Shown one piece after another: positions 1-64,000 of a stretch of 64,000 nt of DNA. Position 1 is the stretch's first letter. Each line of letters opens with the position of its first letter. The notes under the pieces were generated by a model, which was not told the DNA's origin, made no database searches, and saw only the letters and a list, made by a program, of their open reading frames with translations. The position numbers were made by a program, and so were the translations under genes. Source of the stretch: an uncultured Roseibium sp. (GTDB taxonomy: Bacteria > Pseudomonadota > Alphaproteobacteria > Rhizobiales > Stappiaceae); the NCBI RefSeq assembly GCF_947494555.1, contig NZ_CANLVF010000002.1, forward strand, positions 620,001-684,000. The letters run 5' to 3'.

Positions 1-409
1 GTGAATAGCCTTTGGCGTGACGAAGCCTGTGAATACTGTCCCGTTGTACCTGTCCCATCGTTCCTGCGTAGTGATAGGGCCAGATGCTTTGCGCGCCGAA
101 TTCAGACTCGATTGCCAGAAACTTTTCAGCAATCAGATCGAGCGCGGCGTCCCAGGAAATCTCCTCAAACCGCGCCTCACCCTTCTTGCCAATCCGGCGC
201 AACGGCGTCAGCAGCCGGTCCGGATGGTAGAGCCGCTCCGGATAGCGCGCGACCTTGGCGCAGACGACACCGGCCGTATAGGTGTTGTCGCGTGCCCCGT
301 TGAGCCGCCGCACATCGCCATGGGGATAAAAATGCACATCCACCGAACATGCCGAAGGGCAATCGTGGGGACACGTGGAAAAGGTGCTCTTTGGTGTCGG
401 CTGGTTCAT
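1..409 (-). CDS. Molybdopterin oxidoreductase family protein (5' part)
   Basis: The open frame runs off the left edge and gives 136 N-terminal residues. Near the N terminus are cysteines at about residues 13, 17, 21 and 50 (CX3CX3CX28C, in CPHDCPSACSVDV and GVVCAKV). This is the 4Fe-4S-binding domain that opens Mo-bisPGD enzymes of the DMSO reductase superfamily. The following segment, YHPDRLLTPLRRIGKKGE then ISWDAALD, is the usual start of the catalytic domain. I infer a cytoplasmic Mo oxidoreductase because no Tat signal (twin Arg) precedes the Fe-S motif. The substrate cannot be told from this part. ATG at 409 is the first in-frame start; no strong Shine-Dalgarno is visible. The gene is read away from the rest of the window. 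Confidence 0.85.
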   Translation of the reverse strand, partial: MNQPTPKSTFSTCPHDCPSACSVDVHFYPHGDVRRLNGARDNTYTAGVVCAKVARYPERLYHPDRLLTPLRRIGKKGEARFEEISWDAALDLIAEKFLAIESEFGAQSIWPYHYAGTMGQVQRDSIHRLRHAKGYS

Positions 410-461
410 GGAAAATCCAATCGGGAGTAGGCACGCATCTGAAAATAGGGCCAAGCCTTAT

Positions 462-495
462 GGAAAACAAAGGGAGACGCCGTCAAGCGTCTCCC
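462..495 (-). terminator. Intrinsic terminator after the YHYH gene
   Basis: A perfect 9-bp stem GGGAGACGC / GCGTCTCCC with a 6-nt loop lies at 472-495. Read on the minus strand it is followed by TTTGTTTTCC. It sits just downstream of the YHYH protein stop codon at 524 and upstream of the oxidoreductase start. Confidence 0.75.
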
Positions 496-523
496 GATCT
501 TTTCGGTTCTCTCGTTTGGACTA

Positions 524-1639
524 TCAGCTGCCGCTGCAGGGCGAACGGCCCCCTTGGCCACCGCCCTGCCCGCCGCGCTGCTGTCGAGGGCCGCGCTGGC
601 CGCGTTGCGGAGGCGGACCACCCCGACGGACCCGTGGCGGGTGACCGCCCTGAACCTGAATGACTTGTGCCGCGATTTCAGTGTTGTCCTGGAACACCGC
701 AAAATCGATTGTCGGACTGCCTTGGCCCTCTTCAAGGTTTCCACGGCGCTGGCCCCGCCCTTTCAATCGGGTAAAGCTAGCGTCCGGATTGCCCATCCAG
801 CAACGCGGAATGAAGGGAAACGCGTCGGTCAGCACGTAGTGATATGTCCCGTTCGGATATTCGGGCGTGATCGCGAAGCGTCCATTGCACTGATCAAGGT
901 CCCCGGCGCCCTCAACGAATGCCCAGTCCTGCGTGAACTTGCCGTTGTAGCTTCCACCCGGCCCGTCCGGGCGATTACCATTCTTGATCCGGTAACTGCT
1001 TTTCAGCTTTTTCATCGAGGATTTACGTTCCGGATCCGAATATCCGTATTGGCCATAGATCGGAAAACCGTCAGCCGCAAATCCAATCATTGCAGGGACG
1101 GAACGTCCGCCGCTTGCCGCCACGACGCCTGTTGGAATCCCGTGATAGTGATAGGTTCCATCAGGCTGGACATGGGCGTTGTATTTGTCGAGACCAAGCT
1201 TGCAGGCACCGCCCAACGCCTCGTAGTTCCATCCCGACCGGCGATTGTTCTGCCAGTATTCCGCCGTGCCAGGGTCCATCACGACACCGTTGACCGCGAT
1301 GCCGAAAACGGATCCCTGCGCATCCTTTGCCCCGCCCGTCTTGCGCGGATTGAGCGGTACCTTCAAATTGTAGTTCTTTTTGGAAATGGCGTGCGGATTG
1401 TTGCGGTTGGGAAACTGCCCGGGTGCTTTGTCCGGGTAGCCATTTGCGCGGATCCGCCTTGTGTTGCCGTCAACGGTAATATCCGCACTTGCTTCAGCCT
1501 GCGGCAGAAAATGGTCCCAGATCTCATCCGCCGTGTGTTTGTGTTCAAGCGGTTCTTCTCCGCCAAGAGGCGCAGTCGTTTCATGTGCTGCGGCCGGTAA
1601 TGCAATCAGAGCGCCTGCAAGCGCCAGTGTCAAACGCAT
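524..1639 (-). CDS. Exported YHYH-domain protein with Arg/Gly-rich tail
   Basis: A 371-residue protein with a short signal peptide (MRLTLALAGALIALPAAAHE, cleavage probably after AAA). The motif GTYHYHGIPTG at about residues 161-171 and a second GTYHYVLTDAFPFIPRCW at about 264-281 are the signature of the YHYH domain family, whose biochemical role is not established. The last ~35 residues are low complexity, rich in Arg, Gly, Gln and Pro, and end in CSGS. That tail is unlike the rest of the protein. The start ATG at 1639 has a GGAG 6 nt upstream. It stands alone between ndk and the oxidoreductase, with its own terminator. It is probably periplasmic or extracellular and may bind metal through the His-rich motif, but the latter is inference only. 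Confidence 0.85.
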   Translation of the reverse strand: MRLTLALAGALIALPAAAHETTAPLGGEEPLEHKHTADEIWDHFLPQAEASADITVDGNTRRIRANGYPDKAPGQFPNRNNPHAISKKNYNLKVPLNPRKTGGAKDAQGSVFGIAVNGVVMDPGTAEYWQNNRRSGWNYEALGGACKLGLDKYNAHVQPDGTYHYHGIPTGVVAASGGRSVPAMIGFAADGFPIYGQYGYSDPERKSSMKKLKSSYRIKNGNRPDGPGGSYNGKFTQDWAFVEGAGDLDQCNGRFAITPEYPNGTYHYVLTDAFPFIPRCWMGNPDASFTRLKGRGQRRGNLEEGQGSPTIDFAVFQDNTEIAAQVIQVQGGHPPRVRRGGPPPQRGQRGPRQQRGGQGGGQGGRSPCSGS

Positions 1640-1755
1640 TATGTTCTCCTGATTCCAGTACCACGACCTCGCTAATATGATGGCTTCGCACCTACCCCGC
1701 AGTCGTCAATTGGTAAGAATTTGTATCTGGATGTATCAGGACAGTGTTTCAGAAA

Positions 1756-1787
1756 AGAAAAGAAAAGCCGGCCCAAAGGACCGGCTT
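1756..1787 (-). terminator. Intrinsic terminator of ndk
   Basis: On the minus strand AAGCCGGTCC, loop TTT, GGGCCGGCTT forms a stem of about ten pairs (one G-U). It is followed by TTCTTTTCTTTTC and lies 25 nt after the ndk stop codon. Confidence 0.85.
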
Positions 1788-1811
1788 CCCGAATGATATT
1801 TTTCAGCTGTT

Positions 1812-2234
1812 TCAGCCGACGAGTTCGGTTCCGGAAAACCAGAACGCGATTTCTTCTGCAGCCGTTTCAGGCGCGTCTGAACCGTGCACGGAGTTTTCGC
1901 CGATGGACAAAGCATATTCCTTGCGGATCGTGCCCTCGGCTGCTTCAGCCGGGTTGGTCGCACCCATGACTTCACGGTTCTTGGCAATTGCGTTTTCACC
2001 TTCCAGAACCTGAACAACGGTCGGTCCGGAGGACATGAACTCGGTCAGTTCACCGAAGAACGGACGTTCCTTGTGAACGGCGTAGAATGCTTCGGCTTCA
2101 CGCAGCGACATCCAGACCCGCCGTGAAGCAACCACCCGGAGGCCGGCTTCTTCCAGCTTTGCGGTGATCGCACCCGTCAGGTTGCGTTTGGTGGCATCCG
2201 GCTTGATCATGGAAAACGTGCGCTCAATCGCCAT
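1812..2234 (-). CDS. ndk: Nucleoside diphosphate kinase
   Basis: A 140-residue protein of exactly the usual bacterial Ndk length. It transfers the gamma phosphate of ATP to nucleoside diphosphates through a phospho-histidine. The N terminus [15 protein letters not shown] and the active-site segment [12 protein letters not shown], with the catalytic His near residue 117, are diagnostic. Cytoplasmic. It is transcribed alone and followed by its own intrinsic terminator. The 263 bp between its start and the divergent DUF4344 gene must hold both promoters; no clear operator was recognised there. Confidence 0.98.
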
Positions 2235-2497
2235 GGTTTTGTCTTTCTTGTCTCGATGGAGCGCCGACCCATTGCCGCGCCCGGAATTTCAGAAATTTCG
2301 CGGCCTTAATAACGGTGCACTGCCGCGCCCGCAAGGGGGCTGACCCATGACAATTTCATGTCGCTTAACAATACACCTCAGTGAAGCGCCATGACACGAG
2401 GAAGCTAATGGAATTGAAACCCCCTCGCGTATAGTCTCCGAGACGGAGGATCAATGCCGTAAAACATCGGCAAGATTCAAGATTGTGAGCTGAACTT

Positions 2498-3361
2498 ATG
2501 GCCCCGATATTCAAAATCCTCGTCGCCGTCACTGCATTTTTAGCCTTGGCGATCGGTCCGATGCCATACACGGTTCCTGCGGAAGCGCAGGACGGAGCGC
2601 CAGCGTATCCCGGCCTTGAAGACAGCCTTCAAGACCTGGAACCGGACATACGCGAAGAGCTGCTTGAATTCGTGGCCGGCAATACGCTTTTCGTGATCTA
2701 TCACGAAGGCGGGCACATGCTCGTCTCCGAACTCGAACTTCCCGTTCTCGCTCAGGAAGAAGATGCCGTCGACAATCTCGCGACGATATCGATGCTCTCG
2801 GCCGATACGGACAACATGGATCTCTACCTTTATCACGCGATGACAGGTTGGTTCCTGATGTCCGAGGAGGACTACGATGCGCTGGTCTTTTACGATTCTC
2901 ACGATCTGGACCAGCAGCGCGGCTATCGTATGCTATGCATGATGGTAGGTGCTGACGAAGACGCCTTTCTGGACCTTGCCGAAGAACTCGCGCTTCCCGA
3001 AGACCGCATCGAGAACTGCGCGATTGACTATGAGCAGGCGGCCGATTCCTGGGAATATGTCACCGATCCCTTCGTTCGGGATCAGGACACACCGGCAGGC
3101 AAAATCAGTATTGTGTATGGCGACGCTCCAGATGAGCTGCGCACATTGGCGGCTTCGCTTCAGGAAAACGCACTTCTTGAAATGGTCGCCGAAGAACTCG
3201 ACACCTTCTATGACCTGCCGGAAAACGTAACGTTCCGGGCCTCCGAGTGCCAGGAAGACAATGCCTTCTGGGATCCCAATGAGCGGGAAGTCATCCTGTG
3301 CTACGAACTTCTCGGCGGTTTTGCCGAGCTTTACCTTGAACTGCTCGCCGAAGAGGAATGA
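2498..3361 (+). CDS. DUF4344 putative metallopeptidase, exported
   Basis: A 287-residue, strongly acidic protein. A hydrophobic N-terminal segment (about residues 5-22) followed by PAEAQDG is a likely signal peptide. YHEGGHMLVSELELPVLAQEEDA at about residues 68-90 carries an HEXXH zinc site (His69, Glu70, His73) with acidic residues downstream as candidate third ligands. This is the hallmark of DUF4344 domain proteins, which are predicted but not characterised metallopeptidases. The start ATG at 2498 lacks a strong Shine-Dalgarno. The 3' end overlaps the convergent AraC gene by 31 bp. Substrate and partners are unknown. Confidence 0.8.
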   Translation: MAPIFKILVAVTAFLALAIGPMPYTVPAEAQDGAPAYPGLEDSLQDLEPDIREELLEFVAGNTLFVIYHEGGHMLVSELELPVLAQEEDAVDNLATISMLSADTDNMDLYLYHAMTGWFLMSEEDYDALVFYDSHDLDQQRGYRMLCMMVGADEDAFLDLAEELALPEDRIENCAIDYEQAADSWEYVTDPFVRDQDTPAGKISIVYGDAPDELRTLAASLQENALLEMVAEELDTFYDLPENVTFRASECQEDNAFWDPNEREVILCYELLGGFAELYLELLAEEE

Positions 3362-4368
3362 GCTTTCTTGCGGTAAGCGCCCGGTGCTTCACCGAATTGA
3401 CGTTGAAATTCGCGGTAAAAGTTCGAGCGCGTCAGGAACCCCACTTCTTCATGTATGCGGGTAACGGGCTTGTCCGTCTCGGTCAGCATTCGCGCCGCCT
3501 CATCCAGCCTTACCTGGTTCACAAACTGACTGACATTCATGCCCGCAACATCGTTTATCGCCAGCGATAACTCCCTGTCGGGGGTTCCCGCGCGGCGGGC
3601 CAGCCTTGTCAGTGACAGAGACGCATCGCAGTAAAGGTTCTGCTCTATCAGAATCTGCCTGGCTCTTTCGACAAGTGTCTGCTTTTCCGGGGTCCCGCGG
3701 GCTTTGTTTGTGGACGGCCGGCGGGATGATTTCTGGCGCAGCGACATGACAGCAAGCGCGAGGGCGGCCATCAAAAATGCAAGGCTTGCATATGAAATCA
3801 ACAGCGATGCGTGCTCCTGCATCTGCTGTGCAAAGAGAAGTGCGATCCAGATATCCGTCGCCATTGATGCCGCCATGGCCAGGATTGCGACGACCAGAAG
3901 CCTGAATACAAACCGGCTCTGTCCGGTCGGCACCTGCGACATCCGATCAGGCCCGCCGGACCAAATCAGAACCAGCGCAAAACAGTAGATCGCAAAACTC
4001 AGCCCGATCAATCCATCCACGAAACCGTCGACCCGAAGCGGGAACAACACGGCGACTGAGAACGCGAGCGCCACAGCCCCGTTCAGCAGAACCAGCTTTT
4101 TGGCTTTCGGGTCAGGCATGGTGAGCGCGGCGAAGGCCAGATAAAGCGTTGGTGCTATCCAGACAGGCAGCACGCGCTGAAGCGCTAGAAAGTCAAATAC
4201 ACCATAGGCAAAGCGCAGTCCGACAAGTCCCGCCTCCATGGCAAGAAGTACAAAAAGACCGACGAAGAACCCTCTCGAAAGGGTCGGCAGAGTGCGCCAC
4301 ATCAAGGCCGACAGGCCAAGGCCAAGGAATACGGCAGCGAGCAAAAAGGAAACCGGGATGCTGATCAT
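3331..4368 (-). CDS. Membrane-anchored AraC-family regulator
   Basis: A protein of about 345 residues with two parts. Residues 1 to ~225 contain about seven hydrophobic segments (for example SFLLAAVFLGLGLSAL, GFFVGLFVLLAMEAGLV, FVFRLLVVAILAMAAS). The last ~100 residues form an AraC/XylS helix-turn-helix domain (LARRAGTPDRELSLAIND, then EVGFLTRSNFYREFQRQFG). Such 7TM-AraC proteins are thought to sense a signal in or across the inner membrane and to bind DNA from there. ATG at 4368 was chosen because it opens the first membrane span; upstream TTG codons in frame are also possible. It is divergent from the exported hydrolase gene 138 bp away, which is the likeliest target. The 3' end overlaps the DUF4344 gene. 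Confidence 0.85.
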   Translation of the reverse strand: MISIPVSFLLAAVFLGLGLSALMWRTLPTLSRGFFVGLFVLLAMEAGLVGLRFAYGVFDFLALQRVLPVWIAPTLYLAFAALTMPDPKAKKLVLLNGAVALAFSVAVLFPLRVDGFVDGLIGLSFAIYCFALVLIWSGGPDRMSQVPTGQSRFVFRLLVVAILAMAASMATDIWIALLFAQQMQEHASLLISYASLAFLMAALALAVMSLRQKSSRRPSTNKARGTPEKQTLVERARQILIEQNLYCDASLSLTRLARRAGTPDRELSLAINDVAGMNVSQFVNQVRLDEAARMLTETDKPVTRIHEEVGFLTRSNFYREFQRQFGEAPGAYRKKAHSSSASSSR

Positions 4369-4506
4369 GACGGCGCCCGAGAACTGAATGGCGTGACTGT
4401 CCTGTCCTTTATCACGTTTAAGGACAGGACACGGCTGCTCCGGCAATTGTCAACAGGCGTGTTGAGACCACAGGTAAGAACGGTCTCAATCGATACCGGA
4501 GGTCCC

Positions 4507-5583
4507 ATGCCCTTTGAAGTCAATCGTTTTGCCAACATGCGTAAGACGCTGGTTCTTTCTCTTTCGCTTGCTTTTTGGTTCCCCCTCGCCGGCGATCTTG
4601 CTGCGCAGGAAAATACACAGTTAGCCTATGGCCCGGGTGTTGCCGACATCAACGTCAGCGACAAACGTACCGACCGCCCCCTTTCCGGAGACATCTGGTT
4701 TCCTTCCAACACACCCGGCAAACACTCACGCACCGACAAGAGTAAAGTCTGGCAAATGGCGCCAGCCGATCGGGATGCGATCATGGCAGAAGGACAGTTT
4801 CCTCTGCTCGTTGTCTCGCATGGCATGTACGGCAACACGTTCAATCAGGCCTGGCTCGCCTCGGAGTTGGCGCGCCGTGGCTATATCGTTGCGATGATCA
4901 ACCATCCCGGAACCAGCACATTTTTGCGCGACCCCGCCCAGGCACGGGAATTGTGGGATCGGCCAGTCGACATATCCCGTCTGATTTCCCACCTGCTGCA
5001 AGATGAGTCGTTCGGTCCGCGCATCGACAGGAACAGAATTTTTGCAGCCGGCCACTCGCTGGGTGGCTTCACCGTGATGTTTCTGGCCGGTGCTGAATTC
5101 GACAACACCCGTTATCAAAGTGTTTGCGGAAGCGAACCGACCCTCGTCGTCTGCGAGGTGCTCAAGGGCTGGTCCGTTGCTGAAACAGAAGCCGACCGGA
5201 TGGAAATGGCGGCGTCTCGAAAGGACGAGCGCGTTCGGAAAGTCATCAGCCTCGATCTTGGCGGCACACCGGTCTTTTCCCGCAAGAGCCTTCAACAGAT
5301 TGAAACGCCCATTCTCGTGCTGGGGTCGGGCCGCGCCGATATGCTGGACCAGGACGTCGAGTCGCGGGCACTTGCGGCTGCCTTGCCCGCAGAATTCGTT
5401 GAGCACAAAGAATTCGAAGACGCCGGGCATTTCGACTTCATGGGTGTGTGCAAGCCGGAAGGCTTTGCCATCTTGAAGGAGCACGAGCCGGGCGACGAGA
5501 TCGTCTGTATCAAGGGCAATACCGAGCGTGTAGCCCAGCACCAACGTATCCTGACGGAGATTTTGACCTTCCTGACACAGTGA
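4507..5583 (+). CDS. Exported alpha/beta hydrolase (dienelactone-hydrolase-like)
   Basis: A 358-residue protein. After a hydrophobic signal segment (MRKTLVLSLSLAFWFPLAGDLAAQ) comes an alpha/beta hydrolase fold. The nucleophile elbow GHSLGG has Ser near residue 184, the oxyanion region is VVSHGMYGN, and the candidate catalytic His lies in DAGHFDFMG. It resembles predicted dienelactone hydrolases and platelet-activating-factor-acetylhydrolase-like esterases; the substrate is unknown. ATG 4507 has GGAGG 6 nt upstream; ATG 4537 is an alternative that would shorten the signal peptide n-region. It is probably periplasmic. It is divergent from the 7TM-AraC gene. Confidence 0.85.
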   Translation: MPFEVNRFANMRKTLVLSLSLAFWFPLAGDLAAQENTQLAYGPGVADINVSDKRTDRPLSGDIWFPSNTPGKHSRTDKSKVWQMAPADRDAIMAEGQFPLLVVSHGMYGNTFNQAWLASELARRGYIVAMINHPGTSTFLRDPAQARELWDRPVDISRLISHLLQDESFGPRIDRNRIFAAGHSLGGFTVMFLAGAEFDNTRYQSVCGSEPTLVVCEVLKGWSVAETEADRMEMAASRKDERVRKVISLDLGGTPVFSRKSLQQIETPILVLGSGRADMLDQDVESRALAAALPAEFVEHKEFEDAGHFDFMGVCKPEGFAILKEHEPGDEIVCIKGNTERVAQHQRILTEILTFLTQ

Positions 5584-5689
5584 TCGTCAAAGTGGCAGGC
5601 AGTGCAGTGAAGCCACAGCCTGCCATATCATTGCCGTATCTCATGCTTTCCACTTGCAACACCGCGTTCGCTCCGCCAAACATCCGGCC

Positions 5690-7573
5690 ATGTTGCAGAT
5701 TTCAGACCTCACTTACCGGATTGCAGACCGCCTTCTTATCGACAAGGCCAGCGTCACGTTGCCGGGGAAAGCCAAAACCGGCCTCGTCGGCAGAAACGGT
5801 GCGGGAAAATCCACCCTCTTCAAGATCATTACCGGCGATCTTTCGACGGAAACCGGATCGGTCCGGATCCCCAAACGTGCGCGCATCGGCCAGGTCGCCC
5901 AGGAAGCTCCGGGGACCGAAGAGACCCTGATGGAAGTCGTTCTTGCTGCAGACAAGGAACGCAGCCGGTTGCTCGAGGCGGCAGAAGTTGAGACCGATCC
6001 GGACCGGATTGCGGACATCCACACACGCCTCGCCGATATTGGCGCCCATACGGCCGAAGCGCGCGCGGGTTCGATACTCTCCGGTCTCGGTTTCGACGCC
6101 GACGCCCAGAAACGCCCCTGCTCTTCCTTTTCCGGTGGCTGGCGGATGCGCGTTGCGCTCGCGGCTGTCCTATTCTCCGAACCCGACCTTCTGCTTCTGG
6201 ACGAGCCGACGAACTACCTGGACCTGGAAGGTACGCTCTGGCTGGAAAACTACGTGGCGCGATATCCGCATCAGGTTCTCCTGATTTCCCATGACCGCGA
6301 CCTTCTGAACAAGGCTGTCGACAGCATCGTGCATCTGGAACGAGGCAAGCTGACTTATTACTCCGGCGGTTATGACAGCTTTGACCGCCAGCGGCGCGAG
6401 GCCATGATCCTCGCCGAAAAGGCAAAGGAAAAACAGGATGCACAGCGCAAGCACATGCAGGCCTTTGTCGACCGCTTCCGCTACAAGGCCAGCAAAGCAC
6501 GGCAGGCCCAGTCCCGGCTCAAGATGCTGGAAAAACTTCAGCCGATTGCCGCACTGACGGAAGAAAGCGGTAAGCCGATCCAGTTTCCCGACCCGCAAGC
6601 ACAACTCGCGCCTCCCATTTTGAAACTTGAAGGCGTCTCGACCGGGTATGGAGAAACGAAAATCCTGTCCCGCCTGACGCTGAACATCGACACCGATGAC
6701 CGCATCGCCCTTTTGGGTGCAAATGGAAACGGCAAGTCCACTTTCGCCAAGCTCATATCCGGACGCCTTGGTGCGATGGATGGGGCCATCAGCAAGGCTT
6801 CGAAACTCAAGATTGCGTTTTTTGCACAGCATCAACTTGATGAGCTCAGACCGTCGGAAAGCTCAGTGGCGCATGTGCGGGCATTGATGCCGGATGCACC
6901 GGAAGCCAAGGTCCGCGCGAGGGTCGCTCGGTTTGGATTGCCGACGGATCGTATGGAAACACCGGCGAAAGATCTTTCCGGTGGTGAGAAAGCGCGGTTG
7001 CTTCTGGGGCTCGCAACCTTTGACGGACCGCATCTTCTGATCCTCGATGAGCCGACAAACCACCTTGATATCGACAGCCGGGAAGCACTGATAATGGCAT
7101 TGAACGACTATCAGGGCGCGGTTGTTCTGATCAGTCACGACAGGCATCTTGTCGAAGCTTGCGCCGACCGGCTCTGGCTCGTCGCCGATGGCAGGGTCGA
7201 ACCCTATGACGGCGACATGGAAGACTATCGCCGCCTGATCCTTCAGGGGCCGGACGCCGTCCGGAAAGCAAGAAACCGCGAACAGGAAGAAGCCGACAGC
7301 GCTTCTGCGCAAGCAAAGAGGCGCGATGCAGCCCAGAAGCGCAGCCAGCTGAAACCGTTGAAGCAGAAGATAGATGCTGCAGAAAAGGAAATGGCTCGGC
7401 TGCAGGACAAGATCGCGAAGCTGGACGACGCCCTCGCGGATCCGGCCTTCTTTCAGAAGGAGCCCGACAGGGCCACAAAATTTGCCAAGGAACGGGCCTA
7501 CTGCGAAAAGAAGCTGGTCAAAACAGAGGAAGAATGGCTGGAACTCTCAGCGGAATATGAGGAAGCCGGTTGA
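5690..7573 (+). CDS. ABC-F family ATP-binding protein
   Basis: A 627-residue protein with two ABC ATPase domains and no membrane span. Domain 1 has Walker A GLVGRNGAGKST, signature SFSGGWRMR and Walker B LLLLDEPTNYLD. Domain 2 has ALLGANGNGKST, LSGGEKARLLLGL and LILDEPTNHLD. The C terminus (about residues 540-627) is a charged coiled coil. This is the Uup/YheS layout of ABC-F proteins, which act on ribosomes or related RNA machinery rather than transport. The first 12 residues of the longer open frame are unlikely; MLQISDLTYRIADRLL is the canonical beginning. Confidence 0.95.
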   Translation: MLQISDLTYRIADRLLIDKASVTLPGKAKTGLVGRNGAGKSTLFKIITGDLSTETGSVRIPKRARIGQVAQEAPGTEETLMEVVLAADKERSRLLEAAEVETDPDRIADIHTRLADIGAHTAEARAGSILSGLGFDADAQKRPCSSFSGGWRMRVALAAVLFSEPDLLLLDEPTNYLDLEGTLWLENYVARYPHQVLLISHDRDLLNKAVDSIVHLERGKLTYYSGGYDSFDRQRREAMILAEKAKEKQDAQRKHMQAFVDRFRYKASKARQAQSRLKMLEKLQPIAALTEESGKPIQFPDPQAQLAPPILKLEGVSTGYGETKILSRLTLNIDTDDRIALLGANGNGKSTFAKLISGRLGAMDGAISKASKLKIAFFAQHQLDELRPSESSVAHVRALMPDAPEAKVRARVARFGLPTDRMETPAKDLSGGEKARLLLGLATFDGPHLLILDEPTNHLDIDSREALIMALNDYQGAVVLISHDRHLVEACADRLWLVADGRVEPYDGDMEDYRRLILQGPDAVRKARNREQEEADSASAQAKRRDAAQKRSQLKPLKQKIDAAEKEMARLQDKIAKLDDALADPAFFQKEPDRATKFAKERAYCEKKLVKTEEEWLELSAEYEEAG

Positions 7574-7893
7574 GCTGGATCACTCATTCCGCCAAATCGT
7601 TTCATAACGCAGATTTTCCGTAAAGGAATGCGGATTTTTCTTACGTAAATAAAACCTGAAATAACAACTAACCTTTGCTTTCAATTATTAATTGCTCCTT
7701 GTGAATATTTTTTGTTTGGCTAAATAGCTGGAATCATAGACGTAAATTCAGCCATCTTGATTTTTCTAAATTCTTAATTGACCTACTCACATTTCGTACG
7801 GAATTCGCGCTGAAAATAATACCGGGCGCCGTGGGATAGTCGGGTTCTACGAATGTCCGAATTTAAATACCGCGTTCCACAAAGGTACTCATA
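7574..7893. other. AT-rich intergenic stretch
   Basis: 320 bp without a credible open frame, clearly richer in A+T than its neighbours. A weak inverted pair near 7600-7635, around GCAGATTTTCC and GGAATGCGG followed by ATTTTTCTT, may end ABC-F transcription. The rest presumably holds the promoter of the Asn-Gly repeat gene. Confidence 0.4.
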
Positions 7894-9168
<1,275 letters not shown>

Positions 9169-9227
9169 AAAAAGCCTATTTCTCGGAGTTTAACACCAGT
9201 GGAAAGGGTATCCAGCCCAGCAACAAT

Positions 9228-9680
9228 CTAGGCCTTCTTCTCCCAGCCTCCGGCAGAAGTCTGTTGCCAGTAGGCAATGTCGAACCCCTCCGACTTAGCC
9301 TCTTTCCAACGATTTCGCGCTTCTTCAAGCGCACTCTGATCGTTGCCGTCGAACATGTAGATTGCCCGCTTGTACCCGCTCAATTGTGGCGGATCTGCCC
9401 TGTCGACGAGAAACCGGACGTCAGCATTGTTGGGATTGTCCTTTTCCGCTGTCAGATAGATCGGCTGATGTTCGGCGAAACCATCGGTTTTCGTCCCATG
9501 CGGCAGAAAACTGTCGTCGGCAAACGTCCAGAGATGGGCATCCAAGGCATTGCAGCGCTCTTCGCTTCCTGTCTGGACAACGACTTTCCAGTCCCGCTCC
9601 AGACATTTCAGCAGAAGTTGCGGAAGAGCCGATTCAAGCGGCCTGTGCATTAGATGGTAGAACATCACTTCAACGGTCAT
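9228..9680 (-). CDS. holC: DNA polymerase III chi subunit
   Basis: A 150-residue protein beginning MTVEVMFYHLMHRPLESALPQLL, with the central DDSFLPHGTKTDGFAEHQPIYL and the later NNADVRFLVDRADPP. This pattern is typical of HolC, the clamp-loader subunit that links the polymerase III holoenzyme to single-stranded-DNA-binding protein. ATG 9680 is preceded by GGAG 6 nt upstream; the ten residues in front of it in the longer frame are unlikely. It lies downstream of pepA on the same strand, a pairing widely conserved in proteobacteria, but here it is separated from pepA by an oppositely oriented small gene. Confidence 0.93.
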   Translation of the reverse strand: MTVEVMFYHLMHRPLESALPQLLLKCLERDWKVVVQTGSEERCNALDAHLWTFADDSFLPHGTKTDGFAEHQPIYLTAEKDNPNNADVRFLVDRADPPQLSGYKRAIYMFDGNDQSALEEARNRWKEAKSEGFDIAYWQQTSAGGWEKKA

Positions 9681-9946
9681 GTTCCACTCCGTTCCGGTCA
9701 TTTCTTTCAATGTGAACGAAAACGCGATGCGTCCGGTTTGGCGGGACTAAAGTGATGCTCTCATGCAACAGCATTTGCTCAATTCCATTTCACCGCGATT
9801 GCGACATAGACAGGCCACAAGACTCGTATCATTAACCCTTCGCAAATGTCGATTGACTAGGGTTTGTTCCCGGGAGAGATCCAAGGATCATTGCTGGGTG
9901 GCCGGTGTGCGGTAGTCCCGAACCGGCCAAAGAGGGGATTTTGTGA

Positions 9947-10063
9947 ATGATTGCGCGTGTTGTTGTGTTTTTCGCATTGGTCGCTGTTGTTGCCGGTGCC
10001 ACGCTCGGAATGGGAATGCTTGTTGAACCCGCGACGGCCTGCCAGACTTACAAGACTTGCTGA
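9947..10063 (+). CDS. Small exported peptide, 38 aa
   Basis: A 38-codon frame reads as a positively charged start, a hydrophobic core (VVVFFALVAVVAGATLGMGMLV) and a short tail EPATACQTYKTC with two cysteines. An AGAGGGG stands about 9 nt before the ATG, and a strong intrinsic terminator begins 20 nt after the stop codon. The combination of ribosome site, signal-like sequence and terminator argues for a real gene. After cleavage at ATA only about seven residues (CQTYKTC) would remain, or the peptide stays anchored in the membrane. No function can be given. Confidence 0.6.
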   Translation: MIARVVVFFALVAVVAGATLGMGMLVEPATACQTYKTC

Positions 10064-10083
10064 GCCAACCGGACAGAATTTAA

Positions 10084-10114
10084 AAAACCCGCCATTTGGC
10101 GGGTTTTTCTTTTT
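10084..10114. terminator. Bidirectional intrinsic terminator
   Basis: The stem AAAACCCGCC / GGCGGGTTTT with loop ATTT lies at 10084-10107, followed on the plus strand by TCTTTTTC and on the minus strand by TTAAATTC. It closes the 38-aa peptide gene (plus) and can also serve pepA (minus). Confidence 0.9.
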
Positions 10115-10128
10115 CCAATTGAATTTGT

Positions 10129-11628
10129 TCACCCTTCGTAGTGATCCGCCACGAGCTGATTGAGCAGCCGTACGCCATAACCTGATGCCCAACTCTGGCA
10201 GATATCGGTCTTCGGCGCTCCGAATGCCGTGCCTGCTATGTCCAGATGCGCCCAGGGCACACCGTTTGCGAAACGCTGCAGGAACTGCGCCGCAGTGACC
10301 GATCCGGCCCAACGGCCTCCGGTGTTTTTCACATCCGCATTCGGGGTATCAATCATTTTGTCGTAGCCCTTTGACAACGGCAGGCGCCAGAGCGGCTCGC
10401 CGCTCGCCTTCGCGGAGGAAAGCAGTTTTTCTGCCAGGTCGTCATCGTTTGCAAAAAGACCGGCATTGAGATTTCCGAGCGCCACGAGCACTGCCCCGGT
10501 CAGGGTCGCCAGATCGATCATGATCGAGGGCTTGTATTTTTCCTGGGTGTACCAGAGCGCATCCGCCAGCACGAGGCGTCCTTCCGCATCGGTGTTCAGG
10601 ATCTCGATCGTCGTGCCGGACATTGCCGTGACAATATCGCCAGGACGCTGCGCGTTCCCGTCAGGCATGTTCTCCACCAGTCCGATAACGCCGATCACAT
10701 TGGCCTTTGCCTTTCTGGCGGCAACAGCGTGCATCGCACCCACGACCGCGGCGGCACCGCCCATATCACCCTTCATGTCTTCCATACCGCCAGCCGGCTT
10801 GATCGAAATGCCGCCCGTATCGAACGTAACGCCCTTCCCGACAAATGCGACGGGAGCGTCGGCTTTCTTGCCTCCGTTCCAGCGCATTACCGCCAGGCGC
10901 GGTGGGCGTGCTGACCCTTGCGCCACTCCCAGAAGAGCAGCCATCTTGAGTTTCTTCATTTCCTTTTCGGTGAGGATGTCAATCTCAACACCGAGCTTTT
11001 CGAGCTCGGCCGCCTTTTTGGCAAATTCCACAGGTCCAAGGATATTCGCGGGTGCATTCACAAGATCACGCGCAAGGATAACGCCGTCCGCGATAGCCTC
11101 CGAGCCTGACCAGGATTTACGCGCCGCCTTCGGATCCGCGACCTTCAAGGTCAGTTTCAGATCCTTTTCGGGCTCTTCGCCTTTCTTCTTCGACTTATAA
11201 GCGTCGAAGCTGTAGGCGCGAAGCTTGGCGCCCATGGCGAATTCCGCCGCAGCCTGTGCGGAAATCTCGACACCTTCGGGAGCATCAAGCAGAACGTCCG
11301 CTGTCCCGGCTTTCGCTTTTGCCAGCGCCGCGAAAACCGTGCCGCCAAGCCCGCGCCAATCTTCATCCGTCAGATCTTCGGACTTGCCAATTCCAAAGAC
11401 GATCAGCCGGTCAAGTCCGACGCCCGAAGGCGCGACCAAATCCAGGCTTGATTTCTTCTTGCCAGAAAATCCGGCGATACCGGCGGCCCGCTCCAAGCCT
11501 CCTTCCAAACCCGAAACAGCCTCTCCTGCGGTCTTGCCAAGGTCAAGGTTGTCCGAGGCCAGGAGAACGGCAACGCCCTTTTTGGGAACATCCGTCTTGG
11601 AAAAGGAGATTTTAGCGAGTTTGGTCAT
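10129..11628 (-). CDS. pepA: Leucyl aminopeptidase (M17)
   Basis: A 499-residue protein of the usual length for PepA. It cleaves N-terminal amino acids from peptides using two metal ions. The C-terminal catalytic domain shows [38 protein letters not shown] and [18 protein letters not shown], which contain the metal ligands and the catalytic lysine and arginine. The N-terminal domain is the alpha/beta macro-like part. ATG 11628 has AGGA 7 nt upstream; five extra residues in the longer frame are rejected. Cytoplasmic. It is divergent from lptF. Confidence 0.97.
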
Positions 11629-11861
11629 TCGTCGGTCCTTCAATAATCTTCCGATTGTTTCTTTGCATGAACGTGCAATTCTGTGGCGCGAAAACGGCCT
11701 GGATTTGTCCGCAAATCATGGGGTTTCAACAGCTTTTCGGCAAGAGCCGTCAAAATTAATGTATATTAACCATTCTTATTTATGCGGCGTTCACCACATT
11801 ACGTGTTATTCGATGGCGGGCGTTTTTTACATTTTTTCTAGGGGACCTGGTCCGGCCAGAC

Positions 11862-13046
11862 ATGAACACGCTTGAACGGTACATAATCCGCCGGACACTT
11901 TATGCTTTCACCTTGACGATTGCAGCGATGACCGGAGTTGTGTGGGCGACGCAGGCCCTCAGACAACTGGATCTTGTAACGTCGAAGGGACAGACGATCG
12001 TTCAGTTTATCGGCATCACGATGCTGGCGCTTCCGTTCCTGATCATGATTGTCGCGCCGTTCGCGCTGATGCTTGCCCTGATCCTTGTTTTAAACGCGCT
12101 TTCCGGTGACAGCGAACTCATCGTTATCGATGCGAGCGGCGGATCAAGGTTTCTGGTTCTCAAGCCCGTCATGCTCTTCTCGGTTGCCGTCATGATGCTG
12201 ATTGCGAGCTTGTCGCTTTACGTCGCTCCGACTGGGCTGGCACAGCTTAGGACGGAAATTACACGTGTGCGAGCTGACCTGGTTGCCAATATCGTGAAAC
12301 CGGGCAAGTTTATCTCAGTCGAAAGCGGTCTTACCTTTCACATACGCAATCGGACCGGCAATGGCACTCTGGACGGCCTCCTGCTGCACGACACGCGCGA
12401 TGCAGAAACCGCATTCACATATCAGGCCGACACCGGCCAGATCGTCGAAGCTTCGGATCGCACGCTTCTGATCATGCAAAACGGCACGATCCAGCGACGC
12501 CCCAAACAACAAGGCGATATTTCCATCGTCCGCTTTCAGTCCTATGCATTCGACCTTTCGAATCTGATCCCCGAAGCCGGAGAACCGGTATTCAAAGCCA
12601 GCGAACGCACAACCGCCAATCTTATCTCCCCAGGCCGGAATGATGCCTACGCATTGAAAAACCCGGACAAGCTGGCGAAAGAGCTGCACGAACGCTTCAG
12701 TCAGCCGCTTTATGCGATCGCGTTCGGCCTCATCGTATTTGCATTCCTCGGCAAGGCCAGAACGACCCGGCAGGGCCGCGGCGCTGCCATCGTCGGAGCG
12801 ATCGCGTGCTGTGTCATCCTGCGGACCTCCGGATTCGGTGTTACAGCCATATCGGGCGTTTCGCCGATCTTGCTTGGTTTGCTTTATCTGGTTCCCGTCG
12901 CCGGATCGGGACTTGCCCTTTTCGCGATCTTCAAAGAGGAGCGCGGGCAACCACGCTGGCTGAGCAATCTGCAGCTTGCCGTGAACGAACGCATTGAAGC
13001 CATCGGCAACCGATTGAACAGCCGGCAAACCGGGGGTGCTTCATGA
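11862..13046 (+). CDS. lptF: LPS export permease LptF
   Basis: A 394-residue inner-membrane protein starting MNTLERYIIRRTLYAFTLTIAA, the typical LptF/YjgP N terminus. Three membrane spans are visible before a large periplasmic beta-jellyroll domain (about residues 95-265), and three after it (IAFGLIVFAFLGKA, AAIVGAIACCVIL, ILLGLLYLVPVAGSGLALF). With LptG and the LptB ATPase it extracts lipopolysaccharide from the inner membrane. It overlaps lptG by 4 bp (ATGA), so the pair is translationally coupled. The Shine-Dalgarno upstream of ATG 11862 is weak. Confidence 0.96.
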   Translation: MNTLERYIIRRTLYAFTLTIAAMTGVVWATQALRQLDLVTSKGQTIVQFIGITMLALPFLIMIVAPFALMLALILVLNALSGDSELIVIDASGGSRFLVLKPVMLFSVAVMMLIASLSLYVAPTGLAQLRTEITRVRADLVANIVKPGKFISVESGLTFHIRNRTGNGTLDGLLLHDTRDAETAFTYQADTGQIVEASDRTLLIMQNGTIQRRPKQQGDISIVRFQSYAFDLSNLIPEAGEPVFKASERTTANLISPGRNDAYALKNPDKLAKELHERFSQPLYAIAFGLIVFAFLGKARTTRQGRGAAIVGAIACCVILRTSGFGVTAISGVSPILLGLLYLVPVAGSGLALFAIFKEERGQPRWLSNLQLAVNERIEAIGNRLNSRQTGGAS

Positions 13047-14137
13047 TCCTCGGCAGAACGCTGGCAATCTATCTTTCGAACCGGTTTTTGAAGGCAATCC
13101 TGGGCCTTTTCCTGTTTGCAGCCGTTCTGATGTTCCTGTTCGACGTGCTGGAACTCGTCAGACGAGGCGGTGATCGCGAAGGCTTTTCTGTCCTGCGGGT
13201 TGCCCTGATATCGCTGCTTCGCGTGCCCCTGCTCCTCGAACAGGTCATTCCCTTCACGGTACTCTTCGGTTCCATTGCCGCCTTCGTTACGCTAAGCCGT
13301 GCTCTTGAACTTGTCGTAACCAGGGCATCAGGGATCTCGGTTTGGCAGTTTTCGTTGCCTGCAGTCGTGGTGGGCACCCTCCTCGGAATTTTCTCAATCA
13401 CCGTTTACAACCCGGCAGCCGTCTGGTTTCAGCAGAAGTCGGATGAAGTCGCTACGGGCCTCTTCGGCTCCGACCAGACGTTTTTGCTGCAGAACACGAA
13501 TGAAGTCTGGGTGCGGCAAGACGGGCTCGACGGCGAATCCGTGCTTCTTGCCAAGCAATTGCTGGATGGTGGAACAAGGCTTCTCGGTGTGACCGTCTTT
13601 ACTTTCGGCAAGGACGGCACGTTCCGGGAACGGATCGAAGCCGATGAAGCTCGTCTGGGAGACGAAATCTGGTATCTGTCAGACGCGATCGTTTACACCA
13701 CCGAGCAAGATCCACAGCCTTATGGACAATATCAGGTCAGCACATTTTTAACCGCGACGGAGGTGCGCGAGAGCATCGGATCGCCTGAATCGATCTCTTT
13801 CTGGAACCTGCCCCGCTTCATCGAATTGGCGAGAAATGCGGGTTTGCCAGCCTATAGGTACAATTTGCAGTACCAGACACTTCTGGCAAGACCGCTTCTT
13901 TTGGTCGCTATGATTTTGATTGCAGCGGCAGTTTCCCTTAAAGTATCGAGGTTTGGTGGCTTGGGAAGTATGATTCTGGGTGGAATCCTATCCGGGTTCG
14001 TGCTTTACGTTCTTACCGAGCTGGCCAAGGATTTCGGGGGGGCCGGGATCGTCCCTCCGCTGGTGGCTGCGTGGGCGCCTGGAGTGTTTGGAGTACTAAT
14101 GGGGTTGACTATTCTCTTGCATCAGGAGGACGGATGA
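13043..14137 (+). CDS. lptG: LPS export permease LptG
   Basis: A 364-residue partner of LptF with the same architecture. N-terminal spans are at about residues 10-35, 50-80 and 95-120, a periplasmic domain follows, and C-terminal spans are near residues 280-355 (LLLVAMILIAAAVSLKVSRFGGLG, MILGGILSGFVLYVLTELAKDFGG). The LYVLTELAKDFG and APGVFG segments are typical of LptG. It overlaps both lptF and lptD by 4 bp, so lptF-lptG-lptD form one coupled unit that moves LPS from the inner to the outer membrane. Confidence 0.96.
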   Translation: MILGRTLAIYLSNRFLKAILGLFLFAAVLMFLFDVLELVRRGGDREGFSVLRVALISLLRVPLLLEQVIPFTVLFGSIAAFVTLSRALELVVTRASGISVWQFSLPAVVVGTLLGIFSITVYNPAAVWFQQKSDEVATGLFGSDQTFLLQNTNEVWVRQDGLDGESVLLAKQLLDGGTRLLGVTVFTFGKDGTFRERIEADEARLGDEIWYLSDAIVYTTEQDPQPYGQYQVSTFLTATEVRESIGSPESISFWNLPRFIELARNAGLPAYRYNLQYQTLLARPLLLVAMILIAAAVSLKVSRFGGLGSMILGGILSGFVLYVLTELAKDFGGAGIVPPLVAAWAPGVFGVLMGLTILLHQEDG

Positions 14138-16515
14138 GGCCGATGTCTTTGCCGCCATTCCTGAAGACAGAGATGTGGGTTAAGCGGGGCAGTCTGCTGG
14201 CGGCGGCAAGCACGTTCGCCATAGCGGCAGCCCTTTTGCATGGTGTCACCTCCCATGCAACCGCTCAGGATCTGACCAGCGGTCTTACCGGTGAAATAGA
14301 CGAAAACCAGGAACTTCTGCTCGAATCGAGTGAGATTACCTACGACTTTGACAACGACGTCATTGTCGCGACCGGCAGTGTTCAGGTCTATTACGACGGC
14401 AATACCGTACAGGCCCACAAAATCGTTTTTGACCGTAAAACAGGCCAGCTGACCGCCAGTGGCAATGTGATCTTCATTGAAACCAACGGGAACGTCGTTC
14501 GCACGCCAGAACTCACGCTTTCGGAGGACTTCGCGGACGGGTTTGCCAACGCGCTGCAGATCGACACGACCAAGCGAACACGCTTCCTCGCCGAAAAGGC
14601 ACGGCGCGAAGGCAGTAACGTCACCACGATCGAAAATGGTGTCTATACGGTCTACACCAAGCCAACCAATCCGCCGGACAAGCCGCCGCTATGGCGCGTC
14701 CGCGCCGAAAAAATCATCCACAAGCAGCAGGAAAAGATTATCCGCTTCGAAAACGCTGCTTTTGAGGTCTACGGCAAGCCGATAGCTTATTTACCCTATC
14801 TTTCGATGCCTGATCCGTCCGTGAAGCGAAAGTCGGGGTTCCTGATCCCGAGCGGTATCGTGGATGACAAGCTCGGCTATGGTGTAACGGTGCCCTACTA
14901 CTGGGCGCTAAGCCCGCACTACGACCTGACAACCACCTTGACGCCGCTTACAAAGCAGGGGCTCTTTGGTGACGTACAATACCGGCAAAGATTCAGAGCC
15001 GGCCAGGTGAGCTTTTCTGCCGCAGGTCTTTTCCAGGCACAGCCAAGTCAGTTTACGACATCAAGAGCCGACGAACGCTGGCGCGGTGCTGTCAATTCAA
15101 CCGCTTCATTCCGCGTAAGCAAAGACTGGACCTTAGGCTGGAACATTACCTACAAGAGCGACCGGCAATTCTTCCAGGATTATTCCATGGCAAGTTTCGG
15201 TGGCGGCGATCCTTCCCAGATCTATTTTGAGGGCAGAAACGAGCGCAATCTGCTGTCGGTCAGGGCCTATGCGTTCCAGATTTCGCAGGAAGACTACGAA
15301 AACAGCGACTTCGACGCAGACGGGTTTTCCCCGATCGGGAGTTCTCTTCAAGACAAGCAGCCACTCGTACTTCCTGTCATCGACTATGATTATGTCTTTG
15401 CCGATCCCATTCTGGCAGGCGAACTCGCTCTGGCTGCGAATTTCACGTCTTTGACCCGCGACGAAACCGATGCCTTTTCAATTGACGGAGGAACGACGCC
15501 AAAGTTTCGCGGTGTAGACGGAACCTTCTCGCGCCTGTCAATGCAAGGGGACTGGCGTCGCACCTTCATCGATCCATTCGGTCAGACGTTTACGCCCTTT
15601 GCCTATATGCGGGGAGACCTCTTCTTCCTGGCATCACCCGACTCTGATGTGACCGCCCTCGCCGGTGAGAGCTTCGTCGGCCGCGCAATGCCGGCCGTCG
15701 GGCTTGAGTATCGATATCCGATCATCGCGACATTTCAGGGCGGCAACCAGGTTTTTGAGCCCATTGCCCAGGTTGTGGCCCGCCCGAATGAACAACGGAT
15801 TGGTGAATTGCCGAACGATGATGCCCAAAGCATCGTGTTCGATACGACAACGCTGTTTGACTATGACAAGTTTTCGGGATTTGACCGGGCGGAAGGCGGA
15901 ACGCGTCTCAACGTCGGGCTGAACTACAAGCTCCAGCTCGACAGCGGCTACTATCTGAGCGGTCTGTTCGGGCGTTCCTATCAGCTGGCAGGTGAAAACT
16001 CATACGCAGTCCCTGACATTCTTGGTGCCACCGAAGATTCGGGACTGGCGGCAGATCTGTCGGACTATGTCGGCAGCCTCTACCTGGATACCCAATATGG
16101 GGTGAAAGTCGGAGCCCAAGCGCGCTTCGATAAAGATGATTTCACCGTCAATCGCCTGCAGGCGCAAGCCAGTGCGATATACGGTCCAGTGGTTTCTTCC
16201 CTCGCCTATGCGTTTCTTGGCGAGCAACCTGATGTCGGGATCGATGATCCGCGGGAAGAAATTCTCGGAGCGGCCAGCCTTCGGCTGCAGGAAAACTGGC
16301 GCGTGTTCGGGTCCATGCGCTACGATATCGAAAACTCGAACATCGTTCAGGATGGTGTCGGCATTGGCTATGATGACGAAGGGTTTTCGCTGTCCGTTTC
16401 ATTTGCAGAAGACCGCTCCCGTAATGACGGTGACACGGTTAACCGCACGCTTTATTTCCGCATCGGACTAAGAACAATCGGAAACACGCAAGTGTCGAGT
16501 GGCGCGCTGAACTGA
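14134..16515 (+). CDS. lptD: LPS assembly outer-membrane protein LptD
   Basis: A 793-residue protein. ATG 14134 overlaps the lptG stop as ATGA and was preferred over an upstream in-frame start inside lptG. A signal segment (about residues 20-45, ending HATAQD) precedes an OstA/LptA-like jellyroll (ITYDFDNDVIVATGSVQVYYDG, IVFDRKTGQLTASGNV). A large C-terminal beta barrel follows, with alternating aromatic strands (LGWNITYKSD, LNVGLNYKLQLDSGYYLSG). With LptE it inserts LPS into the outer leaflet. Its position directly after lptFG and before surA, a chaperone for LptD and other barrels, fits one assembly pathway. Confidence 0.96.
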   Translation: MRPMSLPPFLKTEMWVKRGSLLAAASTFAIAAALLHGVTSHATAQDLTSGLTGEIDENQELLLESSEITYDFDNDVIVATGSVQVYYDGNTVQAHKIVFDRKTGQLTASGNVIFIETNGNVVRTPELTLSEDFADGFANALQIDTTKRTRFLAEKARREGSNVTTIENGVYTVYTKPTNPPDKPPLWRVRAEKIIHKQQEKIIRFENAAFEVYGKPIAYLPYLSMPDPSVKRKSGFLIPSGIVDDKLGYGVTVPYYWALSPHYDLTTTLTPLTKQGLFGDVQYRQRFRAGQVSFSAAGLFQAQPSQFTTSRADERWRGAVNSTASFRVSKDWTLGWNITYKSDRQFFQDYSMASFGGGDPSQIYFEGRNERNLLSVRAYAFQISQEDYENSDFDADGFSPIGSSLQDKQPLVLPVIDYDYVFADPILAGELALAANFTSLTRDETDAFSIDGGTTPKFRGVDGTFSRLSMQGDWRRTFIDPFGQTFTPFAYMRGDLFFLASPDSDVTALAGESFVGRAMPAVGLEYRYPIIATFQGGNQVFEPIAQVVARPNEQRIGELPNDDAQSIVFDTTTLFDYDKFSGFDRAEGGTRLNVGLNYKLQLDSGYYLSGLFGRSYQLAGENSYAVPDILGATEDSGLAADLSDYVGSLYLDTQYGVKVGAQARFDKDDFTVNRLQAQASAIYGPVVSSLAYAFLGEQPDVGIDDPREEILGAASLRLQENWRVFGSMRYDIENSNIVQDGVGIGYDDEGFSLSVSFAEDRSRNDGDTVNRTLYFRIGLRTIGNTQVSSGALN

Positions 16516-16558
16516 TAGAAGTTTCGGCTCTCGTTTATCCGGATGCAATCTGGTCGTT

Positions 16559-16588
16559 CACGACATTATGTGTACACAATGTGTCGTG
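16559..16588. promoter_or_regulatory. 30-bp palindrome upstream of surA
   Basis: Outer arms CACGACA (16559-16565) and TGTCGTG (16582-16588) are perfectly complementary. They are centred on the same axis as the inner perfect palindrome TGTGTACACA (16569-16578). The symmetry around 16573/16574 looks like a dimer-binding operator. It lies 44 bp after lptD and 131 bp before surA, in the only sizeable gap of the envelope block. The cognate regulator is unknown. Confidence 0.6.
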
Positions 16589-16719
16589 AGACATTTTACT
16601 GCCATCAATTTGGGCATCATGCCGGTAATATTTTGAATTTGTGATCGCGATATGCGAGAAAGCGTACCACAAGAACATTAACTTCGGTTTGGCTTCTCGC
16701 CAGCACGGATGGTTGAACA

Positions 16720-17640
16720 ATGCGACTGCGTTTCGTCCCGGTAATTTTGGGCCTTGTTCTGGCGTTAGCCGCGCCAGTAACGACACCTTCTCATGCGGCC
16801 ATCAAGGTTACGGTCAACGACGTTCCAATCACCGACTATGATATCAGTCAGCGCGCCCGCCTTATCACGCTTACCCAGCGAAAGTCCGCGTCGATTGCAA
16901 AACGGCAAGCAGAGCAGGAGCTGATCGATGATCAGGTAAAGCTTGCAGAAGCCGAGCGAATGGGAATCGACATTGCCCAATCCCAGATCGACAACGCGTT
17001 CAACAACATTGCACGCAACGTTAAGATGTCGCCCTCACAGCTCTCTAAGGCGCTTCGCAGCGGAGGTGTGAAACCTGAGACCCTTAAAGCGAGGCTGAAG
17101 GCCCAGCTAGCCTGGAACCAGCTCCTGCAAAGGCGTTTCAGAGGCCAGATCGAAGTCGACGAATCCGACATTATTGCCGCCCTGCAAAAGAAGGACGAAG
17201 CCGAGCGGCAAAAGTCGGTCGAATATGATCTCAAGCGGATCATCGTCGTTGTTCCGAAAAACTCCTCAGGCGGCTTCAAGTCGAAACGCAAGCAGGAAAG
17301 CAACAAAATTCGCGCCGCATTCAACAGTTGCGACGAAGCTGGTAGCATTTTGGGTCAGTACAGCGAAGTTGTGGTGCAGCCCATCGGCCGCCGCCTGGAA
17401 ACAGAACTTCCGGAAAATATACGCGACGAAATCAACTCGCTTTCGCCCGGCAGCCTGACCAAACCATCCACGACTCCGGTTGGCTATGAAATGATAGCGA
17501 TTTGCGGCAAGCGGGAAATCGCGTCTGATATCGCGGTGCGCGCAGAGCTGGAAAACGAACTGCGCGCCAAAGAAGGCGAAAGCCAGTCTCGCAGGTATCT
17601 CATGGATGTTCGTCGCCGCGCGACAATCATCCACCGCTGA
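16720..17640 (+). CDS. surA: SurA-like periplasmic chaperone
   Basis: A 306-residue protein with a clear signal peptide (RFVPVILGLVLALAAPVTTPSHA). A SurA N-terminal domain follows (IKVTVNDVPITDYDISQRARLI, EQELIDDQVKLAEAERMGI). The C-terminal part (residues ~165-270) aligns in layout with one parvulin-like domain (VEYDLKRIIVVVPK ... SLSPGSLTKPSTTPVGYEMIAICGKR). It is shorter than E. coli SurA (428 aa), with one instead of two isomerase-like domains, as is common in alphaproteobacteria. It helps outer-membrane proteins, including LptD, to fold. It is followed by pdxA after 5 bp. Confidence 0.88.
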   Translation: MRLRFVPVILGLVLALAAPVTTPSHAAIKVTVNDVPITDYDISQRARLITLTQRKSASIAKRQAEQELIDDQVKLAEAERMGIDIAQSQIDNAFNNIARNVKMSPSQLSKALRSGGVKPETLKARLKAQLAWNQLLQRRFRGQIEVDESDIIAALQKKDEAERQKSVEYDLKRIIVVVPKNSSGGFKSKRKQESNKIRAAFNSCDEAGSILGQYSEVVVQPIGRRLETELPENIRDEINSLSPGSLTKPSTTPVGYEMIAICGKREIASDIAVRAELENELRAKEGESQSRRYLMDVRRRATIIHR

Positions 17641-17645
17641 TCGGA

Positions 17646-18665
17646 ATGGACGCCAACAAAACGCCGGTTGCTGTCAGCATGGGAGAGCCTGCCGGGATCG
17701 GCCCGGAGCTGGCGTTACTCGCCTGGACCAACAGGAAATCTCTCAGGCTGCCACCGTTCTACATACGGGCTGACAAGTCGCTTTTGCAAGAGCGTGCAAA
17801 CACGATTGGTCGGAAGATACCGCTCGAGGCCTGCGCGCCGGAAGATGCGTATTCCCTATTCCGAAAAGCACTGCCCGTGGTCCAGACAGGATCGCAGCTC
17901 TCTGACAAACCCGCGATCGAACAGGAAGAAACCGCTGCCACTGTCGTCGCCTCCATCGAGCACTGTGTAGAGGACGTCAGGGACGGAAGAGCGTCTAGTC
18001 TTGTGACGAGCCCGATCAACAAGGCAGCGCTCTATAAAACCGGCTTCTCGTTTCCAGGTCACACAGAATTCCTGGGCGCGCTTGCGGCTCAACATTGGCC
18101 AGGCGAGCCGGCAAATCCGATCATGATGATTGCCGGCCCGGAGTTGATGGTCATCCCTGCCACAATTCATATCCCGCTCAAAGATGTGCCGAGCAGCCTG
18201 AGCGAGGACCTTATCGTTGAGACAGCGCAAGTCGCTGCAAGGGACCTCAAGACACGCTTCGGATACACGCAGCCAAGGATTGCCATTTGTGGGCTGAACC
18301 CGCATGCAGGTGAAAATGCCTCGATGGGGAGCGAAGACAGGGACATTATCGCGCCGGCGGTCAAGAAACTGAACTCCATGGGAATTGCCGCAACCGGCCC
18401 CCACCCAGCCGATACGCTGTTCCATGCGGCCGCCCGTCAGACCTATGATTGCGCTATCGGCATGTATCACGACCAGGTGCTCGTGCCTGCCAAAACAATC
18501 GGGTTCGATGACAGTGTCAATGTCACACTCGGGCTTCCGTTTATCAGAACATCGCCCGATCACGGAACTGCCTATAATCTCGCAGGAACCGGAACGGCGC
18601 GGATCGACAGTTTCACTGCGTCTTTGCGCCTGGCGCATGCGCTCGCAAATCCAGACACGCTCTAA
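17646..18665 (+). CDS. pdxA: 4-hydroxythreonine-4-phosphate dehydrogenase
   Basis: A 339-residue protein. PdxA oxidises 4-phosphohydroxy-L-threonine in the DXP-dependent pathway to pyridoxal phosphate. Diagnostic segments include [17 protein letters not shown] at the N terminus, [38 protein letters not shown] and [13 protein letters not shown], which contain the three metal-binding histidines, and [21 protein letters not shown] near the C terminus. The surA-pdxA-rsmA order is widespread in proteobacteria. The stop overlaps the rsmA start (TAATG). Confidence 0.97.
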
Positions 18666-19507
18666 TGGCCCAGATTGACGACCTCCCTCCGCTCCGGGAT
18701 GTCATTTCCACTTATGGACTGAACGCGAAAAAGTCGCTCGGCCAGAATTTTCTGCTGGATTTGAACCTGACCTCCCGGATTGCCCGCTCAGCCGGAGACC
18801 TCAGTGATTGCACTGTGCTGGAAATCGGCCCAGGCCCAGGGGGCCTGACCCGCGCCCTGCTCGCTGCCGGTGCAAAGCGGGTTGTTGCGATCGAAAAGGA
18901 CAGTCGCTGTCTCCCGGCGCTTGCTGAGATTTCAGACCATTATCCAGGACGGCTGGAGGTGATTGAGGGCGATGCCCTGCAACTGGACCCAGTGGTTCTT
19001 ACCGGCGGCGACAAGGTCAGGATTGCGGCGAACCTGCCCTATAATGTTGGGACCCAATTGCTCGTCAACTGGATAACCACGCCGGCCTGGCCACCATTCT
19101 GGTCCTCACTGACGCTCATGTTTCAAAAGGAAGTCGGGGAGCGGATCGCAGCTCAGCCCGGTTCGAAAGCTTACGGACGCCTTGGCGTGCTTGCGGGCTG
19201 GCGCTGCAAGGGCGGTATCTTGTTTGACATCAGCCCCAAGGCTTTTACTCCGCCCCCCAAAGTTACATCTGCCGTTGTTCACCTGATCCCTAACGACAAT
19301 CCCCTTCCCTGTGCTCTTGTCTCACTGGAGAAAGTGACGGCTGCTGCATTCGGCCAACGACGCAAAATGCTTCGCGCAAGCCTGAAGTCCCTTTCCGGCG
19401 ATGCTGAGAACCTGATCCGGCAAGCCGGTTTAGAGCCGACGTCGCGCGCGGAAGAAATAGATATTGGCGGGTTCGCCGCGCTCGCGAATGTTTTCAAAGG
19501 TGTTTAG
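18665..19507 (+). CDS. rsmA: 16S rRNA dimethyladenosine transferase
   Basis: A 280-residue protein of the KsgA/RsmA family. It dimethylates two adjacent adenines at the 3' end of 16S rRNA using SAM. The sequence [11 protein letters not shown] is the typical N-terminal motif, [16 protein letters not shown] is the SAM-binding loop, and NLPYN is the catalytic motif IV. The C terminus ([15 protein letters not shown]) is the conserved helical domain. It starts at the last base of the pdxA stop codon, so it is translationally coupled. Confidence 0.98.
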
Positions 19508-19750
19508 CTTCTCGGCTGTGGCCGGCTGCCCCGCAGAGGACTGAAATTTCTCTTGAATTTTTCGTCCCTCGTCCGGCACAAGATCCCGGCGCAGCCAATT
19601 CGGCCAATGCTCCTCGTCCCTAGAGAGATAGAGCGCCGCGGGCGCCATGTGTTGGCGACATCTGAAAAAGCGTTTGATCCAACTGCGCAACAACGTGATC
19701 TCCCCTGTGTTTACCAAGGGGAAAATGACAGTTCATATTCAATATGTAAC

Positions 19751-19776
19751 TGAATGATCATGCATGATATCATTCA
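19751..19776. promoter_or_regulatory. Inverted repeat abutting the LysR gene start
   Basis: TGAATGAT (19751-19758) and ATCATTCA (19769-19776) are perfect reverse complements separated by 10 bp that include CATGCATG. The right arm ends 3 bp before the ATG of the LysR gene. A site for autoregulation is plausible but not shown. Confidence 0.45.
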
Positions 19777-19779
19777 AAA

Positions 19780-20703
19780 ATGAATAGCTTCGATTGGAAC
19801 GCAATACGCGCGTTTTTGTGTGTTGTCGAAAACGGAAGTCTGAGTGGGGCTGCCAGGGAACTCAACGTCTCTCAACCGACATTGGGCAGGCAAATAACCC
19901 GACTTGAAGATCAACTCGAACTACGATTGTTTGACCGGCGGCAAACCGGCTTCGAACTCACCGACCAAGGAACACGCCTCGTTGCAGAGGCTCAGTCCTT
20001 GGCCCGCAGCGCGTCGAACTTCGCCCGTGCTGCCGATCTTGAGAAAGCAACCGCACCTCTTCACGTTTGCAAGATCACGCTGGGAGAATGGGGGCTGCAC
20101 TTCCTGTCCGGTAAAACCGAAGAGATCCTGTCGGACCTCAAGGGCGTCCGGGTCGAGCTCTATGCTGACGATGCGTTCTGGGACCTCAGCAGGAATGCTG
20201 CAGATATCGCGATCGGCAACCGCGAGCCCAGACACTCGCACCTGATCGCACAGAAACTGGGTGACAGGAATTTCTTTGTCTACGCCTCCGAACGGTACCT
20301 TCGCTTACACCCTGAAGCGCACGACCCCAACACCTGGACGGCTCAATCCTGGGCAGGATATTGCGGCTCACGGGCACGTCTGAAGTCTGCGCAGGTTCTC
20401 AACAACCTACTGAACGGAAACGACTGCCGGTTTTCGGTGAACAGTTCCGTTGCCTTGTTGAACCTGCTGACGTCAGGCCAGGCGATGGGCGTGTTGCCTG
20501 ACTGGATCGGAGAGCATGAAGGTCTGGTTCGCCTCTCAAAAGAGCCGCTGGCCCAAAATACGTCCTGGCTGAGCTTTCACGAGCGGTTGAGAATTCACCC
20601 GCAACTATCCGAAGTGAAACGCAGAATTATCAAGGTTTTCAAGGATCGCTATAAACTGACCGATCTGGATTTACAGGCACATCTGAATGGAGAACGCCTC
20701 TAG
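19780..20703 (+). CDS. LysR-family transcriptional regulator
   Basis: A 307-residue protein with an N-terminal winged helix (FLCVVENGSLSGAARELNVSQPTLGRQITRLEDQLELRLFDR), the standard LysR signature. A substrate-binding domain covers residues ~90-295. No Shine-Dalgarno precedes the ATG, and the upstream 30 bp are AT-rich with an inverted repeat, so translation may be leaderless or weak. No divergent neighbour gene exists: rsmA lies upstream on the same strand and gmk converges. The target is therefore unknown. It sits between rsmA and gmk, where the rest of the cluster is housekeeping. Confidence 0.93.
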   Translation: MNSFDWNAIRAFLCVVENGSLSGAARELNVSQPTLGRQITRLEDQLELRLFDRRQTGFELTDQGTRLVAEAQSLARSASNFARAADLEKATAPLHVCKITLGEWGLHFLSGKTEEILSDLKGVRVELYADDAFWDLSRNAADIAIGNREPRHSHLIAQKLGDRNFFVYASERYLRLHPEAHDPNTWTAQSWAGYCGSRARLKSAQVLNNLLNGNDCRFSVNSSVALLNLLTSGQAMGVLPDWIGEHEGLVRLSKEPLAQNTSWLSFHERLRIHPQLSEVKRRIIKVFKDRYKLTDLDLQAHLNGERL

Positions 20704-20721
20704 ACCGCTTTTTTTCCATGG

Positions 20722-21417
20722 TCAGTCTGAGTTGCCCAACTCGTTTTCCAGATCGTCAACCATGCCCTGGATAAGCGGACCGATTTTCGGAGACCGGAAC
20801 TGCTTCAAGCGCTCGGCTTTCAGTATCGCTCGAACATTCTCATAGGCGCGCTCAAGGTCATCGTTGACGACAACGTAGTCGTATTCTGACCAATGCCGCA
20901 TTTCGCCCACCGCCGTTTTCATACGCTTGGCAATGATTTCATCTGCGTCTTCTGCCCGCCGGAACAGGCGCGATTTCATTTCAGCGATAGAAGGCGGCAA
21001 AATGAAAATCGAGACCACGTCGGAACGCATCTTTTCGTAAAGCTGGAACGTGCCCTGGATGTCGATATCGAAAAGTATGTCGCGACCATTTTCGATAGCA
21101 TTCTCTACCGGCCCTCTGGGCGTTGCGTAATAGTTTCCGTGAACCTCCGCCCATTCCAGAAGTTCGTCGTGCTTATGCATCTGCTCGAAACGTTTCGGAT
21201 CCAGAAATTTGTAGTGAACCCCGTCGACTTCGCTGGAACGCCGTGGCCGCGTCGTGACCGAAATGGAAAGCTCGAGATTGTCTTCCTTGTCCAACAACAG
21301 ACGGGCGATGGTCGATTTTCCGGCCCCTGAGGGAGACGACAACACCAGCATCAAACCCCGGCGCTGCTGATCGGCCTGATCTGCGCTGACAGTTGTTCCG
21401 GCTGGTGCATCGGACAT
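20722..21417 (-). CDS. gmk: Guanylate kinase
   Basis: A 231-residue protein with Walker A LVLSSPSGAGKSTIARLLL, the GMP-binding region SVTTRPRRSSEVDGVHYKF, and DILFDIDIQGTFQLYEKM. It phosphorylates GMP to GDP. ATG 21417 has GGAG 8 nt upstream, located within the yicC stop region; a GTG at 21426 overlapping the yicC stop (GTGA) is the alternative. The N terminus carries a Ser/Ala/Gln-rich extension of about 20 residues before the kinase core. It is downstream of yicC in the usual yicC-gmk pair. Confidence 0.97.
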   Translation of the reverse strand: MSDAPAGTTVSADQADQQRRGLMLVLSSPSGAGKSTIARLLLDKEDNLELSISVTTRPRRSSEVDGVHYKFLDPKRFEQMHKHDELLEWAEVHGNYYATPRGPVENAIENGRDILFDIDIQGTFQLYEKMRSDVVSIFILPPSIAEMKSRLFRRAEDADEIIAKRMKTAVGEMRHWSEYDYVVVNDDLERAYENVRAILKAERLKQFRSPKIGPLIQGMVDDLENELGNSD

Positions 21418-21422
21418 CGGAT

Positions 21423-22316
21423 TCACTCCAGGTTCTGTATCTGCTCACGCATTTGATCAATAACAGCTTTCAAGTCCAGTCCAATTGCGGTCAGTTCCAC
21501 GTCATTGGACTTTGAACACAGGGTATTGGCTTCCCTGTTGAACTCCTGCGCCAGGAAGTCGAGCCGGCGTCCGATCGCACCGCCGCTGTTCATCAGGTCC
21601 CGCACGGCCGCGACATGTGCATGCAAGCGATCCAGCTCTTCGCGGATGTCGGCTTTTGTCGCCAGGAATACAGCTTCCTGATGCAATCGTTGCGGATCAA
21701 GTTGTCCATCAGAAACATCCAGCAGATCGCTGACCTGCTTTTTCAACCGCGCCTTTATTGCCTCGGGCATACGGGCCGGAAGATGCTCCGCGGCCTCAGT
21801 CAAAGCAGCGATCCTGTCAATCTGCCCGGTGACGACGTCACTTATGGCCTGCCCCTCCGTATGCCGCATGTCGATCAGGTCGATAAGTGCGGCGTCCAGC
21901 GTTGTGAGCAATGCGGCATGGAGCGCGGCCTGGAATTCTTCGTCGTCGTCGGGTTCCTTCAGTTCGAAGACACCCTTTTGCGACAAGATGCCATCCAGCG
22001 AGGGCGGCGTCAGGTCCGGAACCCTTTGCTTCAGAAGCTCGATGGTGGACAGGACGGCGTCCAGGGCAGATTCGTTCACCTGAAGCTGCTGTTCGGACTG
22101 GTCTCTTTGCATTGCAAGACCGATGGACACATTTCCGCGTCTTAGAACTTTCCCGCAACGTTCTCTGATCTGAGGTTCGAGCGTTTCTAGTCCTGTTGGA
22201 ATACGGATGCGCAGGTCGAGCGACTTTCCGTTGACAGACCTCAATTCCCAGGTCCATCGGACCGGCCCGCTCTCACCGAGGGACCGCGCAAACCCTGTCA
22301 TGCTGGCAAGTGCCAT
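21423..22316 (-). CDS. yicC: YicC family endoribonuclease
   Basis: A 297-residue protein starting MALASMTGFARSLGE, the conserved YicC N terminus. The C-terminal DUF1732 part shows IGRRLDFLAQEFNREANTLCSKSNDVELTAIGLDLKAVIDQMREQIQN. YicC proteins are RNases involved in small-RNA and mRNA turnover in E. coli. It lies directly upstream of gmk, which it contacts within a few bases, and downstream of mltG on the same strand, so the mltG-yicC-gmk genes may be cotranscribed. Confidence 0.95.
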   Translation of the reverse strand: MALASMTGFARSLGESGPVRWTWELRSVNGKSLDLRIRIPTGLETLEPQIRERCGKVLRRGNVSIGLAMQRDQSEQQLQVNESALDAVLSTIELLKQRVPDLTPPSLDGILSQKGVFELKEPDDDEEFQAALHAALLTTLDAALIDLIDMRHTEGQAISDVVTGQIDRIAALTEAAEHLPARMPEAIKARLKKQVSDLLDVSDGQLDPQRLHQEAVFLATKADIREELDRLHAHVAAVRDLMNSGGAIGRRLDFLAQEFNREANTLCSKSNDVELTAIGLDLKAVIDQMREQIQNLE

Positions 22317-22385
22317 GTGCCCCTCCGGAAGTTCACCGGGCCGTGCCTCTATCAGGTCTATCGGCTTCGTCGTGATTGACGCCGG

Positions 22386-23516
22386 TCAATTGGATGTCGC
22401 CGGTTGCGTTTCCTGCGGCTCTTCGGCCTGCCGCCGCTGGCGCTCGATCTGACGCCACTTGCGAACATTTTCCTGATGCTGCTCGTAGGTCTCGGCAAAT
22501 ACGTGACCACCTGTTCCGTCCGCGACAAAGAAAAGATCCTGTGTTCGCGACGGATTGGCAACGGCCTCCATTGCTGCGCGGCCGGGATTGCCGATGGGTC
22601 CGGGAGGCAGTCCATCTATCTGATAGGTGTTGTATTTGTTTTCAGCATTTATCTCGGATTGCTTGATGCCGGAGCGGTCCTTCAGCCAGGCTTCACCGCC
22701 ATACAGACCATAGAGAATGGTCGGATCCGACTGTAGGCGCATGTTCTTGTTCAACCGATTGACAAAAACACCCGCAACGCGAGGCCGTTCATCGGCGAGC
22801 GCTGTTTCCTTTTCAACGATAGATGCCAAAACGACCAGTTCTTCCGGCGTCGCCACCGGAAGACCGTCCGTACGTCGTTCCCAGATTTCAGCCAGCAGGC
22901 GTCCCTGCGCTTTTTTCATCTGCTCAAGAACATCCTGGCGATTTGTGCCACGTGCAAAAGTGTATGTCTGCGGCAGCAGGTCGCCTTCTTCCGGCACTTC
23001 CGTGATCTCACCGACAAGAATCGGATGTTCGCGCACGCGGGCAATGATCTGCGCCGTGGTCCACCCTTCCGGAATGGTTACGGAATGCGTGACCGCGTTG
23101 CCTTCAACGAGGTCTTTCATGATCTCATGCATGGATACGCCCGGCGCGAAGGCATATTCGCCTGCTTTGAGATCCGTTGCGTTCTTGTAGAACCGGATCC
23201 CCAGATTGAAGACCCATTCATCGAACAAGCTGTCGTTGATAACGCCTCTACCGGCGAGCCGGTTGGTTATTCCCGAAAGCCCCGAGCCGGAAGCGATCAC
23301 AACGGTCGCATCTTCGGTCAACGGACCCGGCTCCTCGAACTTCTGCTTTCCGAAATAAAGCGCACTGCCGACAGCTGCCAGTCCGAATACCGCAAGCGTG
23401 ATTATCAAGTTGCTCAATATCACAAGGGGATTGCGCACATGCCTGGAGCGCTGCGGCGGTGCCGGCGCCGGTTCAGGTTGCAGAGCCTCACGCGGGCTTT
23501 TCGGCTTTATGCGCAT
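22386..23516 (-). CDS. mltG: Endolytic murein transglycosylase MltG
   Basis: A 376-residue protein with a cytoplasmic Pro-rich N terminus, one membrane span (about residues 33-55, ILSNLIITLAVFGLAAVGSALYFG), then a periplasmic LysM-like part and the YceG/MltG catalytic domain. The catalytic Glu is in LASIVEKETALADERP, and MRLQSDPTILYGLYG and YNTYQIDGLPPGPIGNPG are family motifs. MltG cleaves nascent peptidoglycan glycan strands and so sets their length. The C terminus carries a Gln/Arg-rich tail. It lies downstream of fabF, separated by 123 bp with a hairpin. Confidence 0.96.
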   Translation of the reverse strand: MRIKPKSPREALQPEPAPAPPQRSRHVRNPLVILSNLIITLAVFGLAAVGSALYFGKQKFEEPGPLTEDATVVIASGSGLSGITNRLAGRGVINDSLFDEWVFNLGIRFYKNATDLKAGEYAFAPGVSMHEIMKDLVEGNAVTHSVTIPEGWTTAQIIARVREHPILVGEITEVPEEGDLLPQTYTFARGTNRQDVLEQMKKAQGRLLAEIWERRTDGLPVATPEELVVLASIVEKETALADERPRVAGVFVNRLNKNMRLQSDPTILYGLYGGEAWLKDRSGIKQSEINAENKYNTYQIDGLPPGPIGNPGRAAMEAVANPSRTQDLFFVADGTGGHVFAETYEQHQENVRKWRQIERQRRQAEEPQETQPATSN

Positions 23517-23584
23517 ATCGGGTCACACCTCCAAGATTGAGCCCGGAAACTTGACTTGGGCTCAAGCGGACCAGTTTTCAAAAT

Positions 23585-23633
23585 CAATTTCTCAAGCCGG
23601 GTGTCAAGAATCAGACCGGCCTGAGAGAATTTG
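23585..23633 (-). terminator. Hairpin between fabF and mltG
   Basis: A near-complementary pair of arms, 23585-23600 and 23616-23633 (about 14 pairs with small mismatches, GC-rich at the apex), with a 15-nt loop. It is followed on the minus strand by ATTTTG. It could be a weak terminator or an attenuator that lowers mltG expression relative to fabF. Confidence 0.5.
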
Positions 23634-23639
23634 AAAGGG

Positions 23640-24905
23640 TTATGCGGCAACTTTACGGAAAACGAGAGACGCATTTGTTCCGCCGAAGCCAAATGAGTTC
23701 GACAAGGCCACATTCACGTCCAGTGTTTTCGGTGTGTGCGGAACCAGGTCGATCTCAGTCTCAACGGACGGATTGTCCAGATTGATTGTGGGAGGCGCCA
23801 TGCCGTCCCGAATGGCAAGAACCGAGAAGATCGCCTCGACTGCTCCCGCAGCCCCCAACAGATGGCCGATCGAGGACTTAGTCGAGGACATGGTCAGGTT
23901 CGCGGCGTGGTCTCCGGCAAGCCTTGCCACGGCGCCGAGTTCAATTTCGTCACCGAGCGGTGTCGAAGTTCCATGCGCGTTGACGTAGTCGATCTCGGCA
24001 GGGGTGATATTTGCACGCTTCAGAGCCGCTTCCATGCATCTGTAAGCGCCGTCGCCATCCGACGACGGTGCCGTTATGTGGTGAGCATCTCCGGAAAGCC
24101 CATATCCGATGACTTCCGCATAGATCCTGGCACCGCGCTGCACGGCGTGCTCGTACTCTTCCAGCACCACGACACCTGCGCCCTCGCCCATGACAAAGCC
24201 ATCCCGGGCAACGTCATAGGGGCGCGACCCTTTTTCGGGCGCATCGTTGAAACCGGTCGACAAGGCACGGCAAGCAGCAAAACCGGCGATGGCGAGACGA
24301 CAAACCGGAGATTCGGCACCGCCAGCAACCATGACATCGGCGTCGCCGAAGGCAATCAGACGGGACGCGTCTCCAATTGCGTGCGCACCAGTCGAGCATG
24401 CGGTCACGACCGCATGGTTCGGACCCTTGAGGCCGTGACGAATGGAAACGTATCCACCGGCCAGATTGATCAGCCGGCCCGGGATGAAGAACGGGCTGAT
24501 GCGCCTCGGACCTTTCTCGGCAAGAAGATGTGCCCCCTGCTCGATGCCCTGAAGACCGCCAATACCGGAACCGATCAAAACACCGGAGCGCGCCTGCTGT
24601 TCGTAAGTTTCGGCCTTGAAGCCGGAATCAGCCATTGCCTGATCGGCAGCAGCCATGGCGTAGACGATGAAGTCGTCGACCTTGCGCTGTTCCTTGACGT
24701 CCATCCAGTCATCCGGATTGAACGCTCCTTCCTCGTCCGCGTCGCGCGGTATCTGGCAGGCAATCTGGCATGCCAGATCGTCAACCTTGAAGTTCGCGAC
24801 CTTGTTGGCCCCGCTCTTGCCCTCGAGGATCCTCTTCCAAGTGACATCGACGTTACCGCCCAGCGGCGACACCATGCCCAACCCAGTTACGACAACTCGC
24901 CTCAT
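23640..24905 (-). CDS. fabF: 3-oxoacyl-ACP synthase II
   Basis: A 421-residue condensing enzyme. It extends acyl-ACP with malonyl-ACP in fatty acid synthesis. The nucleophile Cys170 is in VVTACSTGAHAIG, and the catalytic histidines are in VNAHGTSTPLGD and SSIGHLLGAAGA. The C terminus SNSFGFGGTNASLVFR is typical. It is the last gene of the fabD-fabG-acpP-fabF run on the minus strand, separated from acpP by 83 bp with a strong hairpin. Confidence 0.98.
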   Translation of the reverse strand: MRRVVVTGLGMVSPLGGNVDVTWKRILEGKSGANKVANFKVDDLACQIACQIPRDADEEGAFNPDDWMDVKEQRKVDDFIVYAMAAADQAMADSGFKAETYEQQARSGVLIGSGIGGLQGIEQGAHLLAEKGPRRISPFFIPGRLINLAGGYVSIRHGLKGPNHAVVTACSTGAHAIGDASRLIAFGDADVMVAGGAESPVCRLAIAGFAACRALSTGFNDAPEKGSRPYDVARDGFVMGEGAGVVVLEEYEHAVQRGARIYAEVIGYGLSGDAHHITAPSSDGDGAYRCMEAALKRANITPAEIDYVNAHGTSTPLGDEIELGAVARLAGDHAANLTMSSTKSSIGHLLGAAGAVEAIFSVLAIRDGMAPPTINLDNPSVETEIDLVPHTPKTLDVNVALSNSFGFGGTNASLVFRKVAA

Positions 24906-24926
24906 ACACCTGCACTTACGTTTGAA

Positions 24927-24955
24927 GGGCCAGGCGGGGCATTCCCCGCCGGCCC
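24927..24955 (-). other. GC-rich hairpin between acpP and fabF
   Basis: GGCGGGG / CCCCGCC with a 4-nt loop, extended by GGGCC / GGCCC across a single bulged base, gives a stem of about 12 pairs. There is no U-tract on either strand, so it is unlikely to be a full terminator. It may protect the acpP 3' end or attenuate read-through to fabF. Confidence 0.6.
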
Positions 24956-24988
24956 GGTCTTTTGTCAGAATTCAAGAAGGGATGACCC

Positions 24989-25222
24989 TTACTTGTTTGC
25001 TTCCAGAAACTTCACGGCATCGCCAACGGTGAGAATGGTCTCTGCTGCAGTGTCTGGAATTTCAACGCCGAATTCTTCTTCAAATGCCATGACCAACTCA
25101 ACGGTGTCGAGGCTGTCAGCGCCCAGATCGTCGATGAAGCTTGCGCCTTCCACAACCTTCTCCGCATCGACACCGAGGTGCTCGACAACGATTTTTTTCA
25201 CCCGATCCGCGATATCGCTCAT
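24989..25222 (-). CDS. acpP: Acyl carrier protein
   Basis: A 77-residue acidic protein, the standard size. The phosphopantetheine attachment Ser37 is in [21 protein letters not shown]. It carries growing acyl chains for fatty acid, lipid A and phospholipid synthesis. It lies between fabG and fabF as in most proteobacteria. The 243 bp upstream, before fabG ends, may hold its own promoter, consistent with the high demand for AcpP. Confidence 0.99.
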
Positions 25223-25465
25223 CTTTTACTTCCTTATTTTTCGTCTATTCATCTATCGCGAAACTGCCCCTGCCCGATCTCAAAGCGGCGGTGCCAACTC
25301 GCGGTGTTGAAGATGTCGGCGCGTCGCTGTACCGGAACACCAGTCTTTGCGACGCAATTCGTTACAATCGGCGGGTTGGTAACACACTTTGTTGACCATT
25401 ACCAGCCAGTCCCGACCGCTTGCAAACGGCCCGGATTTTTTTTGCCTACTCGGCAAAATTTCCTT

Positions 25466-26203
25466 TTAAATCATGGCCATGCCGCCATTGACGTGCAACG
25501 TTTGACCCGTGATGTAAGCGGCCTCGTTGCTCGCAAGATAGAGCGCGGCAGAAGCAATCTCCCCGGACGTGCCCAAACGGCCAGCCGGAACGCTCGCCAA
25601 AATTGATTCTTTTTGCTTTTCGTTGAGCGCATCGGTCATGGCCGTTTCGATGAAGCCGGGAGCGATCGTGTTGACAGTGATGTTCCGGCTGGCCACTTCG
25701 CGCGCGAGCGACTTGTACATACCGATCATACCGGCTTTGGCTGCGGCATAGTTGACCTGGCCGGGATTGCCGGTCACGCCAACGACAGATGTGATGCCGA
25801 CGATGCGTCCCGAGCGGCGCTTCATCATGCCTTTGATTGCAGCGCGGCAAAGGCGAAACCCCGAACTCAGGTTGACTTCAAGGACCTGATCCCATTCTTC
25901 GTCTTTCATGCGCATGAATATATTGTCACGCGTGATGCCGGCGTTGTTCACGAGAATGTCGACGGAGCCCATTTTTTCTTCGGCCGCCGGCAAAAGAGCA
26001 TCCACGGCCGCGCGATCAGACAGGTTCGCAGGCGTTGCAAAGGCACGCTCACCGAGGTCTGCGGCAAGGGCCTCCAATTTTTCCGCACGTGTTCCAGAAA
26101 GGGAAACGGTGGCTCCCTGTGCATGCAGTGCGCGGGCGATCGCTTCGCCGATTCCGCCTGTCGCACCGGTGACGAGCGCGTTTTTCCCATCCAAGCTGAA
26201 CAT
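25466..26203 (-). CDS. fabG: 3-oxoacyl-ACP reductase
   Basis: A 245-residue SDR enzyme that reduces 3-oxoacyl-ACP with NADPH. The nucleotide-binding motif is ALVTGATGGIGEAIA, the catalytic Ser is near GITSVVG, and the YxxxK pair is in QVNYAAAKAGM. The C terminus QTLHVNGGMAMI is typical. ATG 26203, opening MFSLDGKNALVTG, was chosen because an AGGA stands 6 nt upstream; seven extra residues are possible in the longer frame. It is part of the fab cluster. Confidence 0.97.
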   Translation of the reverse strand: MFSLDGKNALVTGATGGIGEAIARALHAQGATVSLSGTRAEKLEALAADLGERAFATPANLSDRAAVDALLPAAEEKMGSVDILVNNAGITRDNIFMRMKDEEWDQVLEVNLSSGFRLCRAAIKGMMKRRSGRIVGITSVVGVTGNPGQVNYAAAKAGMIGMYKSLAREVASRNITVNTIAPGFIETAMTDALNEKQKESILASVPAGRLGTSGEIASAALYLASNEAAYITGQTLHVNGGMAMI

Positions 26204-26269
26204 TTGGGGTCCTTCCCTGATCAATTTCTACCCGAGAACGGGTTTGTTTTTTACCTGGTCGTCCGGGTT

Positions 26270-27214
26270 TCAGCCGCCAATCTTGTCCAAAAGGGCGTCA
26301 ATGTCTTCCGGAGTGTTCACGGCAAGCCCTGTCGCTTCCTTATGGATACGCCTGACCATTCCTGTGAGGACCTTGCCTGTTCCAACCTCTACAAAGGTCT
26401 CGATACCATTGCCAGCGAGCCAGCTGATGCTTTCGCGCCAACGAACCGTCCCGGTAACCTGTTCGACAAGTTTGGACCGGATCTCCGCCGGATCCGTAAT
26501 TGGCGCGGCCAGCACATTGGCAACAAGCGGCACCACAGGCGATCTGATATCCGCGCTCGCCAGCGCTTCGGACATGGCATCGGCGGCAGGTGCCATCAAT
26601 GCACAGTGGAATGGTGCACTGACCGGCAGCATCACGGCGCGCCGTGCGCCTTTTGCCTTGGCAATCTCAACCGCGCGTTCGACAGCGGCAAGGTGTCCCG
26701 ATACAACGACCTGCCCAGGCGCGTTGTCATTGGCTGCCTGGCACACCTCTCCTTGCGCGGCTTCCTGTGCAACTTCGGCTACCACATCAAAATCCAGCCC
26801 CAGAAGGGCCGCCATCGCGCCGGCGCCCACCGGAACGGCGTTCTGCATGGCATCACCGCGCACACGCAACAGCCGGGCGGTTGTCGCGATATCCAGGCTG
26901 CCGGCGGCGGCAAGCGCAGAATATTCTCCCAGAGAGTGCCCAGCCACATAGGCAGCGGCCGAATTCAACGCGAGCCCCTTGGCTTCGAGCACACGCATTG
27001 TGGCAAGGCTGACGGCCATTAACGCGGGCTGCGCATTCGCTGTCAGGGTCAAGACCTCTTCGGGTCCGTCCCACATCACTTCAGAGAGTTTTTGTCCGAG
27101 CGCTTCGTCTACTTCCTCAAATACGGCTTTTGCTTCCGGAAAGGCATCGGCAAGACCTTTGCCCATTCCGACGGACTGGCTGCCTTGGCCGGGAAATGTG
27201 AATGCTATGGTCAT
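26270..27214 (-). CDS. fabD: Malonyl-CoA-ACP transacylase
   Basis: A 314-residue protein that transfers malonyl from CoA to ACP. The N-terminal FTFPGQGSQSVGMG, the nucleophile Ser94 in AGHSLGEYSAL, and the catalytic His in SAPFHCALM are present. FVEVGTGKVLTGMVRRI near the C terminus is also typical. ATG 27214 has GGAGG upstream. It is the first gene of the fabD-fabG-acpP-fabF run. Confidence 0.98.
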   Translation of the reverse strand: MTIAFTFPGQGSQSVGMGKGLADAFPEAKAVFEEVDEALGQKLSEVMWDGPEEVLTLTANAQPALMAVSLATMRVLEAKGLALNSAAAYVAGHSLGEYSALAAAGSLDIATTARLLRVRGDAMQNAVPVGAGAMAALLGLDFDVVAEVAQEAAQGEVCQAANDNAPGQVVVSGHLAAVERAVEIAKAKGARRAVMLPVSAPFHCALMAPAADAMSEALASADIRSPVVPLVANVLAAPITDPAEIRSKLVEQVTGTVRWRESISWLAGNGIETFVEVGTGKVLTGMVRRIHKEATGLAVNTPEDIDALLDKIGG

Positions 27215-27601
27215 TTGGGAACGCCTCCTTGAAACGTGCGCAGGGCCGGCTTCTACAAAAGAAGCAAACTGTCGGCTTTTGGAAGAAAGCGAAGTGTCGG
27301 CCCGGCAGCGCCAACTACGAACTTGGCGCGAGCCTATGATACGCTCTTGCCTGCGCTGTCAAGGCCCATAAGCCACTCTCATCCTGGAATCGAGCTCTTT
27401 TTGCCATAAATTCCGCCTTAAAAGCATATTGGAAATCAGCAGAAGACCCATTTTGCCCGACCAGCCGATTTTGTTTCCAGATGAGCTCTGTCGCGTTCTG
27501 CCGCGACCAAGTCTTTCAACCCTGGGTTTTTCTCATTGACACCCTACTCGCGGAAAAATAGCTTCTAGCAAAAATTGACAGTGTAATTTGGGGCAGGCTT
27601 T
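27215..27601. other. Divergent intergenic region fabD / VPLPA-CTERM gene
   Basis: 387 bp with no credible gene. It must hold the fabD promoter (minus strand) and that of the exported protein at 27602. I saw no strong palindrome or terminator. Confidence 0.4.
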
Positions 27602-28147
27602 ATGACGCACTTCATTTGCAGAATTCTATCCATAGCTGTTTTCGCGATTTTTGCAGTCGTGGCATCACACTCAGCGCATGCGGTCACGTATGATTTCAAT
27701 TTCACCTTTATCAACAAGGATATACATGGTGGCGGTACGGTGACCGGCCTCGTTCGCGGATTGACCGAGGGCAGGTCGAGCGCAACCAGCGTGGAAGTTC
27801 TCACCAACAGCGACAATTTCGGAATTAACAGCTATTCACTTCCCTTTATCAGCAATTGGGACGTCGAAAACGGAGAAATCACGTTTGTCGATTTTGTCTC
27901 CCGGAGTGACAACGTCACCGACCTCGTTGGTGGATGCTGCATTCTGCATTTCTTCTTCTTTCCTGACGGTGGAGATGCGGAAGGTATTCTGAGAGACCCG
28001 AGCGTTTTCTCCGGCTCCACTTCTGGCGATTTCGGTCTCAAATTCACTCCCGTCCCACTCACACCGGTCCCAATTCCTGCCAGCGGATTGCTTTTGATGG
28101 CAGCAATTGCGGGCGTAGCGGGGCATCGGCGCTGGAAGCAGGCGTAG
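27602..28147 (+). CDS. VPLPA-CTERM sorting-domain protein
   Basis: A 181-residue protein with an N-terminal signal peptide (ILSIAVFAIFAVVASHSAHA). A beta-rich middle part follows. At the C terminus, VPIPASGLLLMAAIAGVAG is followed by HRRWKQA. This tripartite ending (VPxPA motif, membrane span, basic tail) is the signature recognised by exosortase-type enzymes in VPLPA-CTERM systems. The protein is therefore expected to be processed and released to or attached at the cell surface. No exosortase gene is in the window. The gene is set between fabD and rpsF, which are close neighbours in many relatives, so it is probably a later insertion. Confidence 0.8.
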   Translation: MTHFICRILSIAVFAIFAVVASHSAHAVTYDFNFTFINKDIHGGGTVTGLVRGLTEGRSSATSVEVLTNSDNFGINSYSLPFISNWDVENGEITFVDFVSRSDNVTDLVGGCCILHFFFFPDGGDAEGILRDPSVFSGSTSGDFGLKFTPVPLTPVPIPASGLLLMAAIAGVAGHRRWKQA

Positions 28148-28497
28148 CGCTAAACACGCATCACTGTGGGTTGGAACCCGCCCTACGCTCCGGCGATCAG
28201 GGCTTCAACCTCAAGGAGTGCGCCCGTGTCCTCAGCAGTGATGAGGACAATTACCGGCGATATTTTGCTTCCGGAGGTTATCCACCGCGCTTTCGACTTG
28301 CATTTCCCCCAAAACGGAGTATAGAGCGCGCTTCATCCGGGATTTGGCCGGGGGCTGAAAGGAAGGGCGTTTGCCAGGATCTTTGAAAGATCCGACTTCC
28401 CGTGTTCCCGCTCTCGTTAGAACTCTCGTGCCTTTCCGGGGCTACGAGGAGGCTCCGCGCCGATCCCGCGTTGTCAACACGAAGAAAGGCTATCTTT
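28148..28497. other. Leader region of the rpsF-rpsR-rplI operon
   Basis: 350 bp with no convincing gene. It includes a 7-bp hairpin TGTCCTC / GAGGACA near 28228-28250 and the small complementary pair GGATCTTTGAAAGATCC near 28377-28393. A promoter and a regulatory RNA leader for ribosomal protein S6/S18 are likely here; other bacteria have an S6:S18-binding leader, but I could not match its consensus with certainty. Confidence 0.35.
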
Positions 28498-28944
28498 ATG
28501 CCTCTTTACGAGCACGTATTCCTGGCACGCCAGGACGTTTCGGCCCAGCAGGTCGAACAGCTTGTCGAACAGTACAAGGGCCTCATTGAAGGCGCCGGCG
28601 GTACGATCGGCAAAGTTGAAAATTGGGGTCTTCGGTCTCTTGCCTACCGTATCAAGAAGAACCGCAAGGCTCATTACACTCTGATGAACATTACCGCACC
28701 TCACGCTGCCGTTGCCGAAATGGAACGTCAGATGGGTCTGAGCGAAGATGTTCTGCGCTACATGACCTTCCGCGTCGGCGAGCTGGATGAAGAACCGTCC
28801 GCGATGATGCAGAAGCGTGACCGCGATGACCGCCGTGGCGGTGGACGTGGTGACCGCGGCGACAGAGGTGATCGCGGTGACAGAGGTGATCGCGGTGATC
28901 GCTCTGGCGGAAGCCGTCCCCCGCGCCGTGGTGAAGAGGAGTAA
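28498..28944 (+). CDS. rpsF: 30S ribosomal protein S6 with GDR-repeat tail
   Basis: A 148-residue protein starting [23 protein letters not shown]6 binds the central domain of 16S rRNA together with S18. The conserved core ends near residue 100. The remainder is a very basic and acidic tail [11 protein letters not shown] then six GDR units, coded by a DNA repeat of alternating GGTGATCGC and GGTGACAGA. ATG 28498 was chosen since upstream codons in the longer frame do not resemble S6. It is the first gene of the rpsF-rpsR-rplI unit. Confidence 0.98.
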
Positions 28945-28950
28945 GAGACA

Positions 28951-29199
28951 ATGGTTGATATTGCACAGCTTCCGAGCCGCCGCCCGTTCTTCCGTCGCCG
29001 GAAAACCTGCCCGTTCTCGGGGTCCAACGCTCCGAAGATCGACTACAAGGACATCCGTCTGCTACAGAGATACATCTCCGAGCGTGGCAAGATCGTTCCG
29101 AGCCGCATCACCGCAGTTTCCGCCAAGAAACAGCGTGAACTGGCACGCGCCATCAAGCGCGCCCGCCTGCTCGGCCTTCTGCCGTTCGTCATCAGCTAA
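28951..29199 (+). CDS. rpsR: 30S ribosomal protein S18
   Basis: An 82-residue basic protein. The segments [58 protein letters not shown] and LLGLLPFV are the S18 signature. It lies 6 bp downstream of rpsF and forms a heterodimer with S6 in the 30S platform. Confidence 0.99.
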
Positions 29200-29221
29200 G
29201 GCTTCCGTTTGGGAGCTGTCG

Positions 29222-29243
29222 TCTCCCGGGTTTGCCCGGGAGA
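29222..29243 (+). other. Hairpin between rpsR and rplI
   Basis: TCTCCCGGG, loop TTTG, CCCGGGAGA forms a perfect 9-bp stem in the 109-bp gap between rpsR and rplI, with no U-tract after it. It may be an RNA processing or stability element that separates S18 and L9 expression. Confidence 0.6.
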
Positions 29244-29308
29244 TCCGTATTGGGACCGCGGACAAACGGTCTCTAACCACCGGACAGGTGGGACAGTAGG
29301 AGACACAA

Positions 29309-29917
29309 ATGCAAGTTATTCTTCTTGAACGCATCGCCAAACTCGGCCAGATGGGCGACACCGTCCGTGTTCGCGACGGCTATGCCCGCAATTACCTTTT
29401 GCCGCAAGGCAAGGCGCTTCGCGCCAACAAGGGCAACCTTGAGCGTTTTGAGCAACAGCGTGCTCAGCTGGAAGCCAGGAACCTGGAACGCAAGAGTGAA
29501 GCGGAAGCTGTCGCCTCCAAACTCGACGGCGAAGCTTTGGTCATGATCCGGTCCGCGGGCGAAACAGGACAGCTTTATGGTTCGGTATCCACCCGTGATA
29601 TCGCAGAAGGACTGACGGAAGCCGGGTTTACTGTTTCCCGTGGGCAGGTGGAACTGCGCGCTCCGATCAAGACCATCGGAATGCACACGGTTCTGATCCG
29701 CCTGCACCCGGAAGTCGAAGTCAGTGTCATGGTCAATGTCGCTCGCTCCGAAGACGAAGCAGCGCGCCAGGCAGCCGGCGAGGACTTGACCACGCCGGAA
29801 CAGGACGTCTTCGAGTTTGAAGAAGACGAAGAAGCAGAAGACGCGGAAGGAACCGAGGACGGTTCCGACGCCGAGGCGGAAGCAGAAGCTGAAGCTCCGG
29901 TCGAAGAAGACGTCTGA
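29309..29917 (+). CDS. rplI: 50S ribosomal protein L9
   Basis: A 202-residue protein. The N-terminal rRNA-binding domain [39 protein letters not shown] and the C-terminal domain ([28 protein letters not shown]) are typical. A long acidic tail of about 45 residues ([21 protein letters not shown]-like) follows, making it longer than the ~150 residues of E. coli L9; such tails are frequent in alphaproteobacteria. A strong intrinsic terminator follows. Confidence 0.98.
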
Positions 29918-29948
29918 TCCGCTGGAACAGCTTTCCGGCGACAATATG

Positions 29949-29979
29949 AACGGCGCTGCTTTCAGCGCCGTTTTTTTTG
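29949..29979 (+). terminator. Intrinsic terminator of the rpsF-rpsR-rplI operon
   Basis: AACGGCGCTG, loop CTTT, CAGCGCCGTT, followed by TTTTTTG. It lies 32 nt after the rplI stop codon. It is one of the strongest terminators in the window. Confidence 0.95.
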
Positions 29980-30286
29980 TTTTGCCAGCAATTCTTTTAA
30001 CGGCACGGCCAACTACCCTAATCCAGCAATTCCAAAGTCCATGGCAACCTTTTGAATCAACTGCCCAAATTGTTAACCGGCAATTTACTTTCAAAAAAAG
30101 CCAATTGATTTCAATGAGTAAGAGCTATCACCTTGAGTCTTCAAACAGGTTTTGAGTCAAGCGGGATTCGAGTCTATCCCCGCTGATCTGCACCTGACAG
30201 TGGGAAACAATCTGAAGCCTTTTTGAGCCTTGAGACCGTCCCCGACAGAGGGTATGCCGGATGGACTTGGGTCATCGGGGGACGAA
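29980..30286. other. dnaB upstream region
   Basis: About 300 bp between the operon terminator and the dnaB start codon. It is AT-rich, with no gene recognised. It likely contains the dnaB promoter. Confidence 0.35.
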
Positions 30287-31771
30287 ATGAAGGGCACATT
30301 ACAGAAAGTCGAAACGGAAGAAGACATCCAACGTCTCGCACCGCATAACGCGGAGGCTGAAAGACAGTTGCTGGGTGCGATCCTCGTAAACAATGAAACG
30401 TTCTACCGGGTTTCCGACTTTCTCGAGCCGCACCACTTTTTTGTGCCCTCCCACCACGACATCTATGAAAAGGTCAGCCACCTCATCCGGGCCGGTAAAA
30501 CCGCCTCACCCATCACGCTGAAAACCTTCTATCCCGCGGACGCAAAAATTGCGGACCTGTCCGCAACCCAGTTTCTCCTGCGCCTTGCCGGCGATGCAGC
30601 GTCCATCATCAATGCTGAGGACTATGGCCGTACCATCTACGACCTTGCCATCCGCCGGAACCTGATCCGGATCGGGGAGGACATGGTCAACATCGCGTTC
30701 GACGCTCCCATCGACGTCCCTCCCGGCCAGCAGATCGATGATGCGGAGCGCAGGCTGTTCGAGCTTGCCGAAACCGGTCGCAGTGAAGGTGGTTTCGTTT
30801 CATTCGGCGATGCGTTGACAGAAACCATAGAAATGGCGCATGCCGCCTACAACCGTGAAGGTGCATTGTCCGGAACCTCGACGGGACTGCGGGAACTCGA
30901 CAAGCTTATGGGTGGCCTCCAGCAGTCCGACCTGATTGTTCTTGCCGGACGTCCGGCAATGGGCAAGACCTCTCTGGCGACAAACATCGCCTATAACATC
31001 GCGCAGGCTTACAAATCAGAAGAACAACCTGACGGCGCGCTTAAAACGATCAATGGCGGTGTCGTCGGGTTCTTCTCACTCGAGATGTCCGCAGAGCAGC
31101 TGGCAACACGTATCATTTCCGAGCAAGCGGAGATTTCCTCATCCAAAATCCGGCGCGGCGACATAACAGAAGCGGAATTTGAGAAACTCGCGGCATGTGC
31201 TCAGACAATGCAATCCGTTCCATTGCATGTGGACCAGACGGGCGGCATTTCGATCGCTTCGCTGGTCTCGAAGGCACGTCGGTTGAAGCGGCAGCGCGGC
31301 CTTGATCTGCTGGTTGTTGACTACATCCAGCTGCTCTCCGGCTCCGCCAAGAATTCGGGCAACAGGGTTCAGGAAATTACAGAGATCACAACAGGCCTGA
31401 AGGCTTTGGCAAAGGAACTGAACGTTCCGATAATTGCGTTGTCCCAGCTCTCGCGCCAGGTCGAGTCGCGTGATGACAAACGGCCGATGATGTCGGACCT
31501 GCGCGAGTCTGGCTCAATCGAGCAGGACGCCGATGTGATTCTGTTCGTTTACCGTGAAGAATACTATCTGTCCAAGACCGAACCGGAAGTCGGCTCTCCG
31601 GAATATGCGGCCTGGGAAGCCAAGCACGATGCCGCTCGAGGCAAGGCTGAAGTGATCATCGCAAAACAGAGACACGGCCCGACAGGCACGGCGAATCTGC
31701 ACTTCCAGGGTGAATTCACCCGCTTCTCCGATCTTGCCGAAGACGATCACCTTCCTGAGCGTTACGAATGA
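30287..31771 (+). CDS. dnaB: Replicative DNA helicase
   Basis: A 494-residue protein, the ring helicase that unwinds DNA at the replication fork. The N-terminal domain starts RLAPHNAEAERQLLGAILVNNETFYRVSDFL. The RecA-like C-terminal domain has Walker A AGRPAMGKTSLATNIAYN, Walker B LDLLVVDYIQLL, and the DnaB motifs LSQLSRQVESRDDKRPMMSDLRESGSIEQDADVI. ATG 30287 was chosen because GGGGA stands 4 nt upstream. In-frame ATG 30254 or TTG 30230 would add 11 or 19 residues with poorer ribosome sites. Confidence 0.97.
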   Translation: MKGTLQKVETEEDIQRLAPHNAEAERQLLGAILVNNETFYRVSDFLEPHHFFVPSHHDIYEKVSHLIRAGKTASPITLKTFYPADAKIADLSATQFLLRLAGDAASIINAEDYGRTIYDLAIRRNLIRIGEDMVNIAFDAPIDVPPGQQIDDAERRLFELAETGRSEGGFVSFGDALTETIEMAHAAYNREGALSGTSTGLRELDKLMGGLQQSDLIVLAGRPAMGKTSLATNIAYNIAQAYKSEEQPDGALKTINGGVVGFFSLEMSAEQLATRIISEQAEISSSKIRRGDITEAEFEKLAACAQTMQSVPLHVDQTGGISIASLVSKARRLKRQRGLDLLVVDYIQLLSGSAKNSGNRVQEITEITTGLKALAKELNVPIIALSQLSRQVESRDDKRPMMSDLRESGSIEQDADVILFVYREEYYLSKTEPEVGSPEYAAWEAKHDAARGKAEVIIAKQRHGPTGTANLHFQGEFTRFSDLAEDDHLPERYE

Positions 31772-31925
31772 AGCCTGCTCGACCTTGAATCCGCTGACTT
31801 GAGCGTGCAGGCCCGCAAGATTTTCAACGAAAAGTCGAAAATTTAAAATACTTCAATCAAAACGGGTTTCTGCACGGTCTATTTGGAAAACTTGTATCAA
31901 TTTAGACTTGTCCAAATTGACAATT

Positions 31926-31940
31926 TTAAATCATCTTTAA
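31926..31940. promoter_or_regulatory. CtrA-type box upstream of PilZ gene
   Basis: TTAA-N7-TTAA (ATCATCT between the halves) lies 66 bp upstream of the PilZ gene start. This is the full consensus of the cell-cycle and motility regulator CtrA in alphaproteobacteria. The region is AT-rich, so chance occurrence cannot be excluded. Confidence 0.5.
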
Positions 31941-32006
31941 GCCTCATTGTTTACCCTGGGTAATCAAACTTGAAGAGTTTCGAATGTTTTTTGGAAATGG
32001 GTCAAC

Positions 32007-32282
32007 GTGAATTCATCGGTGCAAAAATTGAGGGAGGAAGCCAGAATCTTCCCCAGGAAGCGCTGCAAGTGGCCTGGTATTTTGAAACTCGACAAGGAGC
32101 ACCAGCCTTGTGTTGTTGAAGATATCAGCGCAGGTGGCTGTCGAATTGCCACCAAAACAAAGGGCCTGAAGCCAAAGGCAAAGATTGTTCTGGAAGTGGA
32201 AAGCAGAAAACTTCGCTTTCACGGAGAGATTCGCTGGGTACGCACAGACGAATTGGGAATTGAGTTTCTCTATCAGGACTAG
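32007..32282 (+). CDS. PilZ-domain protein
   Basis: A 91-residue protein made of one PilZ domain. The N-terminal FPRKRCKWPGIL corresponds to the RxxxR c-di-GMP-binding motif (Arg at about 17 and Lys/Arg near), and EDISAGGCRIAT matches the (D/N)hSxxG motif. Single PilZ proteins bind c-di-GMP and alter partners in motility, surface attachment or secretion. The start is GTG 32007; no ATG gives a complete domain. It stands alone between dnaB and alr with a CtrA-type box upstream, so cell-cycle or motility-linked expression is inferred. Confidence 0.85.
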   Translation: MNSSVQKLREEARIFPRKRCKWPGILKLDKEHQPCVVEDISAGGCRIATKTKGLKPKAKIVLEVESRKLRFHGEIRWVRTDELGIEFLYQD

Positions 32283-32401
32283 GCTTTTTCAATCTCGCGA
32301 CTTCAGTCAAAAGAGCGCTGACCCTCAAAACCGCATTTGAGCTCCCAAACGCCGCATTTCTTTTCCATTTTTGAAACAGAACAGGTCCAATGCGATGGGC
32401 C

Positions 32402-32699
32402 AGAGCGGTTCCAGCTTAGCTGGAATCATTTGATGGCGTAGATTTGTTCCTTCTGCCAGGCGCGTCGCGCAGCGCGATACGGTGTATCGGGCAAACGGCG
32501 CTACGCAGCCGATGAGCAAATCTACGTCACCGTTGTCATATTGAAGTCGTGATCAAAACAACGAGCCAGGGCCGGGAGTTTTTGTTTCTGGCCACGTTGG
32601 CTCGACCTTATGGTGGAGCCACACCAATGTGATCGAGCCGCCTTGCCAGAAACAAAAAACTCTCCGGTCAAATGCTTCCAGCTAAACTTGAACCGCTCT
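32402..32699. repeat. Nested inverted-repeat element (non-coding, about 300 bp)
   Basis: The outer 32-bp arms 32402-32433 and 32668-32699 are reverse complements with 3 mismatches (AGAGCGGTTC... to ...CATTTGA). Inside are two further inverted pairs: 32437-32449 with 32514-32526 (CGTAGATTTG, 12 of 13), and 32572-32592 with 32645-32667, with GGCTCGA / TCGAGCC in its loop. No open frame of note spans it. It resembles the short palindromic intergenic repeats and miniature elements known from Hyphomicrobiales genomes; whether it is a MITE or folded RNA source is open. Confidence 0.75.
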
Positions 32700-32752
32700 A
32701 GACTGCGCAGCGATTCTATTGACGATACCGTTGCCGGAGCCCTGTCTGGACC

Positions 32753-33895
32753 ATGCTTTTTGCTGCCGAAGATCCGTTTCACACCGATTTATATGGTGGC
32801 CGGTTGACAATCGACCTGGAGGCTATCGCCCAGAATTGGCGGTTCCTGAAAAGTAAGCTGACGGATAACACCGAATGCGCCGCGGCAGTAAAGGCGGATG
32901 CGTATGGGACGGGACAGGAGCCCTCTGGCCGGGCGCTCTTCGATGCAGGATGCCGAACCTTTTTTGTCGCCGTGCCGACGGAGGCAATTTCTCTCAGGCA
33001 AACGCTTCCCGATGCGACCATCTACGCCCTCAACGGGCTGTTGCCCGGAACGGCCGATCACTACCTGGAAAATGACATCCGCCCTGTTCTGGGTTCTTTG
33101 GTGGAAGTCCGGGATTGGATCAACCTGTGCAAGTCGGCGGGCCGGTCGTTTGATGCCGCGGTTCACGTCGATACGGGAATACACCGGTTGGGCCTCTCGC
33201 CGGATGAGTTTTCCGCCACATTGAGCGACGCCGATCTGATGGGACCTTTCGTTCCTTCGCTGCTTATGAGCCATCTGGCCTGCGGCTCGACCCCTGATCA
33301 CGAAATGAACGGGCGTCAGCTCGAACTCTTTCGCGAGATAACGGCGCCCTACGCGCACATTAAGCGGTCGCTTGCGAATTCGGCGGGCGTTCTCATGGGT
33401 CATGAGTATCACTTCGATCTTGTGCGCCCTGGTATTTCTCTTTACGGCGGACAGGCGATTGAAACCGAAATAAATCCCATGAAACCCGTCGCCAAAGTCG
33501 AAGCGCGCATCATGATCGTGCGCAATGTTCCAGAAGGCGACACAATCGGGTACGGCGCGCGCCAGACCGCGAGACGCCATCTCAAAAACGCGGTCGTGGC
33601 CGCGGGATATGCGGACGGGATGCTCCGCAGCGCAAGTTCCTCCGACGACCGCGCCGGCGGGTTTGCAATGATCGAAGGTCACAAGGCACCGATCCTGGGT
33701 AGGATTTCGATGGACATGATCACTTTGGATGTCACCGATATTCCCGAAAACCTGGTCAAACGCGGTGCATTTGTGGAAATGCTCGGCCCCAATGTTGCAG
33801 CGGCCGATCTGGCGGCTTATGCCGAGACAATCGACTACGAATACCTGACAAGCCTGGGGCAACGCTTTCGCCGCGTATATGGCCCCCTCACCTGA
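32753..33895 (+). CDS. alr: Alanine racemase
   Basis: A 380-residue PLP enzyme that makes D-alanine for peptidoglycan. The N-terminal barrel carries Lys47 in AAVKADAYGTG, the PLP-binding lysine. HVDTGIHRLGLSPDEF and the second catalytic Tyr region GDTIGYGARQTA are typical, and the C-terminal beta domain holds LGRISMDMITLDVTD. The start ATG 32753 lacks a good ribosome site. It is 11 bp upstream of radA, so the two are probably cotranscribed. Confidence 0.96.
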   Translation: MLFAAEDPFHTDLYGGRLTIDLEAIAQNWRFLKSKLTDNTECAAAVKADAYGTGQEPSGRALFDAGCRTFFVAVPTEAISLRQTLPDATIYALNGLLPGTADHYLENDIRPVLGSLVEVRDWINLCKSAGRSFDAAVHVDTGIHRLGLSPDEFSATLSDADLMGPFVPSLLMSHLACGSTPDHEMNGRQLELFREITAPYAHIKRSLANSAGVLMGHEYHFDLVRPGISLYGGQAIETEINPMKPVAKVEARIMIVRNVPEGDTIGYGARQTARRHLKNAVVAAGYADGMLRSASSSDDRAGGFAMIEGHKAPILGRISMDMITLDVTDIPENLVKRGAFVEMLGPNVAAADLAAYAETIDYEYLTSLGQRFRRVYGPLT

Positions 33896-33906
33896 TAGGA
33901 GTATTC

Positions 33907-35301
33907 ATGGCCAGGCGGTCCTCGTCATTTGTCTGCCAGTCATGTGGATCCGTCACCGCAAAGTGGGTCGGCCGCTGCGAGTCTTGCGGCGAGTGGAACA
34001 CGATCGTCGAGGAGCAGACGGGCGGCGGCGTTGGTGGAGGACCCGGCCGAGCGCCGCGAAGCAAGGGCCGTGTTGTGCCTCTGGTGGGCCTATCCGGTGA
34101 ATCCAAGGAAGCGCCCAGGATCCTGACAAAGGTCGCGGAACTGGATCGCGTGACCGGAGGAGGCTTCGTTCGCGGTTCCGCATTGCTTGTCGGCGGTGAC
34201 CCGGGGATCGGCAAGTCGACGCTTCTGATCCAGGCAGCCGCCCAACTTGCGCGCCTTGGCCACAAGACAGTCTATATTTCCGGGGAAGAAGCGATTGGCC
34301 AGGTACGCCTGCGCGCAGAGCGCCTTGGCCTGACCGACGCACAGGTTGCCCTTGCCGCCGAAACGAGTGTCGAAGACATCCTTGCAACACTCGAAGCGGA
34401 CAAACCGCCTGCAATGCTGATCCTTGATTCCGTCCAGACACTATGGACCGATCAGGTCGAGTCTCCGCCGGGTACCGTGACCCAGGTGCGCGCATCCGCC
34501 CAGGCCATGGTGCGCTACGCCAAAAAGAACGGTACAACGATGGTTCTCGTCGGGCATGTGACCAAGGACGGACAGATCGCGGGCCCCCGCGTCGTCGAAC
34601 ACATGGTCGATGCCGTGCTCTATTTCGAAGGGGACGGCGCGCACCAGTACCGGATCCTTCGGTCGGTGAAAAACCGGTTCGGTGCCACCGATGAGATCGG
34701 TGTCTTCGAGATGACCGGCAAGGGTCTTGTCGAAGTCTCAAATCCGTCTGCCCTTTTCCTGGGAGACCGGACGACAAGTACACCTGGCGCCGCGGTTTTC
34801 GCGGGGCTTGAAGGCTCGCGTCCCCTCCTCATCGAAATTCAGGCGCTCGTTGCCCAATCCTCGCTCGGTACACCAAGACGGGCGGTCATCGGCTGGGATG
34901 GTGCGCGGCTCTCAATGATCCTGGCGGTGCTCGAAGCCCGTTGCGGTGTCCGCTTCTCGCAGCATGATGTTTACCTGAATGTGGCCGGCGGCCTTAAAAT
35001 CAACGAACCTGGTGCGGATCTTGCTGTTGCCGCGGCCCTGATATCCTCACTCAGCGGGCTTGCCCTTCCGGCCAATTGCGTCTATTTCGGCGAGGTCAGC
35101 CTGTCGGGTGCAATCCGGCCCGTGGCCCAGGCCCAGTCCAGGCTGAAGGAAGCTGAAAAGCTCGGCTTCGATCAGGCTATTTGTCCAGAGGGAAACCTCA
35201 AGGACGGTGCCGCATCATCGTTCAAGGCGACCGGCCTTTCGGAACTTGGGGACTTTGTCGCCAAACTCTCTACCGAGGCTAGTGCGTCAGGGGCCTCTTG
35301 A
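33907..35301 (+). CDS. radA: DNA repair protein RadA
   Basis: A 464-residue protein. The N-terminal zinc finger is CQSCGSVTAKWVGRCESCGEWNT, the RecA-like ATPase has GGDPGIGKSTLLIQ and AMLILDSVQTLW, the RadA motif KNRFG is in RSVKNRFGATDEIG, and the C-terminal Lon-protease-like domain holds VYLNVAGGLKINEPGADLAVAAAL. RadA helps branch migration in recombination repair. ATG 33907 has TAGGAG upstream. It follows alr and precedes cvpA, a common alphaproteobacterial order. Confidence 0.98.
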   Translation: MARRSSSFVCQSCGSVTAKWVGRCESCGEWNTIVEEQTGGGVGGGPGRAPRSKGRVVPLVGLSGESKEAPRILTKVAELDRVTGGGFVRGSALLVGGDPGIGKSTLLIQAAAQLARLGHKTVYISGEEAIGQVRLRAERLGLTDAQVALAAETSVEDILATLEADKPPAMLILDSVQTLWTDQVESPPGTVTQVRASAQAMVRYAKKNGTTMVLVGHVTKDGQIAGPRVVEHMVDAVLYFEGDGAHQYRILRSVKNRFGATDEIGVFEMTGKGLVEVSNPSALFLGDRTTSTPGAAVFAGLEGSRPLLIEIQALVAQSSLGTPRRAVIGWDGARLSMILAVLEARCGVRFSQHDVYLNVAGGLKINEPGADLAVAAALISSLSGLALPANCVYFGEVSLSGAIRPVAQAQSRLKEAEKLGFDQAICPEGNLKDGAASSFKATGLSELGDFVAKLSTEASASGAS

Positions 35302-35376
35302 AGCAAGATGGCCATTGGATCGGAATAGAGATTTCAGCTCCGTTGTGAGCGCCAGACAGAGGGACTAATCAGGAAC

Positions 35377-35988
35377 ATGCCGATAACCATACTGGACGGA
35401 CTGCTCTTGGCCATCATGTTCATTTCGGCGGTGCTTGCCATGATCCGCGGTTTTGTCAGGGAAGTGTTGTCGATTGTTTCCTGGGTGGCTGCGGCAGCGG
35501 CGGCGTTCCTGCTCTACGAACGGGTCTTGCCATACGCAAAACAATACATATCTCACGATCTGGTTGCGGCGGGCGCGTCGGCAGCCGCCGTGTTCCTCGT
35601 GACGCTCGTTATTGTCAGCTACATTACGATGCGGATCTCCGACTTCGTTCTGGACAGCAGGATCGGCGCACTCGACCGCACACTCGGTTTTGTGTTTGGT
35701 GCCGTGCGCGGGCTGCTGCTGGTCGTGGTCGCAATGATGTTCTTTAACTGGTTTGTCCAGACGGACCAGCAACCGGAATGGGTTCTCGATGCCAAATCAA
35801 GGCCTATCCTGCTGTCAATCGGCGAACGGCTGGTCGCCGTTTTGCCCGAAGATCCGGAAAAGGCGATCCTGGAAAGGATCAGGGACGCTGATCTGACCGG
35901 CGACGATGCAAGCGCGCCGTCGGAAGAGCCGGAATACAGCGATTCTGAGCGGCAAGGGCTTGAGCAATTGACGAGCGACAACAATTGA
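35377..35988 (+). CDS. cvpA: CvpA family membrane protein
   Basis: A 203-residue protein with about four membrane spans in the first ~130 residues: LDGLLLAIMFISAVLAMIRGFVREVLSIVSWVAAAAAAFLLYE, VAAGASAAAVFLVTLVIVSYITM and LGFVFGAVRGLLLVVVAMMFFNWFV. The GFVREVLSIVSW and DRTLGFVFGAVRG segments are CvpA family hallmarks. E. coli CvpA is an inner-membrane protein needed for colicin V production and encoded just before purF, as here. The C-terminal ~70 residues are charged and likely cytoplasmic. Confidence 0.92.
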   Translation: MPITILDGLLLAIMFISAVLAMIRGFVREVLSIVSWVAAAAAAFLLYERVLPYAKQYISHDLVAAGASAAAVFLVTLVIVSYITMRISDFVLDSRIGALDRTLGFVFGAVRGLLLVVVAMMFFNWFVQTDQQPEWVLDAKSRPILLSIGERLVAVLPEDPEKAILERIRDADLTGDDASAPSEEPEYSDSERQGLEQLTSDNN

Positions 35989-36133
35989 CGCCGAAAACGG
36001 CGCAGACAGCGAAACGAAAATATCCCGCGTTCGCCTTGCCGCGTGCTGGATGACAATGCTGCTTTCGCACGAAAGCAGGACAATTCAATGTCCCGGGCCG
36101 GCTGCCCGCCGGCTGATAAAAGGAGTGTTCGCC

Positions 36134-37606
36134 ATGGCTGGCGGAACGGAAGTGCACGAGCATCTTGACGTCGATGGCGACACGCTGCGCGAAGAATGCG
36201 GTGTGTTTGGAATTCTCGGACACGAGGATGCCAGCGCCCTTACCGCACTGGGCCTTCATGCCCTTCAGCATCGCGGTCAGGAGGCGGCAGGTATCGTCAC
36301 CTTCGACAATGAGCAATTCCGCGCCGAACGCCATCTAGGACTTGTCGGCGACCATTTTTCCGATGCCGACACGATCGGGCGCCTGACTGGCCGCGCGGCA
36401 ATCGGGCATGTGCGCTATTCAACGACAGGCGAGACAATTCTTCGGAACGTGCAGCCCCTATTCGCCGAGCTGGACGGCGGTGGCATCGCGGTCTGCCACA
36501 ACGGCAATTTCACAAATGCGCTTACGCTCCGGCAACAGCTGATCCGTGACGGTGCGATCTGCCAATCGACATCCGACTCCGAAGTTGTGTTGCAGTTGGT
36601 GGCCCGCTCGCGCAAGAGCAAGATCGTTGAACGCTTCATCGAAGCAATCACGCAGATGGAGGGCGCTTATTCGCTGGTCGCCCTCACCTCCAAGAAGCTC
36701 ATCGGTGCCCGTGATCCGCTCGGCATCCGCCCGCTGGTGCTCGGCGACCTGAACGGTGCACCGATCCTTGCTTCGGAGACATGCGCACTCGATATCATCG
36801 GTGCAAAGTTCATCCGTGAAGTCGAAAACGGCGAAGTGATCGTCTGCACATCCACGGGCATCCAGTCCTATTTTCCCTTCGGCAAACAAAAAGCGCGCCC
36901 CTGTATCTTCGAATACATCTATTTCTCGCGACCGGATTCGATTGTCGGCGGGCGCAGCGTTTATGACGTGCGCCGGGAAATGGGCAAGCAGCTCGCGCGC
37001 GAGACCGCTGTCGAAGCCGACGTCATCGTGCCGGTCCCCGACAGCGGTGTGCCGGCAGCGATCGGCTACAGCCAGGAAAGCGGCATTCCTTTTGAACTCG
37101 GCATTATCCGCAATCACTATGTCGGCCGGACATTCATCGAGCCGACACAGCAGATCCGAGCGCTCGGCGTGAAGATGAAACACTCGGCGAACCGGGCGCA
37201 GATCGAGGGTAAACGTGTCGTTCTTGTCGACGATAGCCTCGTGCGCGGCACGACTTCCGTGAAGATCGTCCAGATGATCCGGGAAGCAGGTGCAAGGGAA
37301 GTTCATTTCCGCCTCGCAAGTCCTCCCATCCGCTATTCCGACTATTACGGCATTGACACACCGGTTCGCGAAAAGCTGCTGGCGGCAAAATACAGCCTTG
37401 AGGAAATGCAGGCCTATATCGGAGCTGACAGCCTGGCGTTCCTCTCGGTGGACGGGATTTACAAGTCGATGGGCTACGACGGGCGTGATGATTCAGCACC
37501 GCAATTTACCGATCACTGTTTTACCGGTGACTACCCGACGCCCCTGACGGATCTTTCGGAAGACAACGACTTCGTCAGCGCACCGCGTCTCGTGGAGGTC
37601 GGTTAA
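36134..37606 (+). CDS. purF: Amidophosphoribosyltransferase
   Basis: A 490-residue enzyme that starts purine synthesis by forming phosphoribosylamine from PRPP and glutamine. A short propeptide ends before Cys22 in EECGVFGILGHEDAS, which becomes the N-terminal nucleophile of the glutaminase domain. The PRPP loop KRVVLVDDSLVRGTTSVKIV is in the C-terminal domain. ATG 36134 has AGGAG 9 nt upstream; a longer frame to 36050 is rejected. It is followed by an SDR gene after 10 bp. Confidence 0.98.
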   Translation: MAGGTEVHEHLDVDGDTLREECGVFGILGHEDASALTALGLHALQHRGQEAAGIVTFDNEQFRAERHLGLVGDHFSDADTIGRLTGRAAIGHVRYSTTGETILRNVQPLFAELDGGGIAVCHNGNFTNALTLRQQLIRDGAICQSTSDSEVVLQLVARSRKSKIVERFIEAITQMEGAYSLVALTSKKLIGARDPLGIRPLVLGDLNGAPILASETCALDIIGAKFIREVENGEVIVCTSTGIQSYFPFGKQKARPCIFEYIYFSRPDSIVGGRSVYDVRREMGKQLARETAVEADVIVPVPDSGVPAAIGYSQESGIPFELGIIRNHYVGRTFIEPTQQIRALGVKMKHSANRAQIEGKRVVLVDDSLVRGTTSVKIVQMIREAGAREVHFRLASPPIRYSDYYGIDTPVREKLLAAKYSLEEMQAYIGADSLAFLSVDGIYKSMGYDGRDDSAPQFTDHCFTGDYPTPLTDLSEDNDFVSAPRLVEVG

Positions 37607-37616
37607 GAGACTTAAC

Positions 37617-38345
37617 ATGACGAATGATTTTGAAGGCCGGGTTGCGCTGGTTACCGGCGCCTCCCGTGGCATAGGCTATCATCTGGCGAAGCGCCTGGGT
37701 GAACGCGGCGCTCACGTGATTGCACTGGCGCGTACCGTGGGTGGTCTTGAAGATCTTGATGATGAGATCAAGGCCGCAGGCGGCCAGACAACGCTCGTAC
37801 CCGTCGATCTGACTGACTTCGACGCGCTGGATCGGCTCGGCGCTGCCATTTTCGAACGCTGGAAGAAGCTCGACATTCTCGTCGGCAATGCCGGTATGCT
37901 CGGAGTACTATCGCCGCTCGGTCACATCAGTCCCAAAGACTTCGAAAAGGTAATGGCTGTCAATGTAACTGCAAACTGGCGCCTGATCCGGTCGCTGGAT
38001 CCGTTGTTGCGGCAGTCTGATGCAGGACGCGCGCTGTTTCTGACTGCGGTTCAGGCCCAGACGCGAACCGCATTCTGGGGTCTTCAATCCGTCAGCAAAT
38101 CCGCGGTTGAAGCTATGACGAAAACCTGGGCGAACGAGAGCCTTCAAACGGCGATGAAAATCAATCTGGCGGACCCCGGTCCAACACGCACAGGTCTGCG
38201 CGCCAAGGCAATGCCAGGTGAAACCCCTGAGAACCTGCCGCATCCGGCGGAGATTGCCGATGAGCTTGTTGAGCTGGTCAAGGCCGACGTCTTCCGGACG
38301 GGTGAGCTCTTTGATCGCGTCAGTGGGGAATGGACTTTTGTGTGA
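37617..38345 (+). CDS. Short-chain dehydrogenase/reductase
   Basis: A 242-residue SDR with GRVALVTGASRGIGYHLAKRLG at the N terminus, NAGMLGVLSPL, and a YxxxK-like region altered to LTAVQAQTRTAFWGLQSVSKSAVEAMTKTWANE. There the usual catalytic Tyr appears to be replaced (FWGLQSVSKS), so the normal Y-x3-K is not present in that form. It may use another residue or have lost dehydrogenase activity. It follows purF by 10 bp, probably in the same transcript. This placement after purF is conserved in many alphaproteobacteria; the substrate is unknown. Confidence 0.88.
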   Translation: MTNDFEGRVALVTGASRGIGYHLAKRLGERGAHVIALARTVGGLEDLDDEIKAAGGQTTLVPVDLTDFDALDRLGAAIFERWKKLDILVGNAGMLGVLSPLGHISPKDFEKVMAVNVTANWRLIRSLDPLLRQSDAGRALFLTAVQAQTRTAFWGLQSVSKSAVEAMTKTWANESLQTAMKINLADPGPTRTGLRAKAMPGETPENLPHPAEIADELVELVKADVFRTGELFDRVSGEWTFV

Positions 38346-38572
38346 ACCTTTCAACGGGTTATGAAAAATAGCCGCCGGGTTCGCTTTCAAGGCTCCCGGG
38401 AGTTTGCTTATCTGCAATCGTTCCCGATATCTAAACCTTTTGACTTCTTCACCCAGGATGGCCCCTGCCGGACCATGTTTCCTGGTTGAATGGCGCCCTG
38501 TTTACAGCACCGCCGGTTCCGCGTGGGTTTCTGGTTAAGAAACCTGCTCCCGGACCCCGGAAGAAATCTGTC

Positions 38573-38887
38573 TTAGATTTCCTCCCAGTTCATGCTGATG
38601 GTCTCCACATGTGCCAGCGCAGAGTGTTCAAACCGGGCGAAGCTGTCAGACATACGGTCCGGTGCTGCTTCCGAAATGCCCATCAAGGCCATGCTTAGAT
38701 CAAGATCCGAACCCTGGGTGGCCTGAACCTCGGGGCCAAGCATTGCAAGATCGCTCCAGCCGCTATGAGCCTTATCGGTCGCAAGACCCGTATCGCCATC
38801 CAGCTCTTCAAAATCAAAATCGAACGCACCATCGTTCGCGTCTTCGAAGTGATTGCTATCTGTTTCGTATGCTCTATCCAAATTCAT
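38573..38887 (-). CDS. Acidic hypothetical protein, 104 aa
   Basis: I do not recognise this protein. It is short and strongly acidic (for example GAFDFDFEELDGDTG), without a signal peptide or membrane span, and likely soluble and partly disordered at the N terminus. ATG 38887 has GGAG 6 nt upstream, which supports expression. It lies alone between the SDR (plus) and the VOC gene (plus), on the opposite strand. Function unknown; a small regulator or protein-binding peptide is conceivable. Confidence 0.6.
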   Translation of the reverse strand: MNLDRAYETDSNHFEDANDGAFDFDFEELDGDTGLATDKAHSGWSDLAMLGPEVQATQGSDLDLSMALMGISEAAPDRMSDSFARFEHSALAHVETISMNWEEI

Positions 38888-39150
38888 GACAGTCTCCAAT
38901 CAATACATAAATGTCCGCCGGAATAGCCCGGCGCCTTTCAAATGTGTGGATCGGATTTTTTTCAGAGAACCGTCATTCGCACAGGATCTTCATGCGAATT
39001 TACCGTCGATGCAAAAAAGGCGGCAGCGCTTTCGACCATGGCGCGCCTTCTAAACACCTTGTTCTTCCACCGTCCCGCGAACGTGGGACTTGTGTCAAAG
39101 GCAGGCATTTGAAAGCATGGACCTAACCCGCAACCTCAGGGAGAAACGTC

Positions 39151-39522
39151 ATGAAACTCGGAGCATTTTCCATCAGTCTTTCGGTCCGTGACATCAAGAA
39201 GTCCAAAGCGTTTTACGAAGACCTCGGTTTTTCCGACATGGGCGGGTCCGGTGACGACGGCTGGCTCATCATGAAGAACGGCGAAACCGTCATCGGTCTC
39301 TTTCAGGGTATGTTTGAAAAGAACATGCTGACGTTCAATCCCGGATGGGATCAGAGCGCCAACAAGCTTGAAAAATTTCAAGATGTCAGGGAATTGCAGA
39401 AAGAACTCAAGGCAAAGGGGCACAAATTCGAAACAGAAGCCGATGAAACCTCAACCGGGCCGGCGAGTTTCGTGCTGATCGATCCTGACGGAAATCCTGT
39501 GCTTGTCGACCAGCACGTCTGA
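39151..39522 (+). CDS. VOC family (glyoxalase-like) protein
   Basis: A 123-residue protein of the vicinal oxygen chelate fold. The N-terminal FSISLSVRDIKKSKAFYEDLGF and the C-terminal TGPASFVLIDPDGNPVLVDQHV are the paired beta-alpha-beta-beta-beta motifs. Metal ligand residues are not obvious beyond the usual positions, so it may be a metal-free member or binding protein. It has a GGGAG-like ribosome site before ATG 39151. It ends 7 bp from the convergent inositol monophosphatase gene. Confidence 0.9.
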   Translation: MKLGAFSISLSVRDIKKSKAFYEDLGFSDMGGSGDDGWLIMKNGETVIGLFQGMFEKNMLTFNPGWDQSANKLEKFQDVRELQKELKAKGHKFETEADETSTGPASFVLIDPDGNPVLVDQHV

Positions 39523-39529
39523 CGTGTTG

Positions 39530-40330
39530 CTACTCGGCGGCTTCCAGCGGCGCAAAAGAACTGTCGGCGATTTCCTTGAGATCGGCAAAAACACCCGGTG
39601 CTCCAACGACGACACGCGCTCCATGATAAAGCGCATGGTTGACGTCCTGATCCATGACGAGGCCGCCAGCCTCTTTGATCAGCAACATTCCGGCGAGACA
39701 GTCCCACGCATTCATGTGCGATTCCACATAGCCGATCAGCCGCCCGGACGCCGCATATGCAAGCATAAGCCCTCCTGAGGCATTCCGGAAAAAGACACCG
39801 CCCTTGGATACCAGCGCGCCAACGACATTCACAGCATCGGTAATCGCTGTCCGGCCATTGAAGCCAACACCAACGGAACCGGAGGCAAGACTTTCGCTCG
39901 TGGAGGCCTTTATGGGTTTGCCGTCGAGGAATGCTCCCTGCCCTGCACCGGCGGTGAAGGTTTCACCTGCGACCGGATCGTGGATCACGCCGACGATAAC
40001 CTGACCCTGATGGACACACGCAATGATAACGCACCATTGCGGGATACCGGTGACGAAATTGGCTGTTCCGTCAATCGGATCGGTCACCCAGGTATAGCCG
40101 GAAGACCCTTCTTCCATCCCGTGTTCTTCACCAAGAATGCTGTCGTCAGGATAAGATGCCGCAAGTTCTTTGCGAATGAGCGTTTCAACGTTCCTGTCGG
40201 CTTCCGAAACAAGATCCTGGTGTCCCTTCTGGGTAATCGTCAGCGTGTCGAGCTTCCGAAAATAGTCCAGACCGAGTTTGCCAGCCTTGATCGCAAGTTT
40301 CTCGGCAAATGCAAGCCGTTCGGAAATCAT
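39530..40330 (-). CDS. Inositol monophosphatase family protein
   Basis: A 266-residue Mg-dependent phosphatase. Metal-binding motifs are GEEHGMEEG (Glu), WVTDPIDGTANFVTG (DPIDGT), and WDCLAGMLLIKEAGG (WD). ATG 40330 has GGAG 7 nt upstream; the preceding in-frame TTG was rejected. Members act on myo-inositol 1-phosphate, 3'-phosphoadenosine 5'-phosphate, or related substrates (SuhB/CysQ/ImpA type), and the exact substrate is not decided here. It is followed downstream by no gene of the same operon on its strand before the VOC gene. Confidence 0.93.
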   Translation of the reverse strand: MISERLAFAEKLAIKAGKLGLDYFRKLDTLTITQKGHQDLVSEADRNVETLIRKELAASYPDDSILGEEHGMEEGSSGYTWVTDPIDGTANFVTGIPQWCVIIACVHQGQVIVGVIHDPVAGETFTAGAGQGAFLDGKPIKASTSESLASGSVGVGFNGRTAITDAVNVVGALVSKGGVFFRNASGGLMLAYAASGRLIGYVESHMNAWDCLAGMLLIKEAGGLVMDQDVNHALYHGARVVVGAPGVFADLKEIADSSFAPLEAAE

Positions 40331-40415
40331 CAAATCACTCCTTCAAAACCAGACTGAGCAGTTTCATTGCTCGAATTGCCAAGCGCGCCGGTCGCGCAAC
40401 TATTGGCGCCGAGGA

Positions 40416-41843
40416 CTACTGGATTTTTCGTTTTTTCCTGGGGGCATAAGGGTTGTCCCCCTTTCGATAGGCAAGACGAATTGGCGTCCCATGGATGCCG
40501 AATGTCTCGCGCAGCGAGTTCACCAGATACCGCGAATAGCTTTCCGGCAATTGTTCCGGCCGGGAACAGAATACGACGAAATGCGGTGGCCGCGTTTTGG
40601 GTTGGGTCATGTAACGCAGCCTCACGCGGCGTCCGGACACGGCAGGCGGTGGGTGGTTGACCGTCACCCGGTCCAGCCAGCGGTTCAGTTTTGCCGTCGA
40701 TACGTGTGCATTCCAAGCCTCATAGGCCTTGAACACACTTTCGACCAGACGGTTTACCCCCTGCCCTTGTATCCCGGACAGGGTCACGATCTGCACGCCT
40801 CTGATCTGATTGAAATAGCGTTCATTGGCGTCGCGGATCTTTTTCCAGGCAGCTTCCCGATCTTCGATCAGGTCCCATTTGTTTATCGCTATGACCAGCG
40901 CCCTGCCTTCCCGCGCGACGAGGTCAATGATCTGCAAGTCCTGTTTTTCGAACGACATTGTAGCGTCCAGCGTCACGACAACCACTTCGGCAAACTTGAT
41001 CGCGCGCAGTGCGTCAGCAACAGACAGCTTTTCAAGTTTCTCCTGAACGCGCGCCTTCCTGCGGATCCCTGCCGTATCGAAAAGCTTGATGTGACGTTCG
41101 CGCCAGACCCAGTCGACGGAAATGGAGTCGCGCGTAATACCGGCTTCCGGTCCCGTCAACATACGGTCTTCGCCCAGCATCTTGTTGATCAGCGTCGATT
41201 TGCCCGCATTCGGTCTGCCGACGATTGCAACCCTCAGGGGCCGTTCCTTCGTCCCGGCCGGATCCTCTTCATCGATCAGTTCGCCGTCTTCGTCGACGTC
41301 GACATTTGTGATGGCTTCGTCGCGCTTTGCCTCTTCTTCTTCTGAAACCCGATCAACATGCGGTTTCAGGGCGTCGTAGAGGTCGGAAAGTCCTTCGCCG
41401 TGTTCGGCCGAAATCGCGATGGGATCGCCAAGACCCAGTGAATAGGATTCATAAAGACCGCTTTCCCCTGCACGGCCTTCGGCCTTGTTTGCAAGCAGGA
41501 TAACCGGGCGTGTCGTCTTCCGCGCGACTTCCGCAAAATGAGCATCGAGCGGTGTGACACCGGCGCGTGCATCAATCAGAAAGAGGACGGCATCGGCTGT
41601 GTCGATCGCTTCTTCTGTCTGACGGCGCATTCTGCCTTCAAGAGAGCTCTTGTCCGCGTCTTCAAGTCCGGCCGTGTCGACAATCGTGAACCGCAAGTCA
41701 CCCAGACGCGCCTCGCCTGGCCGCCTGTCCCGGGTGACGCCGGGCGTATCGTCGACAAGCGCCAGCCGTTTGCCGACAAGACGATTGAACAACGTGGACT
41801 TGCCGACATTCGGCCGTCCGATAATGGCGACAGTTGCGCCCAC
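40416..41843 (-). CDS. der: Ribosome-associated GTPase Der (EngA)
   Basis: A 475-residue protein with two tandem GTPase domains and a C-terminal KH-like domain. Domain 1 has [25 protein letters not shown] and ANKAE in place of the usual NKxD. Domain 2 has [20 protein letters not shown] and NKWD. It is required for 50S subunit assembly. GTG 41843 was chosen: AGGAG stands 8 nt upstream, and [11 protein letters not shown] is the family start. It is the last gene of the yfgM-bamB-der run. Confidence 0.96.
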
Positions 41844-41994
41844 AGCAGTTACTCCTGACACGCGGGCTTCAGAAAGGTCCCAACCCCGAAATCCGCAAAA
41901 CCTCTCCGCGCCGGTCTCGGCGGCAGGAAAGATGCACATGCATTTCACCGCACGGCTGAACGGGTCCGGTCGTTGCAACGGGACCCTTTGCAGC

Positions 41995-43347
41995 CTAGTT
42001 GAAAGCGGTGACCCCGTCTTTTCCACTCAAAACGATGACCCGGCCGCCAGCGACGATGGGCGTGACATATACGTCCGCATTGGTCCGCTGCGTGGTCATG
42101 ATGTTTCCGCTCGTCGCGTCGACAATCGCTATTTGTCCGTCGCTAGAGAACGCCACAAGCGCACCATTGGCCAGTATCGGTCCGGCCCAATTCCGGCGGC
42201 GTTTTTTCTTTTCAGGCCTTGGAAGCGATGTAGCCCACAGCGTTTCGCCGTTCTTCAAATCAAGGGCTACCATGCGATCATCAAGATCGACCATGAAAAG
42301 GGCACTTCCGGAAACAACCGGCGTGTGAACGCTGCCGAGATCCTGCTCCCATCGCCGCAGACCCGTGCGCGCCTCTACGGCGACGGTTCTGCCCGCAACT
42401 CCGGTTGCATACACCATGTTCCCCGACACGACCGGGCTCGCGGACACATCTGCCAGGCCCGAAAGCGCCAATGTACGGAACCCCCTCGACACGCTGTCGA
42501 TCCATTCGGCCTCGCCGGATTTCATGTCGATAGCCATGATCTCGCCGGAGGAAAACGGAACGATGACGCGATTGCCCGAAATCGCAGGATTGGCCACTGA
42601 CAGCAACCCGGCCGTCTCTTCAATTCCAGCATATGTCCAGGCGACGGTGCCGTCGGTCTGGGAGAGCGCGTAAACCTCGTTTGATTGCGAAACAACGAAA
42701 ACCTGACCGCCGCCTGCGACAGGCGCACCGCGCGCGGGCGTGTCCAAATCCGCGGTCCAAAGCACCTGCCCTGAACCGGCATCCATCGCAATCAATTGCC
42801 TGTAACTCGTTGCAGCATAAACAACGCCGCCGGCAACGGTTACACCGCCACCCGGACCAACGTCCCTCTCACCTTCGGGGCGGAGGTTTTGGGTCCAGAC
42901 ACGTCCCCCTGCTGTCGACAAGGCAACGACTTCGCCGTTGGGCTTATAGACGTAAATCTTGCTGCCATCACTTACAGGCCGTGCGGAAAGCCTCAGCCCC
43001 GAGGATGTCAGACCGCGCCCGGACGTTCCGACATTCGATCGCCAGGACGTTGTTCCGGAAATAGAAACCGCGACATTGCCGGGATCGTTTGAAAGTCCGC
43101 CGCCGCTCGTTGTCCAGGTCTGGCCACCGGTGGCGGGCCCTACATTGGCGGTCTGTCCGAGCGCTCTGGCAGTCGGATCAGCGCCATCGAAAACCGGCTG
43201 GCGCTCGCCAGGCAAAATCTTTTCCCTGGAAAACGGATTGACGGATTCGCCAAATTCGCTCACCGATCCGCAGCCGGTCAGGGCGAGAGACATTGCAAAG
43301 ACACCAAGCAGGGTGTTCCTGCTGCGAAAACATGCCGCAAAATTCAC
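41995..43347 (-). CDS. bamB: Outer-membrane assembly lipoprotein BamB
   Basis: A 450-residue protein with a lipoprotein signal (LALTGCGS, Cys26 as the lipidated residue) and a PQQ-like beta-propeller. Repeats such as [26 protein letters not shown] and [25 protein letters not shown] are characteristic. BamB is a subunit of the BAM complex that inserts barrels into the outer membrane. The start is GTG 43347, overlapping the yfgM-like gene stop by 4 bp (GTGA), so the two are coupled. The yfgM-bamB-der order is conserved in proteobacteria. Confidence 0.94.
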
Positions 43348-44027
43348 TGATCGTTTCCTTCGCCGGCTGTCGCACTGTCACCGCTGCTGGCGCGGATCAC
43401 ATCGCGCAAAAGAGACGCGCGGTTAGACACGTCACCTGGCGTTTCCGGATCATTTTCAAGTGCGGAGATCCAGGTCTGAGCCGTTTCGTAATCACCGTTT
43501 TTCCAAGCACTTAATGCAAGAAGCTCACGTGCCGCGCCCCTGAAGGGCCCAGCATCGCCCGTCAATGACTCCACGCGGTCTGCGACGGCGGCATAATCTT
43601 CAAAATCAACCGCAATGTATCCAGCGCGCAAACTCGCCACGTTGCGCATGGCTTCCATCAGGCTGCTGTCACGGGAAAGCTGATCGAATGCCTCAAGCGC
43701 TTCCTGCGACTGACCCGAGTTTGCCATATCCGTCGCCATGCGCAGCTTCGCAAGCGCAGGATAACCACCAACCGAGCCTTCAAGATTGCCATAAAGCTCG
43801 GCTGCTTCCTGATACTGCCGGTTTTCGGACAATTCGACCGCGTCAAAAAAGATGTCGCCGGCTTCCTGAGACTGGACTTCCTGCCAGTAAAGCCAGGTGC
43901 GGTAGCCGATTGTTCCAATCACAATCAACACCGCAAAGGCGATTATCCAGAGACCAAACTTGTTCCAAAGCCGACGATACTTCTCCTGGCGAATGTCTTC
44001 ATCGACTTCACGAAAAATGTCAGACAT
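43344..44027 (-). CDS. YfgM-like membrane TPR protein
   Basis: A 227-residue protein. A short cytoplasmic N terminus (MSDIFREVDEDIRQEKYRRLWNKFG) precedes one span (LWIIAFAVLIVIGTIGYRTWLY). A periplasmic tetratricopeptide domain follows. In E. coli YfgM contacts the Sec translocon and the PpiD chaperone; here its position before bamB agrees. It is the first gene of the run, and its 3' end overlaps bamB. Confidence 0.88.
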   Translation of the reverse strand: MSDIFREVDEDIRQEKYRRLWNKFGLWIIAFAVLIVIGTIGYRTWLYWQEVQSQEAGDIFFDAVELSENRQYQEAAELYGNLEGSVGGYPALAKLRMATDMANSGQSQEALEAFDQLSRDSSLMEAMRNVASLRAGYIAVDFEDYAAVADRVESLTGDAGPFRGAARELLALSAWKNGDYETAQTWISALENDPETPGDVSNRASLLRDVIRASSGDSATAGEGNDQ

Positions 44028-44224
44028 ACGTGTCTTTTTCCTGCATTCGTCTTGCCGGTCCCTTACGGAACCGGACCACCACCCCGTTTTGAGTGGCGCA
44101 CATTATCCATTTGATCCTTCTTGGGCAATTCCCTGAAGGGGCTTTAATCCCCCCTTCGTGGCGCAAGTGGGGCAATCCGTTCCAAATCGACAAAATCCCG
44201 GATGATTTTACCGCTACTTCCGCT

Positions 44225-44803
44225 CTATCCCACCGGCACACCGATGAGAAGGACATGGAGTTTCCACACGAACAGTCCGTAGAGCACGAGTCCGGCGAGA
44301 ATCACCACGACATCGGAGTATTTTCCCGGCTCGCCGACGACCGGACCCTGCCCTGCTCCGGGCCCGCGTTTTTTAACCGATATGCGGTCAGCCACGGCCC
44401 AGAGGAAGAAACTGCTGAACAAGAGCACTGATGCGAGGTCGCCATTTGCAAGCAAATGCGACAACGCCCAAAGCTTGATCGCAACAAGCATCGGGTGTTT
44501 CAGCGCATTCTTAATCTTACTCGGAACGTATGCCGCGACCAGAAAAATGAATACCGGTACCATCAGCAGCATCGTAACGTGGTGAAGCCAGATTGGCGGA
44601 TCGTAGACGAGCGGCGGGCCATTAAAGCGCGCTACACCGTAGCCATAGATGATCAGACCCAGGCCGACGGCCGACACAAGCGAGAACAAGCCCTTGTAAG
44701 GGTTTTCGCCGAGCCGCTCGATCAGACCGGCGCGCGTTGCCGGAAGCATCGGTACAATATGCATTCCAAAAAACAAGATAAGTCCGGCAATCAGCAAAGA
44801 CAT
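44225..44803 (-). CDS. NnrU family membrane protein
   Basis: A 192-residue protein with about five to six spans, for example MSLLIAGLILFFGMHIVPML and LFSLVSAVGLGLIIYGYGVA. A central VMIAxKLWALSHLLANGDL-like segment, with conserved His and Asn, follows. These are typical of NnrU/MAPEG-like proteins first noted near nitric oxide reductase genes; the function is uncertain. ATG 44803 was chosen over a longer frame since GAGAG stands 4-5 nt upstream and the first span then starts at the N terminus. Confidence 0.85.
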   Translation of the reverse strand: MSLLIAGLILFFGMHIVPMLPATRAGLIERLGENPYKGLFSLVSAVGLGLIIYGYGVARFNGPPLVYDPPIWLHHVTMLLMVPVFIFLVAAYVPSKIKNALKHPMLVAIKLWALSHLLANGDLASVLLFSSFFLWAVADRISVKKRGPGAGQGPVVGEPGKYSDVVVILAGLVLYGLFVWKLHVLLIGVPVG

Positions 44804-44990
44804 GCCGCTCTCCCTCAATCTGCCCATAACCGGCCCGGGAAACATCGCTTCGTCGGCGCCGCCAGCGGACCATAAGAGGCAGATGTGATGCCTGCAACAG
44901 GCATACGCCATCCGTTCAGGTGGAAAAGCGGATTGACCGCACGGCAATCAAATGCGGCTGACCAGGCAGCCCGCTCGCCGATACAACAGT

Positions 44991-45401
44991 TTACTGAGAG
45001 AGGTTTTTGCAATCCTTGCAGGTGCCACGCAGCTCAATCGTTGTTCTGGAAAGACTGAATTCCTGAGCTTTCGTCCATTCTTTCAACAATCGCATCACTT
45101 CATCGGGTGCGAACTCACGGACATCTCCGCATTTTTCGCAAATCGCGAATGCTGCCGTTCCATGGTCCGCACAGCCGGTATGCGCACATGCTACAAACGC
45201 GTTGAGGCTCTCCAACCTGTGGACCATTCCGTATTCGACCAGTTTGTCCAGCGCGCGATAGACCTGCAGCGGCGCCCGGAACCCGTTTTCACGCAGCAGA
45301 TCGAGGATTGCGTAGGCTGTCAGCGGACCGCCTGCATCCGACAGCGACCCGAAGACGAGCGACTGGTTTTTAGTCAGATCGGGATGAGCATGCGCGGTCA
45401 C
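44991..45401 (-). CDS. zur: Fur-family zinc uptake regulator (Zur-type)
   Basis: A 136-residue protein. The N-terminal winged helix (PLTAYAILDLLRENGFRAPLQVYRALDKLVEYGMVHRLES) is followed by a C-terminal dimer domain. Cys88/Cys91 and Cys128/Cys131 (ICEKC, CKDC) form the structural zinc site. The His-poor N terminus and ADHGTAAFAICEKCG are Zur-like rather than Fur-like. It is expected to repress zinc uptake genes when zinc is plentiful. GTG 45401 has AGGAG 7 nt upstream. It is divergent from manC; I saw no clear Zur box in the gap. Confidence 0.85.
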   Translation of the reverse strand: MTAHAHPDLTKNQSLVFGSLSDAGGPLTAYAILDLLRENGFRAPLQVYRALDKLVEYGMVHRLESLNAFVACAHTGCADHGTAAFAICEKCGDVREFAPDEVMRLLKEWTKAQEFSLSRTTIELRGTCKDCKNLSQ

Positions 45402-45803
45402 TGTCAGTCTCCTGGTATCTTCGCCCCGGATCGAGATCTCGTATTTGCGAACCGGGTGTTATCCTTCTCACGAGTCCCCTGTCGTGGACAAGGCTGATGG
45501 GAAGCAGCTTCAGGAAAGCCACAACAAGAACCGGTAAAGACGATATATAGTCGTTCAGAACGGTATTGCCCGCCTTTTGACTGGATACCACTCCCGTGAC
45601 GCCAGACGGAACCGCCGGTTTCAGTCCGGCGTCATGACAGATATGCAGGTAACGTGCAACAAAAGCTCACAGCGCGTCATCAGGATCATTGAACTGCGTC
45701 AATTCTCAGCTCAGACCGGACTTGAACCGGAGCTGTTAATCAATTCAACTTCAATGACGTATATATAGCGATCGGAATCTTGCTTGCATTCAGGACCACC
45801 TCC
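45402..45803. other. zur/manC intergenic region
   Basis: 402 bp without a convincing gene. It contains GATATATAGTCG near 45540 and GTATATATAGCG near 45760, both short TA-rich sequences, but no long palindrome. It presumably holds promoters for both divergent genes. Confidence 0.35.
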
Positions 45804-47198
45804 ATGATCTTTCCCTGCATTTTATCCGGCGGCGTCGGCTCGAGGCTTTGGCCCCTTTCGCGCAAGGACAGGCCAAAGCAATTCCTGCCCTTGTTCGATG
45901 GTGAAAGCCTCTTTCAGAAAACGTGCAAGCGGGTCAACACCGACGGGTTCGCCGCGCCAATTGTTATCGGCAGCAATACGCACCGGTTTCAAATGGGCGA
46001 ACAATTGTCTGATCTGGGCATTGCGGCGAACGCGATCCTGTTGGAACCGGTCGGCCGGAATACAGCGCCTCCCGCGCTGATCGCAGCGATCATCGCCGAA
46101 GAAAACGATCCTGACGCCTTGGTCCTGTTGCTGCCATCCGATCATCTCATTCGCAAGGAAGATGTCTTTCTCCAGAAAGTCCACGCGGCCGAAAGCACCG
46201 CCCGCGAGGGTTCAATCGTCACTTTCGGCATCACCCCGACGGAGCCAAATACCGGCTACGGCTATATCAAGGTGGCAGCGGGCGATGCACCGGTGCGTGC
46301 CGTCGAAGAATTCGTCGAAAAGCCAGACTACGAGAAAGCCGAGGGTTTTCTTCAAGATGGCAGTTACGTCTGGAACGCCGGTATCTTTCTTTATGCCGCC
46401 AGGACCATGATCGACGCCTTTCAAAAACACCAGCCCAAGCTTTATCAAGACGTGGTCGCCGTGATGCGAACCCGTCATAGTGATCTCGATTTTACCCGAC
46501 TGGACCAGGACGCTTTTGCGAAGCTCGACAATATTTCCATCGACTACGCGATCATGGAAAAGGCGGACAATGTCTATTGTGCACCAGTGGCGCCCGAGTG
46601 GGACGACCTGGGGTCCTGGTCGGCAATCTGGACCGTCCTCGACAAGGATGACGAGGGGAATACAGGTCTGGGCGACACCCGATTCCTGGACAGCCGGAAT
46701 TGTCTTGCTTATTCGCAGCAAAGTCTCGTTTCAGTCATCGGACTGGAAGATGTCATGGTGATTGCCACCAGCGACAGCGTTCTGGTTGCCCACAAGGACA
46801 GTGCGCAGGACGTCAAGCGCGTTGTCGAAGAGCTCAAGGAAGAAGGCCGAGACGAGGTCGACCGTCACACCCGCGCTTACAAACCCTGGGGGTATACGGA
46901 AAGAATAAGCGCAGGAGACCGGTTTGCAGTTCAATCCATGATGATCAAACCTGGAAAACAACTGAGCCTGCAAAGTCATCTCCACCGCACAGAGCACTGG
47001 GTGGTGGTTTCCGGCACGGTTGAAATCACCATTGATGGCCAAAAGAGCCTTCTGACGGAAAACCAGTCGGCCTACGTGCCGCTGGGTGCCCGCCACACGC
47101 TGCACAATCCAGGTAAGATCCCGGTTCGAATGATCGAGATCCAATCCGGGACCTATCTGGCTGAGGATGACATTCAGCGTCACCAGGACGGCACGTGA
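45804..47198 (+). CDS. Mannose-1-phosphate guanylyltransferase / mannose-6-phosphate isomerase
   Basis: A 464-residue bifunctional protein (AlgA/ManC type). Domain 1 is a sugar nucleotidyltransferase with GGVGSRLWPLSRKDRPKQFLPL at the N terminus and FVEKPDYEKAEGFL in the middle. Domain 2 is a C-terminal cupin with GKQLSLQSHLHRTEHWVVVSG and GARHTLHNPG, carrying the metal-binding His of phosphomannose isomerase. It makes GDP-mannose for surface polysaccharide. ATG 45804 was chosen; AGGA stands 8 nt before it. The preceding frame starts at a TTG. No further polysaccharide genes are next to it in the window. Confidence 0.95.
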   Translation: MIFPCILSGGVGSRLWPLSRKDRPKQFLPLFDGESLFQKTCKRVNTDGFAAPIVIGSNTHRFQMGEQLSDLGIAANAILLEPVGRNTAPPALIAAIIAEENDPDALVLLLPSDHLIRKEDVFLQKVHAAESTAREGSIVTFGITPTEPNTGYGYIKVAAGDAPVRAVEEFVEKPDYEKAEGFLQDGSYVWNAGIFLYAARTMIDAFQKHQPKLYQDVVAVMRTRHSDLDFTRLDQDAFAKLDNISIDYAIMEKADNVYCAPVAPEWDDLGSWSAIWTVLDKDDEGNTGLGDTRFLDSRNCLAYSQQSLVSVIGLEDVMVIATSDSVLVAHKDSAQDVKRVVEELKEEGRDEVDRHTRAYKPWGYTERISAGDRFAVQSMMIKPGKQLSLQSHLHRTEHWVVVSGTVEITIDGQKSLLTENQSAYVPLGARHTLHNPGKIPVRMIEIQSGTYLAEDDIQRHQDGT

Positions 47199-47288
47199 AA
47201 CGGCCTACTGCACCCGCCTTGTTGCAATTGCAGGTGAAACCGGACAAGACCTAGGGACTGCCGATGTGGCGCTACCGGGGAAACGTCC

Positions 47289-48494
47289 ATGCATCATGTA
47301 TTTATCTGCGATTACGTGCGCACTCCTATAGGCCGCTACGGCGGCCGGCTCTCCGGCGTTCGAACGGACGATCTTGGAGCAATCCCCCTTGAAGCGCTGA
47401 TCGAGCGCAATCAGGATGTCGACTGGACGCAGCTCGACGACGTCTTTTTCGGCTGCGCAAATCAGGCAGGAGAAGACAACCGCAATGTGGCCCGCATGTC
47501 CTCTCTGCTTGCCGGTCTTCCCGAAACAGTACCCGGTCTTACCCTCAACAGGCTGTGCGGTTCGGGCATGGACGCGGTGATGACCGCCGCGCGGGCAATC
47601 AAGTCCGGCGAAATGGATCTTGCGATTGCCGGTGGCGTCGAAAGCATGTCGCGTGCGCCTTTCGTCATGCCCAAAGCAGACACTGCTTTTTCGAGAAAAG
47701 CGGAGATTTTCGATACGACCATCGGCTGGCGTTTCATCAATCCTCTTCTCAAGCGGCAATACGGTGTGGATTCGATGCCGGAAACTGCTGAAAACGTCGC
47801 AGAAGATTTCTCGATTTCCCGGGCGGACCAGGATGCCTTTGCGCTGCGGAGCCAGCAAAAGGCGGAGGCGGCGCGAAAGGACGGGAGACTGGCGGAGGAA
47901 ATCGTTCCCGTGATGATTCCGCAACGCAGGGGGGACCCGACCCTTGTCGACACCGACGAACATCCCCGTGCGGACACGAGCGTTGAAACGCTGGCGGCCC
48001 TGAAAGCACCTTTCCGCGAAAACGGCAGTGTGACCGCGGGCAATGCCTCCGGGGTCAATGATGGAGCCGCGGCTCTGTTGTTGGCATCCGAAACGGCAGT
48101 CGAAAAGTATGTCCTGAATCCGATCGCGCGGGTTGTCGGCGGTGCAACAGCCGGTGTTCCCCCACGCATCATGGGCATTGGTCCGGCGCCGGCAACACGT
48201 AAACTATGCGCGCGGATGGGACTGGCGTTGCCGGAGTTCGATATCATTGAACTGAATGAGGCGTTTGCTGCTCAGGCCATCGCCGTGATGCGAGATCTCG
48301 GGCTGCCGGAAGACAGTGAAACGCTCAATCCGAACGGCGGAGCCATAGCGCTTGGCCACCCGCTTGGAATGTCCGGTGCCCGCATCGTCGGGAGCGCCGC
48401 ACTGGAATTAAAGAAACGCTCAGGCAGACTTGCACTTGCGACAATGTGTATTGGCGTCGGTCAGGGCATTGCCCTCGCACTGGCCGCTGCATGA
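47289..48494 (+). CDS. Acetyl-CoA acyltransferase (3-oxoadipyl-CoA thiolase-like)
   Basis: A 401-residue thiolase. The nucleophile Cys90 is in TLNRLCGSGMDAV, the catalytic His in NPNGGAIALGHPLGMSGAR, and the second Cys in ATMCIGVGQG. The segment GVDSMPETAENVAEDFSISRADQDAFA resembles the beta-ketoadipyl-CoA thiolases (PcaF/PaaJ) of aromatic catabolism. No other catabolic gene is adjacent, so the exact pathway is uncertain and a general acetyl-CoA C-acetyltransferase is possible. Its 3' end overlaps the convergent hypothetical gene by 34 bp. Confidence 0.9.
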   Translation: MHHVFICDYVRTPIGRYGGRLSGVRTDDLGAIPLEALIERNQDVDWTQLDDVFFGCANQAGEDNRNVARMSSLLAGLPETVPGLTLNRLCGSGMDAVMTAARAIKSGEMDLAIAGGVESMSRAPFVMPKADTAFSRKAEIFDTTIGWRFINPLLKRQYGVDSMPETAENVAEDFSISRADQDAFALRSQQKAEAARKDGRLAEEIVPVMIPQRRGDPTLVDTDEHPRADTSVETLAALKAPFRENGSVTAGNASGVNDGAAALLLASETAVEKYVLNPIARVVGGATAGVPPRIMGIGPAPATRKLCARMGLALPEFDIIELNEAFAAQAIAVMRDLGLPEDSETLNPNGGAIALGHPLGMSGARIVGSAALELKKRSGRLALATMCIGVGQGIALALAAA

Positions 48495-48853
48495 TAGCGC
48501 ACAGCGACGGTGCGCTCTTTGTTCTCGGGTGTTTGAACCGGGTGAGACTGTGACCGCTTTTGCAGATCATCATTGAATTTGTCGAGCCGGTCGGCCAGAC
48601 GCTCAAACACAAGAGACGGCATGCGCATCGCGGTGATGTAAAGCGTGACAAACTCATTCGTGGCCGCCTTCCAGCGGAAATCGCGCACCTCCCTGTACGC
48701 ACCAGTTGCCAGAGTTTTCAACTCAACGGCATCTTCTACCATGGGACGAGCGAGCTGAACCGCCCGGTCCGGCCCGGTTGCAACCCAGACCGCCGCGAAC
48801 ACAGAAAAACACGCAAAAACAAGTATATGGATATTTCGCAACAAAAAACGCAT
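48461..48853 (-). CDS. Hypothetical membrane-anchored protein, ~130 aa
   Basis: A 130-residue protein that I do not recognise. One N-terminal span (MRFLLRNIHILVFACFSVFAAVWVATG) is followed by a charged periplasmic or cytoplasmic domain with FRWKAATNEFVTLYITAMRMPSLVFERLADRLDKFND. ATG 48853 has GGGG at about 5 nt upstream; ATG 48868 is the next in-frame choice. A perfect CtrA-type box lies 19 bp before this start. The 3' end overlaps the thiolase gene. Confidence 0.65.
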   Translation of the reverse strand: MRFLLRNIHILVFACFSVFAAVWVATGPDRAVQLARPMVEDAVELKTLATGAYREVRDFRWKAATNEFVTLYITAMRMPSLVFERLADRLDKFNDDLQKRSQSHPVQTPENKERTVAVRYHAAASARAMP

Positions 48854-48871
48854 TGCAACCCCAAGCATCAA

Positions 48872-48886
48872 TTAAGACTTTATTAA
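48872..48886. promoter_or_regulatory. CtrA-type box near hypothetical membrane gene
   Basis: TTAA-N7-TTAA (GACTTTA between the halves) lies just upstream of the hypothetical gene start at 48853, with a further TTAA at 48891-48894. It is the CtrA consensus. A position so close to the start codon would fit a repressing or core-promoter role, but this is inference. Confidence 0.45.
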
Positions 48887-48994
48887 CTTTTTAACGTCGT
48901 AAAAGATGCACGCAGGAGACGCAACCGTCCCTATTCAGTTTTAAGTTGTATTTTCCGGATTAAGGTTAATCTGGAACCTGCCGCCCAAGACGCA

Positions 48995-49031
48995 AAAAGC
49001 GCGGGTGCCGATTTGCGGCTCCCGCGCTTTT
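48995..49031. terminator. Intrinsic terminator of the winged-helix gene
   Basis: AAAAGCGCGGG (48995-49005) pairs with CCCGCGCTTTT (49021-49031), and an inner GCCG / CGGC extends the stem. On the minus strand, TTTTTGCG follows. The stem lies 20 nt after the winged-helix gene stop codon. On the plus strand TTTTCTG follows, so it can work in both directions. Confidence 0.85.
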
Positions 49032-49050
49032 CTGAGGTCTGAATACTTAT

Positions 49051-49434
49051 TTAGGACGGACGCACCGCGGAAGAACGGATCTGCTCCTTGATGTCGTCAT
49101 CGAGACTGTAACCCATGCCGACAAGCCAGCTGATGTTTACGCCATGGGGCTTGAGTTTCTTCCGCAGGAGGCAGATGTGAACGCGCACATTCTCAAGCTC
49201 AGGGCCGCCGTCGTCCCGATCCGCATACAGGAATGCATGAATCTGTTCCCTGTTTGCGAAATTCCGTTTCAGCAAGAACCGCAAGATTCGGGTCTGGATC
49301 CGGGTCAGGTCCCATTGCGGTGGAAAGACGATCTGCTGGTCAGCGATCAAACGCTCCAGTTCCGCAATCCGCGCTTCCTTTTGCTCCAGTTGTTCACGCA
49401 AGTGAACGATTTCATAGTCAAGCGCAAGGCTCAT
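49051..49434 (-). CDS. Receiver-less winged-helix DNA-binding protein
   Basis: A 127-residue protein. Residues 1 to ~35 form a coiled coil (YEIVHLREQLEQKEARIAEL). Residues ~40-115 resemble the OmpR/PhoB-type winged helix (LTRIQTRILRFLLKRNFANREQIHAFLY, then ENVRVHICLLRKKLKPHGVNISWLVGMGYSL). No receiver domain is present, so signal input must come through the coiled coil or another protein. ATG 49434 has GGGAGG 8 nt upstream and overlaps the upstream small frame by 4 bp (ATGA). The target genes are not visible. Confidence 0.8.
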   Translation of the reverse strand: MSLALDYEIVHLREQLEQKEARIAELERLIADQQIVFPPQWDLTRIQTRILRFLLKRNFANREQIHAFLYADRDDGGPELENVRVHICLLRKKLKPHGVNISWLVGMGYSLDDDIKEQIRSSAVRPS

Positions 49435-49688
49435 AGGCTGACCCTCCCGCCGATTTCATTGTGTTTCGGTTTAGACTGCGATGCCGATTGTTTTTCAAAA
49501 GCATGAGCAGTTGCCACCGGATTTGGATTCGTTGCCCCGACGTCTTTAGATGTCTGCCGCAAATTTGGTTTCATGGAGTTTCGTTCTCTTTTGGCCGTGA
49601 CAATGCGCAACCCAACCGAAGCAGAGTTGCCGGCACAGATGTCACAGGTATCGGTGTTGTTTTCTTCGAGAAACGCTGTTTCATCCAT
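49431..49688 (-). CDS. Possible small ORF upstream of the winged-helix gene
   Basis: An 85-codon frame on the minus strand, ending in TGA that overlaps the ATG of the winged-helix gene. The protein has a CDIC motif (NNTDTCDICAGNSASVG) and is otherwise Asn-, Ser- and Lys-rich. No clear Shine-Dalgarno stands before ATG 49688; a longer frame from GTG 49991 and a shorter one from ATG 49571 exist. The 4-bp overlap suggests coupling, but coding quality is not convincing. Treat as tentative. Confidence 0.3.
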   Translation of the reverse strand: MDETAFLEENNTDTCDICAGNSASVGLRIVTAKRERNSMKPNLRQTSKDVGATNPNPVATAHAFEKQSASQSKPKHNEIGGRVSL

Positions 49689-50465
49689 TCTGGAGTGTTG
49701 TTGACCGGGCGTGTCCAACAGCAACGACACGCTCGCACTACTCCGCGCAAGGTAAATTTCACCAATGCGCGCTACCGCACCGGCGGTCGGGGAAACGACT
49801 TTATGTCCATTGAATTTGCATGATTTGACGCGGCGAGACTTGCTGCGCTGAGCCGCCAGCACAGACGTCGGCAATGCAGTTACCCACCCTTCATCGACGT
49901 GCAGGGGCGTGTATAGCCCTGCCCGCCCTCCGAAGTGAGGTCTATGAATAACTACGCTGCCCGCCGCATTCCATACAGTTGATAGATCCACAGTCTATTT
50001 GCCCGACATCCACCTGGTTTCACACAAGCCGGCCTCCGGCTGTGCAATTGAGTGAGCCTTGTCCCTTTCAGGATTTCCAGCTCAACACCCCCACCAACTT
50101 CAAAACCCGTGGGACGCGGACGCCTTCCAAAAAAAACTACAAAAACCGTGCAAATTCGTTCTTCTTCCGAAGTTGAATTTCGTACGTCAAAATATTCATG
50201 GTCAAAAATAACAGTATGTATAAAGACTTGGCGATTGGGGAAAGGCCACGGTCTTCTGCGTGCGAAGCCGGAAGCGTTTTGTCCAAGCACTTGCGAGCAC
50301 CGCGTTTACCGCGCGTCTTGAGCGTCCGCTCGAAATTGGCTTCAGCTGCTTGATCACGCCGACCTAAATTCTACGTGTTTCAATCTTAACGTTAAAATTA
50401 ACGAACGGTTTACTTACGCTGCGTGATGTTGTTTCTAGACCTCGTTGCGAGCAGTTATTTTCATT
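49689..50465. other. Weakly coding, AT-rich stretch
   Basis: About 780 bp with no open frame that resembles a known protein on either strand. The part after 50150 is AT-rich with three TTAA tetranucleotides (50386, 50392, 50398) at 6-bp steps. It could carry the promoter of the winged-helix gene, an unrecognised RNA or decayed coding DNA. Confidence 0.35.
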
Positions 50466-50498
50466 GCCCCGCGAGCCGCCCGGGAAACGGCTCGCGGG
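50466..50498. terminator. Strong hairpin downstream of puuE
   Basis: CCCCGCGAGCCG (50466-50477) and CGGCTCGCGGGG (50487-50498) form a perfect 12-bp stem with a 9-nt loop. On the minus strand CAATGAAAATAAC follows (no real U-tract); on the plus strand TTAATTTCGTTT follows. It lies 40 bp after the puuE stop, so it probably ends that transcript. Confidence 0.6.
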
Positions 50499-50537
50499 GT
50501 TAATTTCGTTTGGGATGAAGTTTAACCGAAGCCGCGC

Positions 50538-51449
50538 TCACCTGCGCCCATGATGGGCGTGCCAGTGCCAGGCGATGTCGATGCGACGTGTAATCCAGAC
50601 GTCCGCGTGACTGGCAATATAGTCCAAAAAGCCGGCCAGAGATGCGGTGCGGCCCGGCCGTCCGGCCAGGCGGCAGTGTAGGCCGACACTGAGCATTTTT
50701 GGCGAACCTCGGCGGCCCTCATCGTACAACGTGTCGAAGGCATCCTTCAGGTATGCGAAGAACTGATCGCCCGAGTTGAACCCCTGAAGCGATGCAAAAC
50801 GCATGTCGTTGGTGTCGAGGGCATATGGAATGACGAGATGATCTCCGTCAGGACCGTCGACCCAATAGGGCAAATCGTCCGCGTAGCTGTCGGAGTCATA
50901 GAGAAATCCGCCTTCTTCCTGCACCAGCTTCTGTGTTTGCATGGAACAGCGGCCCGTGTACCAGCCAAGCGGGCGCGCACCGGTCACCTCTTCGTGGATC
51001 TGGATCGCCTCAAGGATCTGGCGGCGTTCCTCGTCTTCTTCCATGTCCGCATGATCGATCCACTTCAAGCCGTGGGATGCGATCTCCCAGTCTGCCTCTT
51101 TCATCGCAGCCACGGCTTCACGGTTACGCTCAAGCGCAGAGGCAACGCCAAACACTGTTACCGGGAGCGTTCGTTCGGTGAACAATCGCCACAAGCGCCA
51201 AAACCCGGCGCGCGAGCCGTATTCATAGAGCGATTCCATGTTCCAGTGCCGCTTTCCGGGCCACGGCGCAGCACCTATGATTTCGGACAGAAACGCTTCG
51301 GATGCGGGATCGCCGTGAAGAATGTTGTTTTCGCCGCCTTCCTCGTAATTCAGGACAAATTGAACGGCCAGTTTTGCCTTGCTTGGCCACCTTGGGTCCG
51401 GTGGATTGCGGCCATATCCGATCATGTCGCGCGGATAATTCTCGCTCAT
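50538..51449 (-). CDS. puuE: Allantoinase PuuE
   Basis: A 303-residue protein of the polysaccharide-deacetylase (NodB-like) fold, starting YPRDMIGYGRNPPDPRWPSKAKLAVQFVLNYEEGGENNILHGD. The PuuE type hydrolyses allantoin to allantoate in purine (urate) breakdown, and differs from metal-dependent amidohydrolase allantoinases. WEIASHGLKWIDH and PLGWYTGRCSMQT are conserved segments. ATG 51449 has GGAGAG upstream. No other purine-degradation gene is adjacent, so the rest of the pathway must lie elsewhere. Confidence 0.92.
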   Translation of the reverse strand: MSENYPRDMIGYGRNPPDPRWPSKAKLAVQFVLNYEEGGENNILHGDPASEAFLSEIIGAAPWPGKRHWNMESLYEYGSRAGFWRLWRLFTERTLPVTVFGVASALERNREAVAAMKEADWEIASHGLKWIDHADMEEDEERRQILEAIQIHEEVTGARPLGWYTGRCSMQTQKLVQEEGGFLYDSDSYADDLPYWVDGPDGDHLVIPYALDTNDMRFASLQGFNSGDQFFAYLKDAFDTLYDEGRRGSPKMLSVGLHCRLAGRPGRTASLAGFLDYIASHADVWITRRIDIAWHWHAHHGRR

Positions 51450-51681
51450 TCATCTCTCCAGCTTTGCCGGTTTTGGTGCTTTGCCGACGCGCACCGAATC
51501 GCACAAATCAAGGGTCGTTGTCTGGCTGCACAAGAGAACGTAACACGGCTCACCACGCAAGCATCGCGGGTTGAGCGGATATGAAATTCGACAATATCTA
51601 AAATTTTATATGTCTCGTTATTCGCACTTTAGATCCTGCTGGCTTATCCCTGCTTTTGCGGAACAAATCTGGGAGGCGACC

Positions 51682-51831
51682 ATGATCGCTAGGACTGACG
51701 AGATGAAGTTATCATCCGCAGGTTTGCTGCTCCTGTTGGCCGCCGCCGCCATGACCCTTTTTTCCGGCAATGGTTCGGGAACATCAAGCAAGGCCCAGGC
51801 AAACGCCATACACCACGGGTTTGTGGACTAA
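51682..51831 (+). CDS. Small exported or membrane peptide, 49 aa
   Basis: A 49-residue frame with GGGAGG 6 nt before the ATG. A hydrophobic core (MKLSSAGLLLLLAAAAMTLFSG) is followed by a short Ser/Ala-rich tail. Signal peptide or one span. Not recognised; support is the ribosome site and the hydrophobic pattern. Confidence 0.5.
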   Translation: MIARTDEMKLSSAGLLLLLAAAAMTLFSGNGSGTSSKAQANAIHHGFVD

Positions 51832-51859
51832 TCGACTTTTCCATCGCGGCGAGCCCTGT

Positions 51860-52240
51860 TCAGGGCGTTCCCTGGCCTGAGTCCAACGTTCTGCGTCGCG
51901 CTTCAGCGCGGACAGGCAAAGGACTGCCGGTCGGAAAAAACGGAAACAGTTTCCGAGGCGTGCCGCCGCTGCTGTTCCGTTCCCCAAGGAGCATTATCGC
52001 GGAGCCGATCACGACGGATCCAAGCGTAATCACAAGACCGAACGCCAGCATGAGCACGGGAAGGAAAGGATCTTCAGCCGTCGATACAAGAACCCTGAGA
52101 TTACCGATATTCGCCCAGAAAATTCCGGCCAGGACAAGCATCGCGATGCAAAACCCGGCGACGGCATTGATCGCCAGCAGACGGAAGAAGGGATCTTTTA
52201 GCAATTTCACAGGACCAAGGTTCACAATCGTATCTTTCAT
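51860..52240 (-). CDS. Hypothetical membrane protein, ~126 aa
   Basis: A protein with two membrane spans (FRLLAINAVAGFCIAMLVLAGIFWANIG and PFLPVLMLAFGLVITLGSVVIGSAIMLLG) separated by a short loop, then a basic C-terminal tail. Not recognised. ATG 52240 follows a GGGA 8 nt upstream; ATG 52246 (two more residues) is equally possible. It lies back to back with the PadR-RND operon. Confidence 0.65.
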   Translation of the reverse strand: MKDTIVNLGPVKLLKDPFFRLLAINAVAGFCIAMLVLAGIFWANIGNLRVLVSTAEDPFLPVLMLAFGLVITLGSVVIGSAIMLLGERNSSGGTPRKLFPFFPTGSPLPVRAEARRRTLDSGQGTP

Positions 52241-52246
52241 GAGCAT

Positions 52247-52556
52247 TTTCCCGCTTGCTGCATGTGCGAACTATTCAACAAGGGTAGCGCGTCTTCAAGA
52301 AACAGCAAGGTTTCATTCGGACCGTAAAAAAGACTCCCTTAACCTTCCAAGGAGGCAGGTCGTCAATCGGGATGAGAGCCACCGAATTTTTGTGCGGCGC
52401 ACCCTTGATTTGTTCCGGAATGATATATATTAGGTCGATATATCGATCCAGCATATACCCCTTTCTGCGCCACAGCCTGTGATGTCATCCAGCATTGCGA
52501 TTATAGCGTAGGAAGGCCGTCAATCCGGAAGGACGCTTCCGGGAACGGAGAGATCC
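52247..52556. other. Promoter region of the padR-RND operon
   Basis: 310 bp between the divergent membrane protein gene and padR, with no credible gene. It includes TA-rich sequences and the palindrome at 52435-52446. Expected to hold the operon promoter. Confidence 0.4.
52435..52446. promoter_or_regulatory. Palindrome upstream of padR
   Basis: TCGATATATCGA is a perfect 12-bp palindrome 110 bp upstream of the padR start. It is flanked by further TA-rich sequence, ATATAT on the left and GCATATAC on the right. PadR proteins commonly bind palindromic AT-rich operators in front of their own operon, so this is the best candidate site. Not proven. Confidence 0.5.
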
Positions 52557-53108
52557 ATGAGTGTAAGAAGTCTTTGCCTTGCCATTCTGTCCTTCGGGGA
52601 TGCGACCGGATACGAGATCCGGAAAGAAAGCACCGATGGCCGGTTCAGCTATTTCGAGGACGCAAGCTTCGGATCGATCTACCCTGCCCTGGCACGACTT
52701 GAATCGGAAGGTCTCGTTACGGTTCGAGAAGAACCGCAAGCCGGAAAGCCAGCCCGGAAGGTGTATTCCATTACCGAGGCCGGGCGCGCGGAATTCATAA
52801 ACTATCTCTGTGAGCCACAGGCTCCAGACACATTCAAATCTCCATTCCTCCTGATCGCGCTGAACGCCGCGCAGCTGCCGCCTGATGTGATCCGGCGTGC
52901 GCTGGAGCGCCGTAAGGCACAGGTTCTTGAAGAACTGCGGCTGCTGACGGATTCAGATGAAGAATGCAATCACCCTGGCTCCAACTGGACCAGAAGCTAC
53001 GGCCTTGCATGCATGAATTGCACGTTGGCTTATCTGGAAGAACATGGCGATGCGCTTGTCAAGATCGCAGAAGATGCAGCAAAACCTGTGTCCGACGCCG
53101 CCGAGTAA
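52557..53108 (+). CDS. PadR-family transcriptional regulator
   Basis: A 183-residue protein starting SLCLAILSFGDATGYEIRKE, with the winged-helix wing FGSIYPALARLESEGLVTVREEPQAGKPARKVYSITEAGRAEF. This is the PadR signature. The C-terminal part is helical and serves dimerisation. It is 24 bp upstream of the RND adaptor gene on the same strand, so it is almost certainly in one operon with it and probably represses that operon unless an exported compound binds. Confidence 0.93.
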   Translation: MSVRSLCLAILSFGDATGYEIRKESTDGRFSYFEDASFGSIYPALARLESEGLVTVREEPQAGKPARKVYSITEAGRAEFINYLCEPQAPDTFKSPFLLIALNAAQLPPDVIRRALERRKAQVLEELRLLTDSDEECNHPGSNWTRSYGLACMNCTLAYLEEHGDALVKIAEDAAKPVSDAAE

Positions 53109-53132
53109 GCCCGAGTTTCGGAGTACCGAGCA

Positions 53133-54236
53133 ATGAAAGTTAAATTATCCTATATCATGGCGGTGGGTCTTGCCGCTGGCATCGGTTACTGGATGTCGAG
53201 CGGAACCGTGGTTATCGGCGGGGTCGGTGACGGTGACAACGCCGTGCCGCCACCCGCGGAGCGCGTGGCTGAGGGCGGAGACGCAACATTTCGCGTCCAG
53301 GTTCTGAACCTAACGGCACAGGACAGGCAGGCAATCCTGGAGGTCCGTGGGCGAACAGAAGCCGAAGCCAAGGTCGCTGTAAGGTCCGAAACCACGGATG
53401 ACGTTGTGCGCCGCCCGGCACGGGAAGGCGCCTTTGTGTCAGCGGGCGATGTTTTGTGCGAGCTGGACGCCGGTACACGGGAAGCCAGGGTTCTGGAAGC
53501 CAAGGCCCTGTTCGCACAGGCTGAACTTGATCACACGGCGGCAACCAAGCTCGCCGACAAGGGCTTTACAGCTCAAACCCGCGCCGCTGCGACGCAGGCC
53601 GGGCTCGACGCGGCAAAAGCCCGCGTCCAGGAAGCCGAAATGGAGCTGGAACGCACGATTATTCGCTCCCCCATCGATGGCGTGATCGAGAGCCCGATGG
53701 CCGAGATCGGCGCACAGCTTGACAGTGGCGGTATTTGCGCGACGGTCGTCAATTCGGACCCAATGATCGCAATCGGTCAGGTCTCCGAGCTCAATGTCGG
53801 CCAGATTTCGCTCGGCATGCCGGCGGACGTGAAACTGGTCACCGGCGAAACGCTCAGCGGCAAGGTTCGCTATATCTCTCCGTCCGCAGAGCCGGACACA
53901 CGTACGTTCCGCGTCGAAGTGGAGCTGCCAAACCCGGACGGCAAGGCACGAGACGGCATTACCGCCGTGACCCGGCTGCCCCTGCCCGTTGAAAAGGCGC
54001 ACAAGATTTCACCTGCGATCCTGACACTCAGCGATGAAGGTGTTGTCGGCGTGCGCGCGGTCGATGATGACAACAAGACGGCATTTTATCCCGTCACCGT
54101 CCTCGGCGGTGAAAATGACGGTTTGTGGGTCGGTGGCCTGCCCGAAAAAGTGACTGTGATTGTTGTTGGCCAGGAATATGTCGGCGATGGCGAAGCCGTC
54201 GAACCGGTCTTTGAAACTGCGGAGCTCAGCGAATGA
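53133..54236 (+). CDS. RND efflux periplasmic adaptor subunit
   Basis: A 367-residue membrane-fusion protein. An N-terminal membrane span or signal anchor (LSYIMAVGLAAGIGYWMSSG) is followed by a lipoyl half (VVRRPAREGAFVSAGDVLCELD), a coiled-coil hairpin (AKALFAQAELDHTAATKL and AARVQEAEMELERT-like), the second lipoyl half (IIRSPIDGVIESPMAEIGAQL) and a beta-barrel. It overlaps the RND transporter gene by 4 bp (ATGA). With the transporter and an outer-membrane channel (not in the window) it would form a tripartite pump. Confidence 0.94.
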   Translation: MKVKLSYIMAVGLAAGIGYWMSSGTVVIGGVGDGDNAVPPPAERVAEGGDATFRVQVLNLTAQDRQAILEVRGRTEAEAKVAVRSETTDDVVRRPAREGAFVSAGDVLCELDAGTREARVLEAKALFAQAELDHTAATKLADKGFTAQTRAAATQAGLDAAKARVQEAEMELERTIIRSPIDGVIESPMAEIGAQLDSGGICATVVNSDPMIAIGQVSELNVGQISLGMPADVKLVTGETLSGKVRYISPSAEPDTRTFRVEVELPNPDGKARDGITAVTRLPLPVEKAHKISPAILTLSDEGVVGVRAVDDDNKTAFYPVTVLGGENDGLWVGGLPEKVTVIVVGQEYVGDGEAVEPVFETAELSE

Positions 54237-57200
54237 TAAACATGCTTGAAGGCGTCCTCAGACGTCCCAAGACAGTCTTTGTGCTGATGATTGCTCTGCT
54301 GGTTGCAGGCGTGTTCAGCTATATCAGCATTCCAAAGGAAGACAGTCCCGACATTGACGTCCCGGTCTTCTATGTTTCCATCGTCCAGCAGGGTATTTCG
54401 CCCGAAGATGCCGAGCGGCTTCTGGTCCGCCCGATGGAGACGGAACTTCGCGGCCTCGACGGCTTGAAGGAAATCACGGCCATCGCGTCGGAAAGCCATG
54501 CCGGGATTGTTCTGGAATTCGACATCTCGTTCGACAAGGATGAGGCGCTCGCCGATGTCCGTGACAAGGTGGATGCGGCCAAGGGCGAACTGCCTGCGGA
54601 TGCCGAAGAACCGACCATTTCGGAAACGAATTTCGCGCTTGTTCCGACAATCACGATCGCGCTTTCCGGCAGCGTGCCTGAACGCACACTTTACCAGCAT
54701 GCGCGCCGCCTGAAGGACCAGGTCGAGGCGATCGACACCGTGCGTTCGGCTGATCTGACCGGTCACCGGGAAGAACAACTCGAAGTTCTGATCGATTCTG
54801 AGAAACTGGAATCCTACGCGATCACCCAGCAAGAACTTCTGACTTCGCTCTCGAACAACAACCAGCTTGTCCCTGCGGGTTTCATCGATGGCGGTCAGGG
54901 GCGTTTCAACGTCAAGGTTCCCGGCCTTGTCGAGACGGCCCTTGATGTTTACTCCCTGCCAATCAAGCAGGCTGGCGAGGGCGTTGTAACGCTTGCCGAC
55001 GTGGCTGAAATCCGGCGCACGTTCAAGGACGCTGATTCCTATACACGCGTGAACGGCAGCCCTGCCATCGCGCTGAATGTCACCAAGCGGATCGGCACGA
55101 ACATCATCGAGAACAACATTGCCATCCGCGCTGTTGTCGACGAAGCGACGAAAGACTGGCCCGAGACGATCCAGGTCGATTACATGATCGACATGTCGTC
55201 AAATATCTTCGAGGTGCTCGGCTCGCTGCAATCCTCGATCCTGACGGCAATCTTCCTCGTGATGATCCTGGTTCTGGCCGCCCTTGGACTGAGGTCTGCG
55301 CTGCTGGTCGGACTTGCGATCCCAACCTCCTTCATGGTCGGCTTCCTAATCCTGTCAGGCCTTGGCTATACCGTGAACATCATGGTCATGTTCGGTCTTG
55401 TGCTGACGGTGGGTATGCTCGTCGACGGCGCGATTGTCATGGTCGAGTATGCTGACCGTAAGGTAAGCGAAGGCATGGAAGACCGTGAAGCCTATATCCG
55501 GGCTGCGCGTCTCATGTTCTGGCCGATCGTTTCGTCAACCGCAACCACGCTCGTGGCATTCCTGCCCATGCTGCTGTGGCCGGGTGTTGCCGGCGAGTTC
55601 ATGAGCTACCTGCCGATCATGGTGATCATCGTCCTGATGGCTGCGCTGCTGACGGCGATGGTGTTCCTGCCGGTCACCGGTGGCATCTTCGCGATGGTCA
55701 CGCATTTCCTTGCGAGGAATGCGGCAGGTGTCCTGGCATTTTTGTTTGGCGTCATCGCCGCGGCAATGACACTTCTGTCCTTGCTCGTCGGCGTGGATCA
55801 TTCTGCAGGACTGGGTGCAAACTTCGGAGCATATTTCTTTGCCGCGGTGACGTCGCTGTTCGTACTTCTTGTTGCGGCGGTAGCCACCTATTACGCAATT
55901 CGTCCGTTTGTCCGCTGGTACAGAAGGCGGATTACGGCAAGAACTGAAGTTGAGAAGCAAAAGCCGGTCAAGCAGTTCCGTTCGGTGACGTTTGTCTCGC
56001 TGGCCTTCGAGATGGTGGCCGTCGGCTTTGCTGCCTACTTCGCCTATTTCCTGGCAACCAGTCGTCCTGCGGAAGTAATCGACACGATCGGCTATGCGTT
56101 CGGCTCGCTTGCAAGCCTCGGACATCCGTTTACGGTTTTCACGCACCCGATTGCGCTCGAAACCGGGTTCTTCCTCGTCGTGTTCGCGCTCAGCCTGCTG
56201 GCGATCTGGGCCGCCTACAAAGCGATCTCACCGCTCGTTCATCTCACGGAATGGGTTTTTGACGGCGTCCGCAAGAATCTCGGCTTCGGGTCCCGCAACG
56301 GCGGCAGCCACAGCGACAAGCCTGAAGAACTGAGGTTCGATACTAGCACTGTCAAGGGCTTCACGGGTCTTTACGTGCGTCACCTGAAGCTTCTTGCGGG
56401 CAACCCTGTCGGCAACATCCTGACCCTTGTGGTTGTGTTGGGGACTTGTGCTCTGATATTCACATCCTTCGCCTCAAACCCAACCGGCGTTGAGTTCTTC
56501 GTCGACGAAGAACCGGACCAGGCTGTGGTGATGGTATCGGCCAGGGGCAATATGTCCGCGGCGGAGTCGCTTGAAATCGTCAAGCAAGTCGAGGCTGAGG
56601 TTCTTCAGACTGCGGGTATCCAGAATGTCATCACCTCCGCTTATCCTCCGGGCGGCGGAAGCGGGCCGGATTTCATCGGCGGCGTTCAGGACAAGCCGGG
56701 TGATCTCATTGGGGAGATGACGCTGGAACTGGCGAAATACTGCTGCCGCCGGAATGCCTCGGAGATCTTCGCCGAGATCCGGGACAGGTCCGCGGATATC
56801 CCCGGCATCAGGGTCGAGACGCGCAAGATCGAGGGCGGTCCTCCGACAGGCAAGGACATTCAGCTTGAGGTCACGTCCACCGACTATGACACCATGGTGG
56901 ATCAGGTCGCCCGTATCCGGACACATCTGGACACGATGGAACACCTGATCGACCAGGAGGACGACCGGCCCCTGCCCGGCATTGAATGGCAGATCGACAT
57001 CGACCGTGAACAGGCAGGCCGTTACCAGGCTGGTATCGGATCGGTCGGCAACATGGTCCAGCTGGTCACAAACGGTGTTCTGATCGGCAATTACCGTCCG
57101 ACAGATTCCGAGGACGAGGTCGACATCCGGGTCCGGCTTCCAGCCGACGAGCGCACGCTCGACCGGTTCGACCAGCTACGCTTGCAGACACCGCTCGGTC

Positions 57201-58213
57201 TCGTCCCGATTGCCAACTTCATCGACCGTACTCCGGAGCCGAAAGTGTCTTCGATCACGCGGCGCGACGGCCTATATTCGATGATGCTGAAAGCGACAGT
57301 CGACAAGACGGCCGTCGATGCCGAAGGCAAGCCGTTGACGGTTGATGCCAAGGTACAGGAACTGAGTGATTGGCTCGACACCCAGACTTTCCCGGACAAT
57401 GTCTATCTTCAGTTCCGCGGTGCGGATGAAGATCAGAAGGAATCCGGTGAGTTTCTGATGCGGGCGATGATGGCGTCCCTGTTCCTGATGTTCCTGATCC
57501 TGCTCACCCAGTTCAACTCGTTCTACCAGACCTTCCTGACGCTCTCGACAGTGGTCATGTCGGTCATGGGCGTGTTGCTCGGCATGATGCTGACGGGGCA
57601 GAAGTTCTCGATCATCATGACAGGAACCGGCGTGGTGGCGCTGGCGGGTATTGTCGTCAACAACGCGATTGTTCTGATCGATACCTATAACCGGTTCCGG
57701 CATGACGGGTTCGACCCGCTCGATGCGATCCTGAAGACGTCCGGCCAGCGTATCCGTCCGATCCTCTTGACGACGGTGACGACGATCGTCGGCCTGGTGC
57801 CGATGGCAACGGCCGTCAATCTGGACTTCTTCACCCAGACGATTGCGGTTGGCGGCATCACGGCGATCTGGTGGATCCAGCTGTCGACAGCGGTGATTTC
57901 CGGTCTCGCCTTCTCCACGATCCTGACACTCATCATGATCCCGGTGATGATTGCGGTCCCGAGTACCTGGGCACGGACATTCGGTGTGATCTGGAACATG
58001 ATCACAAATGTCTGGGGCATGTTCCTTGCCCTCTTCGCAACGCGCCGCATTGCTGGCGTTGCCGAAGAGAACGAGGCAGACGCGGATCAGGACGTCGAGT
58101 GGACCGATCCAGAGCTCGAAAAAGAGCGTCCTGCAGCCAAAGTGGTGTCGATGCCGAAACCGGCACCGCCGAAGGTGCCACCGCAGGAACAGCCGCCGCT
58201 CGCGGCTGAGTAA
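54233..58213 (+). CDS. RND efflux transporter with large central insertion
   Basis: A 1326-residue inner-membrane pump subunit of the AcrB/HAE type. The N-terminal half has the first span (TVFVLMIALLVAGVFSYIS), the porter domain, spans 2-6 and the TM4 acid GMLVDGAIVMVEYADR; the second Asp of AcrB is Gly here. The C-terminal half repeats this, with TM10 GIVVNNAIVLIDTYNR. Typical members have about 1020-1060 residues. About 240 residues between spans 6 and 7 (residues ~480-720), against about 45 in AcrB, hold roughly four more hydrophobic segments. The C terminus carries a Pro/Glu-rich cytoplasmic tail (~45 residues). A strong terminator follows. Confidence 0.95.
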   Translation: MINMLEGVLRRPKTVFVLMIALLVAGVFSYISIPKEDSPDIDVPVFYVSIVQQGISPEDAERLLVRPMETELRGLDGLKEITAIASESHAGIVLEFDISFDKDEALADVRDKVDAAKGELPADAEEPTISETNFALVPTITIALSGSVPERTLYQHARRLKDQVEAIDTVRSADLTGHREEQLEVLIDSEKLESYAITQQELLTSLSNNNQLVPAGFIDGGQGRFNVKVPGLVETALDVYSLPIKQAGEGVVTLADVAEIRRTFKDADSYTRVNGSPAIALNVTKRIGTNIIENNIAIRAVVDEATKDWPETIQVDYMIDMSSNIFEVLGSLQSSILTAIFLVMILVLAALGLRSALLVGLAIPTSFMVGFLILSGLGYTVNIMVMFGLVLTVGMLVDGAIVMVEYADRKVSEGMEDREAYIRAARLMFWPIVSSTATTLVAFLPMLLWPGVAGEFMSYLPIMVIIVLMAALLTAMVFLPVTGGIFAMVTHFLARNAAGVLAFLFGVIAAAMTLLSLLVGVDHSAGLGANFGAYFFAAVTSLFVLLVAAVATYYAIRPFVRWYRRRITARTEVEKQKPVKQFRSVTFVSLAFEMVAVGFAAYFAYFLATSRPAEVIDTIGYAFGSLASLGHPFTVFTHPIALETGFFLVVFALSLLAIWAAYKAISPLVHLTEWVFDGVRKNLGFGSRNGGSHSDKPEELRFDTSTVKGFTGLYVRHLKLLAGNPVGNILTLVVVLGTCALIFTSFASNPTGVEFFVDEEPDQAVVMVSARGNMSAAESLEIVKQVEAEVLQTAGIQNVITSAYPPGGGSGPDFIGGVQDKPGDLIGEMTLELAKYCCRRNASEIFAEIRDRSADIPGIRVETRKIEGGPPTGKDIQLEVTSTDYDTMVDQVARIRTHLDTMEHLIDQEDDRPLPGIEWQIDIDREQAGRYQAGIGSVGNMVQLVTNGVLIGNYRPTDSEDEVDIRVRLPADERTLDRFDQLRLQTPLGLVPIANFIDRTPEPKVSSITRRDGLYSMMLKATVDKTAVDAEGKPLTVDAKVQELSDWLDTQTFPDNVYLQFRGADEDQKESGEFLMRAMMASLFLMFLILLTQFNSFYQTFLTLSTVVMSVMGVLLGMMLTGQKFSIIMTGTGVVALAGIVVNNAIVLIDTYNRFRHDGFDPLDAILKTSGQRIRPILLTTVTTIVGLVPMATAVNLDFFTQTIAVGGITAIWWIQLSTAVISGLAFSTILTLIMIPVMIAVPSTWARTFGVIWNMITNVWGMFLALFATRRIAGVAEENEADADQDVEWTDPELEKERPAAKVVSMPKPAPPKVPPQEQPPLAAE

Positions 58214-58245
58214 TCCCGCGAACAGGAAAATTTGCTGAAACCTCG

Positions 58246-58273
58246 AAAGGGCCATGCAACGCATGGCCCTTTT
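58246..58273 (+). terminator. Intrinsic terminator of the padR-RND operon
   Basis: AAAGGGCCATGC, loop AAC, GCATGGCCCTTT, followed by TGCTTTCC. A 12-bp stem 32 nt after the transporter stop codon. Confidence 0.9.
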
Positions 58274-58356
58274 GCTTTCCACTCGCGTTGGAGGCGTTCA
58301 GGACTTGAAACTCCATTCAGGGAACGGCACGGTTAAACGCAATTCATGAGGGCCAG

Positions 58357-59265
58357 ATGGATCACCGCACCTTCATTGCCGGACTGTCCGCATCTGAGCG
58401 CGCCAGGCTGACCGAAAAGTCGGACGCAAAAGGGCTCGTCATGCTCGTCCTGCATTTCGGATTGATCGCGTTGTTCGGTGCGCTGATCGCCCTTGGCGTC
58501 CCGGGTTGGCAGTTTTTGATGATGGCGCAGGGGATCCTGATCATCTTCCTGTTCACATTGCTCCACGAAACAGTTCACGGAACCGCGTTCCGGTCACCCT
58601 GGCTGAACGAGTGGGTTGCCAGGGTGTGCGGCTTCCTGATCGCCGTTCCCGCCGACTGGTTCCGGTACTTTCATTTTGCCCATCACCGGCATACACAGGA
58701 CCCGGAAAAGGACCCCGAACTCGCGACCAGGAAACCGGAGACCGTCTGGCAATACATCGCGCATGTGAGCGGATTGCCGACGTGGAAAGGTGAATTCCAA
58801 ACACTCTTCAATAACGCGATTGCAGACAACCGGGACGCTTTCGTACCCAAGAACGGGCGACGGAAAGTCCGTCGCGAAGCTATTGTCACGCTGGCGCTTT
58901 ACGCGCTGCTGGCCGCTGTCTCTATCGCTTTCGGGTCGGGCGCGCTCCTCTATGTCTGGATCCTGCCCTGCCTTTTGGGTCAGCCGTTCCTGCGGCTATA
59001 TCTCCTCGCCGAGCATGGCCGCTGCCCGTTTGTTGCAAATATGCTGGAAAACAGCCGGACGACCTACACAAATACCCTTGTTCGCAAGCTCGCCTGGAAT
59101 ATGCCCTACCACGCCGAACACCACAGTTATCCAACGGTGCCGTTCCACAAGCTGCCCGACTTGCATAGGCTGACGAAAGCGCATCTCGGTGCGACGTCGG
59201 ACGGTTATTCCGAGTTTCATGCCGACTATCTGTCAGATCTGAAAGGTGCTCCAGGTTCGCATTGA
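58357..59265 (+). CDS. Fatty acid desaturase family membrane protein
   Basis: A 302-residue protein with three histidine boxes of membrane di-iron desaturases: HETVH at residues 70-74, HFAHHRH at 106-112 and HAEHH at 252-256. Hydrophobic spans at about residues 27-70, 88-100 and 175-215 flank them. Such enzymes insert double bonds or hydroxyls into lipids using O2. The exact substrate (fatty acyl, sphingoid or carotenoid) is not clear. It comes after the pump operon terminator and may be separately expressed; GAGGG stands 4 nt before ATG 58357. Confidence 0.92.
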   Translation: MDHRTFIAGLSASERARLTEKSDAKGLVMLVLHFGLIALFGALIALGVPGWQFLMMAQGILIIFLFTLLHETVHGTAFRSPWLNEWVARVCGFLIAVPADWFRYFHFAHHRHTQDPEKDPELATRKPETVWQYIAHVSGLPTWKGEFQTLFNNAIADNRDAFVPKNGRRKVRREAIVTLALYALLAAVSIAFGSGALLYVWILPCLLGQPFLRLYLLAEHGRCPFVANMLENSRTTYTNTLVRKLAWNMPYHAEHHSYPTVPFHKLPDLHRLTKAHLGATSDGYSEFHADYLSDLKGAPGSH

Positions 59266-59305
59266 TCGTCTCTGTTCCAGTCAGTGGTTGTGCAGCAATC
59301 CTTCA

Positions 59306-59335
59306 ACTCTGACACTCTGACACTCTGACACTCTG
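59306..59335 (+). repeat. Short tandem repeat (ACTCTGAC x3.75)
   Basis: Three perfect 8-bp copies of ACTCTGAC at 59306-59329, then a partial ACTCTG at 59330-59335, in the intergenic region upstream of the MarR-GNAT gene. Copy number may vary by slippage; a frame shift is not an issue as it is non-coding. Confidence 0.9.
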
Positions 59336-59393
59336 GCGAAAACATTGAACGCACTTCAATAAACAGGCTTGTCTGGCATCGGCCACACCGATA

Positions 59394-59412
59394 TAGTTGC
59401 ATCATACAACTA
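59394..59412. promoter_or_regulatory. MarR-type operator candidate
   Basis: TAGTTG (59394-59399) and CAACTA (59407-59412) are perfect reverse complements with 7 bp between. The site lies 19 bp before the ATG of the MarR-GNAT gene. Such short-arm palindromes are typical of MarR-family operators, so autorepression is plausible. Confidence 0.55.
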
Positions 59413-59431
59413 ACTAATCGAGTGTCTCTTC

Positions 59432-60382
59432 ATGACCGATGTTTCCCCTTCTCTCGTTCAGGATGTTCGCGCCGCGTCGCGCCAGCTTGTCCGCGAATTC
59501 GGCTTTCTCGACAAGACGATTGCCGGAACGGATCTCTCCGGGTCCGGTGTACACGCGATTCTGGAAATAGGCTTAAACCCTGGCGTGACGGCAAAAGAGC
59601 TTGCGGTCCGGCTGAAACTGGAAAAATCGACGATAAGCCGCCTGCTCAAATCGCTCGAAGTTCGGGGAGAAATCATTCAGACCAGATCGGAGCGCGACGG
59701 CAGGGTCTTCGGCCTTAGCCTGACGCACGCCGGTTGGAAAACCTACGGCAAGATCGATACCTACGGCGACGATCAGGCACGTGGGGCGCTTTCCAGAATA
59801 CGGAACGGGTCCGCGCGTTCGGTTGCAGATGCTCTGACGACTTACGCCGATGCACTTTCGGACACATCGTCAGACGCGTCCGCAAATCATGATCGCCACG
59901 AGATCGTCGAAGGGTACCAGACGGGCATGATCGGCGACATTGCCGCGCTCCATGCCCGTACGCACGGTGCCATCATCGGCATGGGGCCGATTTTTGAAAG
60001 CGTTGTCTCCAAAGCGATGGCAGAGTTCATGCCCCGGATCGGTAACAGTACAAACAACAGTTGGAGCATTGTCGAGAAGGGTGAAGTCATCGGATCGATA
60101 ACAATCGACGGCGAAGATCTGGACGGAAACGTCGCGCATCTTCGCTGGTTCATCCTGTCGGAAAAACTGCGCGGTCTCGGGCTCGGCAGGACGCTGCTTT
60201 CCAGGGCAATTACCCATTGCGACACCCAGGGCTTCGATGAAATCCACCTTTGGACACTGAAAGGGCTGGATGCGGCAAGGTCTCTTTATGAAAGCAGTGG
60301 ATTTGAACTTGCAGACGAATATGTCGGCGATCAGTGGGGGAAGACTGTCACCGAGCAGATGTTCATACGCAAAAGGAGTTGA
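59432..60382 (+). CDS. MarR-GNAT fusion protein
   Basis: A 316-residue protein in two parts. Residues ~1-145 form a MarR winged helix (GVHAILEIGLNPGVTAKELAVRLKLEKSTISRLLKSLEVRGEIIQTRSERDGRVFGLSLTHAGW). Residues ~160-316 form a GNAT acetyltransferase (WSIVEKGEVIGSITIDG, HLRWFILSEKLRGLGLGRTLLSRAI, YESSGFELADEY) with a RGLGLGRTL acetyl-CoA loop. Such MarR-GNAT fusions are known in bacteria, but most are uncharacterised. They may couple transcription to acetylation of a small molecule or the DNA-binding part itself. A palindrome and a tandem repeat precede the gene. Confidence 0.9.
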   Translation: MTDVSPSLVQDVRAASRQLVREFGFLDKTIAGTDLSGSGVHAILEIGLNPGVTAKELAVRLKLEKSTISRLLKSLEVRGEIIQTRSERDGRVFGLSLTHAGWKTYGKIDTYGDDQARGALSRIRNGSARSVADALTTYADALSDTSSDASANHDRHEIVEGYQTGMIGDIAALHARTHGAIIGMGPIFESVVSKAMAEFMPRIGNSTNNSWSIVEKGEVIGSITIDGEDLDGNVAHLRWFILSEKLRGLGLGRTLLSRAITHCDTQGFDEIHLWTLKGLDAARSLYESSGFELADEYVGDQWGKTVTEQMFIRKRS

Positions 60383-60392
60383 TACAAGGCCG

Positions 60393-60926
60393 TCAGGACG
60401 ACCACAGGGCGGGATCATTCCAGGCTTTTGGAACAACCAAAGTGCCTGCCAACTTTTCGTCCATGTCCCCACCCAGCCGCACAGACTGCCAAGCCTCTTT
60501 CCACTCAGACGGTATCGGGCACGGTGTTTCAACAAGGTCGTCCGCTTTGAAGCCGAAACGCCCGTAATAGGCCGGGTCGCCCAGAACCATCGCATGGATG
60601 GCATCGAGCTGCTCAAATCCTCTTCTCACCAGCTTGCTGCCGACACCCTGCTTCTGGTTTGCCGGAGCGGCGCACAACGGCCCAAGCAGGGCAACAACCC
60701 GTCCACATGGCTCAACTGAGCAATAAGTGAAAATGACATGCCCGACGAGACGCTTGTTCTGCACCGCCGCCAACGACAGCAATCGATCACTTCCTGCCAA
60801 GAGTTCGTTCACGAGGGGAAAGAGATCTTCATCCGGAAATGCCGCGCCATAGAGCGCTTCAATGTCGCCGAGATCCTCGGGTTTTGTCGGCCGGATTTCG
60901 ATTTCGTCTTTCATCTGCCCTGCCAT
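60393..60926 (-). CDS. GNAT family N-acetyltransferase
   Basis: A 177-residue acetyltransferase (MKDEIEIRPTKPEDLGDIEALYGAAFPDEDL) with the acetyl-CoA loop APANQKQGVGSKLVRRGFEQL and the DPAYYGRFGFKADDLVETP ending. This resembles the YhbS-like group of GNATs. Substrate unknown. ATG 60926 has GGAAAG about 8 nt upstream; the ATG 12 bp further in is an alternative. It converges with the MarR-GNAT gene, leaving 10 bp between stop codons. Confidence 0.9.
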   Translation of the reverse strand: MAGQMKDEIEIRPTKPEDLGDIEALYGAAFPDEDLFPLVNELLAGSDRLLSLAAVQNKRLVGHVIFTYCSVEPCGRVVALLGPLCAAPANQKQGVGSKLVRRGFEQLDAIHAMVLGDPAYYGRFGFKADDLVETPCPIPSEWKEAWQSVRLGGDMDEKLAGTLVVPKAWNDPALWSS

Positions 60927-60963
60927 GAAGTAGCTTTCCAATACGGGAATGAAGTTAAACTTC

Positions 60964-60999
60964 CCAGCGTTGCGTCCAGTTTCACCGACGCAACGCTGG
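60964..60999. terminator. 13-bp hairpin downstream of the SDR gene
   Basis: CCAGCGTTGCGTC and GACGCAACGCTGG form a perfect 13-bp stem with a 10-nt loop. It begins 8 bp downstream of the SDR stop codon on the minus strand. There is no strong U-tract on the minus strand (GAAGTTTAAC follows), so termination efficiency is uncertain. Confidence 0.6.
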
Positions 61000-61007
61000 A
61001 GCCCATT

Positions 61008-61757
61008 TTAGGCCTTGGTGATGGAATTTCCACCGTCACAGAGCATCGCAGAACCAGTCACGAATGAACCTGCGTCAGACAACAGAAAGCGCGCGGCCTC
61101 TGCAATCTCCTCAGGCTCGGCCATCCGTTTCAACGCATGCAAATTAGCGACATGCTCATGAAAGGCGGGATCGTCCCCCGCCATCTCCGTTTTCGTGCCG
61201 CCCGGAAGCAAGGCATTGACCCGAATATTCTGCGGTCCGCATTCCACAGCAATGACTTGCGTCAATCCGATCAATCCGGCCTTGGAAGCCGCATAGGCCG
61301 CCATGCCCGGCAGGCCGATCGTGTGACCGACGAACGAGGATGTGAAGACAATCGATCCGCCGCCAGATTTCGCCATGGCCGGTATCTGATACCTTGCGGC
61401 CAGAAAGGCACTTGTCAGATTGGTTGAAATGACTTCGTTCCAACTCTGAAGGTCCATCTCGGCGAGCGGGCCCATTTCGCCGGGCATGCCGGCATTGTTG
61501 AACGCTCCGTCCAGTTGCCCGAAGGTTTCGAGCGCGACATTGACTGAAGCTTCGGAAAATCCGGGATCCGAAATATCACCGGAGAAAACCACGACACGTC
61601 CGGTCGCCTCATGAAGCGCATCCCTCACCGCTTCCAGGCGGTCCTTGCGCCGGGCTGCCAATACGAGATTGGCTCCTTCTTCGGCAAACATCCGCGCGGC
61701 GGCAGCGCCGATTCCACTGCTTGCGCCGGTAATCAAGATCGTTTTGTTCTGTAACAC
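61008..61757 (-). CDS. Short-chain dehydrogenase/reductase
   Basis: A 249-residue classical SDR: TILITGASSGIGAAAARMF at the N terminus, NAGMPGEMG, IVFTSSFVGHTIGLPGMAAYAASKAGLIGLTQVIA with the catalytic Ser, Tyr and Lys, and GSAMLCDGGNSITKA at the C terminus. The GTG at 61757 is used as start; GAGGAG stands 6 nt upstream. The substrate cannot be told. It is followed by a perfect hairpin and lies between pssA and the GNAT gene. Confidence 0.93.
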   Translation of the reverse strand: MLQNKTILITGASSGIGAAAARMFAEEGANLVLAARRKDRLEAVRDALHEATGRVVVFSGDISDPGFSEASVNVALETFGQLDGAFNNAGMPGEMGPLAEMDLQSWNEVISTNLTSAFLAARYQIPAMAKSGGGSIVFTSSFVGHTIGLPGMAAYAASKAGLIGLTQVIAVECGPQNIRVNALLPGGTKTEMAGDDPAFHEHVANLHALKRMAEPEEIAEAARFLLSDAGSFVTGSAMLCDGGNSITKA

Positions 61758-61841
61758 GATTGGCTCCTCATGGTTGTGAGGAGCTCTAATTGAACCAGAT
61801 TCTTGTGCACCTAAACCCGATTTGCGAGACCGAATTGCAAG

Positions 61842-62714
61842 TCAGCCGCCATGGTCCTTGTCACGATCGGCAATGTTATCGAGATCCGTGTCACACTCAT
61901 CGCCATCATCGTCCAGCGTCAGGTTTTCATCCGCCAAGACCAGTTTCCGATGCGCCCGCCAGGACACGGGAATAGCCAACAGATAAAGCACTGCAGCACC
62001 TGCCATCATGCGGAACGGATAGCTCACGGTCAGTGCAACGATCAGCACGGCGAGCACAATCAGCGGCAACACAAAATCCCGGCGTACTCGGGTACCAAGT
62101 GTTTTGCCGGAATAGGTCGGCAGGCGGCTGATCACCAGGAACGAGATCGCAATTGTATAGGCCGCAACGAATGCCGAGTCGGCAAACCAGTGCGGAAAAA
62201 GCCCAAGAAATTCAAGATAGAGCGGCAGCAGAACCGTCAATGCTCCTGCCGGCGCCGGCACGCCGGTGAAAAAGCGTGATGTCCAGGCCGGTTTATCGGG
62301 ATCGTCAAGGGCAACGTTGAACCGTGCCAGACGCAGGGCCATGGAAATGGCGAAAATAAGCGCTGCGATCCAGCCCAGGTTCCCGGCGTCCTTGAGCAGC
62401 CAAAGATAGAGCATAAGAGCCGGAACAACACCGAAGTTGACGAAATCCGAGAGTGAATCCAGCTCCGCTCCGAAACGGGACGTCCCCTTCATCAGGCGTG
62501 CGACGCGACCGTCCAATCCATCGAGCACGGCGGCGAGCAGTACCGCGCCAACCGCAAATTCCCACCTGCCCTCGAATGCCATGCGCACAGCGGTCAGACC
62601 GGAGCACAGCGCAAGCAGCGTGACCAGGTTGGGCACGATAAGGCGCATCGGAACACGCCGGAACCTGGGTGCCGGCTTGCCTGTCTTTGTACCGCTTTGC
62701 TCAACTTTGGACAC
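61842..62714 (-). CDS. pssA: CDP-diacylglycerol-serine O-phosphatidyltransferase
   Basis: A 290-residue membrane protein with about eight hydrophobic segments. The CDP-alcohol phosphotransferase motif D-G-x2-A-R-x8-G-x3-D-x3-D is at residues 68-90 (DGRVARLM ... GAELDSLSD). It makes phosphatidylserine from CDP-diacylglycerol and serine. The start is GTG 62714 with GAGG 6 nt upstream. It follows psd by 8 bp and shares its pathway: PssA makes phosphatidylserine and Psd decarboxylates it. The C terminus is hydrophilic and acidic. Confidence 0.96.
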   Translation of the reverse strand: MSKVEQSGTKTGKPAPRFRRVPMRLIVPNLVTLLALCSGLTAVRMAFEGRWEFAVGAVLLAAVLDGLDGRVARLMKGTSRFGAELDSLSDFVNFGVVPALMLYLWLLKDAGNLGWIAALIFAISMALRLARFNVALDDPDKPAWTSRFFTGVPAPAGALTVLLPLYLEFLGLFPHWFADSAFVAAYTIAISFLVISRLPTYSGKTLGTRVRRDFVLPLIVLAVLIVALTVSYPFRMMAGAAVLYLLAIPVSWRAHRKLVLADENLTLDDDGDECDTDLDNIADRDKDHGG

Positions 62715-62722
62715 GTTCGACC

Positions 62723-63427
62723 TCAGCTCACACGCGTCAGGACTTGCGAGGCGCCTTCCGGCTGACCGAGATCCGCCAGAACCGTTTCACCCGCGATCAT
62801 GGTCTGTCCAAGGGCCACCTTGGGCTGCGTGCCAACCGGGAAATAAACATCGAGACGGGACCCGAAACGGATCAGGCCGAAGCGGTCTCCGGCAAGGATC
62901 GTTTCGCCTTCACGGACAAAACAGACGATCCTGCGGGCGACCAAACCGGCAATCTGCACCACGCCGATGCGGTTTTCGCCCATTTCGATCACCAATCCAT
63001 TGCGCTCGTTGTCATCGCTTGCCTTGTCGAGTTCGGCGTTCAGGAATTTACCGGCACGATAGGCCACACGCACAATGCGGCCGCCGACCGGGGCACGATT
63101 GACGTGGCAGTTGAACACATTCATGAAAATCGAAACCCGCATCAGCGGTTCATTGCCAAGTTCAAGCTCGGCAGGCGGGCGGGTAAGGCCAACCTGGCTC
63201 ACAACCCCGTCCGCAGGAGAGATCACAAGTCCCTCGCCAACAGGTGTCACGCGTTTCGGGTCGCGGAAGAAGTAGCAAATCCACCCGGTGAAGAAGAGCC
63301 CTATCCAGAACAGCGGATCGACAAACCAGCCGACAACAAACGTTGCGACCAGCGAGATCGCAATAAATGGCCAACCCTCCCGATGGATCGGGACCATGGC
63401 TTTGGTGACGGAATCGACAATCGACAT
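62723..63427 (-). CDS. psd: Phosphatidylserine decarboxylase proenzyme
   Basis: A 234-residue protein of the short PSD type. Two spans lie near the N terminus ([37 protein letters not shown]). The cleavage site is Gly189-Ser190 in [15 protein letters not shown], where self-cleavage creates the pyruvoyl group. [22 protein letters not shown] and [15 protein letters not shown] are family motifs. It makes phosphatidylethanolamine. ATG 63427 has GGAAAG 5 nt upstream. It is the first gene of psd-pssA. Confidence 0.96.
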
Positions 63428-63430
63428 CAA

Positions 63431-63777
63431 GACTTTCCGGGTTCAGAACGGGGTGGAACCATCAACATCTCTACGTGCAAGAAACGCAAACCGTTCAAAC
63501 ACGCACCCGTTGCGCTTCATTGTTGTTCGCTTCTAGAGCTATTTTCACAATAAGAGAACAGTTTTTCAGGAAATCAGGCACAATTCCACGCATCCTCAAC
63601 AGACTGATTTTACGTTCTCTGCCTGTTCAAATCGCAAACTGCCTTTCACTCGGCCTCAAGGCGCGTTGAAAGCCGGTCTCTGTGATTTCAGGCACGCCAG
63701 ATCTTCCGAAATCCGGATACAGAAAGAATGCGATAATCCGTGCCGACAAAGCCGAAGCACTTACTTGGGAGGCGAAC
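63431..63777. other. Intergenic region psd / partial gene
   Basis: 347 bp between two divergent genes with no open frame of credible coding quality. AT-rich parts near 63540-63600 (TCTAGAGCTATTTTCAC) contain CTAGAGC, as do the ends of the repeat before alr, but no full copy. Confidence 0.35.
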
Positions 63778-64000
63778 ATGGCGGGCAAAACTCTGCCCAC
63801 GGAAAACCAGCTTTTCTATCCCTTTGATACATCACCACCCGACGGTGGCAGGTGCATTGATAACGTTTATGAGGCGTTCGCCGGATATCGGTTCGAGGGC
63901 GGTTGGTGTCTCCAGTGCTTTACCAAGGAACTTGAGCAAAACGCACAGCGTCAAAGGGTGCGCGAAGCGCCCGCCAACTCCTTTGACATGATCTATTTCG
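63778..64000 (+). CDS. Hypothetical protein, N-terminal part
   Basis: The frame starts at ATG 63778 (GGGAGG at 6 nt upstream) and runs off the right edge after 74 residues. The residues MAGKTLPTENQLFYPFD, then GGRCIDNVYEAFAGYRFEGGWCLQCF, include a CxxC (Trp-Cys-Leu-Gln-Cys). Not recognised. No signal peptide or membrane span is seen in this part. The strong ribosome site supports a real gene. Confidence 0.6.
   Translation, partial: MAGKTLPTENQLFYPFDTSPPDGGRCIDNVYEAFAGYRFEGGWCLQCFTKELEQNAQRQRVREAPANSFDMIYF

Follow-up and report, generated by a model that had tools for sequence, protein, structure and literature searches.

The pump studied here is encoded in a window of 64,000 nucleotides, the whole stretch of DNA that was analysed, where its gene follows those for a PadR-type regulator and a periplasmic adaptor (Table). 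The adaptor scores 133 bits against TIGR01730 (cut-off 94.9). A pssA-like gene, which psd adjoins in the window, is oriented towards the pump; a convergent pssA lies within 4.3 kb of the pump in 58 of the 70 named loci with at least 2 kb of sequence to the right, and within 1 kb in 39 of them. Directly after the pump is a fatty acid desaturase gene (58357-59265), with a match in only four of the 79 named loci (L039, L040, L042 and L048). The first part of a further reading frame (59432-60382) has a weak MarR-type match and its second part a weak GNAT acetyltransferase match, neither over cut-off.

Table. Features of the RND pump locus, in window positions.
Feature	Position	Strand	Basis
PadR-type regulator	52557..53108	+	Profile match; in 74/79 named loci
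Periplasmic adaptor (RND_mfp); stop overlaps pump start	53133..54236	+	TIGR01730; in 76/79 named loci
RND permease, 1326 aa; 12 canonical and 4 extra predicted spans	54233..58213	+	Profile matches, family alignment, span scoring, fold match
TM4 D398-G399, at the position of AcrB D407-D408	55424..55429	+	Invariance in 75 rows; alignment to solved RND pumps
Hairpin 1, residues 487-577, putative old insertion and mosaic cassette; predicted helices 497-519, 531-575	55691..55963	+	Spans, profiles, AF2
Hairpin 2, residues 578-690, putative later insertion; predicted helices 587-610, 613-627 (short), 639-682 (long)	55964..56302	+	Alignment, AF2
E593, in first span of hairpin 2	56009..56011	+	Invariant in 14/14 rows; also in divergent L026
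TM10 N1143-N1144; N1143 at the position of AcrB K940	57659..57664	+	Alignment to solved pumps; invariance
pssA-like gene, conserved convergent neighbour	61842..62714	-	TIGR00473, 104.4 bits, just below cut-off of 107
psd, phosphatidylserine decarboxylase	62723..63430	-	NF003677, 377.9 bits, cut-off 315

The pump reading frame is open, and 18 of the 87 genomes in the window's family, counting the window's own genome, match it from end to end. Two stretches match the Pfam ACR_tran profile (PF00873; 509 bits against a cut-off of 28), the better covering residues 7-486 and the other lying in the C-terminal half; family homology restarts at about residue 702. With PVTGG at residues 480-484 and NPVGN starting at 724, the two AcrB-like halves described in the initial annotation are both in place. 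That the reading frame is an artefact of assembly or fusion has a negligible probability: no point in its support was found, and the 17 other genomes that match the pump end to end do so without stops. Among the best 80 of 96 relatives the closest named ones are from Roseibium and Labrenzia (Stappiaceae), which suggests that the window belongs to a genome of Roseibium type, and the top PDB sequence match is 6vej, which we take to be TriC.

The RND fold is evident in an AF2 model of residues 44-1243, whose best match is an AcrB structure (Z 42.6, rmsd 5.5, 933 residues); in the 50 structure rows shown, Z is 39.5-42.6, rmsd 4.0-5.7, and 887-949 residues are aligned. The pump reaches the cut-off of no NCBIfam subfamily, scoring 263 bits against TIGR00915 (cut-off 940), 433 bits against NF033617 (cut-off 1250) and 235 bits against TIGR00914 (cut-off 701), the profile of the CusA/CzcA heavy-metal RND pumps. 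The TM4 of CusA/CzcA pumps has an Asp followed by a small residue, as does the Asp-Gly of the window pump. The resemblance to the AcrB-type tripartite pumps (HAE-1) lies in the two-repeat core and fold, the adjoining adaptor gene and an arginine in TM11, whereas the differences concern the 12 spans and short connector helix (I-alpha) of AcrB, against 16 predicted spans with hairpins at the same place, and the Gly and Asn found at the positions of D408 and K940.

D398-G399, N1143 and N1144 are invariant in all 75 aligned family rows. Alignment to solved RND pumps places N1143-N1144 at the positions of K940-N941 of AcrB, and also shows that the pump keeps the TM11 arginine, presumably R971 of AcrB. 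The canonical relay of AcrB comprises D407, D408, K940 and R971 (PMC8277102, in excerpt); the pump thus retains D407 and the TM11 arginine, with D408 replaced by G399 and K940 by N1143. The Asp-Gly in place of Asp-Asp that had been noticed in TM4 is therefore real and, being invariant, is a trait of the family. As the AcrB relay is partly missing and no NCBIfam subfamily cut-off is reached, we class the pump, on its sequence, with the RND permeases but outside HAE-1, in a subfamily as yet without a name.

AcrB has 12 transmembrane helices per protomer, with one short horizontal helix joining the repeats (PMC8277102, in excerpt). The window pump departs from this short TM6-TM7 connector by prediction, having 245 residues between the TM6 and TM7 anchors (478 and 722), against 51 in compact relatives, and four spans in this loop (500-518, 533-551, 585-603 and 640-658; KD19 1.8-2.55). 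This agrees with the earlier description of an insertion of about 240 residues with at least four hydrophobic segments, and the four segments quoted there all score as spans. The loops of 92 family rows fall into three classes: compact, with 51-61 residues and no span (9/9 rows); two-span, with 99-165 residues and exactly two spans in 66 of 68 rows (L115 has one, L093 three); and four-span, with 244-265 residues and four or five spans (15/15). Because five two-span loops stand twice in the 92 rows, the counts on the 87 distinct loops are 9/9, 61/63 and 15/15. Rows identical over residues 101-400 were reduced to one, so that L015, L018 and L019 dropped out; the span, loop-class, FastTree and topology rows thus cover 14 of the 17 four-span genes, and the DNA identity comparisons and the core and hairpin DNA trees all 17. 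At a threshold of 1.75 exactly four spans are scored in all 14 rows of the window's clade; at 1.4, eight of the 15 four-span rows show four hydrophobic stretches and seven show five, the fifth coinciding in most of these seven with the modelled short helix of hairpin 2.

Charge distribution points to the orientation of these spans. The connector of AcrB is cytoplasmic, the end of TM6 and the start of TM7 both lying in the cytoplasm (PMC8277102, in excerpt). In the 66 two-span rows Lys and Arg together have a density of 0.176 per residue in the outer flanks versus 0.029 between the paired spans, and the bias runs the right way in 65 rows; in the 14 four-span rows the stretch that links the hairpins carries 7-11 Lys or Arg, and those linking paired spans 0-1. 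This bias fits cytoplasmic ends of the insertion, and with both ends cytoplasmic the second half of the pump would keep its orientation. The proposal that an even number of spans preserves the topology of the second half accordingly stands for hairpin 1, from the charge bias and the exact counts of the two-span rows; it extends less surely to hairpin 2, which may contain a re-entrant helix since a fifth hydrophobic stretch appears in seven of 15 rows at the lax threshold. In the AF2 model of residues 44-1243, which leaves out TM1, the mean pLDDT is 75.5 and hairpin 2 is weak (about 46-76). A model of the loop only has a mean pLDDT of 80.9, with span helices at 78-97 by ten-residue block (hairpin 1 helices 82-97, hairpin 2 helices 78-95); its pTM of 0.51, with the weak hairpin 2 of the larger model, makes the arrangement of the helices uncertain.

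The pump occurs in 85 of the 87 family genomes: 18 matched end to end, 62 measured from two pieces and five without a loop measurement. Sixty-one of the 62 two-piece genomes are in the two-span range and one is compact. An even sample of 101 genomes from the order gave 60 with a pump match, and the 51 that were measured divide into 36 with compact loops, 14 with loops of two-span length and one, the window, with a loop of four-span length. Among 15 genomes of the phylum only two proteins have PF00873 split at the connector in one frame, both from the window's genome. The other 14 hold about 94 full-length PF00873 matches (hand count), in which, by reading, the protein is at most about 52 residues longer than the profile span it matches. 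On these sequences this ceiling would rule out inserts of the size seen in the window (+194) and in common two-span pumps (+65 to +80), while leaving room for the smallest two-span insert (+41). One genome of this survey (G127) has two separate half-length PF00873 matches, on different contigs.

The initial annotation asked whether the insertion is conserved as a block. It comprises instead two modules of different age, of which hairpin 1 appears to recombine apart from hairpin 2. The closest relatives have hairpin 1 and lack the roughly 115 residues of hairpin 2, which is inserted after the cytoplasmic tail of hairpin 1 and ahead of an FD..KVKG motif that precedes TM7. Hairpin 1 profiles compare at 94-95% between Stappiaceae and two Rhizobiaceae groups, 97% between the first Rhizobiaceae group and a Nitratireductor group, 80% between the two Rhizobiaceae groups, and only 34% between Stappiaceae and the Nitratireductor group. 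Since these profiles match one another across separate lineages, hairpin 1 is probably largely one old insertion across Hyphomicrobiales, and the suggestion of a subfamily trait is borne out for this hairpin, which is common to two-span relatives across that order; hairpin 2 turned up in the window's genus, in 17 genomes, and as a divergent copy in one other genome (L026 of G031). Two pumps with 61-residue loops, L076 and L079, are nested among two-span rows on starred FastTree branches, and as their loops keep both ends of the insertion they point to secondary loss.

The divergent hairpin of L026 sits at the same point in the gene and at the same locus as that of the window's clade and resembles it (scores 43-80, versus 24-41 for their hairpin 1); with the window's hairpin 2 as query it was not recovered at E≤1. 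The core of L026 groups with two-span species, and a single origin of the four-span state, with L026 and the window's clade held together, was rejected on the core (p-AU 1.6e-4). Its hairpin 2 may reflect either transfer or ancestral presence with losses. Derivation of hairpin 2 by duplication of hairpin 1 found no support: hhalign gave 0.2-1.7%, with one control hairpin scoring as high, and comparisons of each pump's own two hairpins gave Z from -1.4 to 3.0, with only L010 reaching 3.

That close homologues might all share the insertion and have a described structure, as the initial annotation allowed, does not hold. The loop alone matched no PDB sequence at E≤1 and nothing over cut-off in Pfam (best E 0.015), and the loop model matched no PDB fold at E≤0.001 (best E 1.4), a missing fold match being weak evidence. 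No relative of the hairpin module was found in viral contigs, and no match among plasmid records covers 80% of the pump. Silent hairpin cassettes were considered and rejected: the window's hairpin 1 occurs in 35 of the 87 family genomes (E≤0.001), once in each and within the pump, and matches to hairpin 2 outside the pump appear in these 87 genomes only at E>0.02.

The separate behaviour of hairpin 1 is clearest among close relatives. Mean amino acid identity in the four-span clade (14 rows) is 95.5% in the N-terminal half, 90.6% in the C-terminal half and 45% in hairpin 1. At the DNA level, among all 17 four-span genomes, L013 and L015 are 96.8% identical in the core, 87.7% in hairpin 2 and 48.8% in hairpin 1, and within residues 470-599 their amino acid differences begin at 493 and end at 576. 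The window and L010 compared with L011 and L012 likewise give 88% for the core and 47% for hairpin 1. The hairpin 2 tree agrees with that of the core, and the hairpin 1 tree conflicts with it. In the core DNA tree the rows carrying one type of hairpin 1, called alpha (the window, L010, L013 and L021), stand in three places, and joining them is rejected (p-AU 1e-5); in the hairpin 1 DNA tree the four group as a single clade (SH-aLRT 99.5), and constraints that keep L013 with L015 (p 0.0055) or the window and L010 with L011 and L012 (p 0.029) are rejected, the AU p-values for this group being post hoc because it was named from the hairpin 1 matrix. The synonymous distance between L013 and L015 is 1.66 in hairpin 1 and 0.12-0.13 in the core. 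Such values are not expected from one mutation rate, and the simplest reading of the sequences is that in some relatives recombination exchanged the entire hairpin 1. A smaller second dip in identity (0.69) between L013 and L015, at residues ~661-690 near the end of hairpin 2, is possibly another recombination tract.

Eight pairs were examined for selection. In the same-type pairs window/L010, L011/L012 and L018/L019, dN/dS is 0.09-0.15 in the hairpins versus 0.00-0.02 in the core, indicating that the hairpins are constrained, though loosely, and are not neutral. For hairpin 2 it is 0.21 in L013/L015 and, on very few changes, 0.22 in L017/L018; the C-terminal tail of L013/L015 has a dN/dS of 1.03. 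In 25 two-span pairs with core identities of 0.85-0.995 no cassette swap was seen, the lowest loop identity being 0.75; here, loops mostly diverge faster than cores.

The same genome encodes a second RND pump, L149 (G000:C5:298368-301778; 1137 residues), with two spans in its TM6-TM7 connector. The nearest of the eight other pumps fetched from this genome, L008 (35-39%), has no extra span there. In 36 genomes of the order the loops of the L149 family range from 46 to 216 residues with 0 to 4 predicted spans. Its hairpins show no resemblance to those of the window's family (at most 10.1%), from which it appears that the RND connector accepted hairpins at least twice.

From the predicted architecture, the three size classes, the topology signal and the mosaicism, all read from sequence and structure prediction, we tentatively propose, at somewhat less than even odds, that this RND pump exports drugs or amphiphiles and that its connector gained transmembrane hairpins stepwise, these serving as a peripheral, built-in accessory comparable to AcrZ that tunes the coupling of the two repeats. 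The hairpins would replace the short connector, at the place of the cytoplasmic helix I-alpha of AcrB, taking the pump from 12 to 14 to 16 spans. As they are hydrophobic, evolve fast and can be exchanged while the core stays the same, they would most probably sit at the edge of each protomer that faces the lipid. As I-alpha joins the repeats and moves rigidly with the second of them (TMR2; PMC8277102, in excerpt), the added helices could alter the rocking or coupling of the repeats, or the lipid surroundings of the substrate entries. Lying outside the conserved core they could evolve quickly, and hairpin 1 could be replaced whole by homologous recombination. AcrZ offers a parallel as an additional helix associated with an RND transmembrane domain, and together with cardiolipin it has been proposed as an allosteric modulator of AcrB (PMC7267776, in excerpt); it is, however, encoded by a separate gene, and the likeness to the hairpins proposed here is one of role.

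Other readings were weighed against this accessory role. The hairpins may be largely non-adaptive decorations of a TM6-TM7 loop that tolerates in-frame membrane hairpins with little harm. We consider this rather unlikely, for although the hairpins evolve fast, were secondarily lost in L076 and L079 and have unrelated counterparts in the same loop of the L149 family, they are under purifying selection in three close pairs and hairpin 1 has been retained across several lineages. Somewhat less likely again is binding of a specific partner, such as a small membrane protein, lipid enzyme, toxin or phage factor, with diversifying selection on hairpin 1 as the cause of whole-cassette exchange. Its replacement in L013/L015 over residues 493-576, separately from hairpin 2 and the core, would be consistent with this, as would the conservation seen in hairpin 2 near K580, T586-F587 and E593; but dN/dS within one hairpin 1 type is 0.11-0.15 in three pairs, so that no positive selection is seen, the loops within the hairpins are short and weakly charged, and no partner gene was identified.

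A path for lipid entry or handling, in a pump acting on membrane lipids or lipid-like substrates, seems distinctly improbable. The hydrophobic hairpin helices and the nearby pssA and psd genes would suit it, yet convergent genes need not be co-functional, and compact relatives with no extra span also lie beside pssA (for example L070, L079, L081 and L099). The neighbour therefore does not track the hairpins, and does not explain them.

Among the records listed from the open-access literature, in which subscription journals are mostly absent, titles and abstract openings yielded no RND pump with TM6-TM7 hairpins. In 14-span MFS exporters an extra pair of spans lies between the two halves. These exporters, among them EmrB, a 14-span member of the 12-span MFS transporter class (PMC8277102, in excerpt), and QacA, described as a 14-span MFS exporter, nevertheless belong to a different superfamily, whereas the window's family holds 0, 2 and 4 extra spans within one ortholog family. 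A family with 12-, 14- and 16-span members and a nearly unchanged core makes the role of the repeat connector directly askable, and natural replacement of a whole hairpin by recombination, if true, would mean that RND helices can be exchanged without touching the core. More speculatively, and with a probability well below even, the RND TM6-TM7 connector might be an evolutionary docking site for hairpins, acquired separately in at least two families, with one hairpin an allelic cassette shuffled between species to tune substrate range or escape a pump-targeting agent.

In 36 genomes the window's family and the L149 family both carry hairpins in 13 and neither does in 18, with four having them only in the L149 family and one only in the window's. 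The Fisher p of 0.002 ignores phylogeny, and on the tree no more than three independent pairs are well supported, so no correlated gain in the two families is claimed. Relatives of L149 in two of the genomes, G098 and G167, have four predicted spans in the connector.
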